A stretch of 64,000 bases of DNA from Fibrobacter intestinalis (GTDB taxonomy: Bacteria > Fibrobacterota > Fibrobacteria > Fibrobacterales > Fibrobacteraceae), in assembly GCF_900167415.1 (NCBI RefSeq), contig NZ_FUWU01000010.1, forward strand, positions 1 through 64,000, read 5' to 3'. Within the stretch, counting starts at the first letter, position 1, and every line of letters begins with the position of its first letter. The notes beneath the pieces are model-generated. The model saw nothing but the letters and a program-made list of their open reading frames with translations, searched no databases and was not told the origin of the DNA. A program made the translations under genes and the position numbers. Shown here piece after piece: positions 1-64,000 of the stretch.

Positions 1-84
1 TTGCAGGCATTATCTTCGAGGAGACTAGTAGTATTCGTCATTGCGTACCCACCAAGGAGAAAATCAGTCATATTTGAAAGCGAC

Positions 85-287
85 CGTCATTGCGAAACCC
101 GGAGGGGTGAAGCAATCCTTTCCCGCTGACAAGATTGCCACGTCGCTACGCTCCTCGCAATGACGAGGTGCCAGCACAGATTGCTTCGGCTTTGCATCCC
201 TGAAACTTGGAATCTTTGATTCCATAGTTGAAGTATCCCTGAAAGGGACAATTCATCTAAGGGAACAAGTTCCCAAGGCTCATGGGC
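85..287. repeat. Dispersed ~200-bp intergenic repeat, copy 1
   Basis: The first ~80 bp begin with CGTCATTGCGA and end with TCGCAATGACG, so they can fold as a long hairpin. The following ~120 bp, around the words 'ccctgaaacttggaatct' and 'aaggctcatgggc', also recur in the copy at 366-570 with scattered mismatches. A third, truncated start (gtcattgcg) lies near 38-45. No gene is seen in 1-700; short open frames here fall inside the repeats and look incidental. Confidence 0.8.
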
Positions 288-365
288 CGCTTTGTTCCTC
301 GCTGGGACGGATTGTGTACGGGACTGCCTGCTCGCTTGCGTTCCTTGAGCGGGCGGTTGTTTTTA

Positions 366-570
366 CGTCATTGCGAAACCCGGAGGGGTGAAGCAATCCT
401 TTCCCGCAGCCAGGATTGCCACGTCGCTACGCTCCTCGCAATGACGAGGAGCCCATATGAATTGCTATGGCTTTGCATCCCTGAAACTTGGAATCTCCGA
501 TTCCATAGTTGAAGTATCCCTGGAAGGGACAATTCGCCTAAAGGAAGCGGAGCTTCCAAGGCTCATGGGC
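366..570. repeat. Dispersed ~200-bp intergenic repeat, copy 2
   Basis: Direct-orientation second copy of the repeat at 85-287. The terminal inverted repeat is conserved (CGTCATTGCGA at 366, TCGCAATGACG ending at 446). The spacer between the copies (288-365) is unrelated to either copy. The hairpin-forming ends resemble short palindromic extragenic repeats found in many bacteria; nothing suggests that it encodes protein. Confidence 0.8.
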
Positions 571-701
571 GTAAGCGAGCACCTCGCAGTCTGCGAGAAG
601 AAATTTTCCTTGTGAAAAAGAAATCCACGCTTTGGAAAAAAATTATTTGAGGAAATTTGGAGGAAGATTGTGAACAATTCCCTTATTTTTCCATCCGTTT
701 C

Positions 702-1085
702 TCATTCCGTAATTTCTATTTGATTTCCTTCAAAACCGACAATACAACTTTCATAATATCCATCGCCGGTAATTCTTGGCCCGCTGACAACTTGATAGCC
801 ATCGTTTTTTAATTTATCCGTAAGTTCGTTTACCGATTTTTGACTCCCTAGACGAAAAGCGACATGCGTATATCCCGTTTTGGCCAAAGGCTTTTCTTCG
901 TCAATCATATTGGGTCTGTTCATTATTTCAAGCCTTGCGCCATCGTCAAAAGATAAAAAGTACGATCGAAAATTTGTTTGTTCGTTATGATATAGCGCAT
1001 TCGAAGATGCGTTGAAATATTTTATGAAAAAGTCCTTTGCTTTTTCTAAATCATTTACATACATAGCGATATGTTCTATTTGCAT
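702..1085 (-). CDS. VOC-family (glyoxalase/bleomycin-resistance-like) protein
   Basis: About 127 residues with the two beta-alpha-beta-beta-beta halves expected of a single vicinal-oxygen-chelate domain. It starts MQIEHIAMYVNDLEKAKDFF, has LEIM mid-way and THVAF at the start of the second half, and ends GNQIEITE. The His/Glu residues at the equivalent positions are the usual metal ligands. The ATG at 1085 is preferred because GAGG lies 5 nt upstream; an in-frame ATG six codons earlier (1103) has no such site of its own. An 8-codon open frame with a good AGGAG site lies just upstream and overlaps that earlier ATG as ATGA, so it might act as a leader. The substrate is unknown; such proteins range from antibiotic-binding to lyases. 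The gene stands alone. Confidence 0.8.
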   Translation of the reverse strand: MQIEHIAMYVNDLEKAKDFFIKYFNASSNALYHNEQTNFRSYFLSFDDGARLEIMNRPNMIDEEKPLAKTGYTHVAFRLGSQKSVNELTDKLKNDGYQVVSGPRITGDGYYESCIVGFEGNQIEITE

Positions 1086-1103
1086 ACAAACCTCAATTTT
1101 CAT

Positions 1104-1444
1104 TTTGAAAAATGGCAGCTTGTCATTTTCAATTCTCCTTTCAAAATATAATTTTCTCCGGCATCTTCATTTATAAAAATGGATCTCGCCATAAAAATTT
1201 ATATTCGACGTATTTCTTAATTTGTACAAACGCATTTTAGACTGCGACTCAAAACAGCTTTGGTAATGCTTCGACAAGCTCAGCAACCATGGTTCAGCAA
1301 CCGGTCCCTGAGTTTATCAAAGGGCGGCAAGCTCACCAACCACTAACCACTGACAACAGATAACTGACAACGAACCACTCTAATGCAACCGATTTTTTGA
1401 AAATGAATTTTTAAAGGCGAACTTCAAATGAAATTCAAATTTCT
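1104..1444. other. Gene-free stretch with short repeat relics
   Basis: No convincing gene. It holds AT-rich sequence and two short motifs resembling common dispersed repeats: 'cttcgacaagctcag' near 1268 and 'ggtccctgagtttatcaa' near 1304. A similar 'ttcgacaggctcagg' lies near 37290. A low-complexity 'aaccactaaccactgac' string follows near 1339. The promoter of rnc probably lies in 1380-1440 but no clear hexamers are visible. Confidence 0.5.
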
Positions 1445-2314
1445 ATGTTTTCCACCATGGAAAAGAAAGAAAAAAATGTAATCCGCCGTCTTTTTTTGTG
1501 GTTCCGCAAAAAATCAGGAAATGATTTAGAAAACAGTTTGGGATATGAATTTAAAAATCCAGAGTATCTGGCGCACGCCTTGGTGCATCGTTCTTGGCTT
1601 TCCGGAAAAGAAATTCCCTATTGGGAAAATAATGAACGCCTTGAATTTTTAGGCGATTCCGTATTGAATATGCTGGTCACGGAATATCTGTATAAGACTT
1701 ATCCGCATTTGCCGGAAGGCGACCTTTCCAAAATGAAAAGCGTTATTGTTTCTGGTCAGGCTCTCACCAAAATCGCTCGAAGCTGGAACTTGGGTGCTTA
1801 TCTTCGCGTGGGCAAAGGCGAAGCAAAAACCGGTGGACGACAAAGAGACAGCTTATTAGAAGACGCTTTTGAAGCGATTCTTGGCGCAATGTATCTGGAC
1901 AGCGATATTAAACAATGCCGAAAATTTTTGGAAAAGCACATTTTCCCGAATGTGCAAGAAGTCATTTCAGAAGCGGATTTTATAAACTACAAGAGCGCAC
2001 TGCTCGAATATATGCAAGCGCGTTCATTGCCTTCGCCCGATTACGAAGTGATTTCGGAAACCGGACCGGAACACTGCAAAATTTTTGAAATAGCGGTGAT
2101 GTTCGATGGAAAAGAATACGGCAAAGGAAAAGGCGCGTCTAAAAAGAAAGCGGAACAGGAAGCCGCAAAAATTGCCCTCGCTGAATTTCAGAAAGAAGAA
2201 AAAGAAAAAACGAATGCGGCGTTTTTGAATGTGAAACCGCCCAAAGTGACAAAACGTTCTATTGCCCGCGCAGAAAAAGACGCGCAAGACATTGTAAAAG
2301 GGAAAAAGAAATGA
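1445..2314 (+). CDS. rnc: Ribonuclease III
   Basis: Cuts double-stranded RNA in rRNA and mRNA processing. The 289-residue protein has an N-terminal RNase III domain with the signature NERLEFLGDSVL (around residues 62-73) and a second acidic cluster in LLEDAFEAILGAMYLD. A C-terminal double-stranded-RNA-binding domain starts at NYKSALLEYMQ and contains the GKGASKKKAEQEAA helix. A basic N-terminal extension of about 25 residues and a Lys-rich tail are additional to the core enzyme. An alternative start at residue 5 (1457) is possible; neither start has a clear ribosome site. The stop overlaps the start of the next gene by 4 nt (ATGA), so the two are probably co-translated. Confidence 0.95.
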   Translation: MFSTMEKKEKNVIRRLFLWFRKKSGNDLENSLGYEFKNPEYLAHALVHRSWLSGKEIPYWENNERLEFLGDSVLNMLVTEYLYKTYPHLPEGDLSKMKSVIVSGQALTKIARSWNLGAYLRVGKGEAKTGGRQRDSLLEDAFEAILGAMYLDSDIKQCRKFLEKHIFPNVQEVISEADFINYKSALLEYMQARSLPSPDYEVISETGPEHCKIFEIAVMFDGKEYGKGKGASKKKAEQEAAKIALAEFQKEEKEKTNAAFLNVKPPKVTKRSIARAEKDAQDIVKGKKK

Positions 2315-4149
2315 AAAAAATTGCATCAAGCTTTGCTCGTTTTCAAGTAGCGTCGTCGTTCTTTAAACTCATACTGTCGTCGCTCGTCATCGGGATTTCC
2401 CTCGTCGGCTGTAAAACAGAAAAGCAAAGCCATAAAACGGCAAATCCAGAAGTGTGCCCGGAAACAAGCACCTACCCGGCAGATGCCGATGGAGAATTCG
2501 ATCCGATGGCCGACTTGTCCGCGGTTCCCTGCGGAACGATTCGCCTCTGGGGTTCGGCGATGCCCAAATCTTTTAACATGTGGGAAGATTACAACAGCTT
2601 TAGTGCCGGCCTCATGAGCCTCATGTTCGAGCCGCTGGTCTCTTTGCATTCAACAGAAGACCGTCCTATCGGCATTTTAGCGGATCGCTGGGAAATTTCT
2701 GCAGACAGCATGACATTTACGTTCCATATCGACCCTCGGGCACGCTGGAGCGATGGCGTGCAAATCACGGCGGAAGACGTTCAATTTTATTACGATGTCA
2801 TTATGAATCCCCAGAACTTGACACCGATTTTCAAAGTTGGCCTTTCTCGTTTTGAACGCCCCAAAATCATTGATTCACTCACCCTTTCTATTACGGCAAA
2901 AGATGTGCATTGGGCAAATTTCTGGGAAGCGGCAGGACTTGTCGCCTTTCCCAAACACGTATGGAAAGACGCCGACTTTAATCAAATCCGCTATCGTTTT
3001 TCCGTCGTTGAAGGCCCATATCAAATTTCCGATTTTCGAGAAGAACGCTATGTGGAACTTTCTCGTAATGCAAACTGGTGGGGCTTTCACAAAAACTGGA
3101 ATCGAGGAAAATACAATTTTGAAAAAATCCGCTATCGTTTTATGGAAGACCGAACCAAAGCTTTGGAAGCTTTCAAAAAAGGCGACTTGGATGTTTACGC
3201 CGTGTACACCTCTTCCATTTGGATGAAGCAGACCGATTTTGACGCCGTACAAAAAGGCTGGGCAGTAAAACAACAAATCTTTAACCGCGAACCCATCGGT
3301 TTCCAAGGTATGGCGATGAATTTGCGCCGGGATAAATTCAAAGACGTACGAGTTCGCAAAGCACTTTCCTATTTAATGAACCGCCAGCTGATGAATGAGA
3401 AATACATGTATAACCAATACTTTCTACTGAATAGTTACTATCCGGATCAATGGCCTTCGCACGATAATCCCCATGCAGAAAACTATCCGTTCGACATGGA
3501 CAAGGCACGCGCCCTCTTGACCGAAGCAGGTTATATTCCGGGCAACAAAGGAATGTTAGAAAAAGACGGAATTCCATTCACCATCTCTTTTATCACCGCC
3601 AGCGAAGATATGCGGCACTTGACTTTTTATCAGGAGACTCTACAAAAAGCAGGCATTCAGATTTCTATAGAACAAATTTCACAAAGTACGCTTCGAAAAC
3701 GTTTGGACGAAGCCGATTTTGACATGTATTGGATCGCATGGGGAAGTTCCCGTTTGAACGATCCCGAAGCCTCTTGGTCTAGCGCAACGGCAAATGACCC
3801 GGGAACGAATAATTTGACAGGAGTTCAAGACCCGATAATCGACAGCCTTATCCATTTACAGAAAACGGAATTCGATTTAAAAAAACGCAACGAAATTTTA
3901 CGCGCACTTGATACGCGCTTGACCGAAATCGTTCCCTATGTGCTCATGTGGCAATGCGATTTTCATCGGGTTCTCTATTGGAACCGCTTTGGCATGCCTA
4001 AAAATGTCTATGCAAAATTCGGACGCGAAGACGAAAGCATTCCGGTTTACTGGTGGCTATCCACAGAAAAAAGACAAAAACTGGACGCAGCCATGGCAGA
4101 AGGAAAGGAGTTGCCTTTAGAAGCTTCGGAGGTTCATTATGCGGAATGA
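2311..4149 (+). CDS. ABC-type peptide/solute-binding lipoprotein (SBP family 5)
   Basis: Periplasmic substrate-binding component of an Opp/Dpp-type importer. The 612-residue protein begins with a signal peptide ending in a lipobox (ISLVGC, Cys about residue 34), so it should be lipid-anchored. The mature part has the family-5 hallmarks: DRWEISADSMTFTFHIDPRARWSDG near residue 130, and later VRVRKALSYLMNRQ and the C-terminal lobe. No permease or ATPase gene lies next to it, so its transporter must be encoded elsewhere. It overlaps rnc by 4 nt and the next gene by 11 nt. The ligand cannot be told from sequence. Confidence 0.9.
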   Translation: MKKIASSFARFQVASSFFKLILSSLVIGISLVGCKTEKQSHKTANPEVCPETSTYPADADGEFDPMADLSAVPCGTIRLWGSAMPKSFNMWEDYNSFSAGLMSLMFEPLVSLHSTEDRPIGILADRWEISADSMTFTFHIDPRARWSDGVQITAEDVQFYYDVIMNPQNLTPIFKVGLSRFERPKIIDSLTLSITAKDVHWANFWEAAGLVAFPKHVWKDADFNQIRYRFSVVEGPYQISDFREERYVELSRNANWWGFHKNWNRGKYNFEKIRYRFMEDRTKALEAFKKGDLDVYAVYTSSIWMKQTDFDAVQKGWAVKQQIFNREPIGFQGMAMNLRRDKFKDVRVRKALSYLMNRQLMNEKYMYNQYFLLNSYYPDQWPSHDNPHAENYPFDMDKARALLTEAGYIPGNKGMLEKDGIPFTISFITASEDMRHLTFYQETLQKAGIQISIEQISQSTLRKRLDEADFDMYWIAWGSSRLNDPEASWSSATANDPGTNNLTGVQDPIIDSLIHLQKTEFDLKKRNEILRALDTRLTEIVPYVLMWQCDFHRVLYWNRFGMPKNVYAKFGREDESIPVYWWLSTEKRQKLDAAMAEGKELPLEASEVHYAE

Positions 4150-5032
4150 ATTTGACGTGATCATTGTGGGCAAAGGACCTGCGGGAATTTCAGCTGCCCT
4201 GTATGTATTGAGATCCGGCCTGTCTGTTTTACTTTTGGCGAAAGACGCTGGGGCACTTTCCCGTGCGCACCAAATTGCCAATTACTATGGACTAGAAAGC
4301 ACCATTTCGGGGCAAGAACTCGCACACCGAGGAGAAGAGCAAGCGAAAAAACTCGGCGCGGAAGTAGTGACGGGCGAAGTCGTCGATTTAATGTTCGCAG
4401 AAAAATTTCATGCGACCATTAAGAAATCCGACGGGACCGAACAAACTTTTTTTTCAAAAGCGGTCATCATCGCTGCAGGAACAGTCCGTTCCAAAGTTCC
4501 TATTCCTGGACTGGATTCTTTTGAAGGTAAAGGCGTTAGCTACTGCGCCGTTTGCGATGGATTTTTTTACCGCAAAAAAAATGTGGCCGTCCTGGGCAAT
4601 GGCGCATACGCGCTCGCCGAAGCAAAAGAATTGTTACCGCTAGCCTCCAAAGTCACCCTGTGCACTCTTGGTAAAGATCCCGCTGTAGAAATTCCCGAAA
4701 CCTACGCCGTAGAAAAAGAAAACATCGCTGAAATCGCGGGCAATGATAAAGTCCAAAAAATTCGATTTGCAAGCGGCAAAGAAATCCCTGTAGATGGCAT
4801 TTTTGTTGCCATCGGAACAGCAAGTGCGGCAGATCTGGCCCGCAAAACAGGAGCCTCTGTTCAACAAAACAAATTGATTATAGATGAAAAACAGATGACG
4901 ACGGTTCCGGGCCTTTTCGCTGCCGGCGATTGCCTTGGCGGTGTTTTGCAGGTCGCCGTTGCAGTAGGCGAAGGCGCAAAAGCAGGACTCGGTGCTGTAG
5001 AATTTGTCCGAAAATCCAAAGCAAAGGAATAA
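4139..5032 (+). CDS. Thioredoxin-reductase-like FAD/NAD(P)H oxidoreductase
   Basis: The 297-residue flavoprotein has the two-dinucleotide-fold layout of low-molecular-weight thioredoxin reductases. It has an FAD motif GKGPAGISAA near the N-terminus, the redox-active Cys pair in YCAVCDGFFY (about residue 136), an NAD(P)H motif VLGNGAYA right after it, and a C-terminal FAD motif GLFAAGDCLGG. It transfers electrons from NAD(P)H to thioredoxin or a related disulfide protein in the cytoplasm. The NAD(P)H motif lacks the usual GGG, so a Trx-reductase-like enzyme with a different partner is possible. It overlaps the preceding lipoprotein gene by 11 nt and sits 3 nt before coaBC. Confidence 0.88.
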   Translation: MRNEFDVIIVGKGPAGISAALYVLRSGLSVLLLAKDAGALSRAHQIANYYGLESTISGQELAHRGEEQAKKLGAEVVTGEVVDLMFAEKFHATIKKSDGTEQTFFSKAVIIAAGTVRSKVPIPGLDSFEGKGVSYCAVCDGFFYRKKNVAVLGNGAYALAEAKELLPLASKVTLCTLGKDPAVEIPETYAVEKENIAEIAGNDKVQKIRFASGKEIPVDGIFVAIGTASAADLARKTGASVQQNKLIIDEKQMTTVPGLFAAGDCLGGVLQVAVAVGEGAKAGLGAVEFVRKSKAKE

Positions 5033-5035
5033 ACC

Positions 5036-6244
5036 ATGTTTTTAAAAGGAAAGAAAATTTTGCTGGGCGTTACGGGAAGCATCGCCGCATATAAAGCTTG
5101 CGAACTCTTGCGTCTGCTGCAAAAAGAAGGCGCAGAAGTGCGAGTCGCGATGACGGACGCAGCGACAAAATTCGTATCGCCTTTGACCTTCGCCTCCCTT
5201 TCCAAATGTCCGGTTTATACTTCGGACGGCAATCCAGAAGGGCGGCCTTTTCAACATATCGATTTTCCCCGTTGGGCGGATATTTTTTTAGCCGCCCCCG
5301 CATCGGCGGATTCCATCGGTAAAATGGCAAATGGCATCGCCGACGATCCCGTTTCTTTGTGCTATATGTCTAGCGGCCATGAAAAATGGATTGCTCCGGC
5401 GATGAATTCCACCATGTATCTTTCTTGCGCTGTCCAAAAAAATTTGCAAACTCTCCGTTCCTTTGCCGACACGACCGTTCTGGAATCTCCGTCGGGAAAA
5501 CTCGCTTGCGGCGAAAATGGTCCGGGACGCTTCATGGAACCCGCCGAAATCGTTGCAGCTCTGAAACAATTCCGTTCCAAAGAAAATGATTTCGCAAAAT
5601 CCGTTCTAATTACAGCGGGCCGCACCGAAGAAGCCATCGATCCCGTCCGCTACATTTCCAATCGTTCCAGTGGGAAAACCGCCGTCGCACTAGCCGAAGC
5701 CTTTTGGAATGCGGGATTTCAAGTCATTTTAGTCCACGGACCGATGGATGTAAAAATCCCCAACGGCATTTTGGAAGTCGCCGTCCAAAGCGCACAAGAA
5801 ATGTACGAATCGGTACTTTCTCGACAGGCAGAAGTAAACGCCATCGTCCACTGCGCAGCCGTAGCGGATTACCGACCCAAAAATATCTCCACTTCAAAAA
5901 TCAAAGACAGCCGTTCCCAATTCGTCTTGGAACTGGAGCCCAACCCCAATATCTTGCGGGATTCGGTCAAAAATAAAACGGAAAAACAAGTCATTGTTGG
6001 ATTCGGATTAGAGACCGACGATGTGCAAAAGCATGGCAAAGAAAAATTGGAAAAAAGCGGTGCCGATTTTTTGGTACTCAACACTCCTGTCATGCCCAAT
6101 GCGGGATTCGGTTTCGATCAAGTTCCTTTTACCATTTTGGAACAAGGAAAATCTGTGCCAGAATTGACAATGCGTTCAAAGCGGGAACTCGCCGCAGAAA
6201 TTGTAAACAAAGTTCGTCAAAAGCTGGAGGATTTAGGTGCCTGA
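5036..6244 (+). CDS. coaBC: Bifunctional phosphopantothenoylcysteine decarboxylase / phosphopantothenate-cysteine ligase
   Basis: Carries out two consecutive steps of coenzyme A synthesis. The 402-residue protein has an N-terminal flavoprotein CoaC domain starting KKILLGVTGSIAAYKACELL, with the PxMNxxM element in APAMNSTMY and the substrate clamp ACGENGPGR (about residue 155). The C-terminal CoaB domain begins at VLITAGRTEEAIDPVRYISN and includes AAVADYRP and the KIK motif. An AAGGAA ribosome site precedes the ATG. Its last codons overlap the GTG of the next gene by 8 nt. Confidence 0.96.
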   Translation: MFLKGKKILLGVTGSIAAYKACELLRLLQKEGAEVRVAMTDAATKFVSPLTFASLSKCPVYTSDGNPEGRPFQHIDFPRWADIFLAAPASADSIGKMANGIADDPVSLCYMSSGHEKWIAPAMNSTMYLSCAVQKNLQTLRSFADTTVLESPSGKLACGENGPGRFMEPAEIVAALKQFRSKENDFAKSVLITAGRTEEAIDPVRYISNRSSGKTAVALAEAFWNAGFQVILVHGPMDVKIPNGILEVAVQSAQEMYESVLSRQAEVNAIVHCAAVADYRPKNISTSKIKDSRSQFVLELEPNPNILRDSVKNKTEKQVIVGFGLETDDVQKHGKEKLEKSGADFLVLNTPVMPNAGFGFDQVPFTILEQGKSVPELTMRSKRELAAEIVNKVRQKLEDLGA

Positions 6245-7046
6245 TTTTTCGGAACTTGCAAAGTATTTGTCAGAACAAATAGACTTAGGCGACAGCATTG
6301 TTCTTTTAGATGAACCTTGGTCGCCCCCAAAACAACCGCGCCCGATGATTTCTTCAACGGCAACACCAATAAACCCTCCCGTAAAAACGGCGGCATACAC
6401 ACCAAAACCGCCATCCGAGCCGCCTAAAAAAATTGCGCCATTACAGCCTAAAGCCACTCAAATTGTCATTCCCGAATCGGCAAAATCGACAATTCCCTCG
6501 GCATACGAATCCGCACAGACTCTTGACGAATTTTACCATCTCGTTTCAACGGAAAAAATCTACGCTAAAACACCTTTCGCCAAAGGTGAAGGAAATCTCG
6601 CATCTCCCAGAATTTTGCTGGTCATCTATTCTCCCCAAGAAAAATATCTTGCAGACGGCTATCTCCATTCGGATGTAGGGCAAATGGTCTCCCGAATGTT
6701 TGGCAGTTTGAACATTCCTCCCGAAGAAATCGCCATCACATATTTTTGCAAAAAACAAACCGCAAGAATAGTACTTCCGCAGGTCGCCCAGGTTTTGAAA
6801 AAAATGCTGGAAAAAGAAGTATCGCTGATTCACCCGAAAACAGTCGTATTTTTTGGCGACAAACTTTTAAAACAGGCGCTTTCCCAAAATTCGGCAAAGA
6901 TGTTCGACTTTGGTGGCACGCCCTTGGAATTCGCCCAAACACAGGCGACGGCGCTTATTGAACCCGAAGAAATGTTCACAGACAAACAATTAAAATTACT
7001 GACATGGAAAATTCACGTTCCCAAATGCGGATTCTTTGCGGGGTGA
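6237..7046 (+). CDS. Degenerate uracil-DNA-glycosylase-fold protein
   Basis: The 269-residue protein starts at GTG (6237), with GGAGG about 6 nt upstream and an 8-nt overlap with coaBC. Residues 30-75 are Pro/Lys/Ala-rich and probably disordered. The C-terminal ~170 residues resemble UDG superfamily family 4/5. ILLVIYSPQ fits the first strand, DVGQMVSRMFGSLNI the helix after it, EIAITYFCKK the position of the usual 'TNVVKCRP' strand, and LIHPKTVVFFGDKLLKQAL the 'IRPKVIVALG' strand. The Cys-rich Fe-S ligands and the catalytic strand are poorly conserved, so activity is doubtful. Family assignment is inferred by eye. Confidence 0.6.
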   Translation: MPDFSELAKYLSEQIDLGDSIVLLDEPWSPPKQPRPMISSTATPINPPVKTAAYTPKPPSEPPKKIAPLQPKATQIVIPESAKSTIPSAYESAQTLDEFYHLVSTEKIYAKTPFAKGEGNLASPRILLVIYSPQEKYLADGYLHSDVGQMVSRMFGSLNIPPEEIAITYFCKKQTARIVLPQVAQVLKKMLEKEVSLIHPKTVVFFGDKLLKQALSQNSAKMFDFGGTPLEFAQTQATALIEPEEMFTDKQLKLLTWKIHVPKCGFFAG

Positions 7047-7169
7047 TATACTCTCCATAAAAATCCAAAATAAAAAGCATTATCGAAACAATTTACCAAC
7101 TCATCCTTTTCCGTTTTGCCCAGCAGCAATAGCGCCTTTCCGCATTCCTTGTAGAATTGTCCATCGACG

Positions 7170-7199
7170 TTTCCATACGCTCCGAATTTTGTCTATATT
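7170..7199 (+). promoter_or_regulatory. Putative promoter of dnaB
   Basis: TTTCCA (7170-7175), an 18-bp spacer and TATATT (7194-7199) lie 38 nt before the dnaB start. The same TATATT -10 word recurs before several other genes here. The rest of 7047-7169 holds no recognisable feature. Confidence 0.45.
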
Positions 7200-7237
7200 A
7201 AAAGTCGGATAATCAATACGGATTTTTATCATCGCTT

Positions 7238-8644
7238 ATGGTTCAAGATCAAGAAAATTACGCCTATAGCGGAAGAGCCGCTCCACAGGCATCCGATGCC
7301 GAAGTGTTTTTGCTCGGCGGGGTTATGCAGGACGTGAATGTCCTATCGGAAGTCATTTCCCTTCTTTCGCCGGACGATTTTTATCAAGAACGGCACCGCA
7401 TTATTTGGGAAACATTACAAAAACTTTCGCAGAACAATACCCCAATCGATGTCGTCACTCTTCGCGCAGCCTTGGAACAAGAAAACAAACTGGAATCCGT
7501 GGGCGGAGTGGATTACCTGCTCAAACTGATTGAATCCGTAGCCAGTGGTGCGAACGCAGCCTATCACGCCGAAATCATCCGAAAGAAAGCGCTTTTACGC
7601 CGAGTGATCAACGTATCCACAAAAGCGATTCGGGATGCCGAAGACCCGACCGCGGAACCAGACAAAGTCATCGCCGACGCCGAAGGTTCTTTCATGACGC
7701 TTGCCGAAAAGCAAGTCAAAAATTCTCTGCGTTCCGCCAGCGATGTAGTAAACGAAGTCCTTCGAGGAATCGACAACAGAAAACAAGGACTCTCCGGATG
7801 CCCAACGGGATTTTTGGAACTGGACAATCTGACAAGCGGCTTGCAGCCTTCCAATTTGATTATTCTAGCGGCGCGCCCCGGCATGGGAAAATCGGCATTC
7901 GCCCTAAACCTGGCTTCAAACGCCAGCATCAATTACGGTAAAAAAGTCGCCTTTTTCAGTTTGGAAATGAGTGCCGAAGAACTGATGAAGCGCATCCTCT
8001 GCTCTTTGGCCGAAGTTCGACTTTCCTCCGTCCAAAACGGAAATTTGAGCAGAGATGAATTGGCGAAGCTCCCCGGAGTAGCCAGCCGCATCATCCAGTC
8101 CAATTCCCTGTATGTCGATGACAATTTGGATTTGGGAATTATGGAACTGCTTTCCAAATGCCGGAGTCTAAAACGCCAAGTCGGACTGGATTTGGTCATC
8201 GTAGATTACTTGCAGCTGATGAAAACGCAAAAAGCAGAAAACCGCGCCGTTGAAGTCGGAGCGCTTTCCCGCGGATTGAAAATTCTGGCAAAAGATTTGA
8301 AAATTCCCGTTATCGCTCTGGCCCAGCTCTCCCGTAAATCCGAAGACCGCGCCGATATGAAAAACGGAAAGACCCGACCACAACTTTCGGACTTGCGTGA
8401 ATCCGGATCCATCGAACAGGATGCCGACATGGTCTGGTTTATTGAACGCCCTTTTTACCGCACCCAAAGCGAAGAGGACAAAAACAAGGCGCAGCTTCTG
8501 GTGGCCAAACACCGCAACGGCTCCACTCGGGATATAAATCTCACCTGGCGTGGAGAGTTCACCAAATTCGACAATTACATCGCCGAAGAAGATCCGGACG
8601 CCGGGCTGGCGAACTCATTCGGCTCTTTGGGCGATAGTCTCTGA
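7238..8644 (+). CDS. dnaB: Replicative DNA helicase DnaB
   Basis: Ring helicase that unwinds DNA at the replication fork. The 468-residue protein has the N-terminal primase-interacting domain (DAEVFLLGGVMQD; QERHRIIWETLQKL; TLRAALEQ) and a RecA-like ATPase domain. The ATPase contains Walker A ARPGMGKSAFALN (about residue 212), FFSLEMSAEELMKR, Walker B LVIVDYLQLM and the arginine-finger region QLSDLRESGSIEQDADMV. Length and motif order are normal and no intein is present. It precedes mlaE by 9 nt, so the three genes may be co-transcribed. Confidence 0.97.
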   Translation: MVQDQENYAYSGRAAPQASDAEVFLLGGVMQDVNVLSEVISLLSPDDFYQERHRIIWETLQKLSQNNTPIDVVTLRAALEQENKLESVGGVDYLLKLIESVASGANAAYHAEIIRKKALLRRVINVSTKAIRDAEDPTAEPDKVIADAEGSFMTLAEKQVKNSLRSASDVVNEVLRGIDNRKQGLSGCPTGFLELDNLTSGLQPSNLIILAARPGMGKSAFALNLASNASINYGKKVAFFSLEMSAEELMKRILCSLAEVRLSSVQNGNLSRDELAKLPGVASRIIQSNSLYVDDNLDLGIMELLSKCRSLKRQVGLDLVIVDYLQLMKTQKAENRAVEVGALSRGLKILAKDLKIPVIALAQLSRKSEDRADMKNGKTRPQLSDLRESGSIEQDADMVWFIERPFYRTQSEEDKNKAQLLVAKHRNGSTRDINLTWRGEFTKFDNYIAEEDPDAGLANSFGSLGDSL

Positions 8645-8653
8645 GGCCAGACA

Positions 8654-9436
8654 ATGAAATTTCTCTTGGCGCCATTTCAATTTTTGGGAAAAATCGTTGT
8701 AAACGGAATTTCCAGCGTCGGAGAGCTGTGTTGCATTCTGTATTGGACGCTTCGCCAAGTTCCCTACGTTTTCCGAACCTGGGGATTGGTTTTAAAGCAG
8801 ATGGTTTCCATTGGCGTATCTTCGATGCCGCTGCTTTTTGTCACGTCCATTTTTACGGGAATGGTAGCCACCGTTCAAGCGTCATTTCAATTTCGAGGGC
8901 TTGTTGCCGACAAATGGGTGGGAACCGCCGCCTGTAAAATGGTGCTGATAGAACTCGGGCCGCTCCTTACAGCCTTGGTTTTAGCCGGACGGGTAGGCAG
9001 CGCCCTTGCCGCAGAAATCGCCTCTATGCGAGAAAAAGAAGAACTGGACGCCCACGAAGTTTTAGGGCTTGATCCTTACCGCTTTCTGGCAATGCCCCGC
9101 TTTGTCGCTTTCTTTACGATGGTGCCGTGCCTAACCATCATATCCAATTGTCTGGCGTTAATCGGCGGCTGGATAGTCGCTGTTCTGGCTCTGGATATTT
9201 CATCCTATACATTTTACACGGGTATGCAATACCTGTTCAATCCGATGGATCTTTTCGGCGGAGCCATTAAATCTTTTGTTTTTGGCGTTGTCATTTTTCT
9301 GCTCGGCTGGTTCCACGGCATCAATGCAGCACCGGGAGCGCGCGGCGTGGGACTGGCGACAAAAGACGCGGTTGTCTCCTGCTGCCTGATGATTTTAATT
9401 TTGGATCTGGCAACAGATGCGATGCTTTTTCAATAG
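8654..9436 (+). CDS. mlaE: MlaE-type phospholipid/lipid-transport ABC permease
   Basis: Inner-membrane permease of an Mla-type system that moves phospholipids between inner and outer membranes. The 260-residue protein has five or six hydrophobic segments and the MlaE-family core SALAAEIASMREKEELDA (about residues 115-135), followed by DPYRFLAMPRF. GAGG lies upstream of the ATG. It is followed 9 nt later by the ATPase gene. No MlaD (MCE) gene lies beside it, so the periplasmic part must be elsewhere. Confidence 0.92.
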   Translation: MKFLLAPFQFLGKIVVNGISSVGELCCILYWTLRQVPYVFRTWGLVLKQMVSIGVSSMPLLFVTSIFTGMVATVQASFQFRGLVADKWVGTAACKMVLIELGPLLTALVLAGRVGSALAAEIASMREKEELDAHEVLGLDPYRFLAMPRFVAFFTMVPCLTIISNCLALIGGWIVAVLALDISSYTFYTGMQYLFNPMDLFGGAIKSFVFGVVIFLLGWFHGINAAPGARGVGLATKDAVVSCCLMILILDLATDAMLFQ

Positions 9437-9445
9437 GAACGGACT

Positions 9446-10249
9446 ATGCCCAATGTGAACATCGATTCCAACGACATCATGATCCAGCTTCGCGGACTCA
9501 AAAAAAGCTTTGGAACCCAGACGGTTTTAGCGGATGTCAATCTGGATATTCGCCGAGGCGAAACCATGGTGATTATCGGACAATCCGGCGGCGGCAAGTC
9601 GGTGATACTCAAACACATGATAGGCCTTTTGCAACCGGACGAAGGCGAAGTCGTAGTCGATGGGGTCACTATCAGCACGCCAAAATTTTTCGACACGCGT
9701 ACGATTCGCAAAAAAATGGGAATGCTCTTTCAAAGCGGTGCCCTCTTCGATAGCATGGACACGGGCGAAAACATCGCATTTGCGCTGCGGGAACATCACC
9801 CGGAACTCTCGGAAAAGCGGGTGCAAGAAATCGTTACGGAAAAATTAAAACTGATCAATCTCGTTCCGGAATTTCGCACCAAAATGCCCAGCGAACTTTC
9901 GGGCGGTATGCGGAAACGCGTCGCCTTGGCGCGAGCCATTGCCTTAAACCCCGAAATTCTCCTTTATGACGAACCGACGACAGGCCTTGACCCCATTACG
10001 AGCGACGTCATCAACGATTTGATTTTGGATATGCAAAGCAAGCTCGGCGTGACCTCCGTCGTGGTAACGCATGACATGGTGAGTGCCTTCAAAGTGGCGG
10101 ACAGAATCGCCATGCTGTATAAAGGGCGAATCATCGAAGTCGGCACGGTAGAAGAAATCAAGAACACGTCGAACCCCTTTGTGCAGCAGTTCATCACCGG
10201 CAAGCGGAAAATCAACCCGGAAGAAACCAGGCCCGTTTCTGGCCAATAG
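9446..10249 (+). CDS. mlaF: MlaF-type ABC transporter ATP-binding protein
   Basis: ATPase partner of the MlaE permease encoded just upstream. The 267-residue protein has Walker A GQSGGGKSV (about residue 49), a Q-loop in MGMLFQSGALFDSM, ABC signature LSGGMRKRVALARA, Walker B ILLYDEPTTGLDP and an H-loop in VVVTHDM. LFQSGALFDSM is typical of the Mla/Ttg2A subfamily. The C-terminal region FVQQFITGKRKI also matches that subfamily. No MCE gene follows; 10250-10404 is non-coding and probably holds the promoter of the next gene. Confidence 0.94.
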   Translation: MPNVNIDSNDIMIQLRGLKKSFGTQTVLADVNLDIRRGETMVIIGQSGGGKSVILKHMIGLLQPDEGEVVVDGVTISTPKFFDTRTIRKKMGMLFQSGALFDSMDTGENIAFALREHHPELSEKRVQEIVTEKLKLINLVPEFRTKMPSELSGGMRKRVALARAIALNPEILLYDEPTTGLDPITSDVINDLILDMQSKLGVTSVVVTHDMVSAFKVADRIAMLYKGRIIEVGTVEEIKNTSNPFVQQFITGKRKINPEETRPVSGQ

Positions 10250-10404
10250 TTGCTAAATTAGCCCATTTCAACGCCAAAAGAGGAAATTCCGTATCAAATA
10301 TCACGCAAATTCCCCTTTGGTATGCCATAAATATGTTACGATGCGGCCAAAAATGTTTAAATTCACTGTGAGTATTTGTCCTTTACAAGAAAGAGGTCTT
10401 TCTT

Positions 10405-11655
10405 ATGCAAAAGAAGTTGGTTTTTGGCTTTGCGGCAGCCGCGCTGGCAGGTAGCCTTTTCATTGCTTGCGGCGATGGGGATGTATCCAGCACTTCTGCG
10501 GATGACGAGAGCAGCGCCTTTTTAAACGATCCGGATTATTATAAAACACTGATCGAATCCGCAACGACAGCCTGCAACGACGACCCCAAGTGCGCGGCGA
10601 ATATCGGCAACATTGTCGTAGAACCCTCTTCAAGCTCGGCAAGCGAAATTACCGAACCGAGTTCGGCTTCCGTTTCTTCCGCATCCATGTCCTCGGCATC
10701 AGTCGTGCCTCCGCTGAGTTCCTCCTCTCCCATTGTGAACCTTTCTTCAGCCAGCGTCATCACGTCAAGTGCGAGCGTCATCGTATCCAGTTCTTCGGTT
10801 GAAATCAAAGACGATGGAACCGTCAATGGGACCTGCGACCCCGTTCCCGCTAAAATTGAAAAGGGAGCAAGCACAAAGTGGACATTTAAACGGGTTACGC
10901 CGCCTGGGATGGCGGGGATGACTGCCCAGCAAAATGCGCTGTTCGACTGGACAATGCCCAACTCCACGGAGGGGACGTTTAGCGAACTTGGCAAAAATGG
11001 AGGCAATGCCGCTACCGCAACTTATACGGCTTCGGGTTCTTTCGGGGCAACTCTCCAAGTGGACGGCAATACCATTCAGTGTTCAGAGCTTCAAGTCAAC
11101 GGTGCTCCGATTACGGGCTGCGTCTGCACGCCGGATGTAGCCAACCCAGATGTCGCCAGCGGTCCCGCCACGGTAACCTGGACGGTTTCCGGCTGTCAAA
11201 CAACCGGAGCCACCATTACAGGATACGCATGGACCGATGCAACGGGAACAGGCGAAACGGCAACCGCTTCGTTTACGGAAAAGGGTCAAGAAATTACGCC
11301 AGTTGTAACCGTTTCGAACGACGACAATACCCAAGAGCAATTCACTTGCGCCGCAGCCAAGGCGGTGAACAGCAGTGCTCCAGAGTATGAAATTTTGAAA
11401 GCCAATGACACGGTAATCTTGCCGGGTGCAGGAACTTATACAATTGCCATGGGTGCGACGAATCCTGGCGGTTGCCAGATTTACTGCAAGAGTGCTACTG
11501 GTGAATCTTGGAGTGCTTCTGTTAACGGAGGTGCGTCAACTTCCGGAACTTATCACGCGTCTCTAACGACGAAAACTTCGGACTGCGCCGGTTCTATGAC
11601 TCTCGAATTGACGGGAGCAACATCCAATGTTGAATGTGGTGCTAACTGGTGGTGA
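10405..11655 (+). CDS. Ser/Ala-linker lipoprotein of unknown function
   Basis: The 416-residue protein has a lipoprotein signal (GFAAAALAGSLFIACG, lipid-anchored Cys about residue 22). A low-complexity linker of Ser/Ala repeats spans about residues 73-133, punctuated by EPSSSSA, SSASVSSAS and VVPPLSSSS. Such linkers are common in secreted and cell-surface proteins of Fibrobacter. The rest has repeated beta-strand-like segments with TATYTASG and paired Cys residues (ITGCVC, PGGCQIYC), suggesting Ig/PKD-like folds with disulfides. GAGG lies before the ATG. A strong terminator follows. No enzymatic motif was recognised; a surface adhesion or structural role is a guess. Confidence 0.8.
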   Translation: MQKKLVFGFAAAALAGSLFIACGDGDVSSTSADDESSAFLNDPDYYKTLIESATTACNDDPKCAANIGNIVVEPSSSSASEITEPSSASVSSASMSSASVVPPLSSSSPIVNLSSASVITSSASVIVSSSSVEIKDDGTVNGTCDPVPAKIEKGASTKWTFKRVTPPGMAGMTAQQNALFDWTMPNSTEGTFSELGKNGGNAATATYTASGSFGATLQVDGNTIQCSELQVNGAPITGCVCTPDVANPDVASGPATVTWTVSGCQTTGATITGYAWTDATGTGETATASFTEKGQEITPVVTVSNDDNTQEQFTCAAAKAVNSSAPEYEILKANDTVILPGAGTYTIAMGATNPGGCQIYCKSATGESWSASVNGGASTSGTYHASLTTKTSDCAGSMTLELTGATSNVECGANWW

Positions 11656-11685
11656 TAACTGCTAGTGCCAGCATCGTGAACTTCA

Positions 11686-11716
11686 AAAAAAAAGCCTCTC
11701 CCCGGAGAGGCTTTTT
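11686..11716 (+). terminator. Rho-independent terminator after the lipoprotein gene
   Basis: A GCCTCTCC/GGAGAGGC hairpin flanked by an A run on the left and CTTTTT on the right. It can work in both directions but suits the plus-strand gene ending at 11655. Confidence 0.85.
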
Positions 11717-11930
11717 CATCCTTTAAAGTTTGCATTTTGAGTGTAGTAAAATTCAAAAGTACAGCAATCTCTAGTATTTTATAGGGAATGCATTCTTCCA
11801 TAAAATTTTGCAATCCAAGCGAGGACATAATTCCAGCGGAAGGCTCTCTTGTCTATGGCCAAGACTGCAAACAGAAACCAGCAGAAAGCAAAGCCCTCTG
11901 TATGGACAACCTCTCCCCGTTTTTGAAATC

Positions 11931-12010
11931 CTCTATCTCTTCTTTCAGGAGCAGTTTCTTCAAATATAGAAAAGTCCATGAGGAAATTCTCCGCCTCTTC
12001 GCGGGGGAAA
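11931..12010 (-). pseudogene. Decayed duplicate fragment of the Rpn-family gene
   Basis: About 80 bp closely match 12321-12404 inside the neighbouring Rpn-type gene, including the shared run 'gcagtttcttcaaatata'. Read on the minus strand it encodes an EEAENFL-like start matching [16 protein letters not shown], but a 2-nt deletion then shifts the frame. It is a leftover of a duplication or of a former second copy. The rest of 11717-12036 contains no supported gene. Confidence 0.7.
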
Positions 12011-12036
12011 TCGGCTCAATTAATGAGATATGTTAC

Positions 12037-12061
12037 AAAAAAGCCCCGCATAAAGCGAGGC
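12037..12061 (-). terminator. Terminator of the Rpn-family gene
   Basis: On the minus strand a GCCTCGC/GCGGGGC hairpin with a 5-nt loop is followed by TTTTTT, 19 nt beyond the stop codon at 12080. Confidence 0.85.
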
Positions 12062-12079
12062 CTAAGTTGGAAATAGAAA

Positions 12080-13069
12080 TTACAAATTTTGGATTTCTTC
12101 TTCGGAAAAACCGGAAACATTCGCGATAAGGTCTAGAGATGCTCCATTGTTTTTAAGAGCTTTCGCCATTTCCCTGCGGGCATTCAAGTCGCCCCTTTCC
12201 ATGCCGATTCCGATGCCTTCGTCGCGCCCTTCCTCGTATCTTGCAGCGAGGGCCTTCTCTTCGGCGTCGGCGATGGTCTCGTAGCCGTAGGCTTCGGATG
12301 TCTTGATGAAGTCCATTTTGAATTCCTCTTTCTCTTCCTTCGGGAGCAGTTTCTTCAAATATAGAAAAGTCTGCGTGAGGAAATTCTCCGCTTCGTCCCG
12401 GGGCAGTTCCTTCAGCATTTTGACGGCGGCGCGCAAGTGCCTCTGCATCTTTTCGCCGTGGAACACGTATTTCATCGCCACGAGTGCCAGTGCAATTTTC
12501 GGGGAGATGTCCCGGATTTCGTTTGTGCTGAAACTATCGCCGATGTCCACCAGCTCCAGGACGAACGGCAGGCCGATGCGGTGGTAGTATTCCGGGTAGT
12601 CCGGGAACATGGTTTTGTTTTCCAAGTCCCAGCTTTCCCTGCCGTTGTAGAAGACGATGGCGACGGTGGGGATGCTCCTTTGGTTCTTGACCATGATGTG
12701 GTACCAATATTTGACGAGCTGAGCAGTGATGTTCGGGTCTTTCGAGGACTTGTGTTCCTCGAGGATGCCGACGAGGAGATCTGCGGAGCGCTTCGCATTC
12801 TCTCTATCTTTTACATCGTTGCTTTCGCCTCCGTCCCCGGCGATCTTGACGGTGAACGCCAGGTCCGCGTAGCCGAAGCTTTCCGTGTCGCTGAAGGATT
12901 CGGAGATTTCCGTGAGGGTCGAGAGGTCCACGGTCTTCAGGAATTCGGAAAGGCTCCTGTTGTTTCGGGCGACGAGGCGCAAAAGTTCCGCGGCCCGGTC
13001 GGGAGCCTTGAAGACGGAGCGGAAATAGGAGTCGTGCCCAGTGCGGGCGTTAGCGTTGTTTTCTTTCAT
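12080..13069 (-). CDS. Rpn/YhgA-like PD-(D/E)XK nuclease family protein
   Basis: The 329-residue protein is of the Rpn (recombination-promoting nuclease, 'YhgA-like putative transposase') type. It begins with [19 protein letters not shown], typical of the family. The nuclease core is visible as YADLAFTVK (metal-binding Asp near residue 69) and ILEEHKSS (E-x-K element near residue 103), followed by [10 protein letters not shown]. The C-terminal third is charged and helical with a short degenerate repeat ([15 protein letters not shown]). Such proteins cut DNA and have been linked to RecA-independent recombination and phage defence. An AGAGGAAA site precedes the ATG. A frameshifted fragment of a second copy lies just downstream. 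Confidence 0.85.
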
Positions 13070-13245
13070 GGATTTCCTCTTTAGAATGCGGAATTTCCCT
13101 ATTGAAAGTCCAATTCCTTTAAACGTTTTTGCAGGCCTTTTTTCTACCGCAATTTGTGTAAAATGTTGCTTGCAGGGATAGGGGCGGCTTTTAAGTCAAA
13201 CCTTGGTTTTGTGCGGCTGCTTGTCCCCCCAAGGCAACCGGCCTT

Positions 13246-13365
13246 TCAAACGATGAAGCGCACATCGTAGCAAGCCACAAGCAACGTAAAATCGTCATTC
13301 AAATGGGTAAAACGCATACCATCATAGCAAGGAGTACCGCGGCGGAAGCTGTCGTTTTCGCCCAT
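13246..13365 (-). CDS. Hypothetical 39-residue protein (possible gene relic)
   Basis: A short frame (MGENDSFRRGTPCYDGMRF..., ending YDVRFIV) with balanced amino-acid composition and only a weak AGAG upstream. It is the only coding-like piece in the otherwise empty 13086-13459 interval. It could be a small gene, the tail of a lost larger gene, or chance. Confidence 0.25.
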   Translation of the reverse strand: MGENDSFRRGTPCYDGMRFTHLNDDFTLLVACYDVRFIV

Positions 13366-13459
13366 TCGGGGCTCTCTTTTAAGAAAAGTTCCAGTTATTT
13401 TGCCTTTTTCTTTCGTTCAAACAAGTCTTAAACGGAGAAAAGCGTTTGCCCCAAAAGAT

Positions 13460-16033
13460 TTAATCACGCTTCTTCAGCCAATTCCCGCAAAGACTCATGG
13501 AAAAGACAACGCTCGTCACTAAAAATACCGCAATGCCGATGCACGCCAAATGCCCGATTCCCTGCAGACCGCGATGCGTCGTAAAGAGAAAGCCGACAAA
13601 ACCCGCGATCGTCGTTGTCGAACTCGCCATCACATTGCGCCCCGTCGTGTCCAAGAGGGTGCGCAACGTCAGATTTTTATCGGAAACCCACGCCGAAATA
13701 AAGTGAATCGTCGCATCGATTCCAATTCCCAAAGTCATCGGAATCACTATCACGTTATAAATACTGATTTTTCCAAATTCAAAAAAGTGCGTCAAAAAAC
13801 CGAGCAAGCCCATCGTAATCAAAAATCCCATTCCAAAAGAAATGCCGCCGGTAAGGAACAGTTTCGGTTTGCGGAAAGAAATCGCGAGTGTCCCCATGAT
13901 GACAATAATAATTGCTCCCGCCAATTTAAAGCTGTCCGCTTTGACCGATTCTATCACGTCGGAAAGGATGAACTGCGAAGAGAACGTGCGAAGATTTTCG
14001 CCGTCAAAATTCCAATGGCCGTAGCGTTCCTGAAATTTATGCAAAGCTTTGGCGTCCCAACTGGGGAAATCCCCATAGATAAATCCAATCTTTCCATAGG
14101 ATCCGTCCTTTTCCCTCAGCAAATCCAAAGTCCACGACGGAATGTCTTCGGCGGTGAACGGATTTTCCACTTGAGAAAGTTTGCGGAGGCTGGCGATGTT
14201 TGCCGAATCCTCGCCCATTGCCCGATCAAAAACTCTGGCATTCGCCAAATCCCGAATTTCTTCGATGATTTCTAAGCGCAATTCCTGCGAATCCTGTGGA
14301 GGAACCAGGCTTTTCAGTGTTAAAAAGCTGCCGAGCATCGAGTCCTTTTCCACCAATAGGCGGACCATCAAAGTATCGTAGAGCAGATCGAGCTGTTCTG
14401 GTTTGGAACCCATAACCGCAGCCGGTGTCGAAGAAACCGCCTTGTTCGATTCCCGCGTGACCTTCGTCGAAATTTTATTTTTCTTCTGCGTTTTTTCCGT
14501 TGAAACACGACGAAGATTTTTCAAATTGTGTTCAAAATCCACATACTGGCAGAAATACAGAGCGAACGCACCTAAAGCAAATCCCACAATCGAAGCCGTT
14601 CTGAAGAATCGGGCGATTTTCTGTTCGCTCCAGGATTTGGGCAAAAGGCTGTTTTGCGGAGCTGCGGGAATGCCGCCGAGACATTTGACAAAAACGGGAA
14701 GCACCAGCACCGAAGTCAGCATACTGAACAGGACGCCCGTCGAAGCCACAATGCCAAATTCATAAAATCCCCGGAAGTTCGATGCAAGAAGGGTCAAAAA
14801 GGCCGCGATCGTCGTGATGCTCGCCAAAATAAACGGTTTGATCATCTTGCTTTGTGCGGCTTCCAAAACCTCTTCCAGCGTCGCATATTTGTGTTTTAAT
14901 TTTTGTGCCGTTCCCAAAATATGAATGGAATAGTCAATGCCAATTCCCAAAATGATAGAAGCGACAAAAACCGTAAACGGATTGAACTTGCCGTAAAAAA
15001 GAGCGGTAAACGCCAACGTCGGGAGGCACGCATACAGCACCGAACCCGTCACGAGAATCGGGCCTTTCACGCTGCGGAAAAAGAACATCGTCAGCAAGAA
15101 AATAAGAACCAGACTGATTCCGAACGAGAAGATACTGTCGTTTGCCACATCATCCACTTCTTTCAAACCTTCATAAGTTCCTTCCACTGTAAAACGAGTG
15201 GGCACAGCATAAGTCCGGCTGTTGAAATTCTGCAACAGCGTATCGGTTTTGGCCAAAATGCGCGTGACAAATTCATAATCCGTCGAAGGTTTTAAAAGCT
15301 TCGCATTGACCACGCCATTATAAAGGATTTTTCCCGTGCTATCGGGCTGCGGACTGCCGATTAAACGAGTTCTCAAATGCGCAGGAATCGTCGATTTGGG
15401 ATTCCATTCCGCCGAAGCGTTTTCCGTTTTCGAGGAATCTTTTTTGAAAAAAGAATCGAATGCACTCAACGCTTCTTCGGGAAGTCCCAGCTCTTGAGGA
15501 ATGCTGGCGTCGAACCAAACCCTTTCTTTTTTCTCTGCCAGGTCTTCGCCCAAAAGGTCCACGACGAGAGGACCATTTTGTCTGCCGATTTCCTGCTGGA
15601 CATCTTCCAGATTGTCGCGAAGGGATTCCAGATGTTTTAACGGAAGGTAGAGCAGCGCGTTATCTTTGAAAAATTGATTTTCGTTATCGATTTGCGTCGA
15701 AACGTAATCACCCTGCCAATTCCGATGAATGTAATCGGCGATAGAATCCTGCAATGCCGCGACCAATTCCACGTCTTCGCTCTGGATGGCAATCATAAAC
15801 CGGTCCGTACTTCCAAAGCGCTCGTAAGATTCGTTCAAAGCGATAACGCTGGGAGTTTTTTCCGGAAGCAAGTGCGCCAAGTCGGCATCCAACTTCAACC
15901 CCGGATAAACAAGAATCGGAAAAGCAAAGGCCAGCGCCAAAAGAATATAAAAAAGCAGAGCCTTGTATTGATGTTTGCAAATAAGTGGAATGTACCAAGC
16001 AGAAAATCTTTCTATCAACGATTTTTTTTCCAT
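13460..16033 (-). CDS. RND/MMPL-superfamily exporter
   Basis: The 857-residue inner-membrane protein has two repeats of the RND arrangement. Each has one membrane helix, a large periplasmic loop and a bundle of five helices. GIGIDYSIHILG (about residue 365) and GIGIDATIHFISAW (about residue 785) are the matching fourth-helix motifs of the two halves. This fits the MMPL/HpnN group, which moves lipids or hydrophobic compounds using the proton gradient. A variable Lys/Thr-rich stretch near residue 525 interrupts the second periplasmic loop. No membrane-fusion or outer-membrane partner is adjacent. The start at 16033 sits 6 nt after a TATATT element and has no ribosome site. Confidence 0.88.
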   Translation of the reverse strand: MEKKSLIERFSAWYIPLICKHQYKALLFYILLALAFAFPILVYPGLKLDADLAHLLPEKTPSVIALNESYERFGSTDRFMIAIQSEDVELVAALQDSIADYIHRNWQGDYVSTQIDNENQFFKDNALLYLPLKHLESLRDNLEDVQQEIGRQNGPLVVDLLGEDLAEKKERVWFDASIPQELGLPEEALSAFDSFFKKDSSKTENASAEWNPKSTIPAHLRTRLIGSPQPDSTGKILYNGVVNAKLLKPSTDYEFVTRILAKTDTLLQNFNSRTYAVPTRFTVEGTYEGLKEVDDVANDSIFSFGISLVLIFLLTMFFFRSVKGPILVTGSVLYACLPTLAFTALFYGKFNPFTVFVASIILGIGIDYSIHILGTAQKLKHKYATLEEVLEAAQSKMIKPFILASITTIAAFLTLLASNFRGFYEFGIVASTGVLFSMLTSVLVLPVFVKCLGGIPAAPQNSLLPKSWSEQKIARFFRTASIVGFALGAFALYFCQYVDFEHNLKNLRRVSTEKTQKKNKISTKVTRESNKAVSSTPAAVMGSKPEQLDLLYDTLMVRLLVEKDSMLGSFLTLKSLVPPQDSQELRLEIIEEIRDLANARVFDRAMGEDSANIASLRKLSQVENPFTAEDIPSWTLDLLREKDGSYGKIGFIYGDFPSWDAKALHKFQERYGHWNFDGENLRTFSSQFILSDVIESVKADSFKLAGAIIIVIMGTLAISFRKPKLFLTGGISFGMGFLITMGLLGFLTHFFEFGKISIYNVIVIPMTLGIGIDATIHFISAWVSDKNLTLRTLLDTTGRNVMASSTTTIAGFVGFLFTTHRGLQGIGHLACIGIAVFLVTSVVFSMSLCGNWLKKRD

Positions 16034-16039
16034 ACGCTA

Positions 16040-16045
16040 AATATA
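16040..16045 (-). promoter_or_regulatory. -10 element of a probable leaderless promoter (RND exporter)
   Basis: TATATT on the minus strand ends 6 nt before the ATG at 16033. A start of transcription at the usual distance would fall on or next to the A of the ATG. No convincing -35 is seen. The left repeat of the island (16063 onward) starts just upstream, so insertion left the -10 region intact. Confidence 0.5.
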
Positions 16046-16062
16046 TAAATATTCCTTTTTCA

Positions 16063-16218
16063 GCCCATCCTAAAACCCGATTTGACCGATAAGCGGTAAA
16101 AAAACGGCAGCGACTATCGGCTTATTTCGCAGGCATCATCTTGTCGTTGCGAAGCAGCGAGCGCAGAACCTGACTTGCGCCTATCGCCCGCTTTCTCCAA
16201 AGTCTAGAAAGGGAATCA
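16063..16218. repeat. Left 156-bp direct repeat flanking the R-M island
   Basis: Identical over all 156 positions, by eye, to 25509-25664. It carries the last ~32 codons, stop and ~59 bp of downstream flank of the sulfatase gene, here detached from the rest of the gene. Sequences diverge immediately outside both ends. It marks one boundary of the inserted cluster. Confidence 0.95.
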
Positions 16219-16351
16219 ACATTCTGATTATCCATGTACAAACAAAATCAATTAGTCAAATCTACAAATTTAAGAGTATTATTTTTTACATCTTAAAAAA
16301 CTATTTTTAAAAACAAAATATTTAACAATCACTAAAAATTGTTTAAGACTC

Positions 16352-17983
16352 ATGGCAAAGGCAAAAAAATCGGAAATCGAAACGCTCAACTTGGATTCGC
16401 TTCTTTTTAAGTGCCGAGACATTCTTCGGCAGGCGCGGAATTCCGGCTCGTTCTTTGAAAAGCGCGACATGATGCTCACGCTCGTCTTCCTGCGCTTTAT
16501 CGGCGAAAAATACGAGGACGGAATCGAAAAACTCCGCGCGGACATTGCGGCGCAGGGTTTGAATCCCGACGACCTGGAAATTCAAAGGGCGTTCTTTGAG
16601 GACGCAACGTTTACGGACGGAACCTACAATCTTGAGAGCGATGCGTGCTGGTCAACAATCATCAACACGCCCGCGCCCAAACTGAACGTCGCGCTCGACA
16701 CCGCGCTCCACAGCATCGCGTCGCATTCCGCCGCGCTCAAAGGCTGCTTTGTGGAAGGCACGTTCACCCAGCGCAATCTCGGCGCGAACGACATCAAAAA
16801 AATCGTGGACGAAGTGAACAAAATTAGCCACAAGACGTTCGGGCAGGAAAAGGATTTGATTGGGCGCGTGTATGAATATTTTCTGAAGGAATTCGCCGTG
16901 AACGCCACAAAGGAAGAGGGCGAATTCTACACGCCGCATGATGTCGTCCAGCTGATTGCCGCAATGATTGAGCCGTTCGACGGAACGCTCTACGACCCGT
17001 GCTGCGGCTCCGGCGGAATGTTCATCCAGAGCGCCGCGCTCGTCAAAGCCCGGCAAGGCGACATCAGCGCAGTCAACGTGTTCGGGCAGGAAAAGGAGGC
17101 GGCGACGTGGCGGCTTGCCAAGATGAATCTCGCGCTCCGGGGAATCAGCCATCACTTGGGTGAAACAAGCGACTCCACTTTTTTGAACGACCAGCACCGC
17201 GGAATCTACTTTGACTACATTATGGCAAATCCGCCGTTCAACCTGAAAGGCTGGTGGAACGAAAACTTGCGGAGCGACCCGCGCTGGGCGGATTATCCTG
17301 TGCCGCCGGAAAGCAACGCAAACTACGCGTGGATTCTGCACATCCTTTCGCACCTCAAAAAGCAGTCGGGCGTGGCGGGATTCCTTTTGGCGAACGGCGC
17401 GCTCGGCGACGGCGACGCGTTTGAAATCAGAAAGAAACTCATTCAGAATGACAAAATTGAAGCAATCATCGTTTTGCCGCGCGAACTTTTTATCACCACC
17501 GACATCAGCGTTACGCTCTGGATTTTGAACGCGAACAAAACAGGCGGCGCATACCACAAACGCACGCTTCGGAACCGCACCGGCGAGATTCTCTTTATGG
17601 ACTTGCGCACTTGGCAGGAAAATCCAGTCAAAAACGAAAACAAAAAGAAAGTGCTTTTGTCGCCGGAGCAGATTCAAAAGGCGGCGGACATTTACCACAC
17701 GTGGCAGAACGAAGGCACGGACGGCGCGCACTACGAAGTGCCGGAACTTTACCGCAGCGTAAAACTTTCTGAAATCGAAGAGAAAAACTTTTCGCTCGTC
17801 CCGTCAAAATACATCGAGTTCATCGACCACGACTTGGAGATTGATTTTCCGGCGGAAATGAAACGCATTCAATCTGAAATGACCGCACTCCTTGCGCGTG
17901 AGGAAAAAAGCCGCGCGCTTCTAAAAGACGCGTTCGCAGGAATCGGCTACGGGATTGACGGCACAGACGGAGGCGAATCATGA
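16352..17983 (+). CDS. hsdM: Type I restriction-modification DNA methyltransferase subunit
   Basis: N6-adenine methyltransferase subunit that modifies the site chosen by HsdS. The 543-residue protein has the HsdM N-terminal helical domain (SLLFKCRDILRQARNSGSFF), then FYTPHDVVQLIAAMIEP. The AdoMet motif DPCCGSGGMF is near residue 215 and the catalytic NPPF at about residues 293-296 (ANPPFNLKGWW). The length is normal. The 130 bp before it (16219-16351) are very AT-rich and must hold the island promoter. Its stop overlaps the next gene's start by 4 nt. Confidence 0.96.
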   Translation: MAKAKKSEIETLNLDSLLFKCRDILRQARNSGSFFEKRDMMLTLVFLRFIGEKYEDGIEKLRADIAAQGLNPDDLEIQRAFFEDATFTDGTYNLESDACWSTIINTPAPKLNVALDTALHSIASHSAALKGCFVEGTFTQRNLGANDIKKIVDEVNKISHKTFGQEKDLIGRVYEYFLKEFAVNATKEEGEFYTPHDVVQLIAAMIEPFDGTLYDPCCGSGGMFIQSAALVKARQGDISAVNVFGQEKEAATWRLAKMNLALRGISHHLGETSDSTFLNDQHRGIYFDYIMANPPFNLKGWWNENLRSDPRWADYPVPPESNANYAWILHILSHLKKQSGVAGFLLANGALGDGDAFEIRKKLIQNDKIEAIIVLPRELFITTDISVTLWILNANKTGGAYHKRTLRNRTGEILFMDLRTWQENPVKNENKKKVLLSPEQIQKAADIYHTWQNEGTDGAHYEVPELYRSVKLSEIEEKNFSLVPSKYIEFIDHDLEIDFPAEMKRIQSEMTALLAREEKSRALLKDAFAGIGYGIDGTDGGES

Positions 17984-19027
17984 CAGAAAACAACACGAAC
18001 CTCATCATGTATACAACGCAGGACGGCGTTACAAAAATTCAGGCGACGTTTGACAACGACACTGTTTGGCTGAGCCTTGACCAGATGGCGCAGTTGTTTC
18101 AGCGCGACAAATCTACGATTTCACGGCACATCAAAAACGTGTTCGATGAGGGCGAACTTGAGAAAAATCGAGTTGTTGCAAATTTTGCAACAACTGCCGC
18201 CGACGGAAAAAACTATCAGGTTGATTATTACAATCTCGACGTTATCATTTCCGTAGGCTACCGCGTGAAATCTTTGCGCGGAACACAGTTCAGAATCTGG
18301 GCGATGAATATTCTGAAAGAATATATGCAGAAAGGATTCGCCCTTGACGACGAACGCTTAAAGGAACTTGGCGGCGGAAATTATTTCGATGAGCTTCTGG
18401 CACGAATCCGCGACATTCGCTCAAGCGAAAAAGTATTCTGGCGCAAAGTCCTTGAGATTTATTCGACAAGCATCGATTACGACCCGTGCGCCGAAAGTTC
18501 CGTCAGATTTTTCAAGGAAGTGCAGAACAAAATGCACTGGGCGGCGCATAAGCACACCGCTGCGGAAATCATCTACGACCGGGCGGACGCGCAGAAACAG
18601 AACATGGGGCTTACAAGCTGGAGCGGCAGGCAGATAAAAAAGTCAGACGTGGAAATCGCAAAAAATTACCGTTTCCGAAACGGAACTTGACGCGCTGAAC
18701 AAGATTGTCGCCGCTTACCTCGACATTGCGGAAGTCCGCGCCCTAAACCATGAGCCGATGTATATGAAAGACTGGCTCGAAACAATCGACGATTATCTGA
18801 AAATGACGCGCCGCGAAATCCTCACGGCTGCCGGACGTATTTCCCACGAGAAAGCAATCGAAAAGGCGCATTCCGAATACGAAAAATACAAGGCAATCCA
18901 GCCGGAAACATTGTCCGCCGTGGAAACGCATTTTTTGAGCAACATAAGCGAACTGGAACACCGAGAGGAAAATGCGGTGAAGCGGAGAAACGGAGAAACG
19001 GAGACAAATCATGACAGAAGAAAATAA
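17980..19027 (+). pseudogene. Frameshifted RhuM-family gene
   Basis: RhuM-type protein (named for a Salmonella gene; frequent in type I R-M operons; role unsettled). The first frame gives 236 residues, including WLSLDQMAQLFQRDKSTISRHIKNVF, NLDVIISVGYRVKS and QFRIWAMNILKEYM. It stops at 18690 just after KKSDVEIAKNY. The family then continues in another frame from TVSETELDALNKIV to the stop at 19027. Comparison with the intact paralogue (DVTVAKNYLDEKQ) suggests that about 5 nt are missing near 18670. It overlaps hsdM by 4 nt and hsdS by 17 nt. A -1 slip at the A-rich run would not give the needed frame, so this looks like a real mutation. Confidence 0.85.
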
Positions 19028-20162
19028 AACATACCGCTTGGGAGAATTGATAGAACTCTGCGACGAACGCAACACCGCCGGAAAATACACGCTTGCCGAC
19101 GTGAAGGGAATTTCCACAGAAAAAACTTTTATTGACACGAAAGCGAATATGGACGGCGTTCCTCTTAATTCATATAAAATTATAAAGCCAGATGAATTTG
19201 CGTATGTTGCTGACACTTCCCGGCGTGGCGATAAAATTGCCCTCGCTTATAATGACGAAGAAAAAAACGTGCTTGTTTCCTCAATATATACTGTGTTCCG
19301 CGTGAGCCGCCCGAATGAAATCGATTCCGACTATCTTTTCATGTTCTTCAACCGCCCGGAGTTTGACCGCTATGCCCGCTTCAATTCGTGGGGAAGCGCG
19401 CGCGAAACATTTTCATGGGAAGATTTTTGCGACACGCCGATTACCCTTCCGCCGCTTGCCGCGCAGAAAAACGCCGTCGCTGTATACCGCGCGCTCAAAG
19501 AAAACCTCGCCGCTTACGAGCACGGCTTGCAGGACTTGAAACTCGTCTGCGACGGATTCATCGACCGGATAAAAAACGGCAGCCCGGAAATCAAAGACGT
19601 TGCTCACTTTTGCCTCGGCGACCTTGTGGAAGAAGTGGACGAACAGAACACCGCCGGGAAATACACACTTTCCGACGTGAAAGGAATTTCCACAGAAAAA
19701 AAATTCATCGAAACAAAAGCCGATATGAACGGAGTTTCATTGCAGTCTTATAAAATCGTAAAGTCCGATGAATTTGCGTATGTTGCCGACACTTCCCGGC
19801 GCGGTGATAAAATCGCCCTTGCTTACAATGACGGCGGCAATTCGCTGTTGATTTCATCGATTTACACGACATTCCGCGTAAGCCGCCCTGATGTGATTCT
19901 TTCGGAATATCTTTCGCTGTTTTTCAACCGCGCGGAATTCGACCGCTACGCGCGCTACTGCTCGTGGGGCTCGGCGCGTGAAACATTCGACTGGAATGAG
20001 ATGTGCGATGTGCAAATCCCCGTGCCGCCGCTTGACGTTCAGCAAAACATCGTGAACATCTACAAATGCTACATCGAACGCCAGCGCATTGCCGCCGCGC
20101 TCAAAGCACAAATCAAAGCCGCCTGCCCGGTTCTCGTCAAAGGCAGCTTGGAGTGGGAATAA
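19011..20162 (+). CDS. hsdS: Type I R-M specificity subunit with two near-identical target-recognition domains
   Basis: DNA-recognition subunit that directs the HsdM/HsdR complex. The 383-residue protein has two target-recognition domains (about residues 7-147 and 201-341). They are homologous along their full length, roughly three quarters identical by eye. Both contain GKYTLxDVKGISTEKxFI, EFAYVADTSRRGDKIALAYN and SWGSARETF. Helical spacers follow each (starting AAQKNAVAVYRAL and DVQQNIVNIYKCY). Most HsdS proteins have two different recognition domains; equal ones imply a bipartite target with inverted-repeat halves. It starts inside the end of the broken rhuM. Confidence 0.92.
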   Translation: MTEENKTYRLGELIELCDERNTAGKYTLADVKGISTEKTFIDTKANMDGVPLNSYKIIKPDEFAYVADTSRRGDKIALAYNDEEKNVLVSSIYTVFRVSRPNEIDSDYLFMFFNRPEFDRYARFNSWGSARETFSWEDFCDTPITLPPLAAQKNAVAVYRALKENLAAYEHGLQDLKLVCDGFIDRIKNGSPEIKDVAHFCLGDLVEEVDEQNTAGKYTLSDVKGISTEKKFIETKADMNGVSLQSYKIVKSDEFAYVADTSRRGDKIALAYNDGGNSLLISSIYTTFRVSRPDVILSEYLSLFFNRAEFDRYARYCSWGSARETFDWNEMCDVQIPVPPLDVQQNIVNIYKCYIERQRIAAALKAQIKAACPVLVKGSLEWE

Positions 20163-20184
20163 TTTTTTATAGGAGATAAGAAAG

Positions 20185-21096
20185 ATGAGTATAGAAAAAA
20201 TTCTGAAAAAAGTGATTTTAATTGTTAGTTGTTTATTTCTAATCCTTAGTGTAGTGCTTTTCTTTGTATTCCTATTTAATAGGAATTATTTCAATTCAAG
20301 TTTTCAACTTGATGTTGATTTGGCGGAGAAATTTGGAGCATTTTTCTCTGGATTGGTTGGCACTTCTGCTACGATAGCAGGTTCTTTGTTGGTTGTATTG
20401 GTATTTTTGTATCAAAATCAACAATTTAGAGTTTCCAAAATTGAAAATACATTTTATAAAATGGTCGATTATCATAGAGAAAATTTGAGAAACATGGAAT
20501 TTTCAACAAAAAATGAAACCTTTTCTGGGCAAAAAGCCTTTGTCAACTTCAAATTATATTTGTTCAAATGTCAAAATCTTGTTAAGCAGGCAAACCAAAA
20601 ACTAACTAATCAAGAAAGTGATAATCAAGGGCTGCCCAAAGAAGAAATATTGGACTTGAGTTTTATGATATTTTTCTTTGGAATTGATTTAAAATGGAAA
20701 TCGTTTTCTGACGAACTTTTGGCAAAATATAAAAAATATCCGCATCTATTAGATGAACTGTATAGACTTGCCCAGAAAGATTTTAATTTACCAAATCAAA
20801 CTGCATTAAGCACCTATTTTAGAAATTTATATAATGCTATATCCTTGATTGACGGTAATAATGATTTATCGCAAAAAGAAAAATACAATTATATAAAATC
20901 ATTGCGGGCGCAATTATCAAACAATGAACTTTGCCTTTTGTATTTCGACATTATGTCGCGTTATGGAACAAAGTGGAGGAAAAAACACCTTGTTGAAAAA
21001 TATAAATTCTTAAAAAATCTTCCTCCTAAATTTTGTAATGGATTTGAGCCAAAAGATGATTTTAAGTTGGAATATGAAAGTGAGGAATACAACTAA
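20185..21096 (+). CDS. Putative AbiC-like phage abortive-infection membrane protein
   Basis: The 303-residue protein has two N-terminal membrane helices (about residues 9-32 and 50-75), then a soluble helical domain. The segment FFSGLVGTSATIAGSLLVVL followed by YQNQQF, then YFRNLYNAISLID and KYNYIKSLRAQLSNNELCLL, match my recollection of the putative abortive-infection (AbiC/putAbiC) family. Members are thought to stop phage spread by harming the infected cell. AGGAGATAAG lies before the ATG. Its AT-rich codon use contrasts sharply with the R-M genes on both sides, suggesting a separate origin. It is 22 nt after hsdS and 30 nt before rhuM. Confidence 0.72.
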   Translation: MSIEKILKKVILIVSCLFLILSVVLFFVFLFNRNYFNSSFQLDVDLAEKFGAFFSGLVGTSATIAGSLLVVLVFLYQNQQFRVSKIENTFYKMVDYHRENLRNMEFSTKNETFSGQKAFVNFKLYLFKCQNLVKQANQKLTNQESDNQGLPKEEILDLSFMIFFFGIDLKWKSFSDELLAKYKKYPHLLDELYRLAQKDFNLPNQTALSTYFRNLYNAISLIDGNNDLSQKEKYNYIKSLRAQLSNNELCLLYFDIMSRYGTKWRKKHLVEKYKFLKNLPPKFCNGFEPKDDFKLEYESEEYN

Positions 21097-21126
21097 AGAA
21101 AAATTCGTTTAATAAGGAGGTACGCC

Positions 21127-22167
21127 ATGCACGACAAACCACAGGCAGCGCCGCTCAAGCAATTCAATTTTCTTCTCTACAAATCCGCGCAGGAAGAAGT
21201 GAGCGTGAATGCGCTTCTCAAGGACGACACCATCTGGCTTACGCAAAAGGCAATGGCGCAGCTGTTCGGCGTAGACAGAACGTCTATTGGAAAACATTTG
21301 AAAAACATTTTTGAAAGCGGCGAACTGGATGAAAAAGTGGTATGTGAAAAAATTGCACTACCCACTCAACACGGCGCAATAGAGGGGAAAATTCAAATTA
21401 ACGATGTTACTTTGTACAACCTCGACGCAATCATTTCCGTGGGCTACCGCGTGAACAGCCGCCGTGCGACGGCATTCCGAATCTGGGCGACGGGCGTTCT
21501 GCGCGAATACATCACCAAAGGTTTTGTGCTGGACGATGAGCGGCTCAAGCAGGGACAGAGTGCGTTCGGCAAGGATTATTTCCGCGAGCTTTTGGAGCGC
21601 ATCCGTTCCATCCGCGCAAGCGAGCGGCGAATCTGGCAGCAGATTACCGATATTTTTGCCGAATGCTCAATCGACTACGACAAGAACGCGCGGACGACCC
21701 ACGACTTTTATGCGATGGTCCAGAACAAATTCCACTATGCCATCACCGGAAGCACCGCCACAGAAATCATCTACAACTCCGCTGACAGGAACAAGGAGCA
21801 CATGGGGCTTGCCACGTGGAAGAACGCGCCGGACGGACGGATTTTGAAATCCGATGTTACGGTCGCCAAAAACTACCTCGATGAAAAGCAAATCCGCCGA
21901 CTGGAACGCGCGGTGACAGGATTTTTTGACTACATCGAAGACTTGATTGAGAATGAGACCGCGTTCACGATGGAGGAATTCGCCGAAAGCGTGAATGCGT
22001 TCCTGGAATTCCGCAGGTTCAAGATTCTTGACGGCAAGGGAAAAATCTCGAAGGAAGCCGCCGACAAGAAGGCGGAGGAAGAATATGCCGAATTCAACAA
22101 GCACCAGAAAATCACGAGCGACTTTGACAAGGCGGTAAAGAAAATGCTTGAAGAAAAAAAACGATAA
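21127..22167 (+). CDS. RhuM-family protein (intact)
   Basis: The 346-residue protein is a full-length relative of the broken gene at 17980-19027. It has an N-terminal winged-helix-like region (IWLTQKAMAQLFGVDRTSIG), a conserved core (NLDAIISVGYRVNSRRATAF, WATGVLREYI, RIRSIRASERRIWQQ), GSTATEIIYNSADR and KSDVTVAKNYLDEKQIRRLE, and a charged helical tail. These genes often sit inside type I R-M operons. DNA binding is inferred from the N-terminus; the exact role is unknown. AGGAGG precedes the ATG, and hsdR follows 11 nt later. Confidence 0.85.
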   Translation: MHDKPQAAPLKQFNFLLYKSAQEEVSVNALLKDDTIWLTQKAMAQLFGVDRTSIGKHLKNIFESGELDEKVVCEKIALPTQHGAIEGKIQINDVTLYNLDAIISVGYRVNSRRATAFRIWATGVLREYITKGFVLDDERLKQGQSAFGKDYFRELLERIRSIRASERRIWQQITDIFAECSIDYDKNARTTHDFYAMVQNKFHYAITGSTATEIIYNSADRNKEHMGLATWKNAPDGRILKSDVTVAKNYLDEKQIRRLERAVTGFFDYIEDLIENETAFTMEEFAESVNAFLEFRRFKILDGKGKISKEAADKKAEEEYAEFNKHQKITSDFDKAVKKMLEEKKR

Positions 22168-22178
22168 GGACGGAATCT

Positions 22179-25100
22179 ATGCAGAAACCGAACAACCACC
22201 ACGGTCGCTTTTGCGAGTCCGATTTTGAGGCCGCATTCATTTCTTTTTTGGAACGCGCGGGCTGGACGTATTGCGCCGGGAACGACATTGCGCGTGAAAG
22301 TCCGCGGGACGTGCTTGCGCTCGGCGACTTGGCTGATTTTCTCTTGCGGACGAGCCCGGATCTTTCGGCGGAGGAAATTGGCGCGCTGTGCGACACGGTG
22401 CGGCTTGCCGGCGCGGAAAGCGACTTTGCGGTGCTGCACAAAGTGTATGGCTGGATGGTGAACGGCATCCAGTTCACGCCGAAAAACGGACGTGCAAAAA
22501 TGATTTCGCTCATCGACTTTGAAACGCCTGAAAACAACACGTTCTGCGTGACAAATCAGTTTTCCGTGGACTATGTGAACAACGGCCAGACAAAAACGCG
22601 CCGTCCCGACATTCTGCTTTTTGTGAACGGGCTTCCGCTGTGCATTTTGGAACTGAAAAATCCCGCCGATGCGAACGCGACAATCCACGACGCGTGGGAG
22701 CAGATTTATTTCCGTTACTGGCGCGACATTCCGCACCTGCTGCATTTTTGCCCGCTCGCCTGCATTTCCGACGGAGCAAAGACGCGGCTTGGAACGGTGC
22801 GCACGCCCTACGAGCATTTTTACGCATGGCGGCGCGTAAACGACGGCGACAAGATTTCCACCTCGCCTTTTGACGAAGTGCAGACGATGGTGGACGGCGT
22901 GTATGCGCCCGCGCGATTCCTTGAGATTTTCCGCGACTACATTTATTTTCAGGACTCCGAATACGACCGCGACGAGTTTGAAATCGTGTGCCGCTACCCG
23001 CAGTTTTTTGCCGCGCGTCTTTTGAAAAAGAGCATCATCAAATCGGTGCATGAAAAGTCCGGCAAGGGCGGAACGTATTTCGGTGCGACCGGCTGCGGAA
23101 AAACATACACGATGGCATTTTTGGCGCGGCAGCTTTCGCTCCGTTGCGCAGAGCAAATCGGTTCGCCCACGGTCATCATGATTGTGGACCGCGACGACTT
23201 GCAGAAGCAGGGCGCACAGCTTTTTACCAAAAGCATGGAATTTTTAGGTCTTGGAGAAGTGCGCGTGGTGCCGACGCGGAACATTCTGCGTGAGGAACTG
23301 GGCGCACGGCAAAGCGGCGGTTTTTATATCTGCACGATTCAAAAATTCTGCGACCGCACCGACGACCCCATCGGGCTTATCAACGACCGCGCGAACATCA
23401 TCTGTTTTTCCGACGAGGCGCACCGCACCCAGCTTGAAAACGCAAAGCGCATCAAGTTTTCAGGCGACAACAGCGAGAACATGAAGGCGCTTCTTTCAAA
23501 GCCCTATGCCGCAGTTTTGCGCGACGCGCTTCCGCACGCGACATTCGTCGGCTTTACCGGCACGCCGATTGCGGAAACCTACCAGACGTTCGGCGAGGAA
23601 ATCGACCGCTACACGATGGACCAGGCGGTTGCGGACGGGCTGACCGTTCCCATCAAATATCATCCGCGCATTGCAAAAGTCCTGCTCGACACGGAAAAAG
23701 TCCGCCTCATTGAGCAGTATTACGGAAAGTGCGCCGAGGACGGTTCCACAAAAGAGGACATTGAGGCAAGCAAAAAAGCGATGAGTTCCATGGAAGTGAT
23801 TTTGGGCGAACGCTCGCGCCTTGAGCGGCTCGCCGTTGACATCCACGACCACTTCACCGCCGCGTGTGAAAACGACCCGGAGCGCGTCCAAAAAGCGATG
23901 GTTGTTTCTTCCAAGCGCGAGACGGCGTTCGACCTTCTGTGCATTTTCCGTGAGAAATATCCTGAATGGTTCGAGGAGAAAAAGATTCCCGACGGCGTTC
24001 AGGCAACGGACGAGGAGCTGAAAAAACTTCCGCGCGTGCCTGCAATCGCGATGGTGGCAAGCGTGGGCAAAAACGACCGGGCGGAAATGTATGAATATCT
24101 GGGCGGTGTAAAGAACGATTCGCGCTCCGACAAACTGGCGGCGGCGTTCAAAATGGAAAAATCGAACTTCCGAATCGTCATTGTCGTGGATATGTGGATT
24201 ACCGGATTCGATGTGCCGTGCCTCACGTTCCTTTACAACGACAAGCCACTTCAAAAGCACACGCTCATCCAGACAATCAGCCGCGTGAACCGCAAGTTTC
24301 TCGGAAAGGACTACGGCTTTATCATCGATTACATCGGAATCCGCGACAATATGCGCGAGGCGATGAAAATTTACGGCGGCGGAAATTCGATTGCGCCCAC
24401 CGAAGACGACGTGGCACAGGCGACGGAAGTGTTTCGCGAGGAGCTTTCGATTCTCATCGACTTGTTTGAAGGATTCGACCTTGCGCCGTTCTTGAATCCT
24501 GACGCAGACCCGGCGGAACGCTATTCGCTTTTGTGCAGTGCGGCAGAATTCGTATTCAATTCGATTTCCGTGCTGAACGCAAAGCGGAACGGCGGAAAGG
24601 ACATCGCGAAAGTTTCGTTCAAAACGTATTTTTTGGAAACGGTGAAGCGGATGCGGCTTGCCTACGATGTCTGCCAGCCGTCCGGCGGCTTGGGCGAAGA
24701 AGAAAATGCGCTTGCCCAGTGCTTTATGGCAATCGCGGGATTTGTGCGCAAGCGCAGCGGAACCGATGCGCCCGACACCGACGTGATGAACCGCGCTGTT
24801 TCAAAAATGGTGGAGGAGGCGCTCAAATACAGCAAGGTGGAAAGCGTCCTTGAAAACGGCGAAGCGGAAGACTTGTTCAGCCCGGAATTCATCGAGCGGC
24901 TTTCCGACATAAAAATGCCCGCCACAAAACTGGAGCTGCTCGTAAAACTTCTGCGCCGCCAGATTGCCGAATACAAAAAGACGAATCTTGCCGCCGCAAA
25001 AAAATACCAGGAAATGCTTGAGCAAACAATCACCCTGTATCACGAGCGGCGCAAGCATTTGAGCGAGGAAGAAGCCGGCACAACGCAGGAAGAGGCTTCC

Positions 25101-25502
25101 GAAGAAATCATTCGGAACGCGACAAAACAGGCGCTACGGATTCTAAGCGAATTGCAGGAAGACCGCGAGAGTTTCCGCAAGATGGGACTGACGTTCGAGG
25201 AAAAGGCGTTCTATGATATTCTGATTGATTTGCGCAACGAGCACGACTTTGAATACGGCACAGACGAGATTTGCGACGGCATTCTCGTGAACAAAAAGTG
25301 CCTCGCGCTCGCCAAAAAAGTGAAGGAAATCATCGATGCAAAATCCTCGTTCGCCGACTGGCTCAACAACCAGAACGTCCGCGACCAGCTCAAATTCGAC
25401 ATCAAAATCTGCCTCGTAAAAAACGGCTACCCGCCAAAATACAGCCCGGAAGTCTTCCGCCAAATGATGGAGCAGGTGGAGAATTTCAAGGAGAACGAGT
25501 GA
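22179..25502 (+). CDS. hsdR: Type I restriction-modification endonuclease/translocase subunit
   Basis: ATP-driven DNA translocase and nuclease of the type I complex. The 1107-residue protein has an N-terminal PD-(D/E)XK nuclease with RRPDILLFVNGLPLCILELK (residues ~144-163). SF2 helicase domains follow, with Walker A FGATGCGKTYTM (about residue 302), the SDEAHR box (about residue 412) and FVGFTGTPI. A C-terminal helical region should bind HsdM/HsdS. All key motifs look intact. The stop lies 6 nt before the right 156-bp repeat. Confidence 0.96.
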   Translation: MQKPNNHHGRFCESDFEAAFISFLERAGWTYCAGNDIARESPRDVLALGDLADFLLRTSPDLSAEEIGALCDTVRLAGAESDFAVLHKVYGWMVNGIQFTPKNGRAKMISLIDFETPENNTFCVTNQFSVDYVNNGQTKTRRPDILLFVNGLPLCILELKNPADANATIHDAWEQIYFRYWRDIPHLLHFCPLACISDGAKTRLGTVRTPYEHFYAWRRVNDGDKISTSPFDEVQTMVDGVYAPARFLEIFRDYIYFQDSEYDRDEFEIVCRYPQFFAARLLKKSIIKSVHEKSGKGGTYFGATGCGKTYTMAFLARQLSLRCAEQIGSPTVIMIVDRDDLQKQGAQLFTKSMEFLGLGEVRVVPTRNILREELGARQSGGFYICTIQKFCDRTDDPIGLINDRANIICFSDEAHRTQLENAKRIKFSGDNSENMKALLSKPYAAVLRDALPHATFVGFTGTPIAETYQTFGEEIDRYTMDQAVADGLTVPIKYHPRIAKVLLDTEKVRLIEQYYGKCAEDGSTKEDIEASKKAMSSMEVILGERSRLERLAVDIHDHFTAACENDPERVQKAMVVSSKRETAFDLLCIFREKYPEWFEEKKIPDGVQATDEELKKLPRVPAIAMVASVGKNDRAEMYEYLGGVKNDSRSDKLAAAFKMEKSNFRIVIVVDMWITGFDVPCLTFLYNDKPLQKHTLIQTISRVNRKFLGKDYGFIIDYIGIRDNMREAMKIYGGGNSIAPTEDDVAQATEVFREELSILIDLFEGFDLAPFLNPDADPAERYSLLCSAAEFVFNSISVLNAKRNGGKDIAKVSFKTYFLETVKRMRLAYDVCQPSGGLGEEENALAQCFMAIAGFVRKRSGTDAPDTDVMNRAVSKMVEEALKYSKVESVLENGEAEDLFSPEFIERLSDIKMPATKLELLVKLLRRQIAEYKKTNLAAAKKYQEMLEQTITLYHERRKHLSEEEAGTTQEEASEEIIRNATKQALRILSELQEDRESFRKMGLTFEEKAFYDILIDLRNEHDFEYGTDEICDGILVNKKCLALAKKVKEIIDAKSSFADWLNNQNVRDQLKFDIKICLVKNGYPPKYSPEVFRQMMEQVENFKENE

Positions 25503-25508
25503 TTGGTT

Positions 25509-25664
25509 GCCCATCCTAAAACCCGATTTGACCGATAAGCGGTAAAAAAACGGCAGCGACTATCGGCTTATTTCGCAGGCATCATCTTGTCGTTGCGAAG
25601 CAGCGAGCGCAGAACCTGACTTGCGCCTATCGCCCGCTTTCTCCAAAGTCTAGAAAGGGAATCA
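25509..25664. repeat. Right 156-bp direct repeat (native sulfatase 3' end)
   Basis: Perfect copy of 16063-16218. It spans the final codons of the sulfatase gene (stop at 25568-25570) and its 3' flank, including CCGATA (25532) pairing with TATCGG (25561) around a T7 run. This copy is continuous with the rest of the sulfatase gene and so represents the gene's own end. Confidence 0.95.
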
Positions 25665-27517
25665 TTTGTTCGAGAAAAAATGTAGTCCTTGCCTACGAAT
25701 ACATCGTCATTATCCAACCCGCCCGTAATCACAGAATCCCGAAAGCCCAAGTAATAAGCGTTCTGCGTGTAAAAAAGCGAAGGCTGTTCTGCCGGGCGTT
25801 CTTCGGCGAGCAAGTCATAGCCCCAAAAATGGCTTGGAGCGCGAACCTGCGAAAGATCCAGAATCGTCGGTCCCAAATCGAGTTGGGAAGCGACATCTTC
25901 ACGAATGTTCAAACCTTGCACCAAAAGCGAATCCGCCGAAAAAATACCGATAAAAATTTGCGACGCGGCGACTCCCAGCGGTTGCGGAACGCGATAATCC
26001 ACGGAATCCACCGGCGTATCGTGATCGCCGACGATAATGACCACCGTTCTTTCTAAATCTTCCCGTTTGGAAAGCGCATCCAAAAAACGCCCGAGCTGGA
26101 TATCTGTATAGCGCAGCGCAGTGCGATAGCGTTTCATCGCATCGTCCGATTTCTCGGCAAAAGCTTCGGGGTAATTGCGAAATGGGATATGAGTCGCAAT
26201 CGTATTGAATATCAAAAGCCAATTCTTGTCTGTCGGCAATTTTTCCAGAGTTTGAATCGCCTTGTCGGCACCCAGACTATCCATCGATCCTGCAATCTCC
26301 GGATCCGAAAGCGATTCCCACGAATCAAAAAATCTTTCCACAAAAGGCAACGTGTGATCGAAAATCGGATTGGAAATCGTCACATAAGCCCGCGTGTAAT
26401 CCGTCAGATATTCCGGAAATCCCTTGAAATGATTGGACGCATAAAAGCTCGGCAAATCTCGATTGGGATGCGAAGGAAAACCGAGGTAAGTCGCCATGGT
26501 TCCCCGCACCGTCGGATAGCTCCCGCTAAACGCATTTTTAAACCAAAGCGTGCCGCCATGCGAAAAATACCCGCCGTTCGCCAGCTTCCAAATGTGAGGA
26601 GCCAAAGTCGTATCGCCTTCGAGCATCTGGTTGAAAATCCGGCCTTTAAAAGATTCGCCGAAAATAAAAACGATGTTGTAGGGATGCGTAGCTTTAAAAG
26701 TTCCCGAAAATTCCTTGCGAAATCCCGGATAGTCCGCATCCACACGATTTTCCGCAAACGACCGCGGCAAGAACGCGTCTAAATCCGCAATTCGCTCCGG
26801 CGTCACCTTATAATTGTCCCGCACAAATTCAAAAGTCTCTTCGGCGGCAATATGCAAAATCGGAGCGGTAATCGTGTGCTTTCCCAACGTGAATCGCATA
26901 TCGACAGGAAATTGGACAAGGGGAATTGTCTTCACGCCCCGCGTGCCCGCCAAAAACAAAACCAGCGGAATCACCGAAAGCACAAGTCCCGAAACCAGCA
27001 TGGCTATCGGCAGCTTTTTGCTGAAAACCAGGCGTGTGGAAATTCCAGCCTTCTTCTTTTTTCGATTCCGGAGCGTCCAAAAAATGCAAAAGGCAGTCGC
27101 CGCCGCTATCGTTATAAAAAGAGCGGACAAATACAGAACCGTTCCCGGTTCACCTCCCAAAGTCGATGTCGTCGTGGAATCCGAAATGTTCGAAAAATGA
27201 AAATAGGTACGAATGTAAGAATAAGAAAGGCGCTGGTGCGTCCAGCGGAACACTTCATAATCCACAATCGCAAAGAAGAAATAGAAAACGTAAAAAACGG
27301 ACAGGGCGCGCGGAGCCTTGGCAAAAGCGAAAAGAGCGGAAAGGACGAGTATCGCGCCGTAGGTCATGGAAAATTGCCAAAGCATTTTCCCCGAAAACAT
27401 TTCCAGCATGGAAAGCCCGAGCGGATCAGGCAGCGCATAGAAAAGGACAAACAGAACTGTCTGCAAAAGAAAGGCGAAACTCGTGATAAGAACAAACGGA
27501 TTTTTGAATAGAGGCAT
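25568..27517 (-). CDS. LtaS-type membrane sulfatase (phosphoglycerol-transferase family)
   Basis: The 649-residue inner-membrane protein has five predicted N-terminal helices (residues ~1-190), then an extracytoplasmic alkaline-phosphatase-fold domain. The metal/nucleophile motifs are FIFGESF (about residue 283), SGSYPTVRGTMATYLG (nucleophile Thr about residue 335), FNTIATHIPF and VVIIVGDHD. LtaS relatives move phosphoglycerol or phosphoethanolamine from lipids to glycans; in a Gram-negative, cell-envelope glycan modification is likely. It is directly adjacent to the glycosyltransferase gene (stop at 27518, this start at 27517) with GGGG upstream, so the two form an operon. Its 3' end is the site duplicated around the R-M island. 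Confidence 0.88.
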   Translation of the reverse strand: MPLFKNPFVLITSFAFLLQTVLFVLFYALPDPLGLSMLEMFSGKMLWQFSMTYGAILVLSALFAFAKAPRALSVFYVFYFFFAIVDYEVFRWTHQRLSYSYIRTYFHFSNISDSTTTSTLGGEPGTVLYLSALFITIAAATAFCIFWTLRNRKKKKAGISTRLVFSKKLPIAMLVSGLVLSVIPLVLFLAGTRGVKTIPLVQFPVDMRFTLGKHTITAPILHIAAEETFEFVRDNYKVTPERIADLDAFLPRSFAENRVDADYPGFRKEFSGTFKATHPYNIVFIFGESFKGRIFNQMLEGDTTLAPHIWKLANGGYFSHGGTLWFKNAFSGSYPTVRGTMATYLGFPSHPNRDLPSFYASNHFKGFPEYLTDYTRAYVTISNPIFDHTLPFVERFFDSWESLSDPEIAGSMDSLGADKAIQTLEKLPTDKNWLLIFNTIATHIPFRNYPEAFAEKSDDAMKRYRTALRYTDIQLGRFLDALSKREDLERTVVIIVGDHDTPVDSVDYRVPQPLGVAASQIFIGIFSADSLLVQGLNIREDVASQLDLGPTILDLSQVRAPSHFWGYDLLAEERPAEQPSLFYTQNAYYLGFRDSVITGGLDNDDVFVGKDYIFSRTNDSLSRLWRKRAIGASQVLRSLLRNDKMMPAK

Positions 27518-28678
27518 TTAATTCCCCACAATAAAATCAACCGCTTTTTCCAAATCCGCCACTTGCCGTTCGTGAACTTGCGCATAGCGAATGCGAGCGC
27601 GTTCGGCGTAACGATTATAAATCGCCGGATTCAAAAGCTGCGCAAATCGATTCCGGATTTCGCTCTCGGAATAAGGATCAAAATAAATCGCCGCATCGCC
27701 GCACACTTCGGGAATCGAAGACGTTCCGCTTGCCGCCACAGGAACGCCGTAGCGCATCGACTGCATGGGCGGATAGCCAAATCCCTCATTCAAACTGGGG
27801 AAAATAAAAGCGTAGGCGTTCTGGTGCAAAAGTTCCAGCGTTTCCGTTTCGACATAACCCAAAAAGATGAATTTTTCAGGATGCTTCAAACGCCTGCGAT
27901 AAACCTTCTCGTTCGTCACTCCCGTCACCACGACGCGATACGGCGTCTCGGGAATGGAATCGACGAGGGAATCAAAAGCCCGAACCGCCCGCAGATTATT
28001 CTTTTCCCAGCGCGCACCACTCGTGAGCAAAAAATAGTTCTGGGGCAAAACGCCGTCGGGAAGTTCTCCTTGCGGATTCACCTCTTGCATCGGGCTGTAA
28101 AAGACGGGAATATCCGTGCGCATCAACTGCGGAAAGAATGTCTGGATAGAAGCCTTGCTGTGTTCGCTCACCGTCATCGTCTGAACGTTTCCGGCAGCAA
28201 TGCGATTCGCCAAATCGTCGTATTTGGGCTTGTAAAAAAGTTCCTTCCAATTTTTCCGGTAACGCACAAGCGCTTCGGCTTTTTGCGAAAACGTCTTGGC
28301 AAAAGAAATGCCCTGCGGACTGTAATTCATTTCCAACGCCCGAACGCCGTGCCATGTGAACACAAAACGCTTCACCTGCACCGCCCATTTTTTTTCCAGC
28401 GAAAAAAGCGGCGTATAAAAAGTGTCAATCGCATTCGCATCAATGATCGATTGCGGAGAATTTTCCCGGATGTCGCACAGCGGAATGGCAAGTTCCTTGC
28501 AAGCTTCCTGGATTTTTGAATCCAGATACTTTTGGGAATCATAAGCGCAGAAAATTTGGATTGTCGTATGAAAACGCTTAACAAGCGCCCAGAACAGGAC
28601 TTCTCCATAAGAGCCGCCGCCATGAAATTTGGCACTGTGAATCGGCTGCACCGCAACCAAATTGAATAAAAGCTTCAT
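27518..28678 (-). CDS. Glycosyltransferase, GT4-like (GT-B fold)
   Basis: 386 residues starting MKLLFNLVAVQPIHSAKFHG. The C-terminal half carries the GT4 donor-binding pattern: LTSGARWEKNNLRAVRAF, FIFLGYVETETLELL and PSLNEGFGYPPMQSMRYGVP (the E-x7-E region). The open frame extends 71 codons further upstream, but that part is a translation of the 41-bp tandem repeat and is rejected. The ATG at 28678 has no ribosome site but lies 7 nt after TATATT. Coupled to the sulfatase, it probably acts in cell-surface glycan synthesis; donor and acceptor are unknown. Confidence 0.88.
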   Translation of the reverse strand: MKLLFNLVAVQPIHSAKFHGGGSYGEVLFWALVKRFHTTIQIFCAYDSQKYLDSKIQEACKELAIPLCDIRENSPQSIIDANAIDTFYTPLFSLEKKWAVQVKRFVFTWHGVRALEMNYSPQGISFAKTFSQKAEALVRYRKNWKELFYKPKYDDLANRIAAGNVQTMTVSEHSKASIQTFFPQLMRTDIPVFYSPMQEVNPQGELPDGVLPQNYFLLTSGARWEKNNLRAVRAFDSLVDSIPETPYRVVVTGVTNEKVYRRRLKHPEKFIFLGYVETETLELLHQNAYAFIFPSLNEGFGYPPMQSMRYGVPVAASGTSSIPEVCGDAAIYFDPYSESEIRNRFAQLLNPAIYNRYAERARIRYAQVHERQVADLEKAVDFIVGN

Positions 28679-28685
28679 CGGGTCA

Positions 28686-28691
28686 AATATA
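28686..28691 (-). promoter_or_regulatory. -10 element of a probable leaderless promoter (glycosyltransferase)
   Basis: TATATT on the minus strand, 7 nt before the ATG at 28678. An upstream ACTTTG at 17-bp spacing is a weak -35 candidate. Confidence 0.45.
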
Positions 28692-28768
28692 ATTTTTGTT
28701 TTGACCGGCAAAGTCGTCAAAAATGAGGGAACAGTTGTAGCGGGATATGGAAAGAAAGACTTCGGCAT

Positions 28769-28940
28769 GATGCCGCGACCCATTTTTTGCTCGGGACGGC
28801 AAATGGCACGATGCCGCGACCCGTTTTTTGCTCGGGACGGCAAATGGCACGATGCCGCGACCCGTTTTTTGCTCGGGACGGCGAACGGCACGATGCCGCG
28901 ACCCGTTTTTTGCTCGGGACGGCAAATGGCACGATGCCGA
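28769..28940. repeat. 41-bp tandem repeat, four units
   Basis: Four head-to-tail units start at 28769, 28810, 28851 and 28892, plus an 8-bp remnant. The units differ at only a few positions. Each contains GCCGCGACCCG...CGGGACGGC, able to fold as a hairpin with a T-rich loop. It is intergenic, between the glycosyltransferase and an RNA-like element. The period is not a multiple of three, so a protein repeat is unlikely. Confidence 0.92.
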
Positions 28941-28969
28941 TTGCATTTAAAAGCTTACTGTTCCTAATG

Positions 28970-29205
28970 AAAAAAGGCGCGAGTCGTTGCATTTACCAAA
29001 GCGAGGCTCTCGAATGCCCATATTCGATAAACGCAAACGACCCACGCCCCGAAAGGGCTGTTGCCCAATCAGCTTAAAGCCGATACGACAAACCGAGATA
29101 TGCTGCAATACGGCCTGCCTGCGTGAGCGTTCGCCTTGTTCCCGAATATGAGAAATTTTCGAGATTTCGCTTTGAGAACAAGAGCTAAACTCTTTTATTT
29201 CTTAA
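28970..29205 (-). ncRNA. Candidate structured RNA element, copy A
   Basis: About 235 nt similar to copy B (35740-35995). On the minus strand both copies offer the same folds. The first is CUUGUUC/GAACAAG (plus 29176-29182 with 29135-29141) around a GAAAU/AUUUC hairpin. The second is the hairpin UCGGCU-UUA-AGCUGA (29083-29069), whose partner in copy B has two compensatory pair changes. The third is GGGC-AACA-GCCC. The fourth is a 20-bp terminal stem (29048-29028 with 28995-28976) followed by UUUUUU. Wobble pairs are G-U on this strand and would be A-C on the other, which fixes the direction. It lies about 290 bp upstream of the glycosyltransferase start. It matches no RNA class that I recognise. 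Confidence 0.65.
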
Positions 29206-29287
29206 AATAATAACTTACAATTCAACGAAAAGTCTTGAATCCACAAAAGAAATGATAAAATAGGCTGAAAAGTCACTTTTTTAGGAA

Positions 29288-29323
29288 TTCTCGGATCGTC
29301 CAACTTGGAACGAGAAATATAAT
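29288..29323 (+). promoter_or_regulatory. Operator-like palindrome and -10 of the small antitoxin-like gene
   Basis: TTCTCG (29288) pairs with CGAGAA (29311) around an inner TCCAACTTGGA (29299-29309), directly followed by a perfect TATAAT (29318-29323). A dyad overlapping a promoter is what an autoregulating antitoxin would bind. The -35 is weak. Confidence 0.55.
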
Positions 29324-29341
29324 TTATAGATGAGGATTACT

Positions 29342-29581
29342 ATGGAAGATTTAGTTCTAACAATTCCGACCCAGGATTTGGGTATTATGGAAACTTTGGC
29401 GGCTCGCATGGGCTGGACTGTGCGGTCTAAACGGAGCATTGTCCAGAAATTTGTCGATTCTTGCCCCAAGACTCCGATGATGACTGACGAAGAAATCGCC
29501 GCTGAAGTCAACGCTGTTCGATACGGGAAGTCGTATAAAAGCCCAGATTGTTTTTATAACCCCCTTAAAACTTGCCTTTGA
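29342..29581 (+). CDS. Small antitoxin-like protein, apparently unpaired
   Basis: 79 residues: MEDLVLTIPTQDLGIMETLA, a central basic part (MGWTVRSKRSIVQKF) and TDEEIAAEVNAVRYGK. The layout resembles antitoxin components found before toxin genes in Bacteroidota and Fibrobacterota, but I cannot name a family. GAGG lies 6 nt before the ATG; an ATG four codons upstream (29330) is less likely. No toxin follows directly; the next promoter begins inside its last codons. The C-terminal residues (NPLKTCL) come from the repeated promoter module, so the gene may have been trimmed by insertion of the Phd/ParE module. Confidence 0.55.
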   Translation: MEDLVLTIPTQDLGIMETLAARMGWTVRSKRSIVQKFVDSCPKTPMMTDEEIAAEVNAVRYGKSYKSPDCFYNPLKTCL

Positions 29582-29600
29582 TAGGCGAAAAAGGTATATT
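29572..29600 (+). promoter_or_regulatory. Promoter of the Phd/ParE-type module
   Basis: TTGCCT (29572-29577), exactly 17 bp, then TATATT (29595-29600). The surrounding ~40 bp recur almost unchanged before the acetyltransferase gene (36117-36158), so the promoter travels as a module. Confidence 0.75.
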
Positions 29601-29628
29601 TAGGGAAGTTTATCGACAGGAGTCAATC

Positions 29629-29910
29629 ATGCTTGATGTGTGCGAATGCATAAAGCCCGATTCTTACGTCAGTTCCAACATCGACGATGTGATGAATTTT
29701 GTGAACGATCGCAGGGAACCGATGGTAATAACCCAGGATGGAAAATCTCGGGCGGTTCTTGTTGATGTCGAGACATACCAAGACATGAAGAAAGCCTTCG
29801 GCCTTCTAAAAATCATTCAACTTTCGGAAAAGGATGTCCAGGCAGGACGGACAGAACCGGCGACGATGGTTTTTCAGGATTTAAGGCGGAAGTACAATGT
29901 CGGAAAATGA
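29629..29910 (+). CDS. Phd/YefM-type antitoxin
   Basis: 93 residues. SSNIDDVMNFVNDRREPMVI and GKSRAVLVDVETYQDMKK are the Phd/YefM core that forms the DNA-binding dimer. The C-terminal ~35 residues would wrap the toxin. AGGAG lies 8 nt before the ATG at 29629; longer frames to 29572 overlap the promoter and are rejected. It overlaps the toxin gene by 14 nt, the usual translational coupling. The antitoxin normally represses the operon together with the toxin. Confidence 0.88.
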   Translation: MLDVCECIKPDSYVSSNIDDVMNFVNDRREPMVITQDGKSRAVLVDVETYQDMKKAFGLLKIIQLSEKDVQAGRTEPATMVFQDLRRKYNVGK

Positions 29911-30241
29911 TTTTTACAACGTTGTCGTTTCACAATTCGCAAAAGAAGATTTGAACGAAATCATTGCTTACTATGAGTCGTTAAACAAATCTTATGTTGA
30001 ATCTGTCATTACTCAATTTGAAGACAACATCCTCTCCTTGTCGCATTTTCCCGAAAGCGGAAGAATCGTTCCCGAATTATACAGACAAGGTATTGAACGG
30101 TATAGAGAAATCATTCAGGGTTTGTATCGTATTGTGTATGAAATTCGAGAAAAAGATGTCGTCATCCATACAATTATCGACAGCCGAAGAAATTTTGATG
30201 AAGTGTTAATCGCAAAGCTGATGCGATATATAAAGAAATAG
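29897..30241 (+). CDS. RelE/ParE-family toxin
   Basis: 114 residues with the RelE/ParE layout: an N-terminal strand (VVVSQFAKEDLNEIIAYYES), two helices, then FPESGRIVPE, YREIIQGLYRIVYEI and the terminal VVIHTIIDSRRNFD. RelE members cut mRNA on the ribosome and ParE members poison gyrase; sequence alone does not decide. FPESGR and YRIVYEI are more ParE-like. It follows the Phd antitoxin with a 14-nt overlap, and a terminator follows 7 nt after the stop. Confidence 0.88.
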   Translation: MSENDFYNVVVSQFAKEDLNEIIAYYESLNKSYVESVITQFEDNILSLSHFPESGRIVPELYRQGIERYREIIQGLYRIVYEIREKDVVIHTIIDSRRNFDEVLIAKLMRYIKK

Positions 30242-30247
30242 AAAATA

Positions 30248-30276
30248 AAACGCAGGCTCGGGGAGAGTCTGCGTTT
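30248..30276 (+). terminator. Terminator of the toxin-antitoxin operon
   Basis: AAACGCAG (30248) pairs with CTGCGTTT (30269) around a G-rich loop. The symmetrical A/T ends would also allow it to act on the minus strand, after the thrS remnant. Confidence 0.75.
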
Positions 30277-30654
30277 CAAATTTAAAAGGCGATGCCGAAA
30301 CGGTGTCCGGCATGACATATTGGGCGATTAGCGAATAACCTTGCGGTCTTCGGCCGTCATTTCGAGGAACTGGGCAACGGTCATCTGACCCTTGTCGCCT
30401 TCCTTTCTCTTGTTGACAGCGATAACGCCTTCAGCCTGTTCCTTTTCACCGACAATAATCTTGTAAGGCACCCTCTGGAGTTCGCACTGGCGGATCTTGT
30501 AGCCGAGCTTCTCATTGGACTCATCCACTTCCACACGGACGCCGGCGTTCACGAGTTCCTTTTCCACCTGCTTGGCGTAGTCGGCGAACTTTTCAGAAAT
30601 CGGGAGCACACGGGCCTGAACCGGAGCGAGCCACAGCGGGAAATCGCCCATGAA

Positions 30655-30727
30655 TTGGGCTTCGCCCCAGATGATGCGTCTCGGTCATGGTCAAACAAGT
30701 TTGACCGCGACACTCGACTTGTCATCT
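30655..30727. repeat. Palindromic insert 1 in the thrS remnant
   Basis: 73 bp absent from intact thrS, between 'cccatgaa' and 'tcttcga'. Contains TGGGC-TTC-GCCCCA-like and GGTCAAAC-AA-GTTTGACC (30689-30706) hairpins and the core word CTCGGTCATG. Confidence 0.8.
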
Positions 30728-30803
30728 GTCTTCGATAAGAATACCGAGGAAGCGTTCGATGGAACCCACGGCTGCGCGGTGCAGCATCACCGGAACGTGC
30801 TTT

Positions 30804-30934
30804 TGACGCCTTTTCCCCAAAGGGGATAACTCAACTAGGCCACTAAAGTGGCGAGTTTCGTATAGGCGTCTATGGCTGCGGCTCACCAATAAAAATACGC
30901 AAGCGTATTTTTGCTGGATTCGCCTTGCGCATTA
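30804..30934. repeat. Palindromic insert 2 in the thrS remnant
   Basis: About 131 bp. An outer GACGCC (30805) / GGCGTC (30865) pair encloses CCCC/GGGG and GCCACT/AGTGGC hairpins. A separate perfect hairpin, AAAATACGC-AA-GCGTATTTT, lies at 30892-30911. Confidence 0.8.
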
Positions 30935-31170
30935 CTGGTTGTCCTTGCCGACATATTCCGCACCGAGACGCATAGGCAAGTTGAAGTCCACCTGAATCGT
31001 TCCGCATTGCCAGTCACGACCGAGGCTGTCCTTCAGCGTGAATTCGAGCTTCGGGCCATAGAAGGCGCCTTCACCCGGGTTCAGAATGTAGTCGAGGCCG
31101 GCGAGCTTCGTCGCTTCGGCGAGGGCGGCTTCCGCCTTGTCCCAGATTTCGTTGGAACCCACGCGCTTTG

Positions 31171-31328
31171 GACGCCTGCGGCGTCTGCGCTACGCCTCAG
31201 CAATGAAAACAAACGAGTGGGACGCTTTGCGTCCGTGGCTGCATTTATCAAATACAAGTTCATTAATGACTTGTGCCTGAATAAATTTGCTCACTTTTGT
31301 TTTCGCTGCATTCGGCTTGTACGCTACT
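31171..31328. repeat. Palindromic insert 3 in the thrS remnant
   Basis: 158 bp between 'cgctttg' and 'ccgggcg'. Starts with GACGCC-TGC-GGCGTC. Contains GACGC-TTT-GCGTC, an ACAAGT/ACTTGT hairpin, and long imperfect arms (CAGCAATGAAAACAAACG against a TTTTGTTTTCGCTG end). Confidence 0.8.
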
Positions 31329-31372
31329 CCGGGCGGGTGGAGAACTTCACCACGATATCGTCAAAACCGAAG

Positions 31373-31448
31373 GGCGCAAGCGCCTCTCTTTTCGCCTCGG
31401 TAATGACAGTCTGCAAGCAGCCTGTCGCAACGCTCGGCTCTTGGATAG
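31373..31448. repeat. Palindromic insert 4 in the thrS remnant
   Basis: 76 bp between 'ccgaag' and 'tcgtgg'. Starts with the perfect palindrome GGCGCAAGCGCC (31373-31384, 2-nt loop) and carries the core CCTCGGTAATGAC. Confidence 0.8.
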
Positions 31449-31461
31449 TCGTGGTAGATTT

Positions 31462-31550
31462 GACGCCTTTGGCGTCCGCGGCGGCGCCTCGGTCATGCCA
31501 AAATAGCGAAGCGCAAGCATTTTGTCGCGACGCGCGGCTTGCACGCTTTT
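31462..31550. repeat. Palindromic insert 5 in the thrS remnant
   Basis: 89 bp between 'gattt' and 'ccttcac'. Starts with GACGCC-TTT-GGCGTC (31462-31476), then the core CCTCGGTCATGCC, then AAAAT/ATTTT and GCAAGC/GCTTGC arms. The opening palindrome and core are shared with inserts 1-4. Confidence 0.8.
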
Positions 31551-31583
31551 CCTTCACGAGGGCGCAGAAGTCTGCCACTTCGC

Positions 31584-31755
31584 ATATTAGTCCTTTGGGC
31601 GTTCCCCGCACTATCGTGTGGGTCGGGCTATATTGCAAGGCCACACGTGCGCACCTGCGGCACGCCTGCGCGGCTCATGCAACCAAGCCTCGCTCTGCGA
31701 GTCTTGTCCCCAAGGGGTCACGCTTCGCAAGCTCGCTATCCCTAACGCGAAATTA
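31584..31755. repeat. Palindrome-rich junction after the thrS remnant
   Basis: No gene seen. It contains a CCGCAC/GTGTGG hairpin in 'gttccccgcactatcgtgtg', a GTCCCC-AA-GGGGTC palindrome near 31705, and GCGAG/CTCGC words. It looks like more of the same short palindromic repeat material, possibly a sixth insert that replaced the 5' part of the thrS copy. Confidence 0.5.
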
Positions 31756-31760
31756 CACAA

Positions 31761-32303
31761 CTACTTCTTTGTCATTTGAGAAAAACATTTCTTCACCTCG
31801 CATTTTTTTATTGAAACCAATAAATTTCTGGCATCATCCCACAAAATGACATCAGGGACATTAATCAACGGATGCAATCGCCTCGCTCTCTTATTACCTT
31901 TTTTATCAAACCAACAATTAATAACTCCGCAGGCATTCTTCGGCTCACTAATCGACTTTACGTTCATAAGGTCTATTTCTGATTTCGAAGCGTACTTTTT
32001 CAAATAATGAACTAATATTTTTTCCGCTTTAGAAATTGCAGAGGCGTCTTTTTTCGCGCTATTACTCCATTTGATTTTTCCAATCCAAAACAAGCGATTC
32101 TTTTCTCGAATATGCGTATAAAATTTATGCGTGCTAGTAAATCTACCCTTGCAGTTCTTACTTGTTTTTCCAATATAACGAAGTTTTATACTTTCCTTGC
32201 CTGCTATTCGAGATCCTGTTATAAGATAAAGAATGTTTGCTTGATTTGTTTGATTAGGGTCTTCATAGGGACCGCTCCACTCAATTATAAATGTTGGAAT
32301 CAT
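31761..32303 (-). CDS. GIY-YIG-like nuclease-domain protein
   Basis: The 180-residue protein has ILYLITGSRI followed by LRYIGKTSKNCKGRF, matching the GIY-YIG pattern (first strand L-Y-x-I; second strand Y-I-G-K-T; then Arg). The downstream catalytic Glu could be the E of KAEKILVHYL. The C-terminal part (PLINVPDVILWDDARN) is not recognised. A GAGGAATT ribosome site overlaps the stop of the preceding gene, so it is the last gene of a four-gene minus-strand operon. GIY-YIG domains occur in repair, restriction and homing enzymes; the role here is open. Confidence 0.6.
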   Translation of the reverse strand: MIPTFIIEWSGPYEDPNQTNQANILYLITGSRIAGKESIKLRYIGKTSKNCKGRFTSTHKFYTHIREKNRLFWIGKIKWSNSAKKDASAISKAEKILVHYLKKYASKSEIDLMNVKSISEPKNACGVINCWFDKKGNKRARRLHPLINVPDVILWDDARNLLVSIKKCEVKKCFSQMTKK

Positions 32304-32309
32304 AATTCC

Positions 32310-34592
32310 TCATTTAATATTATTCCAATCCAAAATGTCAACAAGAAAAACCGGGATAAACGCTGAATATGTATATGTATGGGAAATCATGGGTTCAAGA
32401 AGAATATTCATTCCAACCTCATCTGCAACTGATTCACATTGCTTAGAGAACTTCTCATAAATTGCCGATTTGCCCCATTTATGCTTTTCATAACCGATGA
32501 TTTTCCTTGGCGGTGTAAATGTACATCCCCTTATTTTTACTTTGGAAACCTTTGTATTTCCCTTATCATCAACTCGCGGTTTATTTGCTTGTACCGACAT
32601 TTCCACTTCACCTACATTTGAATCCCAATACTTAATAATACCGTTTATTTCGCCTTGATTGTTTAAAGGAAGAGTTATTTTTCTGTTTTTAGAAACAGAA
32701 GAAACGGCTGTTATTTTCCCTTTAGTGAAGGAAATTTTTTCCTTTCCTTCTTCATCTAATAAAGAATTTGGACTTAAATGTTTTAATTTACGCGTATTTT
32801 TTCCTAAAAGATAAAACATATTTTGAACATCAAGCAATGTCATTTCCTTATCTTCATCATCTAAAAATTCAATTACATAGTTTTCATTGTTATAATTGAT
32901 CTCGATTAGATTATTCAATTTAAAATAACCCTTTTTCTTACCATTTTCATAAGATGAATTATAATTAAGTTTATATTCAACCGGATCAAATCCGTATTCA
33001 ATTCCCGATGATATCTTTTTATTTTTTATCGTCGCTTCCAGATTAACAACTGAAAAAATTTCTTCTACATCATAGTCTTCATCATATAACGGACGCTTTC
33101 TTTCTCCTGTATAACTGAATAAGGGATAATAACATGACAAGGATCCATTCTTTTCAGGAAGTTTACTTAAATCGTTCATCTCAACCGAATAACTATTAGA
33201 TGATGTTTTGAAATAGCAATTCGGCAAAATATCACGACCTTGATGATAGTTATAAGTCCAATTCTTATACAAAACAGCAACAGAGTCCATTATGGATTGA
33301 TATTTTTTAACACACTCATTCAATTTAACATCATCTTCTTTTTTATAAATCTCCTGATATTCCCTAATATTACGAATTATCTCTACAAGAGAATACCCAT
33401 TTTCATATTGTCTTTCTATCTTTTTTATGAAATCGGGAATCGGCAAAAAAAGTTCCTGCAATTTTCGTTCTGCATCTACTTTATGTTTTCCTGCAGGGAA
33501 ATCTTTTAGATAATTTCCGTAAAGTTCATAAATTCTTGCGGTCTCCCAATAGGAATTTTCTAAAGAATCTTGGAACAGCGAGTAATCCTTTTCTAATAAA
33601 GTTTTTTCATTACACACCTCTTTTAAATATGTTAATCCTTTTCTTACTGCATCACTACTCACGAAACCTTGCATTATCCCTTTACAATCGTTATGAATTT
33701 GCTTATGTATTTGAATTTCTTTATCTATCGTTGTAATCCATTTAGGTGATAATATTTTCATATCCTCTTTTAGTTTATTCAAGTACTTTATATACTCATC
33801 CAAACCAATATCAGTTATAGCATTGGTTGTTAAAATGAAATTTTTCTTTCGTACAGATCCTGTATAACAATCTGATTTTAGGTCGGATTCTTTTCCTATT
33901 TTTTTATGTTCTTTGTTTATTCGATTATATTCTGCATCTATTTTTTCCCCAAGTTTTTCAAAGTAGCTTCTTTTTTCTGAAAACATAAACGACCAAAATA
34001 GTTCTTTTTTTGACCATCCCTCAAATTGTTTACTTTGCTTTATTCCAAAAAGATTTTCTGCAACAAGTGATGGCTGACCTATTTTTTCACCGTCAATAAC
34101 CATTCTGTTGCGGGGAGCTGCAAAAAATGATCTAATCGCCTCATCTTGCCACGTGCTTATATCTACATTACTCTCACAGAAAAAAATAAAATCACGATAC
34201 TTGTCCCAAAAAAGCAATGCGGCAAACAATTCATTCAAATCATTTTTCACTATAGAAAAATCATCCTGTTCAAAGGCTGAATCTACACTAGATTGTAAAA
34301 ACATACAATAGTTCTTTTCATAATCTCTTATCGGATAGGTTGATTTATTTTCAACAAATTTATTATACCATTCTTTAAAATAATCTCCACGAATCTTTTG
34401 ATAGCCAAAAAAACACGCAGGAATTTTTTCGTAGGAATTATAAGAACTAGGTTCCCCGCAAGCTTTTTTACAATCGCCCCAACTTCCTGAATTTACAACA
34501 ATACTATCAGAATTAATTTTAAAACAATCGTCCTGTGCGGATAATACAAAAGACACACAAGACAATAGAATTAATAAAAAATGATTTTTCAT
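32310..34592 (-). CDS. Large secreted protein of unknown function
   Basis: About 760 residues with a clear Sec signal peptide (MKNHFLLILLSCVSFVLSAQ), start supported by AAGGAGG 8 nt upstream. A TTG six codons earlier is less likely. The body is Lys/Glu/Asn-rich and AT-rich, with long helical stretches (about residues 200-480). A more strand-like C-terminal part includes KITAVSSVSKNRKITLPLNN and AVSSVS-type beta segments, and VRGCTF is nearby. No recognised domain or catalytic motif. It lies between a 144-residue unknown gene (stop 15 nt upstream) and the GIY-YIG gene. Confidence 0.7.
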   Translation of the reverse strand: MKNHFLLILLSCVSFVLSAQDDCFKINSDSIVVNSGSWGDCKKACGEPSSYNSYEKIPACFFGYQKIRGDYFKEWYNKFVENKSTYPIRDYEKNYCMFLQSSVDSAFEQDDFSIVKNDLNELFAALLFWDKYRDFIFFCESNVDISTWQDEAIRSFFAAPRNRMVIDGEKIGQPSLVAENLFGIKQSKQFEGWSKKELFWSFMFSEKRSYFEKLGEKIDAEYNRINKEHKKIGKESDLKSDCYTGSVRKKNFILTTNAITDIGLDEYIKYLNKLKEDMKILSPKWITTIDKEIQIHKQIHNDCKGIMQGFVSSDAVRKGLTYLKEVCNEKTLLEKDYSLFQDSLENSYWETARIYELYGNYLKDFPAGKHKVDAERKLQELFLPIPDFIKKIERQYENGYSLVEIIRNIREYQEIYKKEDDVKLNECVKKYQSIMDSVAVLYKNWTYNYHQGRDILPNCYFKTSSNSYSVEMNDLSKLPEKNGSLSCYYPLFSYTGERKRPLYDEDYDVEEIFSVVNLEATIKNKKISSGIEYGFDPVEYKLNYNSSYENGKKKGYFKLNNLIEINYNNENYVIEFLDDEDKEMTLLDVQNMFYLLGKNTRKLKHLSPNSLLDEEGKEKISFTKGKITAVSSVSKNRKITLPLNNQGEINGIIKYWDSNVGEVEMSVQANKPRVDDKGNTKVSKVKIRGCTFTPPRKIIGYEKHKWGKSAIYEKFSKQCESVADEVGMNILLEPMISHTYTYSAFIPVFLVDILDWNNIK

Positions 34593-34606
34593 ACTAAAAG
34601 CCTCCT

Positions 34607-35041
34607 TCAAATTCTATTGTTAATCAACTGTAAAGAATCGTGGTTTATACATCCTTTCTCATCAAGAAACTCATCCCATGTGAGGAAATCAAAAACCTCG
34701 GCAAAAGCTTCCTTGAACGAATCGTCTATCTCGAATAATTTTTCATTTGATGTTACACAATTTAGCGAGCTATCTTCATTAATTCGCATAATTTGTATCC
34801 ACGAAAGATTGATATTTTGAGCAATTTCACGATCTCTATGTTTTACATCAGGTGCAATAAGACCATCTGCTTTTGTATGTACAATTAAAACAGGCGCAAC
34901 AGGAATTTCTCCACATACTGAATAAAAGCGCTTTAAATCAGGCTCAATTTTCAATTTTGAAACGTCCGTATTCCGTTGCCAAGATGTTAAGACGCGAATC
35001 GGCGTTTTTTCTGCAGAAGTGATGTAATCAAGAAAATTCAT
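34607..35041 (-). CDS. Hypothetical cytoplasmic protein
   Basis: 144 residues, acidic, no signal peptide: MNFLDYITSAEKTPIRVL, then a strand-rich centre (PVAPVLIVHTKADGLIAPDV; LSWIQIMRI) and an acidic end (DFLTWDEFLDEKGCINHD). AGAGGTACAAC lies before the ATG. The overall style recalls SMI1/KNR4-like or other immunity proteins, but no motif settles this. It is second in the operon, 30 nt after the FISUMP gene. Confidence 0.65.
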   Translation of the reverse strand: MNFLDYITSAEKTPIRVLTSWQRNTDVSKLKIEPDLKRFYSVCGEIPVAPVLIVHTKADGLIAPDVKHRDREIAQNINLSWIQIMRINEDSSLNCVTSNEKLFEIDDSFKEAFAEVFDFLTWDEFLDEKGCINHDSLQLINNRI

Positions 35042-35070
35042 GTTGTACCTCTTGTTGATTGTTTAAACTT

Positions 35071-35664
35071 TTAATCTTTCATGCACCGCACATTGAAGTA
35101 ATAGCCGTCCTTAAGAAAAGAGTGTGGTGGATTGATAAAAATCCCCTGCACGGCTTCAAAGCGAACAGCAAACGCCTTTTGCCTTCGTGGAACCATACTT
35201 TTTAGAAAACTATCGCTTCGTCTTCCATTCGTCCAAGAATTATTGTCATCGCTAGAAGTCCAAAAAACAGCCGTTTTATCCGTATCAAAGCAGCGATCTT
35301 CTTCATAACAATGTCCTAGAAGAACTATGCCAAAGTTTCTATCAACGTTATCAAAAATATCGTTCCATTCCTTTTTAGAGGGAAGGTGCCAACCTCTTGG
35401 ACAAGCCTGTTCAGCCATATCAAAATTGTAATACCGTCCTAATCCACACAATTTCTGTATGTCATTGATACAACGGCTCCCGCGAACTTTATATCGCAAA
35501 TTTTCCGCCATCCATTCGCTACGACCTATCTTAACCGTAGTGTAATGTTCGCCATCTCTGGAATCAGCGAATGAGCCTGCATAAACGCAAGCACACGAAA
35601 TAGTCAGCATAAAAAGCAAAAGTTGCTTTATGCAATTTTGAAACACATACCTAGCTATTCCCAT
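35071..35664 (-). CDS. FISUMP-domain secreted protein
   Basis: The 197-residue protein has a signal peptide (QLLLFMLTISCACVYA, cleavage about residue 30) and one Fibrobacter succinogenes major paralogous domain. The hallmarks are in order: YTTVKIGRSEWMAENLRYKV, GRYYNFDMAEQACPRGWHLP, KEWNDIFDNV, AVFWTSSDDN and GYYFNVRCMKD at the end. Cys pairs probably form disulfides. The domain is highly expanded in Fibrobacter and its function is unproven; cell-surface binding is often proposed. GAGG lies 9 nt before the ATG, within a possible hairpin. It is first in the operon down to 31761. Confidence 0.9.
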   Translation of the reverse strand: MGIARYVFQNCIKQLLLFMLTISCACVYAGSFADSRDGEHYTTVKIGRSEWMAENLRYKVRGSRCINDIQKLCGLGRYYNFDMAEQACPRGWHLPSKKEWNDIFDNVDRNFGIVLLGHCYEEDRCFDTDKTAVFWTSSDDNNSWTNGRRSDSFLKSMVPRRQKAFAVRFEAVQGIFINPPHSFLKDGYYFNVRCMKD

Positions 35665-35673
35665 AGAACCAAG

Positions 35674-35692
35674 CCTCTTTCATTACAAGAGG
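35674..35692 (-). promoter_or_regulatory. Hairpin masking the FISUMP ribosome-binding site
   Basis: On the minus strand CCTCTT pairs with AAGAGG across a 7-nt loop. The AAGAGG arm contains the Shine-Dalgarno of the gene starting at 35664. It lies about 50 nt downstream of the U tract of the structured RNA. Confidence 0.45.
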
Positions 35693-35739
35693 TTTACTCC
35701 CATTCTGCAAGGATATCACACCAAATTTTGTGGGGGCAC

Positions 35740-35995
35740 AAAAAAAGGCGCAGATCGTTGCATTTACCACCTTGAGGCTCAGCATGCCTAATGAACGATA
35801 AATACAAACGACCCACGCCCCAAACGGGCTGTTGCCCTTGGTCATACGACCAAAGACCGACTAAAAAGTCGGTATGACAAACTGAAGCATACCGCAAAAC
35901 GGCATACCTGCGTGAGCGTTCGTCTTGTTCCCGTTCATTCGAAATTTGCTGATTTCAAGGTGAGAACAAGAGCAAAAACTCCTTTACTCTTTAAA
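35740..35995 (-). ncRNA. Candidate structured RNA element, copy B
   Basis: About 250 nt on the minus strand, upstream of the FISUMP operon, ending in UUUUUUU at 35746-35740. Its folds match copy A. CUUGUUC/GAACAAG is at 35970-35964 with 35930-35924. The hairpin ACCGACU-UUUU-AGUCGGU spans 35873-35856. GGGC-AACA-GCCC follows, and the terminal stem pairs 35819-35799 with 35766-35747. It also has an extra GGUC/GACC hairpin absent from copy A. The word CTGCGTGAGCGTTCG is conserved in both copies. The U tract 76 nt before the FISUMP start allows either a stand-alone small RNA or a leader with a terminator. Confidence 0.65.
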
Positions 35996-36125
35996 AATAA
36001 CATAAAATTATGCGGAATGACCAAAAAGTCTACAAAAAGGAGCAATTTTGTGTAGAAAACGGCGAATTTGTGCCATTTTGTAAAGCAAACGGGCTATTCC
36101 TACTTGAAATGGACCTCCCTAAAAC

Positions 36126-36154
36126 TTGCCTTTATGGGGCGAAAAAGGTATATT
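36126..36154 (+). promoter_or_regulatory. Promoter of the acetyltransferase/small-protein pair
   Basis: TTGCCT (36126-36131), 17 bp, TATATT (36149-36154). Near-identical to the promoter at 29572-29600 including flanking 'aaaacttgccttt' and 'gcgaaaaaggtatattta'. 36000-36117 holds no recognised gene. Confidence 0.75.
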
Positions 36155-36180
36155 TAAGATGATAAGGATAATGCAACCCA

Positions 36181-36705
36181 ATGGAAATTGACATCCAAAT
36201 AGATTCCCTAACGAATTGCCTAGTGTGCCGAGAAACTGGAGAGCAACTCGATACCGAATTTCGACTTGTCCTAAAAACTATTTCAAAAAAGGATGCAGCA
36301 GCACTACAACGAAAAGGATGGAAATTCGATTGGAGCATTCCCCATCAACATAATTATGAGGTTTACGAGCTACTGTTAAAAGGCGACCCACAAGTGCAGG
36401 GGATGATCGCCCTAAAACACATCCGCGATCAATTCTATACGCATGTAGATATCGTAGAAGCAGCTCCAGAGAATATCGGACATTTAGGGAAATACAAAGG
36501 TGTAGGAGCGCACCTCTTTGCAATAGCCTGCAAACTAAGCTGGGATGTCGGTAACGAGGGCTATGTTCAGTTTACTGCGAAAACGAACCTTGTAGAACAT
36601 TATCGTGAAACTTTAGGAGCGCGAAACATCGATTCTCAAAAAATGTACATAGACAGCTATGGAGCATTAAAACTAATCAAAACCTATTTCCCCGAGGAGG
36701 CATAA
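36181..36705 (+). CDS. GNAT-like acetyltransferase
   Basis: 174 residues. The second half has a GNAT-like acetyl-CoA region, KYKGVGAHLFAIACKLSWD, followed by GYVQFTAKTNLVEHYRETLGA and a terminal YGALKLI. The N-terminal part contains VCRETGEQLDTEFRLVL. The usual Q/R-x-x-G-x-G/A loop is weakened (KGVGAH), so the substrate and even activity are uncertain. A 6-codon open frame at 36171-36191, placed at better distance from the AAGGA site, overlaps the start and may couple translation. A 70-residue gene follows immediately; together they may be a toxin-antitoxin-like pair. Confidence 0.65.
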   Translation: MEIDIQIDSLTNCLVCRETGEQLDTEFRLVLKTISKKDAAALQRKGWKFDWSIPHQHNYEVYELLLKGDPQVQGMIALKHIRDQFYTHVDIVEAAPENIGHLGKYKGVGAHLFAIACKLSWDVGNEGYVQFTAKTNLVEHYRETLGARNIDSQKMYIDSYGALKLIKTYFPEEA

Positions 36706-36706
36706 T

Positions 36707-36919
36707 ATGATTGTAGCAGAACTCGAACCCGTCGTTGCTTCACGCAAGAGTAATACGCTGCGAGAAAATTTTGACCGCTTCGGAGAAGAGTTTTCTGACG
36801 GTCGTTTAACCGAACAGTCTCCAACCGAGCGTCATTTCCGTTTGCATGAAGCAATTGCCTATTCAAACAGTTTGGGACGTCCGCTTACAGAGCAGGAAAT
36901 GAAACTGTTTGAAATTTAA
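36707..36919 (+). CDS. Small acidic partner protein
   Basis: 70 residues: KSNTLRENFDRFGEEFSDGR in the first half and SPTERHFRLHEAIAYSNSLG in the second. Helical, acidic, no membrane segment. It starts 1 nt after the acetyltransferase stop, with GAGGAGG upstream, and is followed by a strong terminator. The context suggests a partner or antidote of the acetyltransferase. I do not recognise the family. Confidence 0.6.
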   Translation: MIVAELEPVVASRKSNTLRENFDRFGEEFSDGRLTEQSPTERHFRLHEAIAYSNSLGRPLTEQEMKLFEI

Positions 36920-36936
36920 ACGTTGGACATATTTTT

Positions 36937-36975
36937 CAGAAGACCATTGTTGATAAAGCAATGGTCTTCTGTTTT
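36937..36975 (+). terminator. Terminator of the acetyltransferase operon
   Basis: A perfect 12-bp stem AGAAGACCATTG/CAATGGTCTTCT (36939-36950 with 36959-36970), 8-nt loop, followed by GTTTT. Confidence 0.92.
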
Positions 36976-36977
36976 GG

Positions 36978-37186
36978 GCGGATGGGCGGGGTAAGTCTGG
37001 GTGTTGCCCCGGAACGAGTCCGGGGCAGGCTCTGGCGGCGTCTGATCACCCGCTAGAAGGGCTGGTGTGCAACGAAGTGCGAACCAGGGGACAACTGCAT
37101 AAGGCGAGCATCGCGACAGACCGCTAGCGGGCTGGCATGATTGAGCCGAGCAGTTGGGACTTTAGTACCAGGCTTTCTCCTCCATA
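36978..37186. repeat. Gene-free stretch with short palindromes
   Basis: No gene seen. GCCCCGGA/TCCGGGGC (37006-37026) can form a strong hairpin, and CCGCTAG/CTAGCGG-type words recur near 37050-37130. Probably repeat debris at the edge of the accessory region. Confidence 0.5.
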
Positions 37187-37188
37187 CA

Positions 37189-37223
37189 CAAAAAAGACCG
37201 CAGCATTTATTGCTACGGTCTTT
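37189..37223 (-). terminator. Terminator of thrS
   Basis: On the minus strand AAAGACCGTAGCA pairs with TGCTGCGGTCTTT (one G-T pair) and is followed by a U tract. It lies about 90 nt beyond the thrS stop. Confidence 0.88.
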
Positions 37224-37310
37224 AATGTTCTGGATCCTTCGACTTCACGCCTTACGGCGTTCCGCTCAGGAAGACTCGCTGATGCGTTCCCTTCGACAGG
37301 CTCAGGGAAC

Positions 37311-39248
37311 TTAGCGAACAACCTTGCGGTCGTCTTCCGTCATCTTGAGGAAGTCTGCGACCTTCATGTTGCCCTTGTCGCCGTCCTTACGCTTACGCAC
37401 GGACACGACACCATCGGCAACTTCCTTCTCACCCACGATGAGGAGGTACGGCACCTTCTGCAATTCGCACTGGCGGATCTTGTAGCCGAGTTTCTCGTTG
37501 CTTTCGTCGACTTCCACGCGGACGCCGGCGTTCACGAGTTCCTTCTCGACCTGCTTGGCATAGTCAACAAACTTCTCGGAAATCGGGAGCACGCGGGCCT
37601 GCACCGGAGCGAGCCACAGCGGAAAATCGCCCATGAACTCTTCGATGAGGATGCCGAGGAAACGTTCAATGGAACCGACTGCCGCACGGTGGAGCATCAC
37701 AGGAACGTGTTTCTGGTTGTCCTTGCCGACATATTCCGCACCGAGACGCATAGGCAAGTTGAAGTCCACCTGAATCGTTCCGCATTGCCAGTCACGACCG
37801 AGAGAATCCTTCAAAGTGAATTCCAGTTTCGGGCCATAGAAAGCGCCTTCGCCCGGATTCAGTTCATAGTCGAGTCCAGCCAGCTTTGTCGCCTGTTCCA
37901 GCGAGGCTTCCGCCTTGTCCCAAAGTTCGTCCGAACCCACGCGTTTTGCCGGACGGGTCGAGAACTTGACCTTGACATCGTCAAACCCAAAGTCGTGGTA
38001 GATTTCCTTGACTAGGGCGCAGAAGTTGGCGACTTCGCTTGCAATCTGGTCTTCGGTGCAGAAAATGTGTGCGTCATCCTGAACAAATCCGCGGACGCGC
38101 ATCAAACCATGCATGGTTCCTGCGGGTTCGTAGCGATGGCACTTGCCAAATTCCGCAAGGCGCATAGGCAAATCCCGCCAGCTGCGAAGCTGGGAATTGA
38201 AAATCAAAATGTGGCAGGGGCAATTCATCGGCTTCACCGCCATTTCCACGTCGCCCGCCATCGTTTTGAACATGTTCTCGTTGTATTTGTCGGCGTGCCC
38301 GGATTTCAACCACAAAACCTTGTTCACGATTTCCGGCGTAATCACTTCCTGGTAGCCGCGATTGTCGATTTTCCCACGGATATAATCCTTGAGGGCATTG
38401 ACCATCTTGGTTCCCTTCGGATGCCAGAACACCATTCCCGGAGAGTGGTCTTCGATGTGGTAAAGGTCCATTTCCTTGCCGATTTTCCGATGGTCGCGCT
38501 TGGCGGCTTCTTCCAGCTGCTTGACATAGATTTCAAGGCCTTCCTTGTCGGCAAAGCAGGTTCCGTAAACGCGGGTCAGCTGGTCGCTTTTCTGATCGCC
38601 GTGCCAGTAAGCGCCGGAGAGGGAAAGAATTTTGAAACTTTTGAGTTTTCCCGTACTCGGCACATGGGGACCCGCACACAAGTCTTCCCAATTTTTTCCC
38701 GGTTCGCCTGTAACATAAAAACTCAACGTGCCATCCGAATTTTCGCGGGCAAGGGCGCGCTCCGCATTGTCTGTCTTGTATTTATCGCCTTCGGTACGCT
38801 TCAAGCCTTCTTCGCCGCTGACTTCGATACGAGTAAACGGGCGATCTTCCTTGATGATTTCCTTCATGCGCTTTTCGATTTTCGGGAAATCTTCTTCCTT
38901 AATCGGCGTCGGCGTCATCAAATCGTAATAGAAACCTTTTTCGATGGCGGGGCCATACGCCAACTTTGTCCCCGGAAACAAATCGCAGATGGCTTCGGCG
39001 AGCACATGGCTGCAGCTGTGGCGCAGGAGCATTAAGGCATCCGGGTCGTCATTGTTCGGCGTGATAATTTTGATGGTGCCGCTTTCGGTCAGCGGACGGG
39101 AAAGGTCCAGAACCTTGTTCCCCAATTTGACGCCAAGAGCTTTACGGGCGAGTCCTTCGGAAAGGCCTTTCGCGATTTCAAGGCCGGTGGTGCCCGATGC
39201 TACGGAACGTACGGAGCCATCGGGGAAAGTGAGTTCGATTTGAGACAT
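37311..39248 (-). CDS. thrS: Threonyl-tRNA synthetase
   Basis: Charges tRNA-Thr. 645 residues from MSQIELTFPDGSVRSV, chosen because AAAGGAAAATATT precedes this ATG; the frame extends 32 codons further but lacks family similarity. Domains in order: TGS (about 1-60), editing domain with HSCSHVLAEAI, class II catalytic core (MNCPCHILIFNS, FGKCHRYEPAGTMHGLMRVRG region, [11 protein letters not shown]) and the anticodon-binding domain (WLAPVQARVLPIS). All zinc-ligand regions appear present. It is the functional copy; a truncated second copy lies at 30328-31583. A GGGCG/CGCCC hairpin lies in its leader, near 39270. Confidence 0.96.
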   Translation of the reverse strand: MSQIELTFPDGSVRSVASGTTGLEIAKGLSEGLARKALGVKLGNKVLDLSRPLTESGTIKIITPNNDDPDALMLLRHSCSHVLAEAICDLFPGTKLAYGPAIEKGFYYDLMTPTPIKEEDFPKIEKRMKEIIKEDRPFTRIEVSGEEGLKRTEGDKYKTDNAERALARENSDGTLSFYVTGEPGKNWEDLCAGPHVPSTGKLKSFKILSLSGAYWHGDQKSDQLTRVYGTCFADKEGLEIYVKQLEEAAKRDHRKIGKEMDLYHIEDHSPGMVFWHPKGTKMVNALKDYIRGKIDNRGYQEVITPEIVNKVLWLKSGHADKYNENMFKTMAGDVEMAVKPMNCPCHILIFNSQLRSWRDLPMRLAEFGKCHRYEPAGTMHGLMRVRGFVQDDAHIFCTEDQIASEVANFCALVKEIYHDFGFDDVKVKFSTRPAKRVGSDELWDKAEASLEQATKLAGLDYELNPGEGAFYGPKLEFTLKDSLGRDWQCGTIQVDFNLPMRLGAEYVGKDNQKHVPVMLHRAAVGSIERFLGILIEEFMGDFPLWLAPVQARVLPISEKFVDYAKQVEKELVNAGVRVEVDESNEKLGYKIRQCELQKVPYLLIVGEKEVADGVVSVRKRKDGDKGNMKVADFLKMTEDDRKVVR

Positions 39249-39344
39249 AATATTTTCCTTTGGTGGGCGGTTCTCGCCCGGTTCCCCAGAAATACGACAT
39301 CTGGTGGTGCGCTGTAAGATAATAAAATCTGAAAGTCCCAGCAA

Positions 39345-40226
39345 CTAGATATTCCGAGCGAAATCCGCGTCCATCCCAATCTGGCGTTTTAAATCGTCAA
39401 GGGAATCGAACTTTTGCTCCGGTCGGATAAATGCGACCAAGTCCACATCCATCGACTGTCCATAGATATTTTGGTTAAAATCCAAAATGTGCGCTTCAAT
39501 AGCGAGCGGTAAATCCCCGATAGACGGCTGGCGACCGATATTGACCACCGCCCGATGCGCCGTTGAATTTTGCAAGCGAACGACCGCGGCGTAAGAGCCG
39601 TATTTGGGAATCAATTTGAATGCGCCCGTTTGCACATTCGCCGTAGGGAAGCCGATAGTCCGGCCAAGATGCTTGCCATCTACGACAATCCCGTGGATTC
39701 GATATGGCCGACCGAGAAAAGTCGTCGCACGTTCAACAGCCCCGTTTTCCAGAGCATTCCGGATTCGAGACGAACTGAGAATTTCTCCGTCTTTATATTT
39801 TGCCGAAACCTGAATGGCAGAAACATCGGGAAATGCGGCGATGATGGCGTCAAAAGTGCCTTTGCCCGCTGCACCAAAACGATGGTCGTGTCCTAGCACC
39901 AAAAATTTCGTATTCAGTTCGCCCAGAATTTTTTCTTGGAAAAATTGCTGAAATGGCTGTTCAGCAACTTGACGGGAAAATGGCAACGCCACAAAATCCA
40001 ATCCTAAAGAGCGCACAAAAAAAGATTTTTCTTCGGTCGTCGTCAGCAGAGCCGGATGCCCGGGAATGCCCAGAACATGACGCGTATGCGGTTCAAAGGA
40101 AACGACCGTCGGCACCAAACCACGAGCCTTTGCTTCGGTTCGCAAAATCTGGAACACTTCCTGATGCCCCAAATGACAGCCGTCAAAATTGCCGACCGTT
40201 ACCGCACGCGCAACCAAATCAAGCAT
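39345..40226 (-). CDS. ribF: Bifunctional riboflavin kinase / FAD synthetase
   Basis: Makes FMN and then FAD. 293 residues from MLDLVARAVTVGNFDGCHLG. The ATG at 40226 overlaps the truB stop by 8 nt; a longer frame lies inside truB. The FAD-synthetase nucleotidyltransferase motif is GNFDGCHLGH, followed by VLGHDHRFG and SSSRIRNAL. The C-terminal kinase domain has GRTIGFPTANV and PKYGSYAAVV. Last gene of the translation operon. Confidence 0.94.
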   Translation of the reverse strand: MLDLVARAVTVGNFDGCHLGHQEVFQILRTEAKARGLVPTVVSFEPHTRHVLGIPGHPALLTTTEEKSFFVRSLGLDFVALPFSRQVAEQPFQQFFQEKILGELNTKFLVLGHDHRFGAAGKGTFDAIIAAFPDVSAIQVSAKYKDGEILSSSRIRNALENGAVERATTFLGRPYRIHGIVVDGKHLGRTIGFPTANVQTGAFKLIPKYGSYAAVVRLQNSTAHRAVVNIGRQPSIGDLPLAIEAHILDFNQNIYGQSMDVDLVAFIRPEQKFDSLDDLKRQIGMDADFARNI

Positions 40227-41145
40227 CGTCACTTCCCAAATAAAACTTCGGGGCAAGCTTGCCGTTTTCAAAGGAACAGCCCGCTTTCAATTCGCCGTCC
40301 CGACCGACAGCCAAAATCATATTGGGAGCATCTTTCTCTAAAACGATCTCCGAACCGTTCCAAGTGATTAAACGCCCGTTCCGCAAGGCGACAACTTGCC
40401 TGTCCGTCAATTCCACGACTGGAAATTTCATACAGTCCTGAGGTTTTAAAAGGGAACCCGCATTCAAATTTTCCGGCAGAACCGCCTGTTCGATGGACAA
40501 GTGCCCAATGCGCAAGCGTCGAATGCCCGAAACCGCGCCAAATGTCCCCAGAGCGTTCGCCATATCTCGCACCAGCGAACGGATATAGGTGCCTTTTGAA
40601 CAATCGCAAGTAAATCGATACGAAGAACGAACCCGCCCGGAAACACCATCAGGCGCTTCGGCAACTCCATCCAAATTCAAATGGCGAATGAAAATTTTCC
40701 GCGCTTTCAATTCAACTTGTCGCCCTTTGCGTTTCAAATCCGAAGCCCGATGGCCGTTCAGTTTGACCGCGCTGTAATCCGGGGGAATCTGTTCGATTTC
40801 GCCGATGAATTGAGGCAATATGCATTGCACTTGTTCCGTTGAAATCGGCGACGTGTCCGGATCTTGATGGACTAAAGCGCCATCCCATTCATCCGTTTGC
40901 GTGGAATAGCCAAAATGGGCGACAAAAGAATAAGTCTTTTCGGCGGCTTCCACAAACGGCAGCAAACGCGTTGCCCTTCCCACCGCTGCAACAATCAAGC
41001 CAGAAGCCCGCATATCCAGCGATCCCGCATGGCCAACGCGCCGCGTTTGAAAAATTTTGCGAATCGGAAAAAGGGCGTTACAAGAAGTAACGCCCGCCGC
41101 TTTATCGAGCAAAATCAAGCCGGAAGCAGAATTTTCAGAGTTCAC
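40219..41145 (-). CDS. truB: tRNA pseudouridine-55 synthase
   Basis: Converts U55 in the tRNA T loop. 308 residues. The catalytic motif is GHAGSLDMRASGLIVAAVG (Asp about residue 44; GHTGTLDPxATG in most homologues), followed by KTYSFVAHFGYSTQTDEWDG, FIGEIEQIPPDYSAVKLNG and RSLVRDMANALG. It overlaps rbfA by 11 nt and ribF by 8 nt. Confidence 0.94.
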   Translation of the reverse strand: MNSENSASGLILLDKAAGVTSCNALFPIRKIFQTRRVGHAGSLDMRASGLIVAAVGRATRLLPFVEAAEKTYSFVAHFGYSTQTDEWDGALVHQDPDTSPISTEQVQCILPQFIGEIEQIPPDYSAVKLNGHRASDLKRKGRQVELKARKIFIRHLNLDGVAEAPDGVSGRVRSSYRFTCDCSKGTYIRSLVRDMANALGTFGAVSGIRRLRIGHLSIEQAVLPENLNAGSLLKPQDCMKFPVVELTDRQVVALRNGRLITWNGSEIVLEKDAPNMILAVGRDGELKAGCSFENGKLAPKFYLGSDDA

Positions 41146-41515
41146 CTGAGTCCTTCAATTCCGCAAGGATTTCTTCAATGTGCATCGCATGATCCAGACT
41201 TTCATCCAAAATAAAGGAAAGCTGCGGAATCTTGCGAATTTTAAGAGCCTTGCCCAGATAAGTGCGAATGAATCCGGCAGAATTTCGGAGAGCGATTAAC
41301 GAGGAAGCTTTTTCCCTGTCCGAACCAAGGACAGAGACAAAAACTTTTGCATAGCTCAAGTCATTCGTAATCTCCACGCGATTGATCGTAACAAAACCGA
41401 TTCGCGGATCTTTCAGCCCCTTCATCAGGAGCTTCGCGATCTCTTCACGAAATTGTTCGTCCAAGCGCGTGGTGCGAGGTACTCGCCGATTGCTATGGCT
41501 ATGTGATTTACGCAT
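41135..41515 (-). CDS. rbfA: Ribosome-binding factor A
   Basis: Helps 30S subunit maturation. 126 residues from MRKSHSHSNRRVPRTTRLDE, which overlaps the infB stop by 8 nt; the longer frame lies inside infB. The KH-like core is visible as IAKLLMKGLKDPRIGFVTIN and DLSYAKVFVSVLG, ending in PQLSFILDESLDHAMHIEE. The position between infB and truB is the standard order. Confidence 0.93.
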   Translation of the reverse strand: MRKSHSHSNRRVPRTTRLDEQFREEIAKLLMKGLKDPRIGFVTINRVEITNDLSYAKVFVSVLGSDREKASSLIALRNSAGFIRTYLGKALKIRKIPQLSFILDESLDHAMHIEEILAELKDSGEL

Positions 41516-44456
41516 CGGAATCCTTTTCCGCGTCTTTCTTCTCGGCAGCAGCGGCTTTGGCAGCAGCTTCATCCCGAGCGACATCCGCAAGAGTTCGAGC
41601 CACGGTCACTTCCTTGAAGAACATCAGCGTATCGCCTTCCTTCATGTTGTCATAGCCCTTCAATCCGATACCGCATTCAAAGCCACGAGAAACCGACTTG
41701 ACATCGTCCTTGAGGCGTTTCAGCGACTGCACCACGGTCTGTCCAAGTTCTACGCCATCGCGATAGACATGCACACGGCTGTTGCGGTCCACTTCGCCGT
41801 CCGTAACCATACAGCCGGCAATAATTCCCACTTTGGGAATCTTGAACAGCTGGCGGATTTCGGCTTCGCCCGTCAGTTCTTCGCGAGTCGTCGGCTTCAA
41901 AAGGCCTTCGACCGTATTCTTGATGTCGTCAATAATTTCGTAGATAATCCGGTAGTTCTTAATCTGAACGCCTTCTTTCTGCGCCATTTCACGAATGGAG
42001 AAGGACGGCATCAGATGGAACGCGATGATTACCGCCTGAGAAGTCGAAGCGAGCAGGATATCGGAATCCGTAATGGCACCGACACCCTTACGAATGATAT
42101 TGACTTTGACTTCGCTATTCGACAGTTTTTCCAGGCTAGCGGCAATCGCTTCGGAAGATCCGCCCACGTCCGCCTTAATAATCAAATTGAGTTCGGAAAT
42201 CGTTCCGTTCTTGACGCCTTCATAAGTGGATTCTAGAGAAATGGACTTGCGAGCACGCAAATCGCGTTCACGGGCCGCCATACGACGCTTCGATGCAATT
42301 TCACGCGCGGTCTTTTCGTCTTCGACCACGGTAAGCTCATCGCCAGCCTGCGGAGTTCCATCAAAGCCCAAGACCTGGCACGGAGCCGAAGGCCCGGCGC
42401 TCTTCATCTGCTTGCCGCGATCGTCAAACATCGCACGGACACGGCCAGCGTAAACACCGCAAACAAACGGGTCGCCAATATGGAGGGTTCCATTCTGAAC
42501 AAGAATTGTCGCCATAGAGCCTTTGCCCGCATCCAATTTGGATTCGACAACGGCACCTCGGGCATGAGCGGATTTGGACGCTTTCAGTTCCAACACTTCC
42601 GCTTCCAGGGCCAGAGTTTCCAAAAGCTGCGGCATTCCCTCGCCTGTGCGAGCAGAAACTTCAATACAGCTGACGTTACCGCCCCACTGTTCCACTTCGA
42701 CACCGCGTTCCGCGAGTTGCGCACGGATTTTGTCCGGGTTGGCGGTCGGCAAATCCATTTTGGTAATCGCGACAACCAGCGGGACTTTTTCACGCTTGGC
42801 AAGTTCAATGGATTCCACCGTCTGCGGCATCACCATCGAGTCTGCAGCAACAACCAGAACGATTACGTCGGTAACTTGAGAACCGCGAGCACGCATCGCG
42901 CTAAACGCTTCGTGACCCGGCGTATCCAAGAAAGTCACCTTACCAACAGAAGTCGTTACTTCATAAGCGCCAATGTGCTGGGTAATGCCGCCCGATTCTC
43001 CAGAAACGACATGAGTCTTACGAATCCAGTCCAAGAGCGAAGTCTTACCATGGTCCACGTGTCCCATTACCGTCACAACAGGATGCCGCGGTTCCAAATC
43101 CTCGGCCTGGCTGTCGTCAACGCCAAGAACTTCCTCTTCATATTCTTCCATCAACTGGGCGTCGTAGCCAAATTCATCGGCAAGAACTTGAATCGTTTCA
43201 AAATCCAAGCGGGCGTTGATGGTCACCATCATACCCATTTCCATGCACTTCGCAATGACTCGCGCCGGCATCTGATCCATCATTCCAGCGAGTTCGCCGA
43301 CAGTGATGAAATCCGACGTCTTCAAAATTTTCTTCTGTTCTCCGTCCGAAGAAGCCGCCTTGTCTTTGTGATAGACTTTTTTCACAGGATTCTTCGAAAG
43401 AGACGCCATCACGCGGGAAACATTCTGGCGAATGGAATCTTGCTGTTCGCGCTGTTCAAAACGACCGTCTTTATTGTCTCGGCCATTTTTACCGCGCTTG
43501 TTTTTATCATTACGCCCCGCAGAAGAACCACCAAAACGATTGGAACCGGCATTGGGATTGTTTTGCGCATTGGCAAAAACATCCTGCATATTCTGGCCCG
43601 GGAAATGCCCCCCGCGAGTCCCGCCGCCAAAAGAACGTCCCGTTCCCTGCTGACCGGCGTTTCCCCGATAATGCGAATTAGCACCCTGACCATTGCGATT
43701 ATTTCCGTTTTGGCCAAAATGCCCCGCATTGTAGCCGCCCGAAGCGTTATTTCCACGACCGCGATGTTGAGCCGCAGCCTGCTGACGAGATTTTTCAATT
43801 CGAGCAAGAATTGCCGCATCTGGTTTAAATACCTGAGCTTTCATTCCGACTTGGCGAAGACCGCCCACCGGAACCGCATTGACTTTGGGAGCGACTGCCG
43901 GAGCTGCAGCCGGTTTTGCCACCGGAGCAGGAGTCGGAGCCGATTTTGCCGGTTCTGAAACGGACGGTTTAACAGGATCTGTTTTAACCTCATTCGTTTT
44001 AACCGCAGCCGGTTTTACCACAGGAGCAACGACAGGCTTGGGTGCCGAAATCGGAGCCGCCTTCGGAATAGACGGAACAGGCTTGGAAGGTTTGACTGTA
44101 GAACGAGCATCTCGTGTAACACGAATGCTACCACCCATAAATTTCCCGGTGATAGTTCTCCGACCGCTAGACGGAGCCGCAGGTTGCGACGGCGTGGCTG
44201 CGGGAGCTTCTTTTTCGTCCGGAGCGTTCTTTTTCACATTCTTGCGTAAACTGCTGGCCTTTGCCTTGCGCGCTTCCGCTTTCGCTTTTTCTTCCAGAAC
44301 TTGAGCTTCTATCGAAGCAAAAGCCATTTGGGGAACCGGACTGAACGGAGTCAACACCTGCACGCCATTATCATGCAGCAACGCAACAACTCGGCTGGGA
44401 TCTACGCCGCGTTTTTTAGCCCATTCACCCGGGGTGATTTTGATTTCATTACTCAT
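41508..44456 (-). CDS. infB: Translation initiation factor IF-2
   Basis: GTPase that places initiator tRNA on the 30S subunit. 982 residues. An N-terminal IF2 motif (EWAKKRGVDPSRVVALLHDN) is followed by a Lys/Ala/Pro-rich linker and a Gly/Asn/Arg-rich low-complexity stretch (about residues 225-330). The G domain has GHVDHGKTSLLDWIRK (about residue 461), DTPGHEAF and ITKMD, and the C-terminal domains are normal. The Gly/Asn-rich stretch is unusually long and may be disordered. GGAG lies 8 nt before the ATG. Confidence 0.96.
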   Translation of the reverse strand: MSNEIKITPGEWAKKRGVDPSRVVALLHDNGVQVLTPFSPVPQMAFASIEAQVLEEKAKAEARKAKASSLRKNVKKNAPDEKEAPAATPSQPAAPSSGRRTITGKFMGGSIRVTRDARSTVKPSKPVPSIPKAAPISAPKPVVAPVVKPAAVKTNEVKTDPVKPSVSEPAKSAPTPAPVAKPAAAPAVAPKVNAVPVGGLRQVGMKAQVFKPDAAILARIEKSRQQAAAQHRGRGNNASGGYNAGHFGQNGNNRNGQGANSHYRGNAGQQGTGRSFGGGTRGGHFPGQNMQDVFANAQNNPNAGSNRFGGSSAGRNDKNKRGKNGRDNKDGRFEQREQQDSIRQNVSRVMASLSKNPVKKVYHKDKAASSDGEQKKILKTSDFITVGELAGMMDQMPARVIAKCMEMGMMVTINARLDFETIQVLADEFGYDAQLMEEYEEEVLGVDDSQAEDLEPRHPVVTVMGHVDHGKTSLLDWIRKTHVVSGESGGITQHIGAYEVTTSVGKVTFLDTPGHEAFSAMRARGSQVTDVIVLVVAADSMVMPQTVESIELAKREKVPLVVAITKMDLPTANPDKIRAQLAERGVEVEQWGGNVSCIEVSARTGEGMPQLLETLALEAEVLELKASKSAHARGAVVESKLDAGKGSMATILVQNGTLHIGDPFVCGVYAGRVRAMFDDRGKQMKSAGPSAPCQVLGFDGTPQAGDELTVVEDEKTAREIASKRRMAARERDLRARKSISLESTYEGVKNGTISELNLIIKADVGGSSEAIAASLEKLSNSEVKVNIIRKGVGAITDSDILLASTSQAVIIAFHLMPSFSIREMAQKEGVQIKNYRIIYEIIDDIKNTVEGLLKPTTREELTGEAEIRQLFKIPKVGIIAGCMVTDGEVDRNSRVHVYRDGVELGQTVVQSLKRLKDDVKSVSRGFECGIGLKGYDNMKEGDTLMFFKEVTVARTLADVARDEAAAKAAAAEKKDAEKDSDA

Positions 44457-44484
44457 CTATGCTTTTGCTCCAATAGGCTATTCC

Positions 44485-45789
44485 TTAAACCTGTGATTCG
44501 TCTGCCTCTTGAGACTCATCCACCTGTGCCGGTTCACTCTTTTCGGTTTCAGGCGTTTCTTCAGGCGATTCGGAAACATTTTCGGAATTTTCCTTGAACG
44601 GAGAATTTTCCGCAGAATGGAAGTCCTCGGATTCCACGAGTTCTTTCTGGCGAGGCGTCAAAATTTTCTGTTTTTCTTCATCGCTTTTTTCGGACCATTC
44701 TTTTTCGCCAAACACGTCCAAATCATGTTCCACCAGCCTAGTCGCCAGCGTTACATTCTGCCCATTGCGACCTATCGCCTGAGCGAGATCTTCATCCGCA
44801 ATCACAATCACAATGCGACGAGTTCCAGGCACTTCAAAATACTTGACGATATTCGCCGGAGAAAGGGCGTGGCGAATAAACGTGATCAAATCCGGATTCC
44901 AATGTACAATATCAATCCGTTCATTGCCCAATTCACGGACAATCGCTTTTACTCGGGCGCCCTGCATTCCGACACACGCACCGACCGGATCAATCCGAGC
45001 ATCGCGCGCCGAAACAGAAATTTTTGCACGGAAACCCGGATCCCGGACAACGCCTTTAACTTCCACGGTGCCATCAAAAATTTCGGGGACTTCCTGACGG
45101 AACAGTTCATAAAGGAACATGTCGCTTGTACGGGAAAGAATCACCTGCGCACCATTTTTGGCGGACTCGGCGACATCTTTGATCACAGCCTTGACAGAAC
45201 TGCCCTGCTGGAATCGCTCCTTGGGCAACTGGTCTCTGTAAGGGAGCACCGCTTCCGTCTGACGACCGATGGACACGATCGCATTGCGGGATTCAATCCG
45301 CAAGACTTCGCCATTCACAATAGAGCCGATACGATTGCGATAGGTATCCACAATTTTGCTGCGTTCTGCATCGCGAATGCGCTGAATTAAGTACTGCTTG
45401 GCGGTCTGAATCGCTTGGCGACCAAAAGCAGAAACGGGAAGTTCCATTTCCAAATGGTCTCCCGGCTGAACATCCGGATTCAAATCACGGGCTTGTTCAA
45501 TCAGCATATAATGCTCGTCCATTTCCTGAACGGCTTCTGCAGAAAGCGACGGGTCGTAGTCCGGATAATCATCCACAATATCGACAACCAGCGCTATCGA
45601 AATTTCATTCGTTTCTTCATCGATATTGACATCAAAATGTTTATCGATATTCAGATATTTGCGAGCCGCCGTAATCAGAGCGTCTTTGAGAGCTCCTTCT
45701 ACAATGGAATCGTCAATGTTTTTGGTATCGACGACTGTTTTTAAAGCCTCGAGCAGATTGATTTTGGGTTCCTTAGTCTTCGTTGTCAT
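44485..45789 (-). CDS. nusA: Transcription termination/antitermination factor NusA
   Basis: RNA-polymerase-binding factor. 434 residues: N-terminal domain (NLLEALKTVVDTKNI), S1 domain (IGSIVNGEVLRIESRNAIVS) and two KH domains (DPVGACVGMQGARVKAIVREL; ARLVEHDLDVFG region with AIGRNGQNVTLATRLV). The C-terminal ~60 residues are a Glu/Ser-rich acidic tail. AAGG precedes the ATG. It sits between rimP and infB as expected. Confidence 0.95.
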   Translation of the reverse strand: MTTKTKEPKINLLEALKTVVDTKNIDDSIVEGALKDALITAARKYLNIDKHFDVNIDEETNEISIALVVDIVDDYPDYDPSLSAEAVQEMDEHYMLIEQARDLNPDVQPGDHLEMELPVSAFGRQAIQTAKQYLIQRIRDAERSKIVDTYRNRIGSIVNGEVLRIESRNAIVSIGRQTEAVLPYRDQLPKERFQQGSSVKAVIKDVAESAKNGAQVILSRTSDMFLYELFRQEVPEIFDGTVEVKGVVRDPGFRAKISVSARDARIDPVGACVGMQGARVKAIVRELGNERIDIVHWNPDLITFIRHALSPANIVKYFEVPGTRRIVIVIADEDLAQAIGRNGQNVTLATRLVEHDLDVFGEKEWSEKSDEEKQKILTPRQKELVESEDFHSAENSPFKENSENVSESPEETPETEKSEPAQVDESQEADESQV

Positions 45790-45802
45790 AAGAGCCTTTA
45801 TT

Positions 45803-46285
45803 TTAGAATTGAACTTCTACTTTCGCGGAGAGGATCTCGGACCGCGGAACCAAGACCGCATCCGTCACGCCTTTCACCGAGAGGGTTAAATTTTGTTCAT
45901 CTGCAGCAATCAGAATTCCCGTAATCGGCTTGCCCGTTTCCCGGGTTATACGCAGCAGGCTATTCAGATTGCGTTCAAAATCCCGCATAGACTTGAGGGG
46001 ACGGTCGATCCCCGGAGAGGAGACTTCCAGCGTAAACGCTCCTTCGATAAGCGTTTCATCCTCATCGAGAGCTTCTGAAAGCCGACGGCTGACATTTGCG
46101 CAGTCCTCCACATCGACTCCGCCCTCTTTATCAATGTAAATCCGAAGAATTTCACGCTTTCCCGCCTTAAATCTGTCGCATTCGACAAATTCCACCTGGA
46201 CGGCATCGCAAGCCGCAGCAATCAGCGCATTCAATTTTTCTTGTGTATCCAAATACACCTCATTAAAAGAAAGGATCGTTTCCAT
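45803..46285 (-). CDS. rimP: Ribosome maturation factor RimP
   Basis: Needed for 30S assembly. 160 residues from METILSFNEVYLDTQEKLNA. Shows VEFVECDRF, REILRIYIDKEGGVDVEDCA, LEVSSPGIDRPLKSMRDFER and a C-terminal SH3-like part. The frame runs 21 codons further upstream without similarity. No clear ribosome site. First gene of the rimP-nusA-infB-rbfA-truB-ribF set. Confidence 0.9.
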   Translation of the reverse strand: METILSFNEVYLDTQEKLNALIAAACDAVQVEFVECDRFKAGKREILRIYIDKEGGVDVEDCANVSRRLSEALDEDETLIEGAFTLEVSSPGIDRPLKSMRDFERNLNSLLRITRETGKPITGILIAADEQNLTLSVKGVTDAVLVPRSEILSAKVEVQF

Positions 46286-46376
46286 AAACGAACCGTCAAC
46301 GACATCAAATAGAGAAAAAATAATGAAAACGGGCAACCGGATTCCCAAAATCCGCGGCGATTTTTATCTTTAATTC

Positions 46377-46592
46377 ATGCTTTCCATCTTTTTGCTCATT
46401 CTCGCAAGCCTTATCGGCACCGCTGGAACCTTCTTTTTCCTGAAACGGAATCTGATTCGTATCGCCGAAAAGAACAAGGCCATCGAAAGCAAAACCAAGC
46501 GGATGCTGGATTACCCGCTCACCATTCTCTGGTACGGCTATCTGTTCGTCTTCTTTGTAGGTCTTTCCGTCAATAATCTGATTTTTGACTAG
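46377..46592 (+). CDS. Small two-helix membrane protein
   Basis: 71 residues: one hydrophobic segment at the N-terminus (MLSIFLLILASLIGTAGTFF), a basic, helical middle (RIAEKNKAIESKTKRML) and a second hydrophobic segment (TILWYGYLFVFFVGLSV). It lies alone on the plus strand between rimP and mazG, overlapping the mazG 3' end by 23 nt. There is no good ribosome site. The helix-loop-helix pattern supports a real gene; function unknown. Confidence 0.45.
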   Translation: MLSIFLLILASLIGTAGTFFFLKRNLIRIAEKNKAIESKTKRMLDYPLTILWYGYLFVFFVGLSVNNLIFD

Positions 46593-47391
46593 TCGCCGTT
46601 TTGGCCTCGCTCCACAGGGCGAGCAACTCCCCGGGAGAATATTCCTTGAGGGATTTTTGCGGGTGTTTTTTCCGAGCGATGCTTTCCAGCATTCGAAAGC
46701 GAATGTCAAATTTTCGAGTCGCCCGAAGCAGCGCCATTTCCGCATTCAATCCCAAATGACGCGCCAAATGGCAAAGAGTGAACAGCAAGTCGCCGAATTC
46801 ATCCTCCATGCGTTCCAGACGCCCAGACTCTTCCGGAGCCTTTTGATATTCGGCCAAAAACTCATTCCATTCCTCGTGCACTTTATCCAATACTTCTGCA
46901 TTTTCCTTCCAATCAAATCCATTCTTGGCGGCACGGCGGCCCATCTCTTGCGCACGGGAAAGTGTCGGCATGCTGCGGGAAACCTTGTCCATCGCCGACA
47001 TCTCCGTCCTGCTCGCATCCATGACTTCCTTCGCTTTGATTTCTTCCCAGCGAGCGGAAACTTCTTTCGCATTTTCCGCATGGGCATTTCCAAATACGTG
47101 AGGGTGCCGACGAATCATTTTCCGGCAAATCGCATCCGTCACGTCATCGCTTTTAAAATCCCCGTTTTCTTCGGCCACCTGCGCATGAAACACGACCTGC
47201 AACAAAACGTCGCCCAATTCTTCGCACATTTGGGATTTGTCATGAGCTTGAGCCGCGTCGATAAATTCCGAAGTTTCTTCCACCAAATAAGGCAAAAGCG
47301 TTTGTGTGGTCTGCGCACGATCCCAGGGACAACCCTCCGAAGAACGTAAACGTTTCATTATCCGAACTAAATCATCAAAGGAGTATTTCAT
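46570..47391 (-). CDS. mazG: Nucleoside triphosphate pyrophosphohydrolase MazG
   Basis: Hydrolyses NTPs/dNTPs to monophosphates. About 273 residues. The first MazG domain has the helical motif LRSSEGCPWDRAQTTQTLLPYLVEETSEFIDA and EELGDVLLQVVFHAQ (the EExxE/ExxD metal site). A second, similar half contains VHEEWNEFLAEYQ and MEDEFGDLLFTLCHLAR. The ATG at 47391 overlaps head-on with the dprA ATG; a TTG three codons upstream (47400) is an alternative. Confidence 0.93.
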   Translation of the reverse strand: MKYSFDDLVRIMKRLRSSEGCPWDRAQTTQTLLPYLVEETSEFIDAAQAHDKSQMCEELGDVLLQVVFHAQVAEENGDFKSDDVTDAICRKMIRRHPHVFGNAHAENAKEVSARWEEIKAKEVMDASRTEMSAMDKVSRSMPTLSRAQEMGRRAAKNGFDWKENAEVLDKVHEEWNEFLAEYQKAPEESGRLERMEDEFGDLLFTLCHLARHLGLNAEMALLRATRKFDIRFRMLESIARKKHPQKSLKEYSPGELLALWSEAKTATSQKSDY

Positions 47392-48289
47392 GACAAGCAA
47401 AATTAATTATTTCCCCGTCCATACGCTGGAGCGCAAAAATTTTCCCGACGACTTTCGTCAAATCCCTCACTTGCCCGAAGTTTTATACTACCGAGGTTCT
47501 CTACCCGATTTTCATCTTTCGTGGATAGCGATGGTCGGCACACGAAGGCCAAGCCCAAATGCAGAAACCATCTGTCAAAAACTGATTCGCAATCTCCAAG
47601 GCACAGATGCCGTCGTTCTCTCCGGTCTTGCGCAAGGCATTGACAGCTACTGTCATCAATCCGCGCTTTTTTACAAAATTCCAACCGTGGCTGTCATCGC
47701 CCAAGGAATCGAACTGGAAATCGGCGGTTCCCGAAAAATCGTCGCCGAAAAAATTCTGGAAAGCGGCGGCGCTATTATTTCGGAATATCCCGGAAGAACT
47801 CCACCGCTGGCTTTTATGTTTCCGCAAAGGAACCGGATCATTGCGGGACTTTCCAAAAGCGTTACGCTCATCGAAAGCAAGGATCGCGGCGGCGGCATGC
47901 TGACTGTAGAATACGCACAAAAACTGAAGCGAAAAATTCTAGCCGTTCCTGGCAGTCTTCTTTCTGAAACGGCGCAAGGGCCTAATCGGCTGATCTCTCA
48001 AAAAATTGCAGAACCCGTATGGAATCCAAATGATTTTTCCGACCTCTGTGGCGCACGACGCTTGACAGACATTTCTCCCCAAAATCTACCCGGCATGGGA
48101 ATTCGCCTTTCGGAAAGTGCCCAAAAATTATTCGACCAAAATGCGGGCTTCACCCACTCGTTAAACGATTTATGCGCAAACAGCTCTTTTCCGATTTCTC
48201 AGATTTTAGCTATATTGACTGAACTAGAAATCGCCGGACTGGTTCATTCCAAAGACGGCGATGCTTTTCATTTTTCTATTCCGGAGTAA
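47390..48289 (+). CDS. dprA: DprA/Smf-family DNA-processing protein
   Basis: Binds incoming single-stranded DNA and loads RecA in natural transformation. 299 residues with the Rossmann-like core: LPEVLYYRGSLP, AMVGTRRPSP, VLSGLAQGIDSYCHQSAL, PTVAVIAQGIE, GGAIISEYPG, FPQRNRIIAGLS and ALTVEYA-type helix, then a small C-terminal winged-helix-like part (SFPISQILAILTELEIAGLV). AAAGGAG lies before the ATG at 47390. No promoter space separates it from mazG. Confidence 0.93.
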   Translation: MTSKINYFPVHTLERKNFPDDFRQIPHLPEVLYYRGSLPDFHLSWIAMVGTRRPSPNAETICQKLIRNLQGTDAVVLSGLAQGIDSYCHQSALFYKIPTVAVIAQGIELEIGGSRKIVAEKILESGGAIISEYPGRTPPLAFMFPQRNRIIAGLSKSVTLIESKDRGGGMLTVEYAQKLKRKILAVPGSLLSETAQGPNRLISQKIAEPVWNPNDFSDLCGARRLTDISPQNLPGMGIRLSESAQKLFDQNAGFTHSLNDLCANSSFPISQILAILTELEIAGLVHSKDGDAFHFSIPE

Positions 48290-48293
48290 ACCG

Positions 48294-48593
48294 TTGAACC
48301 TGCAAAAGAAAATTTTTCTTTTTATCGCCGTCGGCCTCATTGTGGTAACAGCGTCTTTGGCCTGGACATTTTCCTTTGGAAAAATCGGTTTATGGCGGCA
48401 GCAAAAAATGAAAAATCAAGTGATTCGGCTAGAAGCGGAAATCGACTCGTTAAAAACGGAGCTGGAAATTCGCAAACACGAAGAAGAGCGGCTGCTTAAA
48501 GATTCTTTTTATATCGAATCCATCGCCCGAAAAAATTACGGACTTTCTAAAAAAGGCGAAATAAGCTATCAATTTACAAGCGAGAAAGAATAA
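48294..48593 (+). CDS. FtsB/DivIC-like septum-formation protein
   Basis: 99 residues starting at TTG (48294), with GGAG 7 nt upstream. One membrane helix (residues ~5-27) is followed by a coiled coil (QVIRLEAEIDSLKTELEIRK) and a short end (FYIESIARKNYGLSKKGEI) whose ARKNYGLSKKGE is typical of FtsB/DivIC. It follows dprA by 4 nt. It would act in the division complex with FtsL/FtsQ, which are not in the window. Confidence 0.82.
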   Translation: MNLQKKIFLFIAVGLIVVTASLAWTFSFGKIGLWRQQKMKNQVIRLEAEIDSLKTELEIRKHEEERLLKDSFYIESIARKNYGLSKKGEISYQFTSEKE

Positions 48594-48605
48594 CAATTTT
48601 CAACG

Positions 48606-49979
48606 CTACCAGATGAAAAATCCGACACCGGCCTGTACTTTATGCGACAGGCCTTCCATTTTTTGATAACCGAAATCATGCTCCAAGAAACTAGCGGTAT
48701 ATTTGACTCGAAGCGAAATGGAATTTAGCGGAGCTTCCACGTCGCGCCTACAAATCGTCACCAGCCTAACTTCTCCGGCAATGCCCGCTAAAAAAGCCAA
48801 CGAGTTATTGGTTTCAATATGATCCCGCAACAAGTGATAATTATTATTCGGCTTATTGGCGTAGTAATAGTAATCATAACTATTTTCCGGCAAAGAGGCG
48901 CTTGCCGTAGCAATCCCAACAAACGGTTCCAATTTGATATAACGGCTATCCCAAGCCACAACACCGACAGACACTCCGCCTTCATAAACCAGCAATTCAC
49001 TATCCTTTTCCCACAGTACGTCAGAAAATTTCCGGTTATTTCGCGTTTCTATCCAACCAAAGGAAATAAACGGCGTAAATACGACACGATAAATTTGAAT
49101 GGGAACCGCAAAAGCGTAATCCCAAAATCGATGATGAAACTCGTCTTTCAAATCTCCCGTCAAAAAGCCGATGCCGGATAAAAATTCAAAGCCTACGCTT
49201 TTACCATATAAATGATTTTGAATCGGGTCTTGCGTCGTCGATGGCGTTTTCTGAAAACGCTTCTCAAATGGTTCCAAAAAATAGCGTTCCAACCAGCGTC
49301 CATTTTCATCCATCGGGTATTTTTGCACAAATGCCGTTCCAGAATGCAGCAGATGGCGAATCGCACGGTCTTCGGCGTTTCCCCATGAAATGGTGAAAAT
49401 CACCGGCAAAAAAGCAGGAGCCGCTTCTTTAAAAAACACATCAACAGTAGATTCCTGAATAACGGACACGAGGCTATCTTGCTTTTGCGATTGCCGTGCA
49501 TAAAATTGATTCAAATACAAAAACAGTTCATCTTGAATGATACTCGCCGTTTTCCAATTAGCGTTTAAAACTTCTGCGACACAGCGTTCTTCCCGCGATT
49601 CCGCCCGTCTAGAACCCGATCCCAAAAGTCGGCGTTCCTGAACAAGCAAAGTCAAAGCGGCATCATATACGCCCAAATGCAAAAATACGAGTCCCTTTTC
49701 CATTCCCGAAAAAGAACAAACATTATCCGAATACTGGCCGTCTAAAAAATGCACAAAACGAGTGGCTCGTTCTTTGTCCTTTTCCTGCAAAGCTCGCAAA
49801 AGCAACGTTCTAGCTCGGCGAACCATTTCAGTAGCAGGAACCGGTTCCGCCAAAATTTCTTGTTCAACACTCAACGGCGAAACCGAATCGCTAGAAGCCG
49901 AAGAAATCTCCACCGTAGAATCTTCTTGAGCCAAAAGAGACGCCGTAAAAAGTAAAAGGAACAAAAATATTTTTCTCAT
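48606..49979 (-). CDS. Secreted or outer-membrane protein of unknown function
   Basis: The 457-residue protein has a signal peptide (MRKIFLFLLLFTASLLA), then a Ser-rich mature start and a helical N-terminal half. The C-terminal ~220 residues have alternating, aromatic-rich strands (GVSVGVVAWDSRYIKLEPFV, ISLRVKYTASFLEHDFGYQ) and end VQAGVGFFIW, as in outer-membrane barrels. Cys residues in the helical half may pair. No family recognised. It stands alone on the minus strand, ending 12 bp from the FtsB-like gene. Confidence 0.7.
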   Translation of the reverse strand: MRKIFLFLLLFTASLLAQEDSTVEISSASSDSVSPLSVEQEILAEPVPATEMVRRARTLLLRALQEKDKERATRFVHFLDGQYSDNVCSFSGMEKGLVFLHLGVYDAALTLLVQERRLLGSGSRRAESREERCVAEVLNANWKTASIIQDELFLYLNQFYARQSQKQDSLVSVIQESTVDVFFKEAAPAFLPVIFTISWGNAEDRAIRHLLHSGTAFVQKYPMDENGRWLERYFLEPFEKRFQKTPSTTQDPIQNHLYGKSVGFEFLSGIGFLTGDLKDEFHHRFWDYAFAVPIQIYRVVFTPFISFGWIETRNNRKFSDVLWEKDSELLVYEGGVSVGVVAWDSRYIKLEPFVGIATASASLPENSYDYYYYANKPNNNYHLLRDHIETNNSLAFLAGIAGEVRLVTICRRDVEAPLNSISLRVKYTASFLEHDFGYQKMEGLSHKVQAGVGFFIW

Positions 49980-50044
49980 GTCTCAAAAATAATTTTTATT
50001 CTTTTTGAAAGCAGGCTTCTAAAATTCTCCAGCAAAGAAAAACT

Positions 50045-50152
50045 CTATTTCCGCCGAAGAACATTTTCATGTTCGCTAGTTCCTCCAAAATATTCCGCCC
50101 AAACGGCAATCGTAAAAATTTCCACTCCTATTTCTGAATTCAAGTTTTTCAT
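50045..50152 (-). CDS. Possible 35-residue protein coupled to the TIGR02147 gene
   Basis: Starts at an ATG overlapping the TIGR02147 stop (ATGA), with AAGGAAA just upstream, and runs MKNLNSEIGVEIFTIAVWAE to a TAG at 50045. The coupling and reasonable composition suggest translation; no family or function is known. Confidence 0.4.
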   Translation of the reverse strand: MKNLNSEIGVEIFTIAVWAEYFGGTSEHENVLRRK

Positions 50153-50976
50153 TTTCCTTTCCCTCCAACAATACCAACAGGAAATATCTGCATCGACAAA
50201 TTCATCACCCTATCGCTTTGAGAATCATTTTGAACAAGTGCCGCAACACAATTCTTGAACTTTTTAAATTCCGCTAAAATCATTTGATAACAATCTTTAG
50301 AAACTCCCATTGTCATTCCCGACACCAGACGTTCTTCTTTATTGCAATGAGTTAAAGATTGCGCCGCTTTTTCCAACATCCACTGATGGTATCGCAATAA
50401 ACACGAACTTTCACAAGAAGTTCCACTGCGAAGAGCCTTTTCCGTCTGCACCCATTTCCCTTTTTCATCTTTCACAATAAAATGAAATTTTTCCAAGACC
50501 TGAACAGCATAACGAGCTTCCCTTTCCAAAATCGGCGGAACCAGCGATAGTCCGAGCAATTCAAAATCATCCCGAAAATCGTACAAAGCAATCAACTCTC
50601 GAATAACGGGAATATACCAACGCCCATAATACTCGGCCAACCCCGAAGAAATTTGTACCGGACGAATAGAACCTTTCATTTTGGCGAGTTCCAAACGGAG
50701 CCTTTCTCGATTTTCACCGGGTTCAGACTGACAGTAATTGACCAACTCAAACCAGTATGCTAATTCTTCACCGCGAAGACCAAGAGCCTTTCCCACCGGT
50801 TCTATCGTTTTCAGACTCAAATTTTTCCCGCCCAGCATAACTTGCCGCAAAAAATTCGGATTGTTGATTTTAGCGCGATGCGAAATCGCCCTCCAAGAAA
50901 AACAAGCACGATTTTTGACATCATGCGAATCTCTCAAAAAATCCCGATAATTATCGTAATAAAAAATCGTCTCCAT
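50149..50976 (-). CDS. TIGR02147-family (Fibrobacter paralogous family) protein
   Basis: The 275-residue protein matches the TIGR02147/DUF4423 pattern: YDNYRDFLRDSHDVKNRACF at the start, FSWRAISHRAKINNPNFLRQVMLGGKNLS (a helix-turn-helix-like region) and FELVNYCQS. An ISSGLAEYYGRWYIPVIREL core follows, then MTMGVSKDCYQMILAEFKKF near the end. The family is expanded in Fibrobacter and looks like DNA-binding regulators. Its targets are unknown. The C-terminus ends VGGKGK and overlaps a possible 35-residue gene. Confidence 0.85.
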   Translation of the reverse strand: METIFYYDNYRDFLRDSHDVKNRACFSWRAISHRAKINNPNFLRQVMLGGKNLSLKTIEPVGKALGLRGEELAYWFELVNYCQSEPGENRERLRLELAKMKGSIRPVQISSGLAEYYGRWYIPVIRELIALYDFRDDFELLGLSLVPPILEREARYAVQVLEKFHFIVKDEKGKWVQTEKALRSGTSCESSCLLRYHQWMLEKAAQSLTHCNKEERLVSGMTMGVSKDCYQMILAEFKKFKNCVAALVQNDSQSDRVMNLSMQIFPVGIVGGKGK

Positions 50977-51189
50977 ACAAGCCCAAATCTAAAATGTTCC
51001 GCTTCATTTGTTCGTAAACTTTAAGAAACGCGAATAGGATTTTACATAAAATCCGTCCACAAAAACTCTTTCGGCACTTTTTGGTTTCAATAAATGCAAT
51101 CCAAATGGCATCGACGCTTATTCTTTTTCTCTTGACAGCCAAAAGACTTTTACAGAACTACCGGCGAGTCAATCGTTTTCAGCTTATAC

Positions 51190-51216
51190 AAAAAGTTCCG
51201 TGATGAACACGGAACT
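51190..51216 (-). terminator. Terminator downstream of the 51352-52671 gene
   Basis: AGTTCCGTG/CACGGAACT with a 5-nt loop, followed on the minus strand by a U tract. 50977-51189 and 51217-51351 contain no supported gene. Confidence 0.8.
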
Positions 51217-51351
51217 CTTAAAAGCTGGCGGATTGAACCCCGAACTTACCAGGAGGGGAGCAATGATAGAGTTGTTAGAGGATTTACCTTTCCGCCAAAT
51301 TTCTATTCCCAATATAGAAATGGAACCTCAAGCAGAACCATTACTTATTGC

Positions 51352-52671
51352 TTATTTTTTCGATTTGCGAACAATTGCAGGTTCTTCGCGGAACTCAATA
51401 TGGCAATGCGGCTCAAACCGGAAGCCTCCGCGGCGATGACGGTTCAAACCCATCACGTCAGCGATTTTTTCCAGATGATCAACGACTCGATTCAAGCGGC
51501 TTTCAAAGTTCGGATTCACCGAATCGATGCAAATTTCCGGATCGCGCTTGAATTCACGGTTTTCAAATTCTTCACGACCAGTGCTTTTATATTCCCGCAA
51601 GATATTACGCAAAATTCGAGCAGGAACATTACGCATCAAATGCTTGCCATTGACCGAAATAGAATCGTCCGCTTCATAATAGATGATTTCCGCGACATGA
51701 TTGATTTTATGCAAAAGTTCATCATGCGCTTTTTGTACCGGAGTCCACGCATTGTATTCATCTTGAACCAGTGCAGAAATCAGACCGGCAAAAGGATCTT
51801 TAACGTGGGCATCTTTTGCATAAACAAATTCAGCCAAAGTAACCGGCGCACTATAATAGCGATCTTTATAGAGCAAATGCGTTCCCGTAAACGTGTCAAT
51901 GACATCCGTATCCGCACGAACACAAAGGCAGTCCGCATATTTCGAAAGGTCCCTATTAATTGGATGCTTTTCCAAGCATTCCGAAAACTTCACCAACTTG
52001 CCGACAGCGATTCCGCTTACATAGAAAATATCGCCTTCCAAGCCGCCGCCTAGACGTCCGAGCAAAGCTTCGTCCGCAGGGTATTCACAGGCATAAACCT
52101 GCATTTTTTCAAACGCGGGGAGATCCAGCAAGCGCGGAGAGTTCTGCATAAAACGCAAAAGCCACGAAGAATATATCGACGACGGCTGACCGCCAGCCTT
52201 ATGGCCTTGATTTACCAAGAAATCGTGACGTTCGTTACCTTCGGCAGCCCCTTCCACAAATACGAAATTTTCGTGGAACATATTCCGTTTTTCTATCAAA
52301 CGCAAAATACCTTGACGCTGATCCTGCATTTCATAAAAATCACGGATATAAGGCAAATAAGAACGCAAGATCGCCCTCTTGGGAACGGAATTCAAATGAT
52401 TCAACTTCCCAAACATGGAATCGGCGAAGGCGTCCAAATTCCGCCCTTTAGAGAGAAGCCAATTTGAAAATCCCGACAAGATCAACGCATTGTCACTTGC
52501 ACTGATCAATTCGTCATCGCGCCAGGCGTTTTCAATCAGCTTGCGGCTCGAAATGTTTGAACTCTGTACCAAAGGAACAAGTTCTTCGGTACTAAAGGAA
52601 AGAAGAAGTTCGCTGTAGGCCAACTTCAAAAAAACATTAGGGATTTTATTTTCTTTTTCCGACATGGCCAT
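51352..52671 (-). CDS. Hypothetical protein, 439 residues
   Basis: A soluble protein without signal peptide. N-terminal helices (FLKLAYSELLLSFSTEELVP), a middle with GGGLEGDIFYVSGIAVGKLV and CVRADTDVIDTFTG, and a basic C-terminal third (NVPARILRNILREYKSTG; DVMGLNRHRRGGFRFEPHC). No known motif. It starts ATG-GCC-ATG, so the start could be two codons later. Its 5' end faces mutL (divergent), and a terminator follows its stop. Confidence 0.75.
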   Translation of the reverse strand: MAMSEKENKIPNVFLKLAYSELLLSFSTEELVPLVQSSNISSRKLIENAWRDDELISASDNALILSGFSNWLLSKGRNLDAFADSMFGKLNHLNSVPKRAILRSYLPYIRDFYEMQDQRQGILRLIEKRNMFHENFVFVEGAAEGNERHDFLVNQGHKAGGQPSSIYSSWLLRFMQNSPRLLDLPAFEKMQVYACEYPADEALLGRLGGGLEGDIFYVSGIAVGKLVKFSECLEKHPINRDLSKYADCLCVRADTDVIDTFTGTHLLYKDRYYSAPVTLAEFVYAKDAHVKDPFAGLISALVQDEYNAWTPVQKAHDELLHKINHVAEIIYYEADDSISVNGKHLMRNVPARILRNILREYKSTGREEFENREFKRDPEICIDSVNPNFESRLNRVVDHLEKIADVMGLNRHRRGGFRFEPHCHIEFREEPAIVRKSKK

Positions 52672-52726
52672 AATTTAGATTTTTTATTTAAATTTTGGCC
52701 ACCTTCTAGGACTAATCATCCTCTTT

Positions 52727-52755
52727 TTGGGGCTTTTTAGCAAGTTTTCTATATT
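52727..52755 (+). promoter_or_regulatory. Probable leaderless promoter of mutL
   Basis: TTGGGG (52727-52732), 17 bp, TATATT (52750-52755), then only 7 nt to the ATG at 52763. Transcription should start at or next to the start codon. Confidence 0.6.
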
Positions 52756-52762
52756 TCAATAC

Positions 52763-54655
52763 ATGGAAACAACCCGAATTCACCCCCTTCCCGAAGAAGT
52801 TGTAAACCAAATTGCAGCCGGAGAAGTTGTCGAACGCCCGGCATCCGCCATCAAAGAACTCATCGAAAACGCATTGGATGCCAAAGCAACCCGAATCGAA
52901 ATTCAAATTACGGACGGCGGAAAAAAGTCCATTTTAGTTCGAGACAATGGCGAAGGAATGAATGAAGCCGACCTGAACATCTGCTATCTTCCCCATACAA
53001 CATCCAAGCTGAAATCGGCAGAAGACCTTTTTCATTTAGCAACCAATGGGTTTCGGGGCGAAGCTATCGCATCGATTGCCGCGGTTTCCAAACTGACCAT
53101 CACAAGTCGTACAGCAGATAGCGCCGAAGCGCATTCCGTCCATTTAATCGGAGGCGTTCCCGACTCCCATTACACCGACGCGTCCCCTCGAGGAACGTCT
53201 TTTTTCATCGAAGATCTTTTTTTTAACGCTCCAGTCCGAAAGACATTTTTAGGAAGCGATACGTTAGAAGCATCCCGCATTTTGGACACCGTAACCCGAC
53301 TCGCCATCGCCAACCCCAACGTGAGGCTCGATTATAAAGTAAACGGGCGAGATGTTTTTACAGGCGTAGAAGGAAACGACTTGCGCAGCCGGATCGCAGA
53401 AGCTCTTGGCGCAGGAATCGCCAAAGACATGGTTCCTGTTGATTATGAAGAAGCGGGAATCCGTGTGTCCGGCTTTGCTATGCCTCCAGGAATTCAAAAG
53501 AACAAACGGAGCAAGTTGTATTTCCACGTTCAAAAGCGTCCGATTTGGAATCCGATTATGACAAAGGCTGTCAATCGAGCTTATGAACCCTACGGAACGA
53601 CCAGTTCCCCCATCGCCGTACTTTTCTTGGAAATGGCAGACTTGGATTTCGACGTAAACGTCCATCCCAATAAAAGAGAAGTCCGCTTCGCAAACGAAAA
53701 CGATGTTTTTTTGGCCGTACACCACGCCGTTCGAGACGCTTTTCAAAAACCGGACGAAGAGCATCCGATAATCCGGTTAGAAGATATTCCCGCCGTTCCG
53801 TTTCACACGGGCACTTCCCCTGAAGCTCCTGTTGTCGGAATCAAAAATTTCAAGACCGAGCGCGACTTTCCCTTGCCAACGTCTGAACTGATTAATGAAA
53901 GCAAACCGACATCTTTTGCAGCTCCCGTTCAAAAAACTCCCCCCAAGACCATTCAAGAGCCCCCTAAAAAATATCGGACACCTGACCCCGACGACATCAT
54001 TCAAGATCTCTTTTCCCTGCCGGAGAACGGAAACATTATTCCGCTAACTCCGCAAAACCTGCGACCGCCCACTCGGATAGATAAAACGCCTCCGCCCCAA
54101 TTTTTTCAACTGGCAAATACCTATCTGGTCTGTGAAGACAGCGAAGGGCTGCTGCTTATCGATCAGAATGCGGCGCATCAACGCATTCTTTATGAACAAG
54201 CGTTGGACTCTTTAAAGTCCGAAGTCGCCTTAGAAAGCCAAGAACTGCTTTTTCCAGAAATGATAGACGTCTCTGCAGCGGAAGCCAGCGTTATTCCTCA
54301 TTTGTTGCCGATTTTAGATAAATTGGGCTTTCATCTAGAGTTATTCGGAAAAAATACATACCAACTTCGCGGAATTCCTCGAGACCTTCCCTTTTCCCGA
54401 GCCGTTGAGGCTTTGCACAATCTTTTTGCAGACGTTTTTGAAGGCGAAAATCCCGAAAATCCTTCCCAAGAACTTTGGGCCAAAGCTTGGGCAAAAAGCA
54501 ACGCCATTCATGCCGGAGACAAATTGAGCGTCGAGGAGATGACCATGATGATGGCGTCCCTTCTGGCGACGCAAGACCCCATGAGTTCCCCTTGCGGCAG
54601 ACCGACTTTAATGAGGCTTCCCCTGACCGAAATTCACAAACGATTTAAGCGCTGA
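52763..54655 (+). CDS. mutL: DNA mismatch repair protein MutL
   Basis: Links mismatch recognition to strand removal. 630 residues from METTRIHPLPEEVVNQIAAG. The N-terminal GHKL ATPase has ELIENALDAKA, VRDNGEGM, TSKL and FRGEAIASIAAVSKLTI. A Pro-rich linker (about residues 345-450) separates it from the C-terminal dimerisation domain (LLLIDQNAAHQRILYE). QNAAHQR corresponds to the QHAAHER motif but lacks the DQHAxERxxYE order, so endonuclease activity is uncertain. No SD; see the adjacent leaderless promoter. Confidence 0.95.
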   Translation: METTRIHPLPEEVVNQIAAGEVVERPASAIKELIENALDAKATRIEIQITDGGKKSILVRDNGEGMNEADLNICYLPHTTSKLKSAEDLFHLATNGFRGEAIASIAAVSKLTITSRTADSAEAHSVHLIGGVPDSHYTDASPRGTSFFIEDLFFNAPVRKTFLGSDTLEASRILDTVTRLAIANPNVRLDYKVNGRDVFTGVEGNDLRSRIAEALGAGIAKDMVPVDYEEAGIRVSGFAMPPGIQKNKRSKLYFHVQKRPIWNPIMTKAVNRAYEPYGTTSSPIAVLFLEMADLDFDVNVHPNKREVRFANENDVFLAVHHAVRDAFQKPDEEHPIIRLEDIPAVPFHTGTSPEAPVVGIKNFKTERDFPLPTSELINESKPTSFAAPVQKTPPKTIQEPPKKYRTPDPDDIIQDLFSLPENGNIIPLTPQNLRPPTRIDKTPPPQFFQLANTYLVCEDSEGLLLIDQNAAHQRILYEQALDSLKSEVALESQELLFPEMIDVSAAEASVIPHLLPILDKLGFHLELFGKNTYQLRGIPRDLPFSRAVEALHNLFADVFEGENPENPSQELWAKAWAKSNAIHAGDKLSVEEMTMMMASLLATQDPMSSPCGRPTLMRLPLTEIHKRFKR

Positions 54656-54687
54656 CAAAGCACCGAGTTTGTATATTTAAATCTATT

Positions 54688-57600
54688 GTGAAAATCATAC
54701 GGACAATCTTCGCCTCTCTTCTCTTTTGCAGTTTCGCCGCATCCGCCGAACTTTCCTTTTCTGGCAATCAGAGCGAAATCCGATGGAAAACTGCAACGTC
54801 TGAACACTTCCATTATATTTATCCAGCGGAATACAGCACTCACGCAGGACGCGTCGCTTCGGCGGCAGAAGCCGTTTACGATTCCGTCGTTTCCCGTTAT
54901 CATATCGATATGCCGCTTCGCATTCACGTTTCCATTCAAAACGCCTTGTATGCGAATGGTTCCGCAGTTCCCAACGAAAACGCCGTCAATCTTTTTTTGT
55001 CTAACTGGGATTTTAAATTGCGGAGCACGCACCCATGGGTCACAGACGTAATCACTCATGAATTTTCGCATCTCGTCAGCATCGAAAGCGGAAGCAAACT
55101 TCCCCATTTTCTTTACGGACTGCAATTTTCTTATATCGACTATTACAATGAACGCCGTACCGAAAACGCATCTTTGACCATTCCATTTACATTACAGCCT
55201 CTTTGGTTTGCCGAAGGAACTGCGCAATTTGAATCGGCGCGTATGGGTTTTGACAGCTGGGATTCCCACCGGGACATGATTCTTCGCACGGCTGTTTTGA
55301 ACGACAGCTTGCTCGATTTGAATTACATGCATGATTTTGCAGACAATTCCCTGAAAGCGGAACTCGGTCCCTACACTCAAGGTTTTTCGCTGGTTCGCTA
55401 CATCGATGCCAAATACGGTCCCAAAGCTGTTCCCGACATTTGGTTTGAACTTTCTAGACCCTACCGCGCAACTCTTTCCGCTGCGCTCCAAAAAGTGATA
55501 GGCATTGACGAAGATTCCCTCTATAAAAATTGGAAAGAAGATATAACCCGCCATTATACCAAACAAAAAGAAGAATTGGGAGTTTTAATTTCCGGGAAAA
55601 AATGGACTCAAGATGCTTTTTACCACGACTTTCCTGTCGTATCGGGCGGACATATTTACGGCATTTCCAATTTTGGAGGAGCCTGGTTTGACGGAGACGT
55701 TTTTAAAATTCCCGTTCACGCCCAAGATTCCATAACGGCAACAGATTCCGCAAGCGGCATTTCCATTACCTTGCAAGATTCCATTTTAGACATTTCCCAA
55801 TTTTCAGACAATGGATTTCATCCTGAAAAGCCTTGGTTTGACAAAGGAATCTCCGTCCGACAAATCGAAGGACGAGGACCCATTCTTACTTATACGACTT
55901 TCAAAAAACGCGATCGCCACGGGCACGCCCATTTTGACATAGCCATCGCCGACACCAACGGAAATAATCAACTCGTGACCACTCTCGCCGATGCCGTATA
56001 TCCAGATATTTCGCCCGACGGCAAAGAAATCGTCTTCGCAAGAAGGGAACCCCATTCAACGCGATTCGTCTTGAGTAAAGCCGCCATCCCCGATTCTGGA
56101 GTTCAAAAAAATGAAGAAATTCAAGACATTTTTATCCCCGACGAAAATTTTCTTTACTACAACATCTACACGCCCAAATTCAGCCCCGACGGGAAAAAAA
56201 TCGCCTTCAGCTATTTTGACGATGCAGAACGAGGCATTGCGATTATTCACGCCGACGGTTCCAACCGAATCGACTTAAAAATTCCCGGAGTCGATTTACG
56301 AGATCCGAATTGGATAGATAATGAAACCCTCATCTATTCCAGCAACCAAACCGGAATTTTCAATCTCTACACAAAGAAAATTTCTGGCGGAACAGAACAC
56401 GCCATCACAAATGTTTTAGGCGGAGCATTTAGTCCGGCCGTCGATTCCAGCATCGTTTACTATATCAATTATGATCAAGACGGTTTTTCCCTGTATTCCA
56501 TTCCTCTTACCGACTATGATGCCACCCAAGATTCCATCATCGTCCTTTACGACACCACCTATACATCGTGCCCCGATACGGTAATTCCTACGACATCGCT
56601 TATTCCCGATTCCTTAACCGAGGCGGATTCTTCCAAAGGCATCGATTTTCAGCCGACGCCGGATTCTCTAAATGTTTCTAAAGACAGTTTGAATTTCGCC
56701 CTTTCCGATTCTACCTTAAAACCGCTTCCTTGCAAAATAGATACCATCATTACAAAACGGGATTCTATCATCCAAAAAATGAAAAATCCTCCCCTTGTAC
56801 TCGCCGGAGAACTTCCTTCCAAAAACAATGTTCATTTGGAATTTGCCGACATTGAATACGCCGGATCCGAGAAGAATTACAAACCCATTCCTACTGTTTT
56901 ACTACTAGCGCCGCTCTTCATCATCCAAGAACGTTCTCCGGATTTCACCGTTAAAGGCGATGGTCAAGCCGCAGCGAAAATCGGAATCGCCATGAGCCTT
57001 TCAGATCCGCTAAAGAAAAACATTCTTTCTGCCGGGCTTCTTTTAGAAGTGGGGACTGGTTTCGATTATATCAACGGCGACGGAATCAATCCCAAAATGG
57101 AAAGAGAGTTCAGCATTGAACTGGAAAATCATTCCACACCGATTACTCTGGGACTTTCCTATACCAATATGAATTATCGATCTAAAGATACCGTGCGCTA
57201 TGAAGACCCCCGCAGCTACGAAGATTCCATTGGCACTTCTTATTATTCCGTTCCTCTAAACGCATTTGAGGCTTCGGCTAAATACAGCGTTTTTAAAGCA
57301 GGAGACAGCTTGTTCGCTTCTGTCGGATACGATTGGGCGAATTTCAACTTATACGAAGACAATTTGGAATGGACTTATCAAAAACGCATCGCCGCATCGA
57401 TTGGCGTTTCATTAGACGGAGGCGACGACAACACAACAAGCACCAATACCGCAGGCATTGGAAATGGCATTTCTGCGGTGTATCAATTCGCCAATTCCGA
57501 TCTTTATCGGCCAGGCACCTTTTCAGAAAGTTTTACCATAAGCCCTTCAGGAAAAATCGAACCGATTTATCGCAATTACACACTCCATTCTTTCTATTTC

Positions 57601-58194
57601 AATATGCACGGCAGCATCGCTTCGCCGCTTTTCCAAGGTTCTCGATTTGCCTTTGGAGCAACTGTTGCCGGACTCGGAGCTTGGAGCGCAAAAGACGCCA
57701 AAGACACTTTAGACAGCTATTATTACACACCGCTTTTGTTGGAAGGCTATCCCTACTTGATAAGCACCGAAGATTACAACCGCAGCGGACTCAAAACCGC
57801 TAAAGCAGAACTCCATTATCTCTTTCCGATTTTTGAAGACTTCCGAAATTCATTTTGGATTTTTTCAACGCGGGACTTGTTTGTGAATTTGTACGCCCAA
57901 GTGGGAGCCGCTTGGAATGCGCACGGTTTTGCCTTTTCTAAATTCAAAAAACGGGATTTTTGGGATCGAAGCGTCGGATTGGAATTCCGCATGGCAAATC
58001 GACTATTCAATTCTCTGCCACTCAACATCTCCCTGAATCTTGCCCGAGGATTGGATCGCATTGGCGAAAACGAATTTGGAGAAGGCGGGCGAAAAATGAC
58101 GCCCATCGGCATATCATTCCTCCCCAAATCCATTCGCCCGACAAAAATCGAATTTTCAATTGGCTTTGATTTCGACAACACTTGGATGTATTGA
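54688..58194 (+). CDS. Large secreted protein: HExxH peptidase-like domain, propeller and outer-membrane barrel
   Basis: 1168 residues starting at GTG (54688), signal peptide ~1-18 (KIIRTIFASLLFCSFAASA). Residues ~30-290 resemble an MA-clan peptidase domain: HEFSHLVSIES (HExxH, about residue 124) followed by PLWFAEGTAQFES, whose Glu can complete the zinc site. Then TolB/PD40-type repeats follow (DAVYPDISPDGKEIVFARR, YTPKFSPDGKKIAFSYF). After a Ser/Asp/Thr-rich linker, a C-terminal third of amphipathic strands ends with IEFSIGFDFDNTWMY, typical of an outer-membrane barrel. TATATT lies 10 nt before the GTG, so the leader is very short. Confidence 0.8.
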   Translation: MKIIRTIFASLLFCSFAASAELSFSGNQSEIRWKTATSEHFHYIYPAEYSTHAGRVASAAEAVYDSVVSRYHIDMPLRIHVSIQNALYANGSAVPNENAVNLFLSNWDFKLRSTHPWVTDVITHEFSHLVSIESGSKLPHFLYGLQFSYIDYYNERRTENASLTIPFTLQPLWFAEGTAQFESARMGFDSWDSHRDMILRTAVLNDSLLDLNYMHDFADNSLKAELGPYTQGFSLVRYIDAKYGPKAVPDIWFELSRPYRATLSAALQKVIGIDEDSLYKNWKEDITRHYTKQKEELGVLISGKKWTQDAFYHDFPVVSGGHIYGISNFGGAWFDGDVFKIPVHAQDSITATDSASGISITLQDSILDISQFSDNGFHPEKPWFDKGISVRQIEGRGPILTYTTFKKRDRHGHAHFDIAIADTNGNNQLVTTLADAVYPDISPDGKEIVFARREPHSTRFVLSKAAIPDSGVQKNEEIQDIFIPDENFLYYNIYTPKFSPDGKKIAFSYFDDAERGIAIIHADGSNRIDLKIPGVDLRDPNWIDNETLIYSSNQTGIFNLYTKKISGGTEHAITNVLGGAFSPAVDSSIVYYINYDQDGFSLYSIPLTDYDATQDSIIVLYDTTYTSCPDTVIPTTSLIPDSLTEADSSKGIDFQPTPDSLNVSKDSLNFALSDSTLKPLPCKIDTIITKRDSIIQKMKNPPLVLAGELPSKNNVHLEFADIEYAGSEKNYKPIPTVLLLAPLFIIQERSPDFTVKGDGQAAAKIGIAMSLSDPLKKNILSAGLLLEVGTGFDYINGDGINPKMEREFSIELENHSTPITLGLSYTNMNYRSKDTVRYEDPRSYEDSIGTSYYSVPLNAFEASAKYSVFKAGDSLFASVGYDWANFNLYEDNLEWTYQKRIAASIGVSLDGGDDNTTSTNTAGIGNGISAVYQFANSDLYRPGTFSESFTISPSGKIEPIYRNYTLHSFYFNMHGSIASPLFQGSRFAFGATVAGLGAWSAKDAKDTLDSYYYTPLLLEGYPYLISTEDYNRSGLKTAKAELHYLFPIFEDFRNSFWIFSTRDLFVNLYAQVGAAWNAHGFAFSKFKKRDFWDRSVGLEFRMANRLFNSLPLNISLNLARGLDRIGENEFGEGGRKMTPIGISFLPKSIRPTKIEFSIGFDFDNTWMY

Positions 58195-58220
58195 TCCCAT
58201 TTGCCCTTATAAAAAGCAAA

Positions 58221-59390
58221 TCAAGCCAACAATTCATCCGCAAGAGCATGCATCTGTTCGACATTTGCCGCAGTCATAGCGACTTTAATGCTCACTTTAC
58301 TTTTAACAAATGTAATCTCCTGCGAATTTTCAAAAAGCCTTTCCATCGCTTTATTCGCAGTCGGTGCCCAAGTTCCATTTTCCACAAAAGCGATTTTTCG
58401 TTTTTGATAATTTCTAGCGACCAGATGCTCTATAAATTCTCGCATCGTCGGAAACACTCCCGCATTGTACGTCGTCGTCGCCAAAACCAATTTGCCATAA
58501 CGAAACGCATCCTCGACGCATTCATATATATCTTCACGAGCAAGATCCGCCACAACAACTTTGGCACAACCCTTCTCCTTCAATATCTCCGCCAACTTTT
58601 CTACGGCTTTTTTCGTATTGCCATAAACCGAAGTATAAGCGATAAAAACACCTTCTGATTCTACAGCATAGCTCGACCAAATCTGGTATTTTTGCAAATA
58701 ACTTTCAATATCTGAATCCAAAACGGGGCCATGCAACGGGCAAATTTTTTCAATTTGCAAGCCTTCCAATTTTTTCAAAACGGCCTGCACACTGGTTCCG
58801 AATTTACCAACAATTCCAAAATAGTAACGGCGCGCTTCACAAGCCCAACCTTCAGGATCTTCATAATCCAAAGCACCGAATTTGCCGAAAGCGTCCGCAC
58901 TAAATAAAATCTTTTCAGAGCTCTCGTAAGTAAAAATCACTTCGGGCCAATGCACATTAGGCGCTGAAACAAAATGCAGGATATGTTCGCCCAATTCCAA
59001 AGATTCTCCATCGGAAACGACGATTTGCTTTTCTGAAATTTTTCCAAGAGAGTCGCCAAATAAAGAGTTCAGCATTCCAAAAGCCATCTTTGACGCTACG
59101 ATTTTTACATTCGGATATTTAGAAATAAACTTTTGAATATTCGCCGAATGGTCCATTTCCATGTGCTGTACAATTAAATAATCCGGAGTTCGATTCCCAA
59201 CGGCGGATTCAATATTGTCCAACCATTCCTCTCCAAAATTTTCTCCGACACTGTCCATCACAGCAATTTTTTCATCGAATATCACATAGGAATTGTAAGA
59301 CATTCCGTTGGGAACATTAAAAAGACCTTCAAATAAATCAATTTGATGATCATTCACGCCGACATAATGAATCGAGTTGGATATTTTCAT
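58221..59390 (-). CDS. Flavodiiron protein (FprA-type)
   Basis: Reduces oxygen or nitric oxide to protect anaerobes. 389 residues. The N-terminal metallo-beta-lactamase-like domain holds the diiron ligands in QHMEMDHSANIQKF (about residue 80; HxExDH), then LHFVSAPNVHWPEV and FSADAFGKFG. The C-terminal flavodoxin domain starts at VFIAYTSVYGNTKKAVEKLA and includes TTTYNAGVFPTM. AAGGA precedes the ATG. No rubredoxin gene adjoins. It fits a strict anaerobe. Confidence 0.93.
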   Translation of the reverse strand: MKISNSIHYVGVNDHQIDLFEGLFNVPNGMSYNSYVIFDEKIAVMDSVGENFGEEWLDNIESAVGNRTPDYLIVQHMEMDHSANIQKFISKYPNVKIVASKMAFGMLNSLFGDSLGKISEKQIVVSDGESLELGEHILHFVSAPNVHWPEVIFTYESSEKILFSADAFGKFGALDYEDPEGWACEARRYYFGIVGKFGTSVQAVLKKLEGLQIEKICPLHGPVLDSDIESYLQKYQIWSSYAVESEGVFIAYTSVYGNTKKAVEKLAEILKEKGCAKVVVADLAREDIYECVEDAFRYGKLVLATTTYNAGVFPTMREFIEHLVARNYQKRKIAFVENGTWAPTANKAMERLFENSQEITFVKSKVSIKVAMTAANVEQMHALADELLA

Positions 59391-59402
59391 TGTAAATCCT
59401 TT

Positions 59403-62000
59403 TTAATTGTTATTCCAATACATAGATTCTTTTCGAATCAAAAAACGTCGAGAAAGGTCGTCCAAAGAGGCGGCAGAATCCGCATTTACAACCCCCATCA
59501 ATCCTCCGAACAACGGATACGGACTTGCCGTTCCACCTTGATCATTACAACGAACCCGAATCCATATTTTTCCACAATCCGTTTTGAGATCCAAAATATG
59601 TTCATTCAAATTGATTTCTTGCCCCCGATGATTCCGCACAACCGGCAATTGTTTTTCTTTAAATTTTTCCAATAAACCTTCGGGAATATGTTCTGGCATA
59701 TACGAATACGCAATTGAACTCGGAAAACGCGAAGATAATTTATACGAAAGAGGTTCTATATTTAAAATTTTCATTCCTCTTGGGAACGGAGCGTTAAGCT
59801 TTTCTATCAACTTGTCCTTTTCGCTCGAAAGATTTAAGGGAACAAGAGTTTCTATACCTAAAATTTCACAAACGGTTTCCAATCCTAGCGGAAGAGCGCC
59901 CATATTGACCAGACGTGGTTTAGGGCTGAAACCTTCGCTATAACGCAAAGGAATCCCGGCTATTCCAAACGAGCGAACAAAAGCGCTCAACATGTTTTGG
60001 TGAGGTAAAAATCGGCTTAATCCCGTTTTTTGGAATGTTAATTTATACGTATATCGTTCGTCATAAACAGGGCGTCTTTCCGCAACCAGTTTTCGGATTT
60101 CTTCCGGCGTCCGGCTTGGCGCCTTGTATTTTTCGGGATTCTCTGCAAGACGAACCTCTTTTCCATTGCCTGGAATGCCGCAATGCTGGCATTCTCCCCA
60201 TTTACAATTCGGAACGGGTTTCGCATTCTGAAAGACCTCTGGATTGAAGCCTTTCTGATATTCATTCCAAAGGTAGGATTTGGTGACGCCAACGTGCATA
60301 AAATCCCAAGGAAACACGCTCTCTTTTTGACGAGTTTCATAAATCCATTTTTCATCATAGCCAAAATCATTCCAGATTTTTTCCCAATCTTTGGGATGAA
60401 TTCGACGATTATCGCTTTCAAAAATCATTCCCCGCTTGTATGCTTCATAAATCATTTTTCCCAAAGTGCGATCGCCGCGGCTGTAAAAGGCTTCCAATCG
60501 AGAAGTATCCCAATCCGCCCAAGTCACTTTTACATTCGGATTTTTGTAAAAACGTCGGCGAACAAACTGGATATGCGACAACGCCAAATCCTTGTCCATA
60601 AATCCCGCCCATTGAAGCGCCGTAAACGCTTTAGGGATCAAAATTCCCATACTGACAGAAATCTGCGCCCCTTTCAGATATTTTCGTCCTATTTTAACCA
60701 GATTTTCAATCAACTGGCAAAACGCTTCCATATCTTCATCATTTTCCGTTGGAAACCCCACCATTGTGTACAACTTAATTTTATTGAACCCCGAAGAAAA
60801 TGCGTGTTCGGCGGCGTTATACATATCCTCATCAGAAATTGTTTTATTTATCATTTTGCGCAATCGTTCCGAACCGGTTTCTGGAGCAAAAGTTCCGCTA
60901 CGTCCTCCCTTCAGCGCGGCCACTTTTTCTGCTAAAGTTTGTCCAAAACTGCTCACTCGGATACTGGGAAGCGAGACGTCCACATTATCAAAAAAAGCGT
61001 CATCAATAATGGAATCCGTCAAAGCTTCGATAGGTTTATAATCCGCCGTCGAAAGGCTGAGCAGACCGAGTTCATTTTCTCCCGTAGCCTTCAGACCTTC
61101 CTTTGCCAGATCCATCACGTCATCAGGCGGTAATTCCCGACAAGGCCTATACCAAATTCCCGCTTGGCAAAAGCGACAGCCCTGAGTACAACCCCGCATC
61201 ACTTCGACGCTGAATCGATTGTGAATCAACCGCATATTCGCAATCAAATTCCGAATGGGATAATCTTCCTTTTTCAATTCGGGAATGAAAATCCGACGAA
61301 CGCCTTTTGTGTGTTCATACGAACCTGTCGCCGGCTCTGCAGGAACAAGCATTCCAAATTCACCAGAAACCACTGGACGAAAAGCCGGAACATACACGCC
61401 GTCTATTTTGGAAATCTCTTCCAGAATTTCCACGCGAGACATTCCTTTTTTTTCGCATTCCCCGACTGTTCGCAAAACATGAGGCAACAGTTCTTCTCCA
61501 TCCCCGATATTGAAAGCATCAAAAAAATCGGCAACGGGTTCCGGATTAGCCATTGCCGGGCCGCCGCCAATGACAATAGGATCTTCTTCATTCCTATCTT
61601 TAGCAAACGCAGGAATGCCCGCCAATTCCAACACATAAGGTACATTTGTAAAATTCAATTCCGTCTGCAACGTAATCCCAACCATATCAAAATCACGTAC
61701 AGGAGTCCACGTTGCATGGGTGTATAAAGGAATACCCTGTTTGCGCATCTGCTCCGCCATATCATCCCAAGGGGCGAAAGCCACTTCCATCAACAAATCG
61801 GGTTCTCGATTGACTACATGATACAAAACGCGCAAGCCATTATTAGAAAGACCTATTTCATACAAGTCCGGAAAGACAAAAGCCATTCTCGCCAAAAGCG
61901 AAGACGGATCCTTTACAACACTATTTGCTTCTCCACCCATATAACGAGCCGGGCTCTCTACAGAAGGTAAAACTTGACCGAGTTTTTCAAATATATTCAT
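59403..62000 (-). CDS. B12-binding-type radical SAM protein fused to DUF2344
   Basis: 865 residues from MNIFEKLGQVLPSVESPARY; the frame starts 16 codons earlier without support. The N-terminal half belongs to the TIGR03960-type radical SAM family, with the iron-sulfur motif CTQGCRFC (CxxxCxxC, about residue 275) and GRSGTFAPETGSERLRKMIN. The C-terminal ~230 residues (YTYKLTFQKTGLSRFLPHQN onward, with LRYSEGFSPKPRLVNMG) are a DUF2344/TIGR03936 domain. Such fusions are common, often beside ribosome or RNase E/G genes; the reaction is unknown. Confidence 0.9.
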   Translation of the reverse strand: MNIFEKLGQVLPSVESPARYMGGEANSVVKDPSSLLARMAFVFPDLYEIGLSNNGLRVLYHVVNREPDLLMEVAFAPWDDMAEQMRKQGIPLYTHATWTPVRDFDMVGITLQTELNFTNVPYVLELAGIPAFAKDRNEEDPIVIGGGPAMANPEPVADFFDAFNIGDGEELLPHVLRTVGECEKKGMSRVEILEEISKIDGVYVPAFRPVVSGEFGMLVPAEPATGSYEHTKGVRRIFIPELKKEDYPIRNLIANMRLIHNRFSVEVMRGCTQGCRFCQAGIWYRPCRELPPDDVMDLAKEGLKATGENELGLLSLSTADYKPIEALTDSIIDDAFFDNVDVSLPSIRVSSFGQTLAEKVAALKGGRSGTFAPETGSERLRKMINKTISDEDMYNAAEHAFSSGFNKIKLYTMVGFPTENDEDMEAFCQLIENLVKIGRKYLKGAQISVSMGILIPKAFTALQWAGFMDKDLALSHIQFVRRRFYKNPNVKVTWADWDTSRLEAFYSRGDRTLGKMIYEAYKRGMIFESDNRRIHPKDWEKIWNDFGYDEKWIYETRQKESVFPWDFMHVGVTKSYLWNEYQKGFNPEVFQNAKPVPNCKWGECQHCGIPGNGKEVRLAENPEKYKAPSRTPEEIRKLVAERRPVYDERYTYKLTFQKTGLSRFLPHQNMLSAFVRSFGIAGIPLRYSEGFSPKPRLVNMGALPLGLETVCEILGIETLVPLNLSSEKDKLIEKLNAPFPRGMKILNIEPLSYKLSSRFPSSIAYSYMPEHIPEGLLEKFKEKQLPVVRNHRGQEINLNEHILDLKTDCGKIWIRVRCNDQGGTASPYPLFGGLMGVVNADSAASLDDLSRRFLIRKESMYWNNN

Positions 62001-62112
62001 GTTTGCAAAATTAAAAAATTGAAATTTCGTTGTGAAAAGCATTTGCAAAATAGCCTTGTCATTTTCTTTTGGAAATCCCTATTTCATTATAATTTCTAAT
62101 TTTGCGCTCACC

Positions 62113-62478
62113 ATGCGACTTTTACTTCAGTTAGCGTTAATTTTTGCCGTGTGCTTTATCGGCGATTTTCTACATCGAGTCTGCGGCGTCCCTCTCCCCG
62201 GCAACATCTTAGCGATGCTCATCCTCTTTTTGTTACTTTGTACAAAAATAGTCAAAGTGGAGCAAATCGCAGAAATTTCGGATTTCTTTTTGAAGCGACT
62301 TCCCTTTTTCTTTTTGCCACCCGCCGTTGGCATTCTAGCCGTGTACGACATTTTAAAAGGCCAGATATTGATTCTCGTTTTTTTGTGTATTCTCGCTACA
62401 ATTATCACACTTGCCGTATCCGGAAAAGTCACCGATATACTTGTCGCTTTTTCAGAAAAGAGAAAACACCATGAATGA
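62113..62478 (+). CDS. lrgA: LrgA/CidA-family holin-like membrane protein
   Basis: About 121 residues with four membrane helices. Hallmarks are GVPLPGNILAMLILFLLL and the following KVEQIAEISDFFLKRLPFFFLPPAVG. The ATG at 62113 lies 22 bp after a TATAAT. The family controls murein hydrolase activity and has also been tied to pyruvate or metabolite transport. It overlaps lrgB by 8 nt. Confidence 0.9.
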   Translation: MRLLLQLALIFAVCFIGDFLHRVCGVPLPGNILAMLILFLLLCTKIVKVEQIAEISDFFLKRLPFFFLPPAVGILAVYDILKGQILILVFLCILATIITLAVSGKVTDILVAFSEKRKHHE

Positions 62479-63163
62479 AGTTTTAGAAACGCCTTTCTTT
62501 GGAGCCGTTCTCACTATGATTGCTTATGAAACCGGCGTCTATTTCAGCCGCCGATTTAAATTAGCCATTTGCAATCCTATGCTCATCGCCAGCATTTTAA
62601 TCATCGGGTTTCTTTTGATTTCAGGAATCAGCCTAGAAACATATAACATTGGAGGCGATTACATCTCTATTTTTTTAGCTCCGGCGACAGCCGTACTCGC
62701 TATTCCTCTTTATAAGCAGATCAACAATCTCAAGAAAAATTTACTCCCTATTTTAATCGGCATTATCGCGGGTTCGCTGACCTCTTTTATCATCGTCGTT
62801 TTATGTGCAAAACTTTTTTGCTTAGAACACTTATTGCAACTTTCTCTACTGCCAAAATCCATCACCATTCCTATGGGCATCGAACTTTCTAAACAAATCG
62901 GAGCCGTTCCTGCAATCACCATCGCATCCATTGTAATCACCGGAATTACCGGAGGGGTTGTAGCTCCTGTCGTATGTCGAATTTTGAAAATCAAAAATCC
63001 CGTGGCGCAAGGAATCGCCATAGGAACTGCTGCTCATGCGATTGGAACCGCCAAAGCCATTGAAATGGGAGAAGTCCAAGGAGCCATGAGTTCACTAGCC
63101 ATCGGCGTTACCGGCGTTTTTACAACGATATTGGTTCCTATACTATTGCATTTTTTTCATTAG
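62471..63163 (+). CDS. lrgB: LrgB/CidB-family membrane protein
   Basis: 230 residues, six or seven membrane helices. Family signatures are PLYKQINNLKKN, SLLPKSITIPMGIELSKQIG, GITGGVVAPVV and GIAIGTAAHAIGTAKAIEMG. It partners LrgA. The start overlaps the lrgA stop by 8 nt. Confidence 0.92.
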   Translation: MNEVLETPFFGAVLTMIAYETGVYFSRRFKLAICNPMLIASILIIGFLLISGISLETYNIGGDYISIFLAPATAVLAIPLYKQINNLKKNLLPILIGIIAGSLTSFIIVVLCAKLFCLEHLLQLSLLPKSITIPMGIELSKQIGAVPAITIASIVITGITGGVVAPVVCRILKIKNPVAQGIAIGTAAHAIGTAKAIEMGEVQGAMSSLAIGVTGVFTTILVPILLHFFH

Positions 63164-63183
63164 AGCTTGCTGGCAAATTCCAT

Positions 63184-64000
63184 CTATTTCATTTGCTTTT
63201 CCCAAAACGCTATCGCTTCGTCAATCCAGCCTTCTGCAACTGTTCCGCGCCCAAGCCCGAATCCGTGAGGAAGACCGGGATAATGGTGAAACTCCGTCGC
63301 AATACCAAGACGGCTCATCCCTTCTAATCGAGATTGCATGATTTTCCAATTTACAATCCCATCCATCTCTCCAACACAAGCGTATGTAGGCGGATCCATT
63401 TTCGAATATTCAGAATGCCCCGTATACTGCATAATGACCGCCGCCGGCTTTGGGATATTTTCTACGCCGAACGCCGCCGCACCATAAGTGCCGAGGTAAG
63501 CCGCCATCCGTCCGCCGGCACTTCCGCCCCACAGCGAATAATCAATCGTTGAAACGCCCAATTCTTTTGCATGTTCAAAGATGAATGTGAGTGCACGCGC
63601 CAAATCTTCGCAAGCGGTCTGCGCTCCAGGACGATATATTAAAGCAAAGGCATTCCATCCTTTTTTGAAAGAGTCAACGCATGGGGAAAACTGTCGTGCA
63701 TGGCTCCCACATAAGCAAATCCGCCCCCCCGCATTGCACACAGCAAAAGGCGCGTCTTCATTTCCTTTGAAGAAAAAAAATTCCGGTATTTGCTTTTGCC
63801 GGATCCGCTGCTTTTTCTTCTTCCATGTAAATATCATAAAACACCCGATTTCCCTGAAGCGTCTGATTTTTCAAGTAATTGCAAATTTCCACGGTCATTT
63901 CCGAATCGATATGACTATACCAAGCAAGTCGCAAATTTCCCAGCCTCATTCCGCTGTAATAACCGCTATCGACAGGAAAAATCAACCGTCCCCAACTGCC
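63184..64000 (-). pseudogene. Alpha/beta-hydrolase (esterase-like) gene with frameshifts, cut by the window end
   Basis: The coding pattern continues across three frame changes, each at a homopolymer: a T8/A8 run near 63771, a G8/C8 run near 63726 and an A6 run near 63666. Piecing the frames together gives a typical esterase: nucleophile elbow GGSAGG (serine), GEMDGIVN and LPHGFGLG (His). The first part (LAWYSHIDSEMTVEICNYLK) runs to the window edge, so the true start is outside. Frame changes at homopolymers are as likely to be sequence errors as mutations. Substrate unknown; acetyl-ester hydrolysis is plausible in a fibre degrader. Confidence 0.75.

Follow-up and report, generated by a model that had tools for sequence, protein, structure and literature searches.

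The lactococcal genes abiP and abiC are plasmid genes that lie outside R-M operons, and AbiP is a nucleic-acid-binding protein that blocks phage replication. Defence genes are also found inside type I R-M operons. In the EcoprrI operon of Escherichia coli, prrC is an embedded second-line defence gene, as described in the accessible portions of PMC12707154 and PMC3874165. Within the same limits, PMC12255303, PMC12707154, PMC3710099 and PMC3874165 place darTG2 between hsdS and hsdR, and prrC, HEPN, Fic and RhuM genes within R-M operons; the accessible text of PMC3710099 joins embedded HEPN, Fic/DOC and RhuM genes to the idea of a multi-level defence. Defence genes embedded in the hsdS-hsdR interval have been described before, and the AbiC-like gene reported here is a further member of that group. 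Our literature search, which reached few subscription papers, found neither AbiC in the hsdS-hsdR slot nor a measurement of slot turnover.

The window, a stretch of 64,000 nucleotides from Fibrobacter intestinalis, contains a complete type I R-M system with HsdM, HsdS and HsdR in one operon on the forward strand. The gene hsdM (16352-17983; N6_Mtase and HsdM_N in Pfam) is followed by rhuM1 in the hsdM-hsdS interval (17980-19027), which is frameshifted (17980-18690 and 18758-19027) through either real decay or a sequencing error. The two target-recognition halves of hsdS (19011-20162) are 69% identical (107/155), which suggests a near-palindromic target; one natural palindromic type I system is named in the accessible part of PMC3874165. 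The AbiC-like gene, abiC (20185-21096), stands between hsdS and an intact second RhuM gene, rhuM2 (21127-22167; Virulence_RhuM, PADLOC PDC-S05), and hsdR (22179-25502) closes the operon. The initial annotation had given abiC operon-like spacings and a ribosome site of its own, and both were confirmed: the spacer to hsdS measures 22 nt (20163-20184) and holds a Shine-Dalgarno-like AGGAG ahead of the abiC start, while that to rhuM2 measures 30 nt (21097-21126). We consider it probable that abiC encodes an intact, horizontally acquired, membrane-anchored putAbiC (AbiC/AbiP) abortive-infection protein, located in an exchangeable hsdS-hsdR cargo slot, in a type I R-M operon that has been transferred widely.

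With regard to the protein itself, the AbiC-like identity proposed at the outset holds. The ORF starts with ATG and encodes 303 residues, of which 204-283 match putAbiC (PF16872; E 1.8e-22, 80.1 bits against a cut-off of 22), the sole Pfam match at E <= 0.01; the AAA_13 ABC-type ATPase domain is absent. Pfam and the alignment of relatives indicate a full-length, intact putAbiC protein, the only one in this genome. Alignment with a 304-aa "putative phage abortive infection protein" carried on a plasmid of Bacteroides fragilis extends along almost the entire protein (37.5% identity over 88%). Hydropathy predicts two N-terminal transmembrane helices, at about residues 10-28 and 57-75, and the C-terminal domain is helical with a conserved YFR.LY ... 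LRAQLS..E core. In an alignment of 37 sequences, G51, F90, L240-L244 and E248 are invariant, and the protein deviates at two shared columns (A52, where 36/37 have D, and T210, where 31/37 have H). The PADLOC AbiP model (PDLC02351) was matched partially, at residues 209-272 (4.6e-8; best stretch 112-173 of 223 model positions), and the lactococcal AbiC model (PDLC02343) found no match at E <= 0.01; the latter is matched weakly by the relatives at L197, L195 and L201, and L197 matches the AbiP model as well. Two PHROGs were hit, phrog_8999 (3.6e-8) and phrog_16957 (0.0014), both annotated without function, and NCBIfam gave zero matches.

Two structure models (pLDDT 83.5 and 80.1) show a membrane hairpin and long helix together with a helical domain that contains the invariant LRAQLS..E core. 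The predicted helices 3-35 and 44-102 precede the C-terminal domain, an arrangement as in the relatives, and the models support the reading of a membrane-anchored effector. Foldseek against the PDB returned no fold match (best E 0.98 for the full model and 1.1 for the C-terminal model), and the best hit in a viral structure library had an E of 0.41. VIA-align gave at best Z 8.0 (rmsd 2.1 over 69 residues, two-helix hairpin only) and Z 6.8 (rmsd 3.4, 85 residues), values in the range which that tool terms common for helical models. A PDB profile match to sc-CC-6-95 (3.1e-4) was discarded as a coiled-coil match. The YFRNLY motif had been read by eye as that of a HEPN RNase; going by the motif spacing of those enzymes, the conserved histidine is missing where it would be expected, and this reading was dropped.

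Relatives of AbiC are scattered. Matches were found in 16/167 genomes of the phylum, including that of the window, and the nearest relative, on the B. fragilis plasmid, lies two genes away from integrases. An alignment-based search recovered relatives in 40 viral-contig loci, none of which contains a match to the hsdM, hsdS or hsdR profiles; the single AbiC-like protein, when searched against viral contigs, gave 0/14 confirmed stretches. At 3/16 other phylum sites (L200, L201 and L203), AbiC lies beside type I R-M genes of other systems, a few genes downstream of them. At L201 (8522-12648) the AbiC-like gene follows an RT_UG5-nitrilase defence gene by 11 nt, both after the hsdS of another type I operon, and these two genes may form a possible two-gene system. 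At L200 (7735-9797) and L203 (3600-6068), AbiC is preceded by an unannotated gene located after hsdS, and these two genes are related to each other (37% identity).

The AT-rich composition of abiC and a codon use unlike that of its neighbours, both pointed out in the initial annotation, were borne out. GC and GC3 are 0.292 and 0.267 for abiC, compared with 0.534 and 0.689 for hsdM, 0.493 and 0.577 for hsdS, 0.503 and 0.645 for rhuM2, and 0.538 and 0.682 for hsdR, so that GC is 0.29 against 0.49-0.54 in hsdM, hsdS and hsdR. When the codon use of each gene is correlated with that of the remaining operon, the coefficient is 0.018 for abiC and 0.84-0.95 for hsdM, hsdS, rhuM2 and hsdR. All 81 windows of 303 codons in hsdR stayed within 0.516-0.561 GC, and no other ORF of 120 aa or more in the window has a GC as low as that of abiC. 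Slot ORFs of related operons lie below their own hsdR in 40/43 cases (mean -0.090), but hsdS is lower as well (-0.065), and slot cargo is just 0.025 under hsdS (33/43 lower). The value for abiC, -0.246 relative to hsdR, is beyond all 43 slot ORFs (lowest -0.193), which supports abiC being compositionally foreign. A further AT-rich block without relation to the R-M operon (GC 0.31-0.35) is located at 31761-35041 of the window. Other features of the window include a 41-bp tandem repeat of 4.3 copies at 28764-28939, at the 5' end of a glycosyltransferase-like ORF, and two small ORFs at 29572-30241 which by eye resemble a Phd/RelE-type toxin-antitoxin pair.

The slot was compared across related operons. 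With HsdR as the query, GTDB genomes yielded 228 pattern matches, of which 204 were confirmed as relatives and the best 80 kept; 60 relatives of the window genome contributed four further loci (HsdR 70-73% identical). The resulting 84 operons, with HsdR at least 70% identical, come from many phyla. A slot was scored as filled when at least one non-hsd ORF of at least 70 aa lay between hsdS and hsdR. Among the 77 of these loci (best 80 of 204 plus four) with readable hsdS and hsdR, 35 were filled and 42 unfilled. The other seven (L051, L066, L069, L077, L093, L125 and L127) had an unrecognised HsdS; L077 went uncounted through the overlap filter on hsdS, and its hsdS appears in the flank comparison below. 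L088 was scored empty despite two antisense ORFs (519 and 264 aa) of insertion-sequence-like appearance in its operon. AbiC was found in 0/77 slots and, using the single sequence and the profile at E up to 10 on all ORFs, in 0/98 R-M loci (L032-L129). When 49 of the host genomes were searched whole, two had weak partial matches. The slot of the genus relative G003 (L032) is empty. The proposal of a slot with variable cargo is supported by these counts and by the varied contents described below; given the 0/98 loci and the empty slot in the genus relative, abiC is not a constant resident of matching composition at this position.

Pfam was run on thirty slot proteins; one came from the hsdM-hsdS gap, and the other 29 from the slot between hsdS and hsdR or an equivalent position. 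A match at E <= 0.01 was obtained for 24 of them, mostly defence-linked and in some cases under the curated cut-off. The contents comprise AbiJ_NTD3-kinase, AbiJ_NTD4, SMODS plus Cap15, CAP12-type TIR, Fic, Schlafen AlbA_2, KAP NTPase, AAA_13, AAA_21, OLD-TOPRIM plus UvrD (GajB by PADLOC), reverse transcriptase, YhcG nuclease, PDDEXK_3, metallo-beta-lactamase, MCU-like and DUF4062 proteins, as well as RhuM in L074. With 6/30 proteins lacking a Pfam match at this threshold, hsdS-hsdR slots are a good hunting ground for unrecognised defence genes. The proteins at L056 (8611-10023), L112 (2256-4007), L121 (9021-9911) and L052 (4943-5866) matched neither Pfam (E <= 0.01) nor PADLOC (E <= 1e-5), and that at L053 (1236-2666) had no PADLOC match at E <= 1e-5; all five are candidates for such genes, judged by sequence. 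A Hachiman HamA-like gene lies immediately 3' of hsdR at L109 (13299-14255).

The AAA_13 genes, which we take to be of PrrC/RloC type, fill the slot of L050, L114 and L108. They bear on a different account of abiC, in which the R-M enzyme would hold AbiC inactive or be sensed by it, and a phage antirestriction protein would fire AbiC, as in PrrC/EcoprrI. The position of abiC is that of an embedded gene such as prrC, and the presence of PrrC/RloC-type genes in the same slot fits as well. Nevertheless, AbiC relatives occur without R-M genes on the plasmid and in viral contigs, and the CBASS pair in the L128 slot and the Gabija pair in the L123 slot both appear to be complete autonomous systems that need no R-M guard, which leaves this account improbable.

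PADLOC models (E <= 1e-5) matched 13/20 random slot ORFs and 7/19 random operon-flank ORFs, an excess that is not significant (Fisher p 0.11). For one of the 13, the models hit were confined to type I specificity and related ones; among the seven flank matches, two were weak (2e-6 and 5e-6). The flank controls numbered 20 until L066, which is slot cargo, was removed. PADLOC PDC families may in part stem from embedding. The test is weak both ways because the flanks are rich in defence genes and these families are possibly embedding-derived. The matches in the flanks, the 42/77 empty slots among the best 80 of 204 plus four loci and the relatives of AbiC on mobile elements would all suit a chance passenger, namely a moron gene of a prophage or plasmid, tolerated in a permissive gap since hsdR expression continues. 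We regard this as rather unlikely: each of the 43 slot ORFs counted is read in the direction of the operon, sense ORFs occupy the hsdM-hsdS gap in only 7/70 loci with hsdM readable too, and abiC is intact and has a ribosome site of its own while the nearby rhuM1 is broken.

Turnover of the slot was assessed on an HsdR tree built with FastTree, using 1000 shuffles and slot-content labels assigned by hand. The filled or empty state changes 15 times over 78 tips (shuffled mean 26.0, minimum 18). Contents change 30 times over 36 filled tips (shuffled mean 31.8, minimum 29 of 1000); with 29 content labels spread over 36 tips, inheritance of contents would be hard to detect. The HsdR tree is tracked by the filled or empty state and not by slot contents. 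Among near-identical operons, clean insertions or swaps occur exactly at the slot. The Fic gene of L109 is an insertion at the final codons of hsdS, compared with L110 and L117, in which hsdS runs into hsdR and the flanks are 91-97% identical. L114 differs from L105 by an AAA_13 (PrrC/RloC-like) gene added between hsdS and a common Fic gene, the hsdR side being 95% identical; this geometry is that of abiC before rhuM2. Cargo also differs between L053 and L054 (hsdR 96% identical) and between L076 and L077 (92-97% identical outside the slot). Such pairs provide natural comparisons with and without a given gene. The slots of L076 and L077 keep RhuM-like remnants before hsdR, without AbiC (that of L076 was read by eye), and the window arrangement, in which AbiC separates hsdS from an intact RhuM gene, fits the stacking pattern of L114 and of L076/L077. 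Insertion of abiC is inferred from these parallels because no near-identical operon lacking abiC alone was found.

The same loci bear on whether abiC and rhuM2 are effector and partner in a single two-gene system instead of two cargo genes. The two genes are adjacent, 30 nt apart, but the slot of L074 holds a RhuM alone, 76% identical to rhuM2, the remnants of L076 and L077 stand without AbiC, and GC is 0.29 in abiC against 0.50 in rhuM2; we find this hardly credible. The observations support the cargo-slot idea: the hsdS-hsdR interval is variable and is either empty or holds another gene, most often a defence gene. A more far-reaching proposal, which we offer tentatively, is that of a dedicated exchange bay. 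The operon would be an inter-phylum carrier whose bay is kept open in some lineages, and unrelated second-line systems would be swapped by recombination via hsdS and the hsdR start, restriction thus being paired with a changing backup.

The whole operon is, by all appearances, a recent arrival, because it is flanked by a perfect repeat and genus relatives have an empty site. The two copies of the direct repeat (16063-16218 and 25509-25664) are identical at 156/156 bp; the right-hand copy takes in the 3'-terminal 97 bp of the 25568-27517 gene plus 59 bp beyond it. In G002 and G003 a single copy is present, and the joined flanks align without the insert. Both flanking genes are present in all six genus genomes, at a distance of 130 bp in G002, 144 bp in G003 and about 0.9 kb in G005 and G004, and on separate contigs in G001. 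A long direct repeat around the unit with one copy at the empty site is the pattern of target duplication, and the operon with its 156-bp repeats looks like an entry by long target duplication. An exact flanking repeat longer than 24 bp within 1.5 kb was found in 0/64 other loci with both flanks, and this mode of entry is therefore not seen family-wide. Elsewhere in the genome of the window, a remnant of an hsdR tail with an in-frame stop is present (G000:C78:21706-21888, L046; 75% identical).

On the reading that we prefer, in which abiC is acquired cargo of the slot, rhuM2 would be the older resident, abiC would have been inserted between it and hsdS, and abiC would be co-transcribed with the R-M genes. 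AbiC would act independently, as a second line of defence: once triggered by phage that have escaped restriction, the membrane-anchored protein would block phage replication or halt the cell, an action proposed by analogy with AbiP. These results add a membrane-anchored Abi protein to the genes known to be embedded between hsdS and hsdR. They also put numbers behind an idea earlier drawn from single examples, with fast turnover of contents and an inherited filled state.

Insertions of R-M units with long target duplication were reportedly described by Furuta in 2010, and the window operon resembles them in lying within a long perfect direct repeat while relatives have an empty site; it differs in being a type I operon with embedded cargo and in its repeat of 156 bp. 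With lactococcal AbiP/AbiC, the likeness consists in the match to the AbiP model, which is partial for the window protein, and in the relative L197, which matches both models. RhuM, Fic and PrrC-like genes, as treated in the accessible text of PMC3710099, also occur in the operons of this R-M family, whereas the word AbiC has no occurrence in that portion of the text. The darTG2 genes of the EPEC RRDM island share the hsdS-hsdR position of abiC, but they are a toxin-antitoxin pair under the RptR repressor and may belong to another R-M family than that of the window. In common with prrC of EcoprrI, abiC is embedded in a type I R-M operon; PrrC, in contrast, is an anticodon nuclease held by the R-M complex, and AbiC lacks such a domain.

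Follow-up and report, generated by a model that had tools for sequence, protein, structure and literature searches.

Expression of restriction-modification (R-M) systems is usually seen as a matter of proteins, promoters or phase variation. Controller (C) proteins, for example, control R-M expression and are encoded within one system. Outside the field of R-M systems, the trp and his leaders, T-box leaders and SAM riboswitches are RNAs that precede a gene and form mutually exclusive terminator and antiterminator helices. The plasmid copy-control RNAs of ColE1 (RNAI/RNAII) and of pT181 have hairpins with complementary, rapidly diversifying loops, and the pT181 element uses attenuation. The AbiF system of C. 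difficile, which includes an RNA (PMC12373285), and the type III toxin-antitoxin system AvcID (PMC10511110) are reported as cases in which an RNA beside a defence gene regulates or neutralises the partner protein.

Here we describe a structured RNA of Fibrobacter intestinalis, two copies of which (A and B) lie in the 64,000-nucleotide stretch analysed in this work (contig NZ_FUWU01000010.1, positions 1 to 64,000; hereafter the window). Like the trp/his, T-box and SAM leaders, it stands before a gene and has putative terminator and antiterminator helices that exclude each other. Unlike them, it has no Rfam match, no recognised leader peptide and no T-box sequence, and its two loops, hypervariable from copy to copy, pair mutually along about 26 bp. 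In its complementary, fast-evolving loops it is closer to the ColE1 and pT181 RNAs than to riboswitches, but its partners are located on one transcript strand, in cis and on the chromosome, and no replication function is seen. While a C protein serves one system, this RNA is common to many unrelated R-M systems. It differs from the reported AbiF and AvcID RNAs in its diverse downstream genes (methyltransferases and lipoproteins) and in its terminator-like 3' end. The RNA is attenuator-like in its working but belongs to no curated family. No description of it was found in a literature search with most subscription papers and preprints outside its range, and the family is apparently undescribed so far. 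We regard the RNA as a cis-acting transcription-attenuator leader and as the first described example of a family in the Fibrobacteraceae; this reading of the sequence has a good probability of being right. The leader probably turns defence and surface genes of the bacterium on or off.

Anatomy of the leader at the FISUMP locus

Covariance models for the 3' hairpin (R1) and the 5' hairpin (R2) were built from ten copies found by BLAST. Copy B occupies positions 35989-35740 of the minus strand, as do all its parts given below; its sequence was read directly and ends in a seven-U tract. Hairpin 1 (HP1, 35911..35989; R2 score 88.8 bits, consistent with folds and pair counts) consists of the 5' strand A (35981-35962, GAGUUUUUGCUCUUGUUCUC), hypervariable loop 1 (35961-35933) and the 3' strand B (35932-35911, GGGAACAAGACGAACGCUCACG). 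It is followed by a variable insert with extra hairpins (35824..35910) and by hairpin 2 (HP2, 35742..35823; R1 score 79.9 bits, consistent with folds and rod pair counts), in which strand C (35821-35797), hypervariable loop 2 (35796-35769) and strand D (35768-35747) lead to the U tract (35740..35746, read directly). The helix C:D is the stem of a putative intrinsic terminator, and C:B is an alternative (antiterminator) helix. The original prediction of a structured RNA at this place is borne out far beyond chance by the fold of copy B (z = -7.2; none of 100 shuffles was equally good), by copies throughout the genome and by a strand-dependent fold (see below). Just upstream of copy B there is no good consensus promoter. 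At the gathering level, Rfam gave no match in the window; a weak match to RAGATH-19 beside the RNA is on the opposite strand (19.3 bits against a threshold of 85.6). No relevant family was found at gathering or relaxed thresholds, and the other copies gave nothing relevant either.

The FISUMP start codon (ATG at 35664) is 75 nt past the U tract, which had rightly been placed before the gene, with a distance given as 76 nt. This first operon gene (35071..35664, minus strand) encodes a FISUMP-domain protein of 197 aa that is predicted to be exported (PF09603, E = 3.1e-18; TIGR02145, E = 5.4e-31). The remaining genes of the likely operon (31761..35041, minus strand) encode proteins of 144 aa (34607-35041), 766 aa (32310-34610) and 180 aa (31761-32303) with no known domain or defence family; they may belong to a conflict or surface system that is still uncharacterised. 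Behind another copy of the leader (L120), the 144- and 766-aa genes are again found as a pair. PADLOC found no match in the window operon or in other operons with leaders of type II (defined below).

The 3' arm of a hairpin CCTCTTGTAATGAAAGAGG / CCUCUUGUAAUGAAAGAGG (CCUCUU...AAGAGG; 35692-35674, minus strand, read directly) contains GAGG, a Shine-Dalgarno-like element 9 nt upstream of the FISUMP start codon. The hairpin, which had been foreseen as CCTCTT/AAGAGG, is present in copy B and kept in the orthologous leaders L146 and L166. Pairing of the ribosome site is on average 0.76 for leader genes vs 0.61 for 233 control genes from the same loci (p = 1.7e-7); this enrichment across the family is real but modest.

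Copy A (29201-28970, minus strand) has the same parts: HP1 (29122..29201; R2, 84.6 bits), the putative terminator hairpin HP2 (28971..29052; R1, 81.2 bits) and a U tract (28970-28975). As had been noted earlier, it lies upstream of a gene with tandem repeats in between: 41-bp repeats (28764-28968) separate it from a glycosyltransferase-family gene. Copy A looks like a displaced or decayed leader, with these repeats as the probable cause of the displacement.

Several other repeats were seen in the window. A fragment similar to part of thrS is found close to copy A, and the intact thrS gene (677 aa) is at 37311-39344; positions 30328-31170 and 37311-37948 belong to a duplicated segment with a spacing of about 6.8-7.0 kb. 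An exact direct repeat of 156 nt is found at 16063-16218 and 25509-25664, 9.4 kb apart. A 44-bp promoter-like repeat ending in AAAAAGGTATATTTA (29559-29602 and 36113-36156) precedes a Phd/YefM-ParE toxin-antitoxin pair and a 174-aa gene, and may be one more dispersed module carrying a promoter for accessory genes; a search with one gapped pattern revealed no further exact copies among the loci fetched. A protein that begins like that of the 174-aa gene (MEIDIQIDSLTNCLVCRETGEQ; 36181-36705, plus strand, beside copy B) is encoded by a later operon gene behind the leaders L093 and L153.

Distribution of the family

The genome contains about 11 copies according to BLAST and 25 according to model R1. 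In the phylum, R1 matches 92 of 168 genomes; many of the genomes sampled are metagenome-assembled, and open reading frames were called by a simple script. The positive genomes include nearly all those listed for genus g2, the genus of the window and two more genera of this family; beyond these there are one weak match within the family and two borderline matches in other families. Similarly, a DNA pattern for strand C was found in 104 stretches of named genomes, and almost all of those listed are from Fibrobacter or Fibrobacteraceae. The few stretches labelled as Bacteroidales or Gastranaerophilales may be binning errors or cases of transfer; one such contig has 1.6 kb in common with a Fibrobacter locus at 97.7% identity. 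The pattern is absent from viral contigs, and a viral origin was rejected on this ground.

HP1 is located upstream of HP2 in 97 of 100 R1 matches. All 84 non-redundant copies have at least four U in the last five nucleotides of HP2, and in all 84 the fold of the RNA strand is better than that of the complementary strand. The last two regularities indicate that the constraint acts on RNA.

Two competing folds

Sequence comparison and energy calculations support two folds that exclude each other, are conserved and are nearly equal in energy, with loop pairing specific to each copy. In state T, HP1 (A:B) is followed by HP2 (C:D) and the U tract. In state R, strand B pairs with strand C and loop 1 with loop 2, so that one long rod is formed.

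Covariation, computed on copies within one genome, is found for both folds. Both sides were changed in 20 of 36 rod pairs, with a score of 0.507 vs 0.243 +/- 0.020 for shuffled and about 0.1 for slid pairings; for the two hairpins, this was the case in 13 of 41 pairs (0.289 vs 0.217 +/- 0.013 shuffled). The MAFFT alignment of the divergent set A6 misaligned the loops, so this alignment was left out of the covariation analysis and an alignment-free test was used instead. In this test loop 1 pairs on average with loop 2 of its own copy at -33.5 kcal/mol and with those of other copies at -12.7 kcal/mol, and its own partner is the best one in 80 of 84 copies. Among 2223 loop pairs, 193 are G.U pairs. 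Covariation in inverted repeats can also result from template switching in replication, but this process would not preserve G.U pairs, strand bias, U tracts or gene linkage.

The energy of the rod minus that of the two hairpins is -3.8 +/- 7.0 kcal/mol for real copies and +17.3 +/- 6.8 kcal/mol for chimeras of two copies. The full-length minimum is the rod in 59 of 84 copies and the two hairpins in the other 25; when the RNA is truncated before strand D, every one of the 84 has the rod as its minimum. With minimum free energies taken as a proxy for co-transcriptional folding, near-equal energies and a rod that dominates before strand D appears are what a terminator/antiterminator switch requires.

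A different switch had been proposed earlier, based on two overlapping 5' stems, AAGAG/CUCUU and CUUGUUC/GAACAAG. Both elements are in copy B and do have CUU in common. As the switch they were rejected, since the 5' GAG pairs into HP1 too and the competition of the rod with the two hairpins is much better supported.

Genes downstream of the leader

The first downstream gene is co-oriented with the leader in 93 of 98 copies (p = 4.5e-22), with upstream genes divided 48:48, and usually begins 50-350 nt after the U tract. In an independent sample obtained by pattern search, 69 of 73 downstream genes are co-oriented, and 45 of the 73 have methyltransferase or R-M motifs according to a crude regular expression. 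Pfam families of 97 first genes are led by C5 methylase (11), N6_Mtase (11), Eco57I (8), EcoRI methylase (7) and N6_N4_Mtase (7), followed by MmeI methylase (6), FISUMP (5), DUF4417 (4), D12 methylase (4) and Tsp45I restriction enzyme (3); a protein can match more than one family, and these counts are solid while the motif-based classing is rough. In the upstream control, no methyltransferase family is among the leading ones. In this genome, coordinate comparison places the leader before 11 of the 41 loci that encode methyltransferases of four families (hypergeometric p = 6e-15, assuming 2800 genes). The neighbourhoods are thus not random; random ones had been named in the original prediction as a result that would speak against it.

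Roughly 40% of the targets are DNA methyltransferases of R-M systems, and the methyltransferase is usually the first gene of a leader-bearing R-M operon. These methyltransferases are unrelated (C5, N6, EcoRI-type, Dam-type, type I and type III). The other targets include FISUMP and lipoprotein operons; a few copies, namely copy A and some at contig ends, have no plausible adjacent target. The proposal of a leader of the FISUMP operon thus stands as regards the leader position and the terminator-type anatomy, though FISUMP genes are one of two main classes: the family leads R-M genes in the main, and FISUMP genes less often.

Three forms of the leader

In type I leaders HP1 and HP2 are 3-7 nt apart; they precede R-M genes and some lipoproteins. 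Type II leaders, which include both copies in the window, have an insert of about 70-190 nt and are found mostly before genes of FISUMP or exported proteins. Type III leaders have the type II layout and a second hairpin, HP1', behind the terminator, and nearly always precede R-M genes. By a crude count, an R-M motif is present downstream in 17 of 24 type III cases vs 5 of 32 type II cases (Fisher p = 6.5e-5). From a recurring FISUMP cluster, 19 proteins at 15 loci are encoded behind types II and I. About 50 nt upstream of HP1, many type I leaders (L087, L091, L103, L122 and others) also carry a further conserved 5' element, GACAUAG-C-hairpin-G-(C)GACCGG, which was not seen in types II and III.

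Hypervariable loops

The loops change much faster than their surroundings. Between the FISUMP leader of the window and its relative L166, the gene and the spacer are each 94% identical and the stems 95%, whereas the loops are 58% identical, which is the level of unrelated copies (59%). The pair L087/L113 is similar in this respect (gene 94%, loops 49%), and the loops are less alike than the stems in 23 of 25 homologous pairs. Loop tips come from a limited recurring set, for example CUCGAC, CUGGUAA, CUAGAC and CUUCGAC. Drift alone does not easily account for a joint change of two loops amid conserved surroundings; possible causes are gene conversion among paralogous leaders, template switching and selection for orthogonality.

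Discussion

The sequence combines a 5' co-oriented position, an HP2 stem followed by a U tract and a conserved competing helix B:C, as expected of an attenuator. In the mechanism we propose, RNA polymerase would make HP1 first. As strand C emerges, B could exchange A for C as its partner, and loop 2 could zip onto loop 1 to form the rod; with C hidden in the rod no terminator stem C:D could form, and transcription would read through into the gene. If HP1 stays closed instead, C would wait for D, and the HP2 stem with the U tract would stop transcription before the gene. In copy B and many other copies the ribosome-site hairpin may be a second gate, acting on translation. The operons so governed would be R-M operons, usually with the methyltransferase first, and operons of exported proteins or lipoproteins (FISUMP). 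We infer that HP2 terminates transcription in the cell, that the choice between the folds is regulated or stochastic, and that expression is affected. The earlier idea of terminator-type control with a second translation switch therefore survives in its putative terminator and in the ribosome-site hairpin of copy B, with the two hairpins and the rod, and not the 5' stems, as the alternative states. About half of the targets are not R-M genes, so a single physiological signal is not obvious. RfaH/UpxY-like antitermination by an extra NusG paralogue was rejected: no genome examined, whether RNA-bearing or RNA-free, has more than one NusG-domain match. The RNA is also distinct from T-box leaders, with no model match and no tRNA synthetase or amino acid genes among its targets (thrS and its fragment are neighbours only). 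As for type III toxin-antitoxin systems (ToxI/ToxN), no ToxN-like family is among the leading downstream families, and the RNA is not a tandem repeat.

In type III leaders the complementarity of HP1' to loop 2 is specific to the copy (-29.3 kcal/mol in cis vs -18.3 in trans; 0 of 20000 permutations). This, a strong terminator and AT-rich, promoter-like sequence just upstream of other copies, as judged by eye, would suit a free-standing small RNA of about 170-260 nt with its own promoter and terminator, acting in trans or, in type III, on its own mRNA via HP1'. We consider this unlikely, as near-universal co-orientation and fixed short spacing point to cis action and the loops pair within their own copy, not with other copies. 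Somewhat less probable still is a metabolite- or protein-sensing riboswitch with HP1 (conserved strands A and B) as the binding domain and HP2 as the expression platform. Strands A-D are indeed conserved in sequence, a terminator platform is present, and for methyltransferases a ligand such as SAM or SAH would make sense; however, the need of strands to pair with two partners largely explains their conservation, the loops are hypervariable, exported FISUMP proteins are among the targets, and no Rfam riboswitch matches. A DNA-level element (mobile cassette, recombination site or cruciform) with a captured promoter, its complementarity kept by template switching, would fit 25 dispersed copies, the near-palindromic architecture and the joint replacement of both loops between near-identical loci, but is very improbable given the strand-dependent fold quality in 84 of 84 copies, the G.U pairs, the U tract in every copy, the position nearly always directly before a co-oriented gene, and the absence from viral contigs by the pattern used. 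Invertible DNA in particular was rejected, as no copy has the B-C segment inverted.

Within the attenuator reading, we tentatively suggest, as a possibility that we rate well below even, that the loops are private addresses. The leader, or its short terminated RNA, would recognise its own transcript only (in type III also via HP1'), each operon would be autoregulated and insulated from some two dozen paralogues, and loop diversity would be selected as in plasmid incompatibility.

Fibrobacter is a main cellulose degrader of herbivore guts. The copy-specific loops lend themselves to testing RNA orthogonality, and the nearly isoenergetic folds make up a natural collection of more than 80 switches on which co-transcriptional folding could be studied. 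If the attenuator reading is true, the defence and surface operons of Fibrobacter would be run as one RNA-controlled set; if the loops are private addresses as well, every such R-M or surface-protein operon would have an RNA-based autoregulation of its own.
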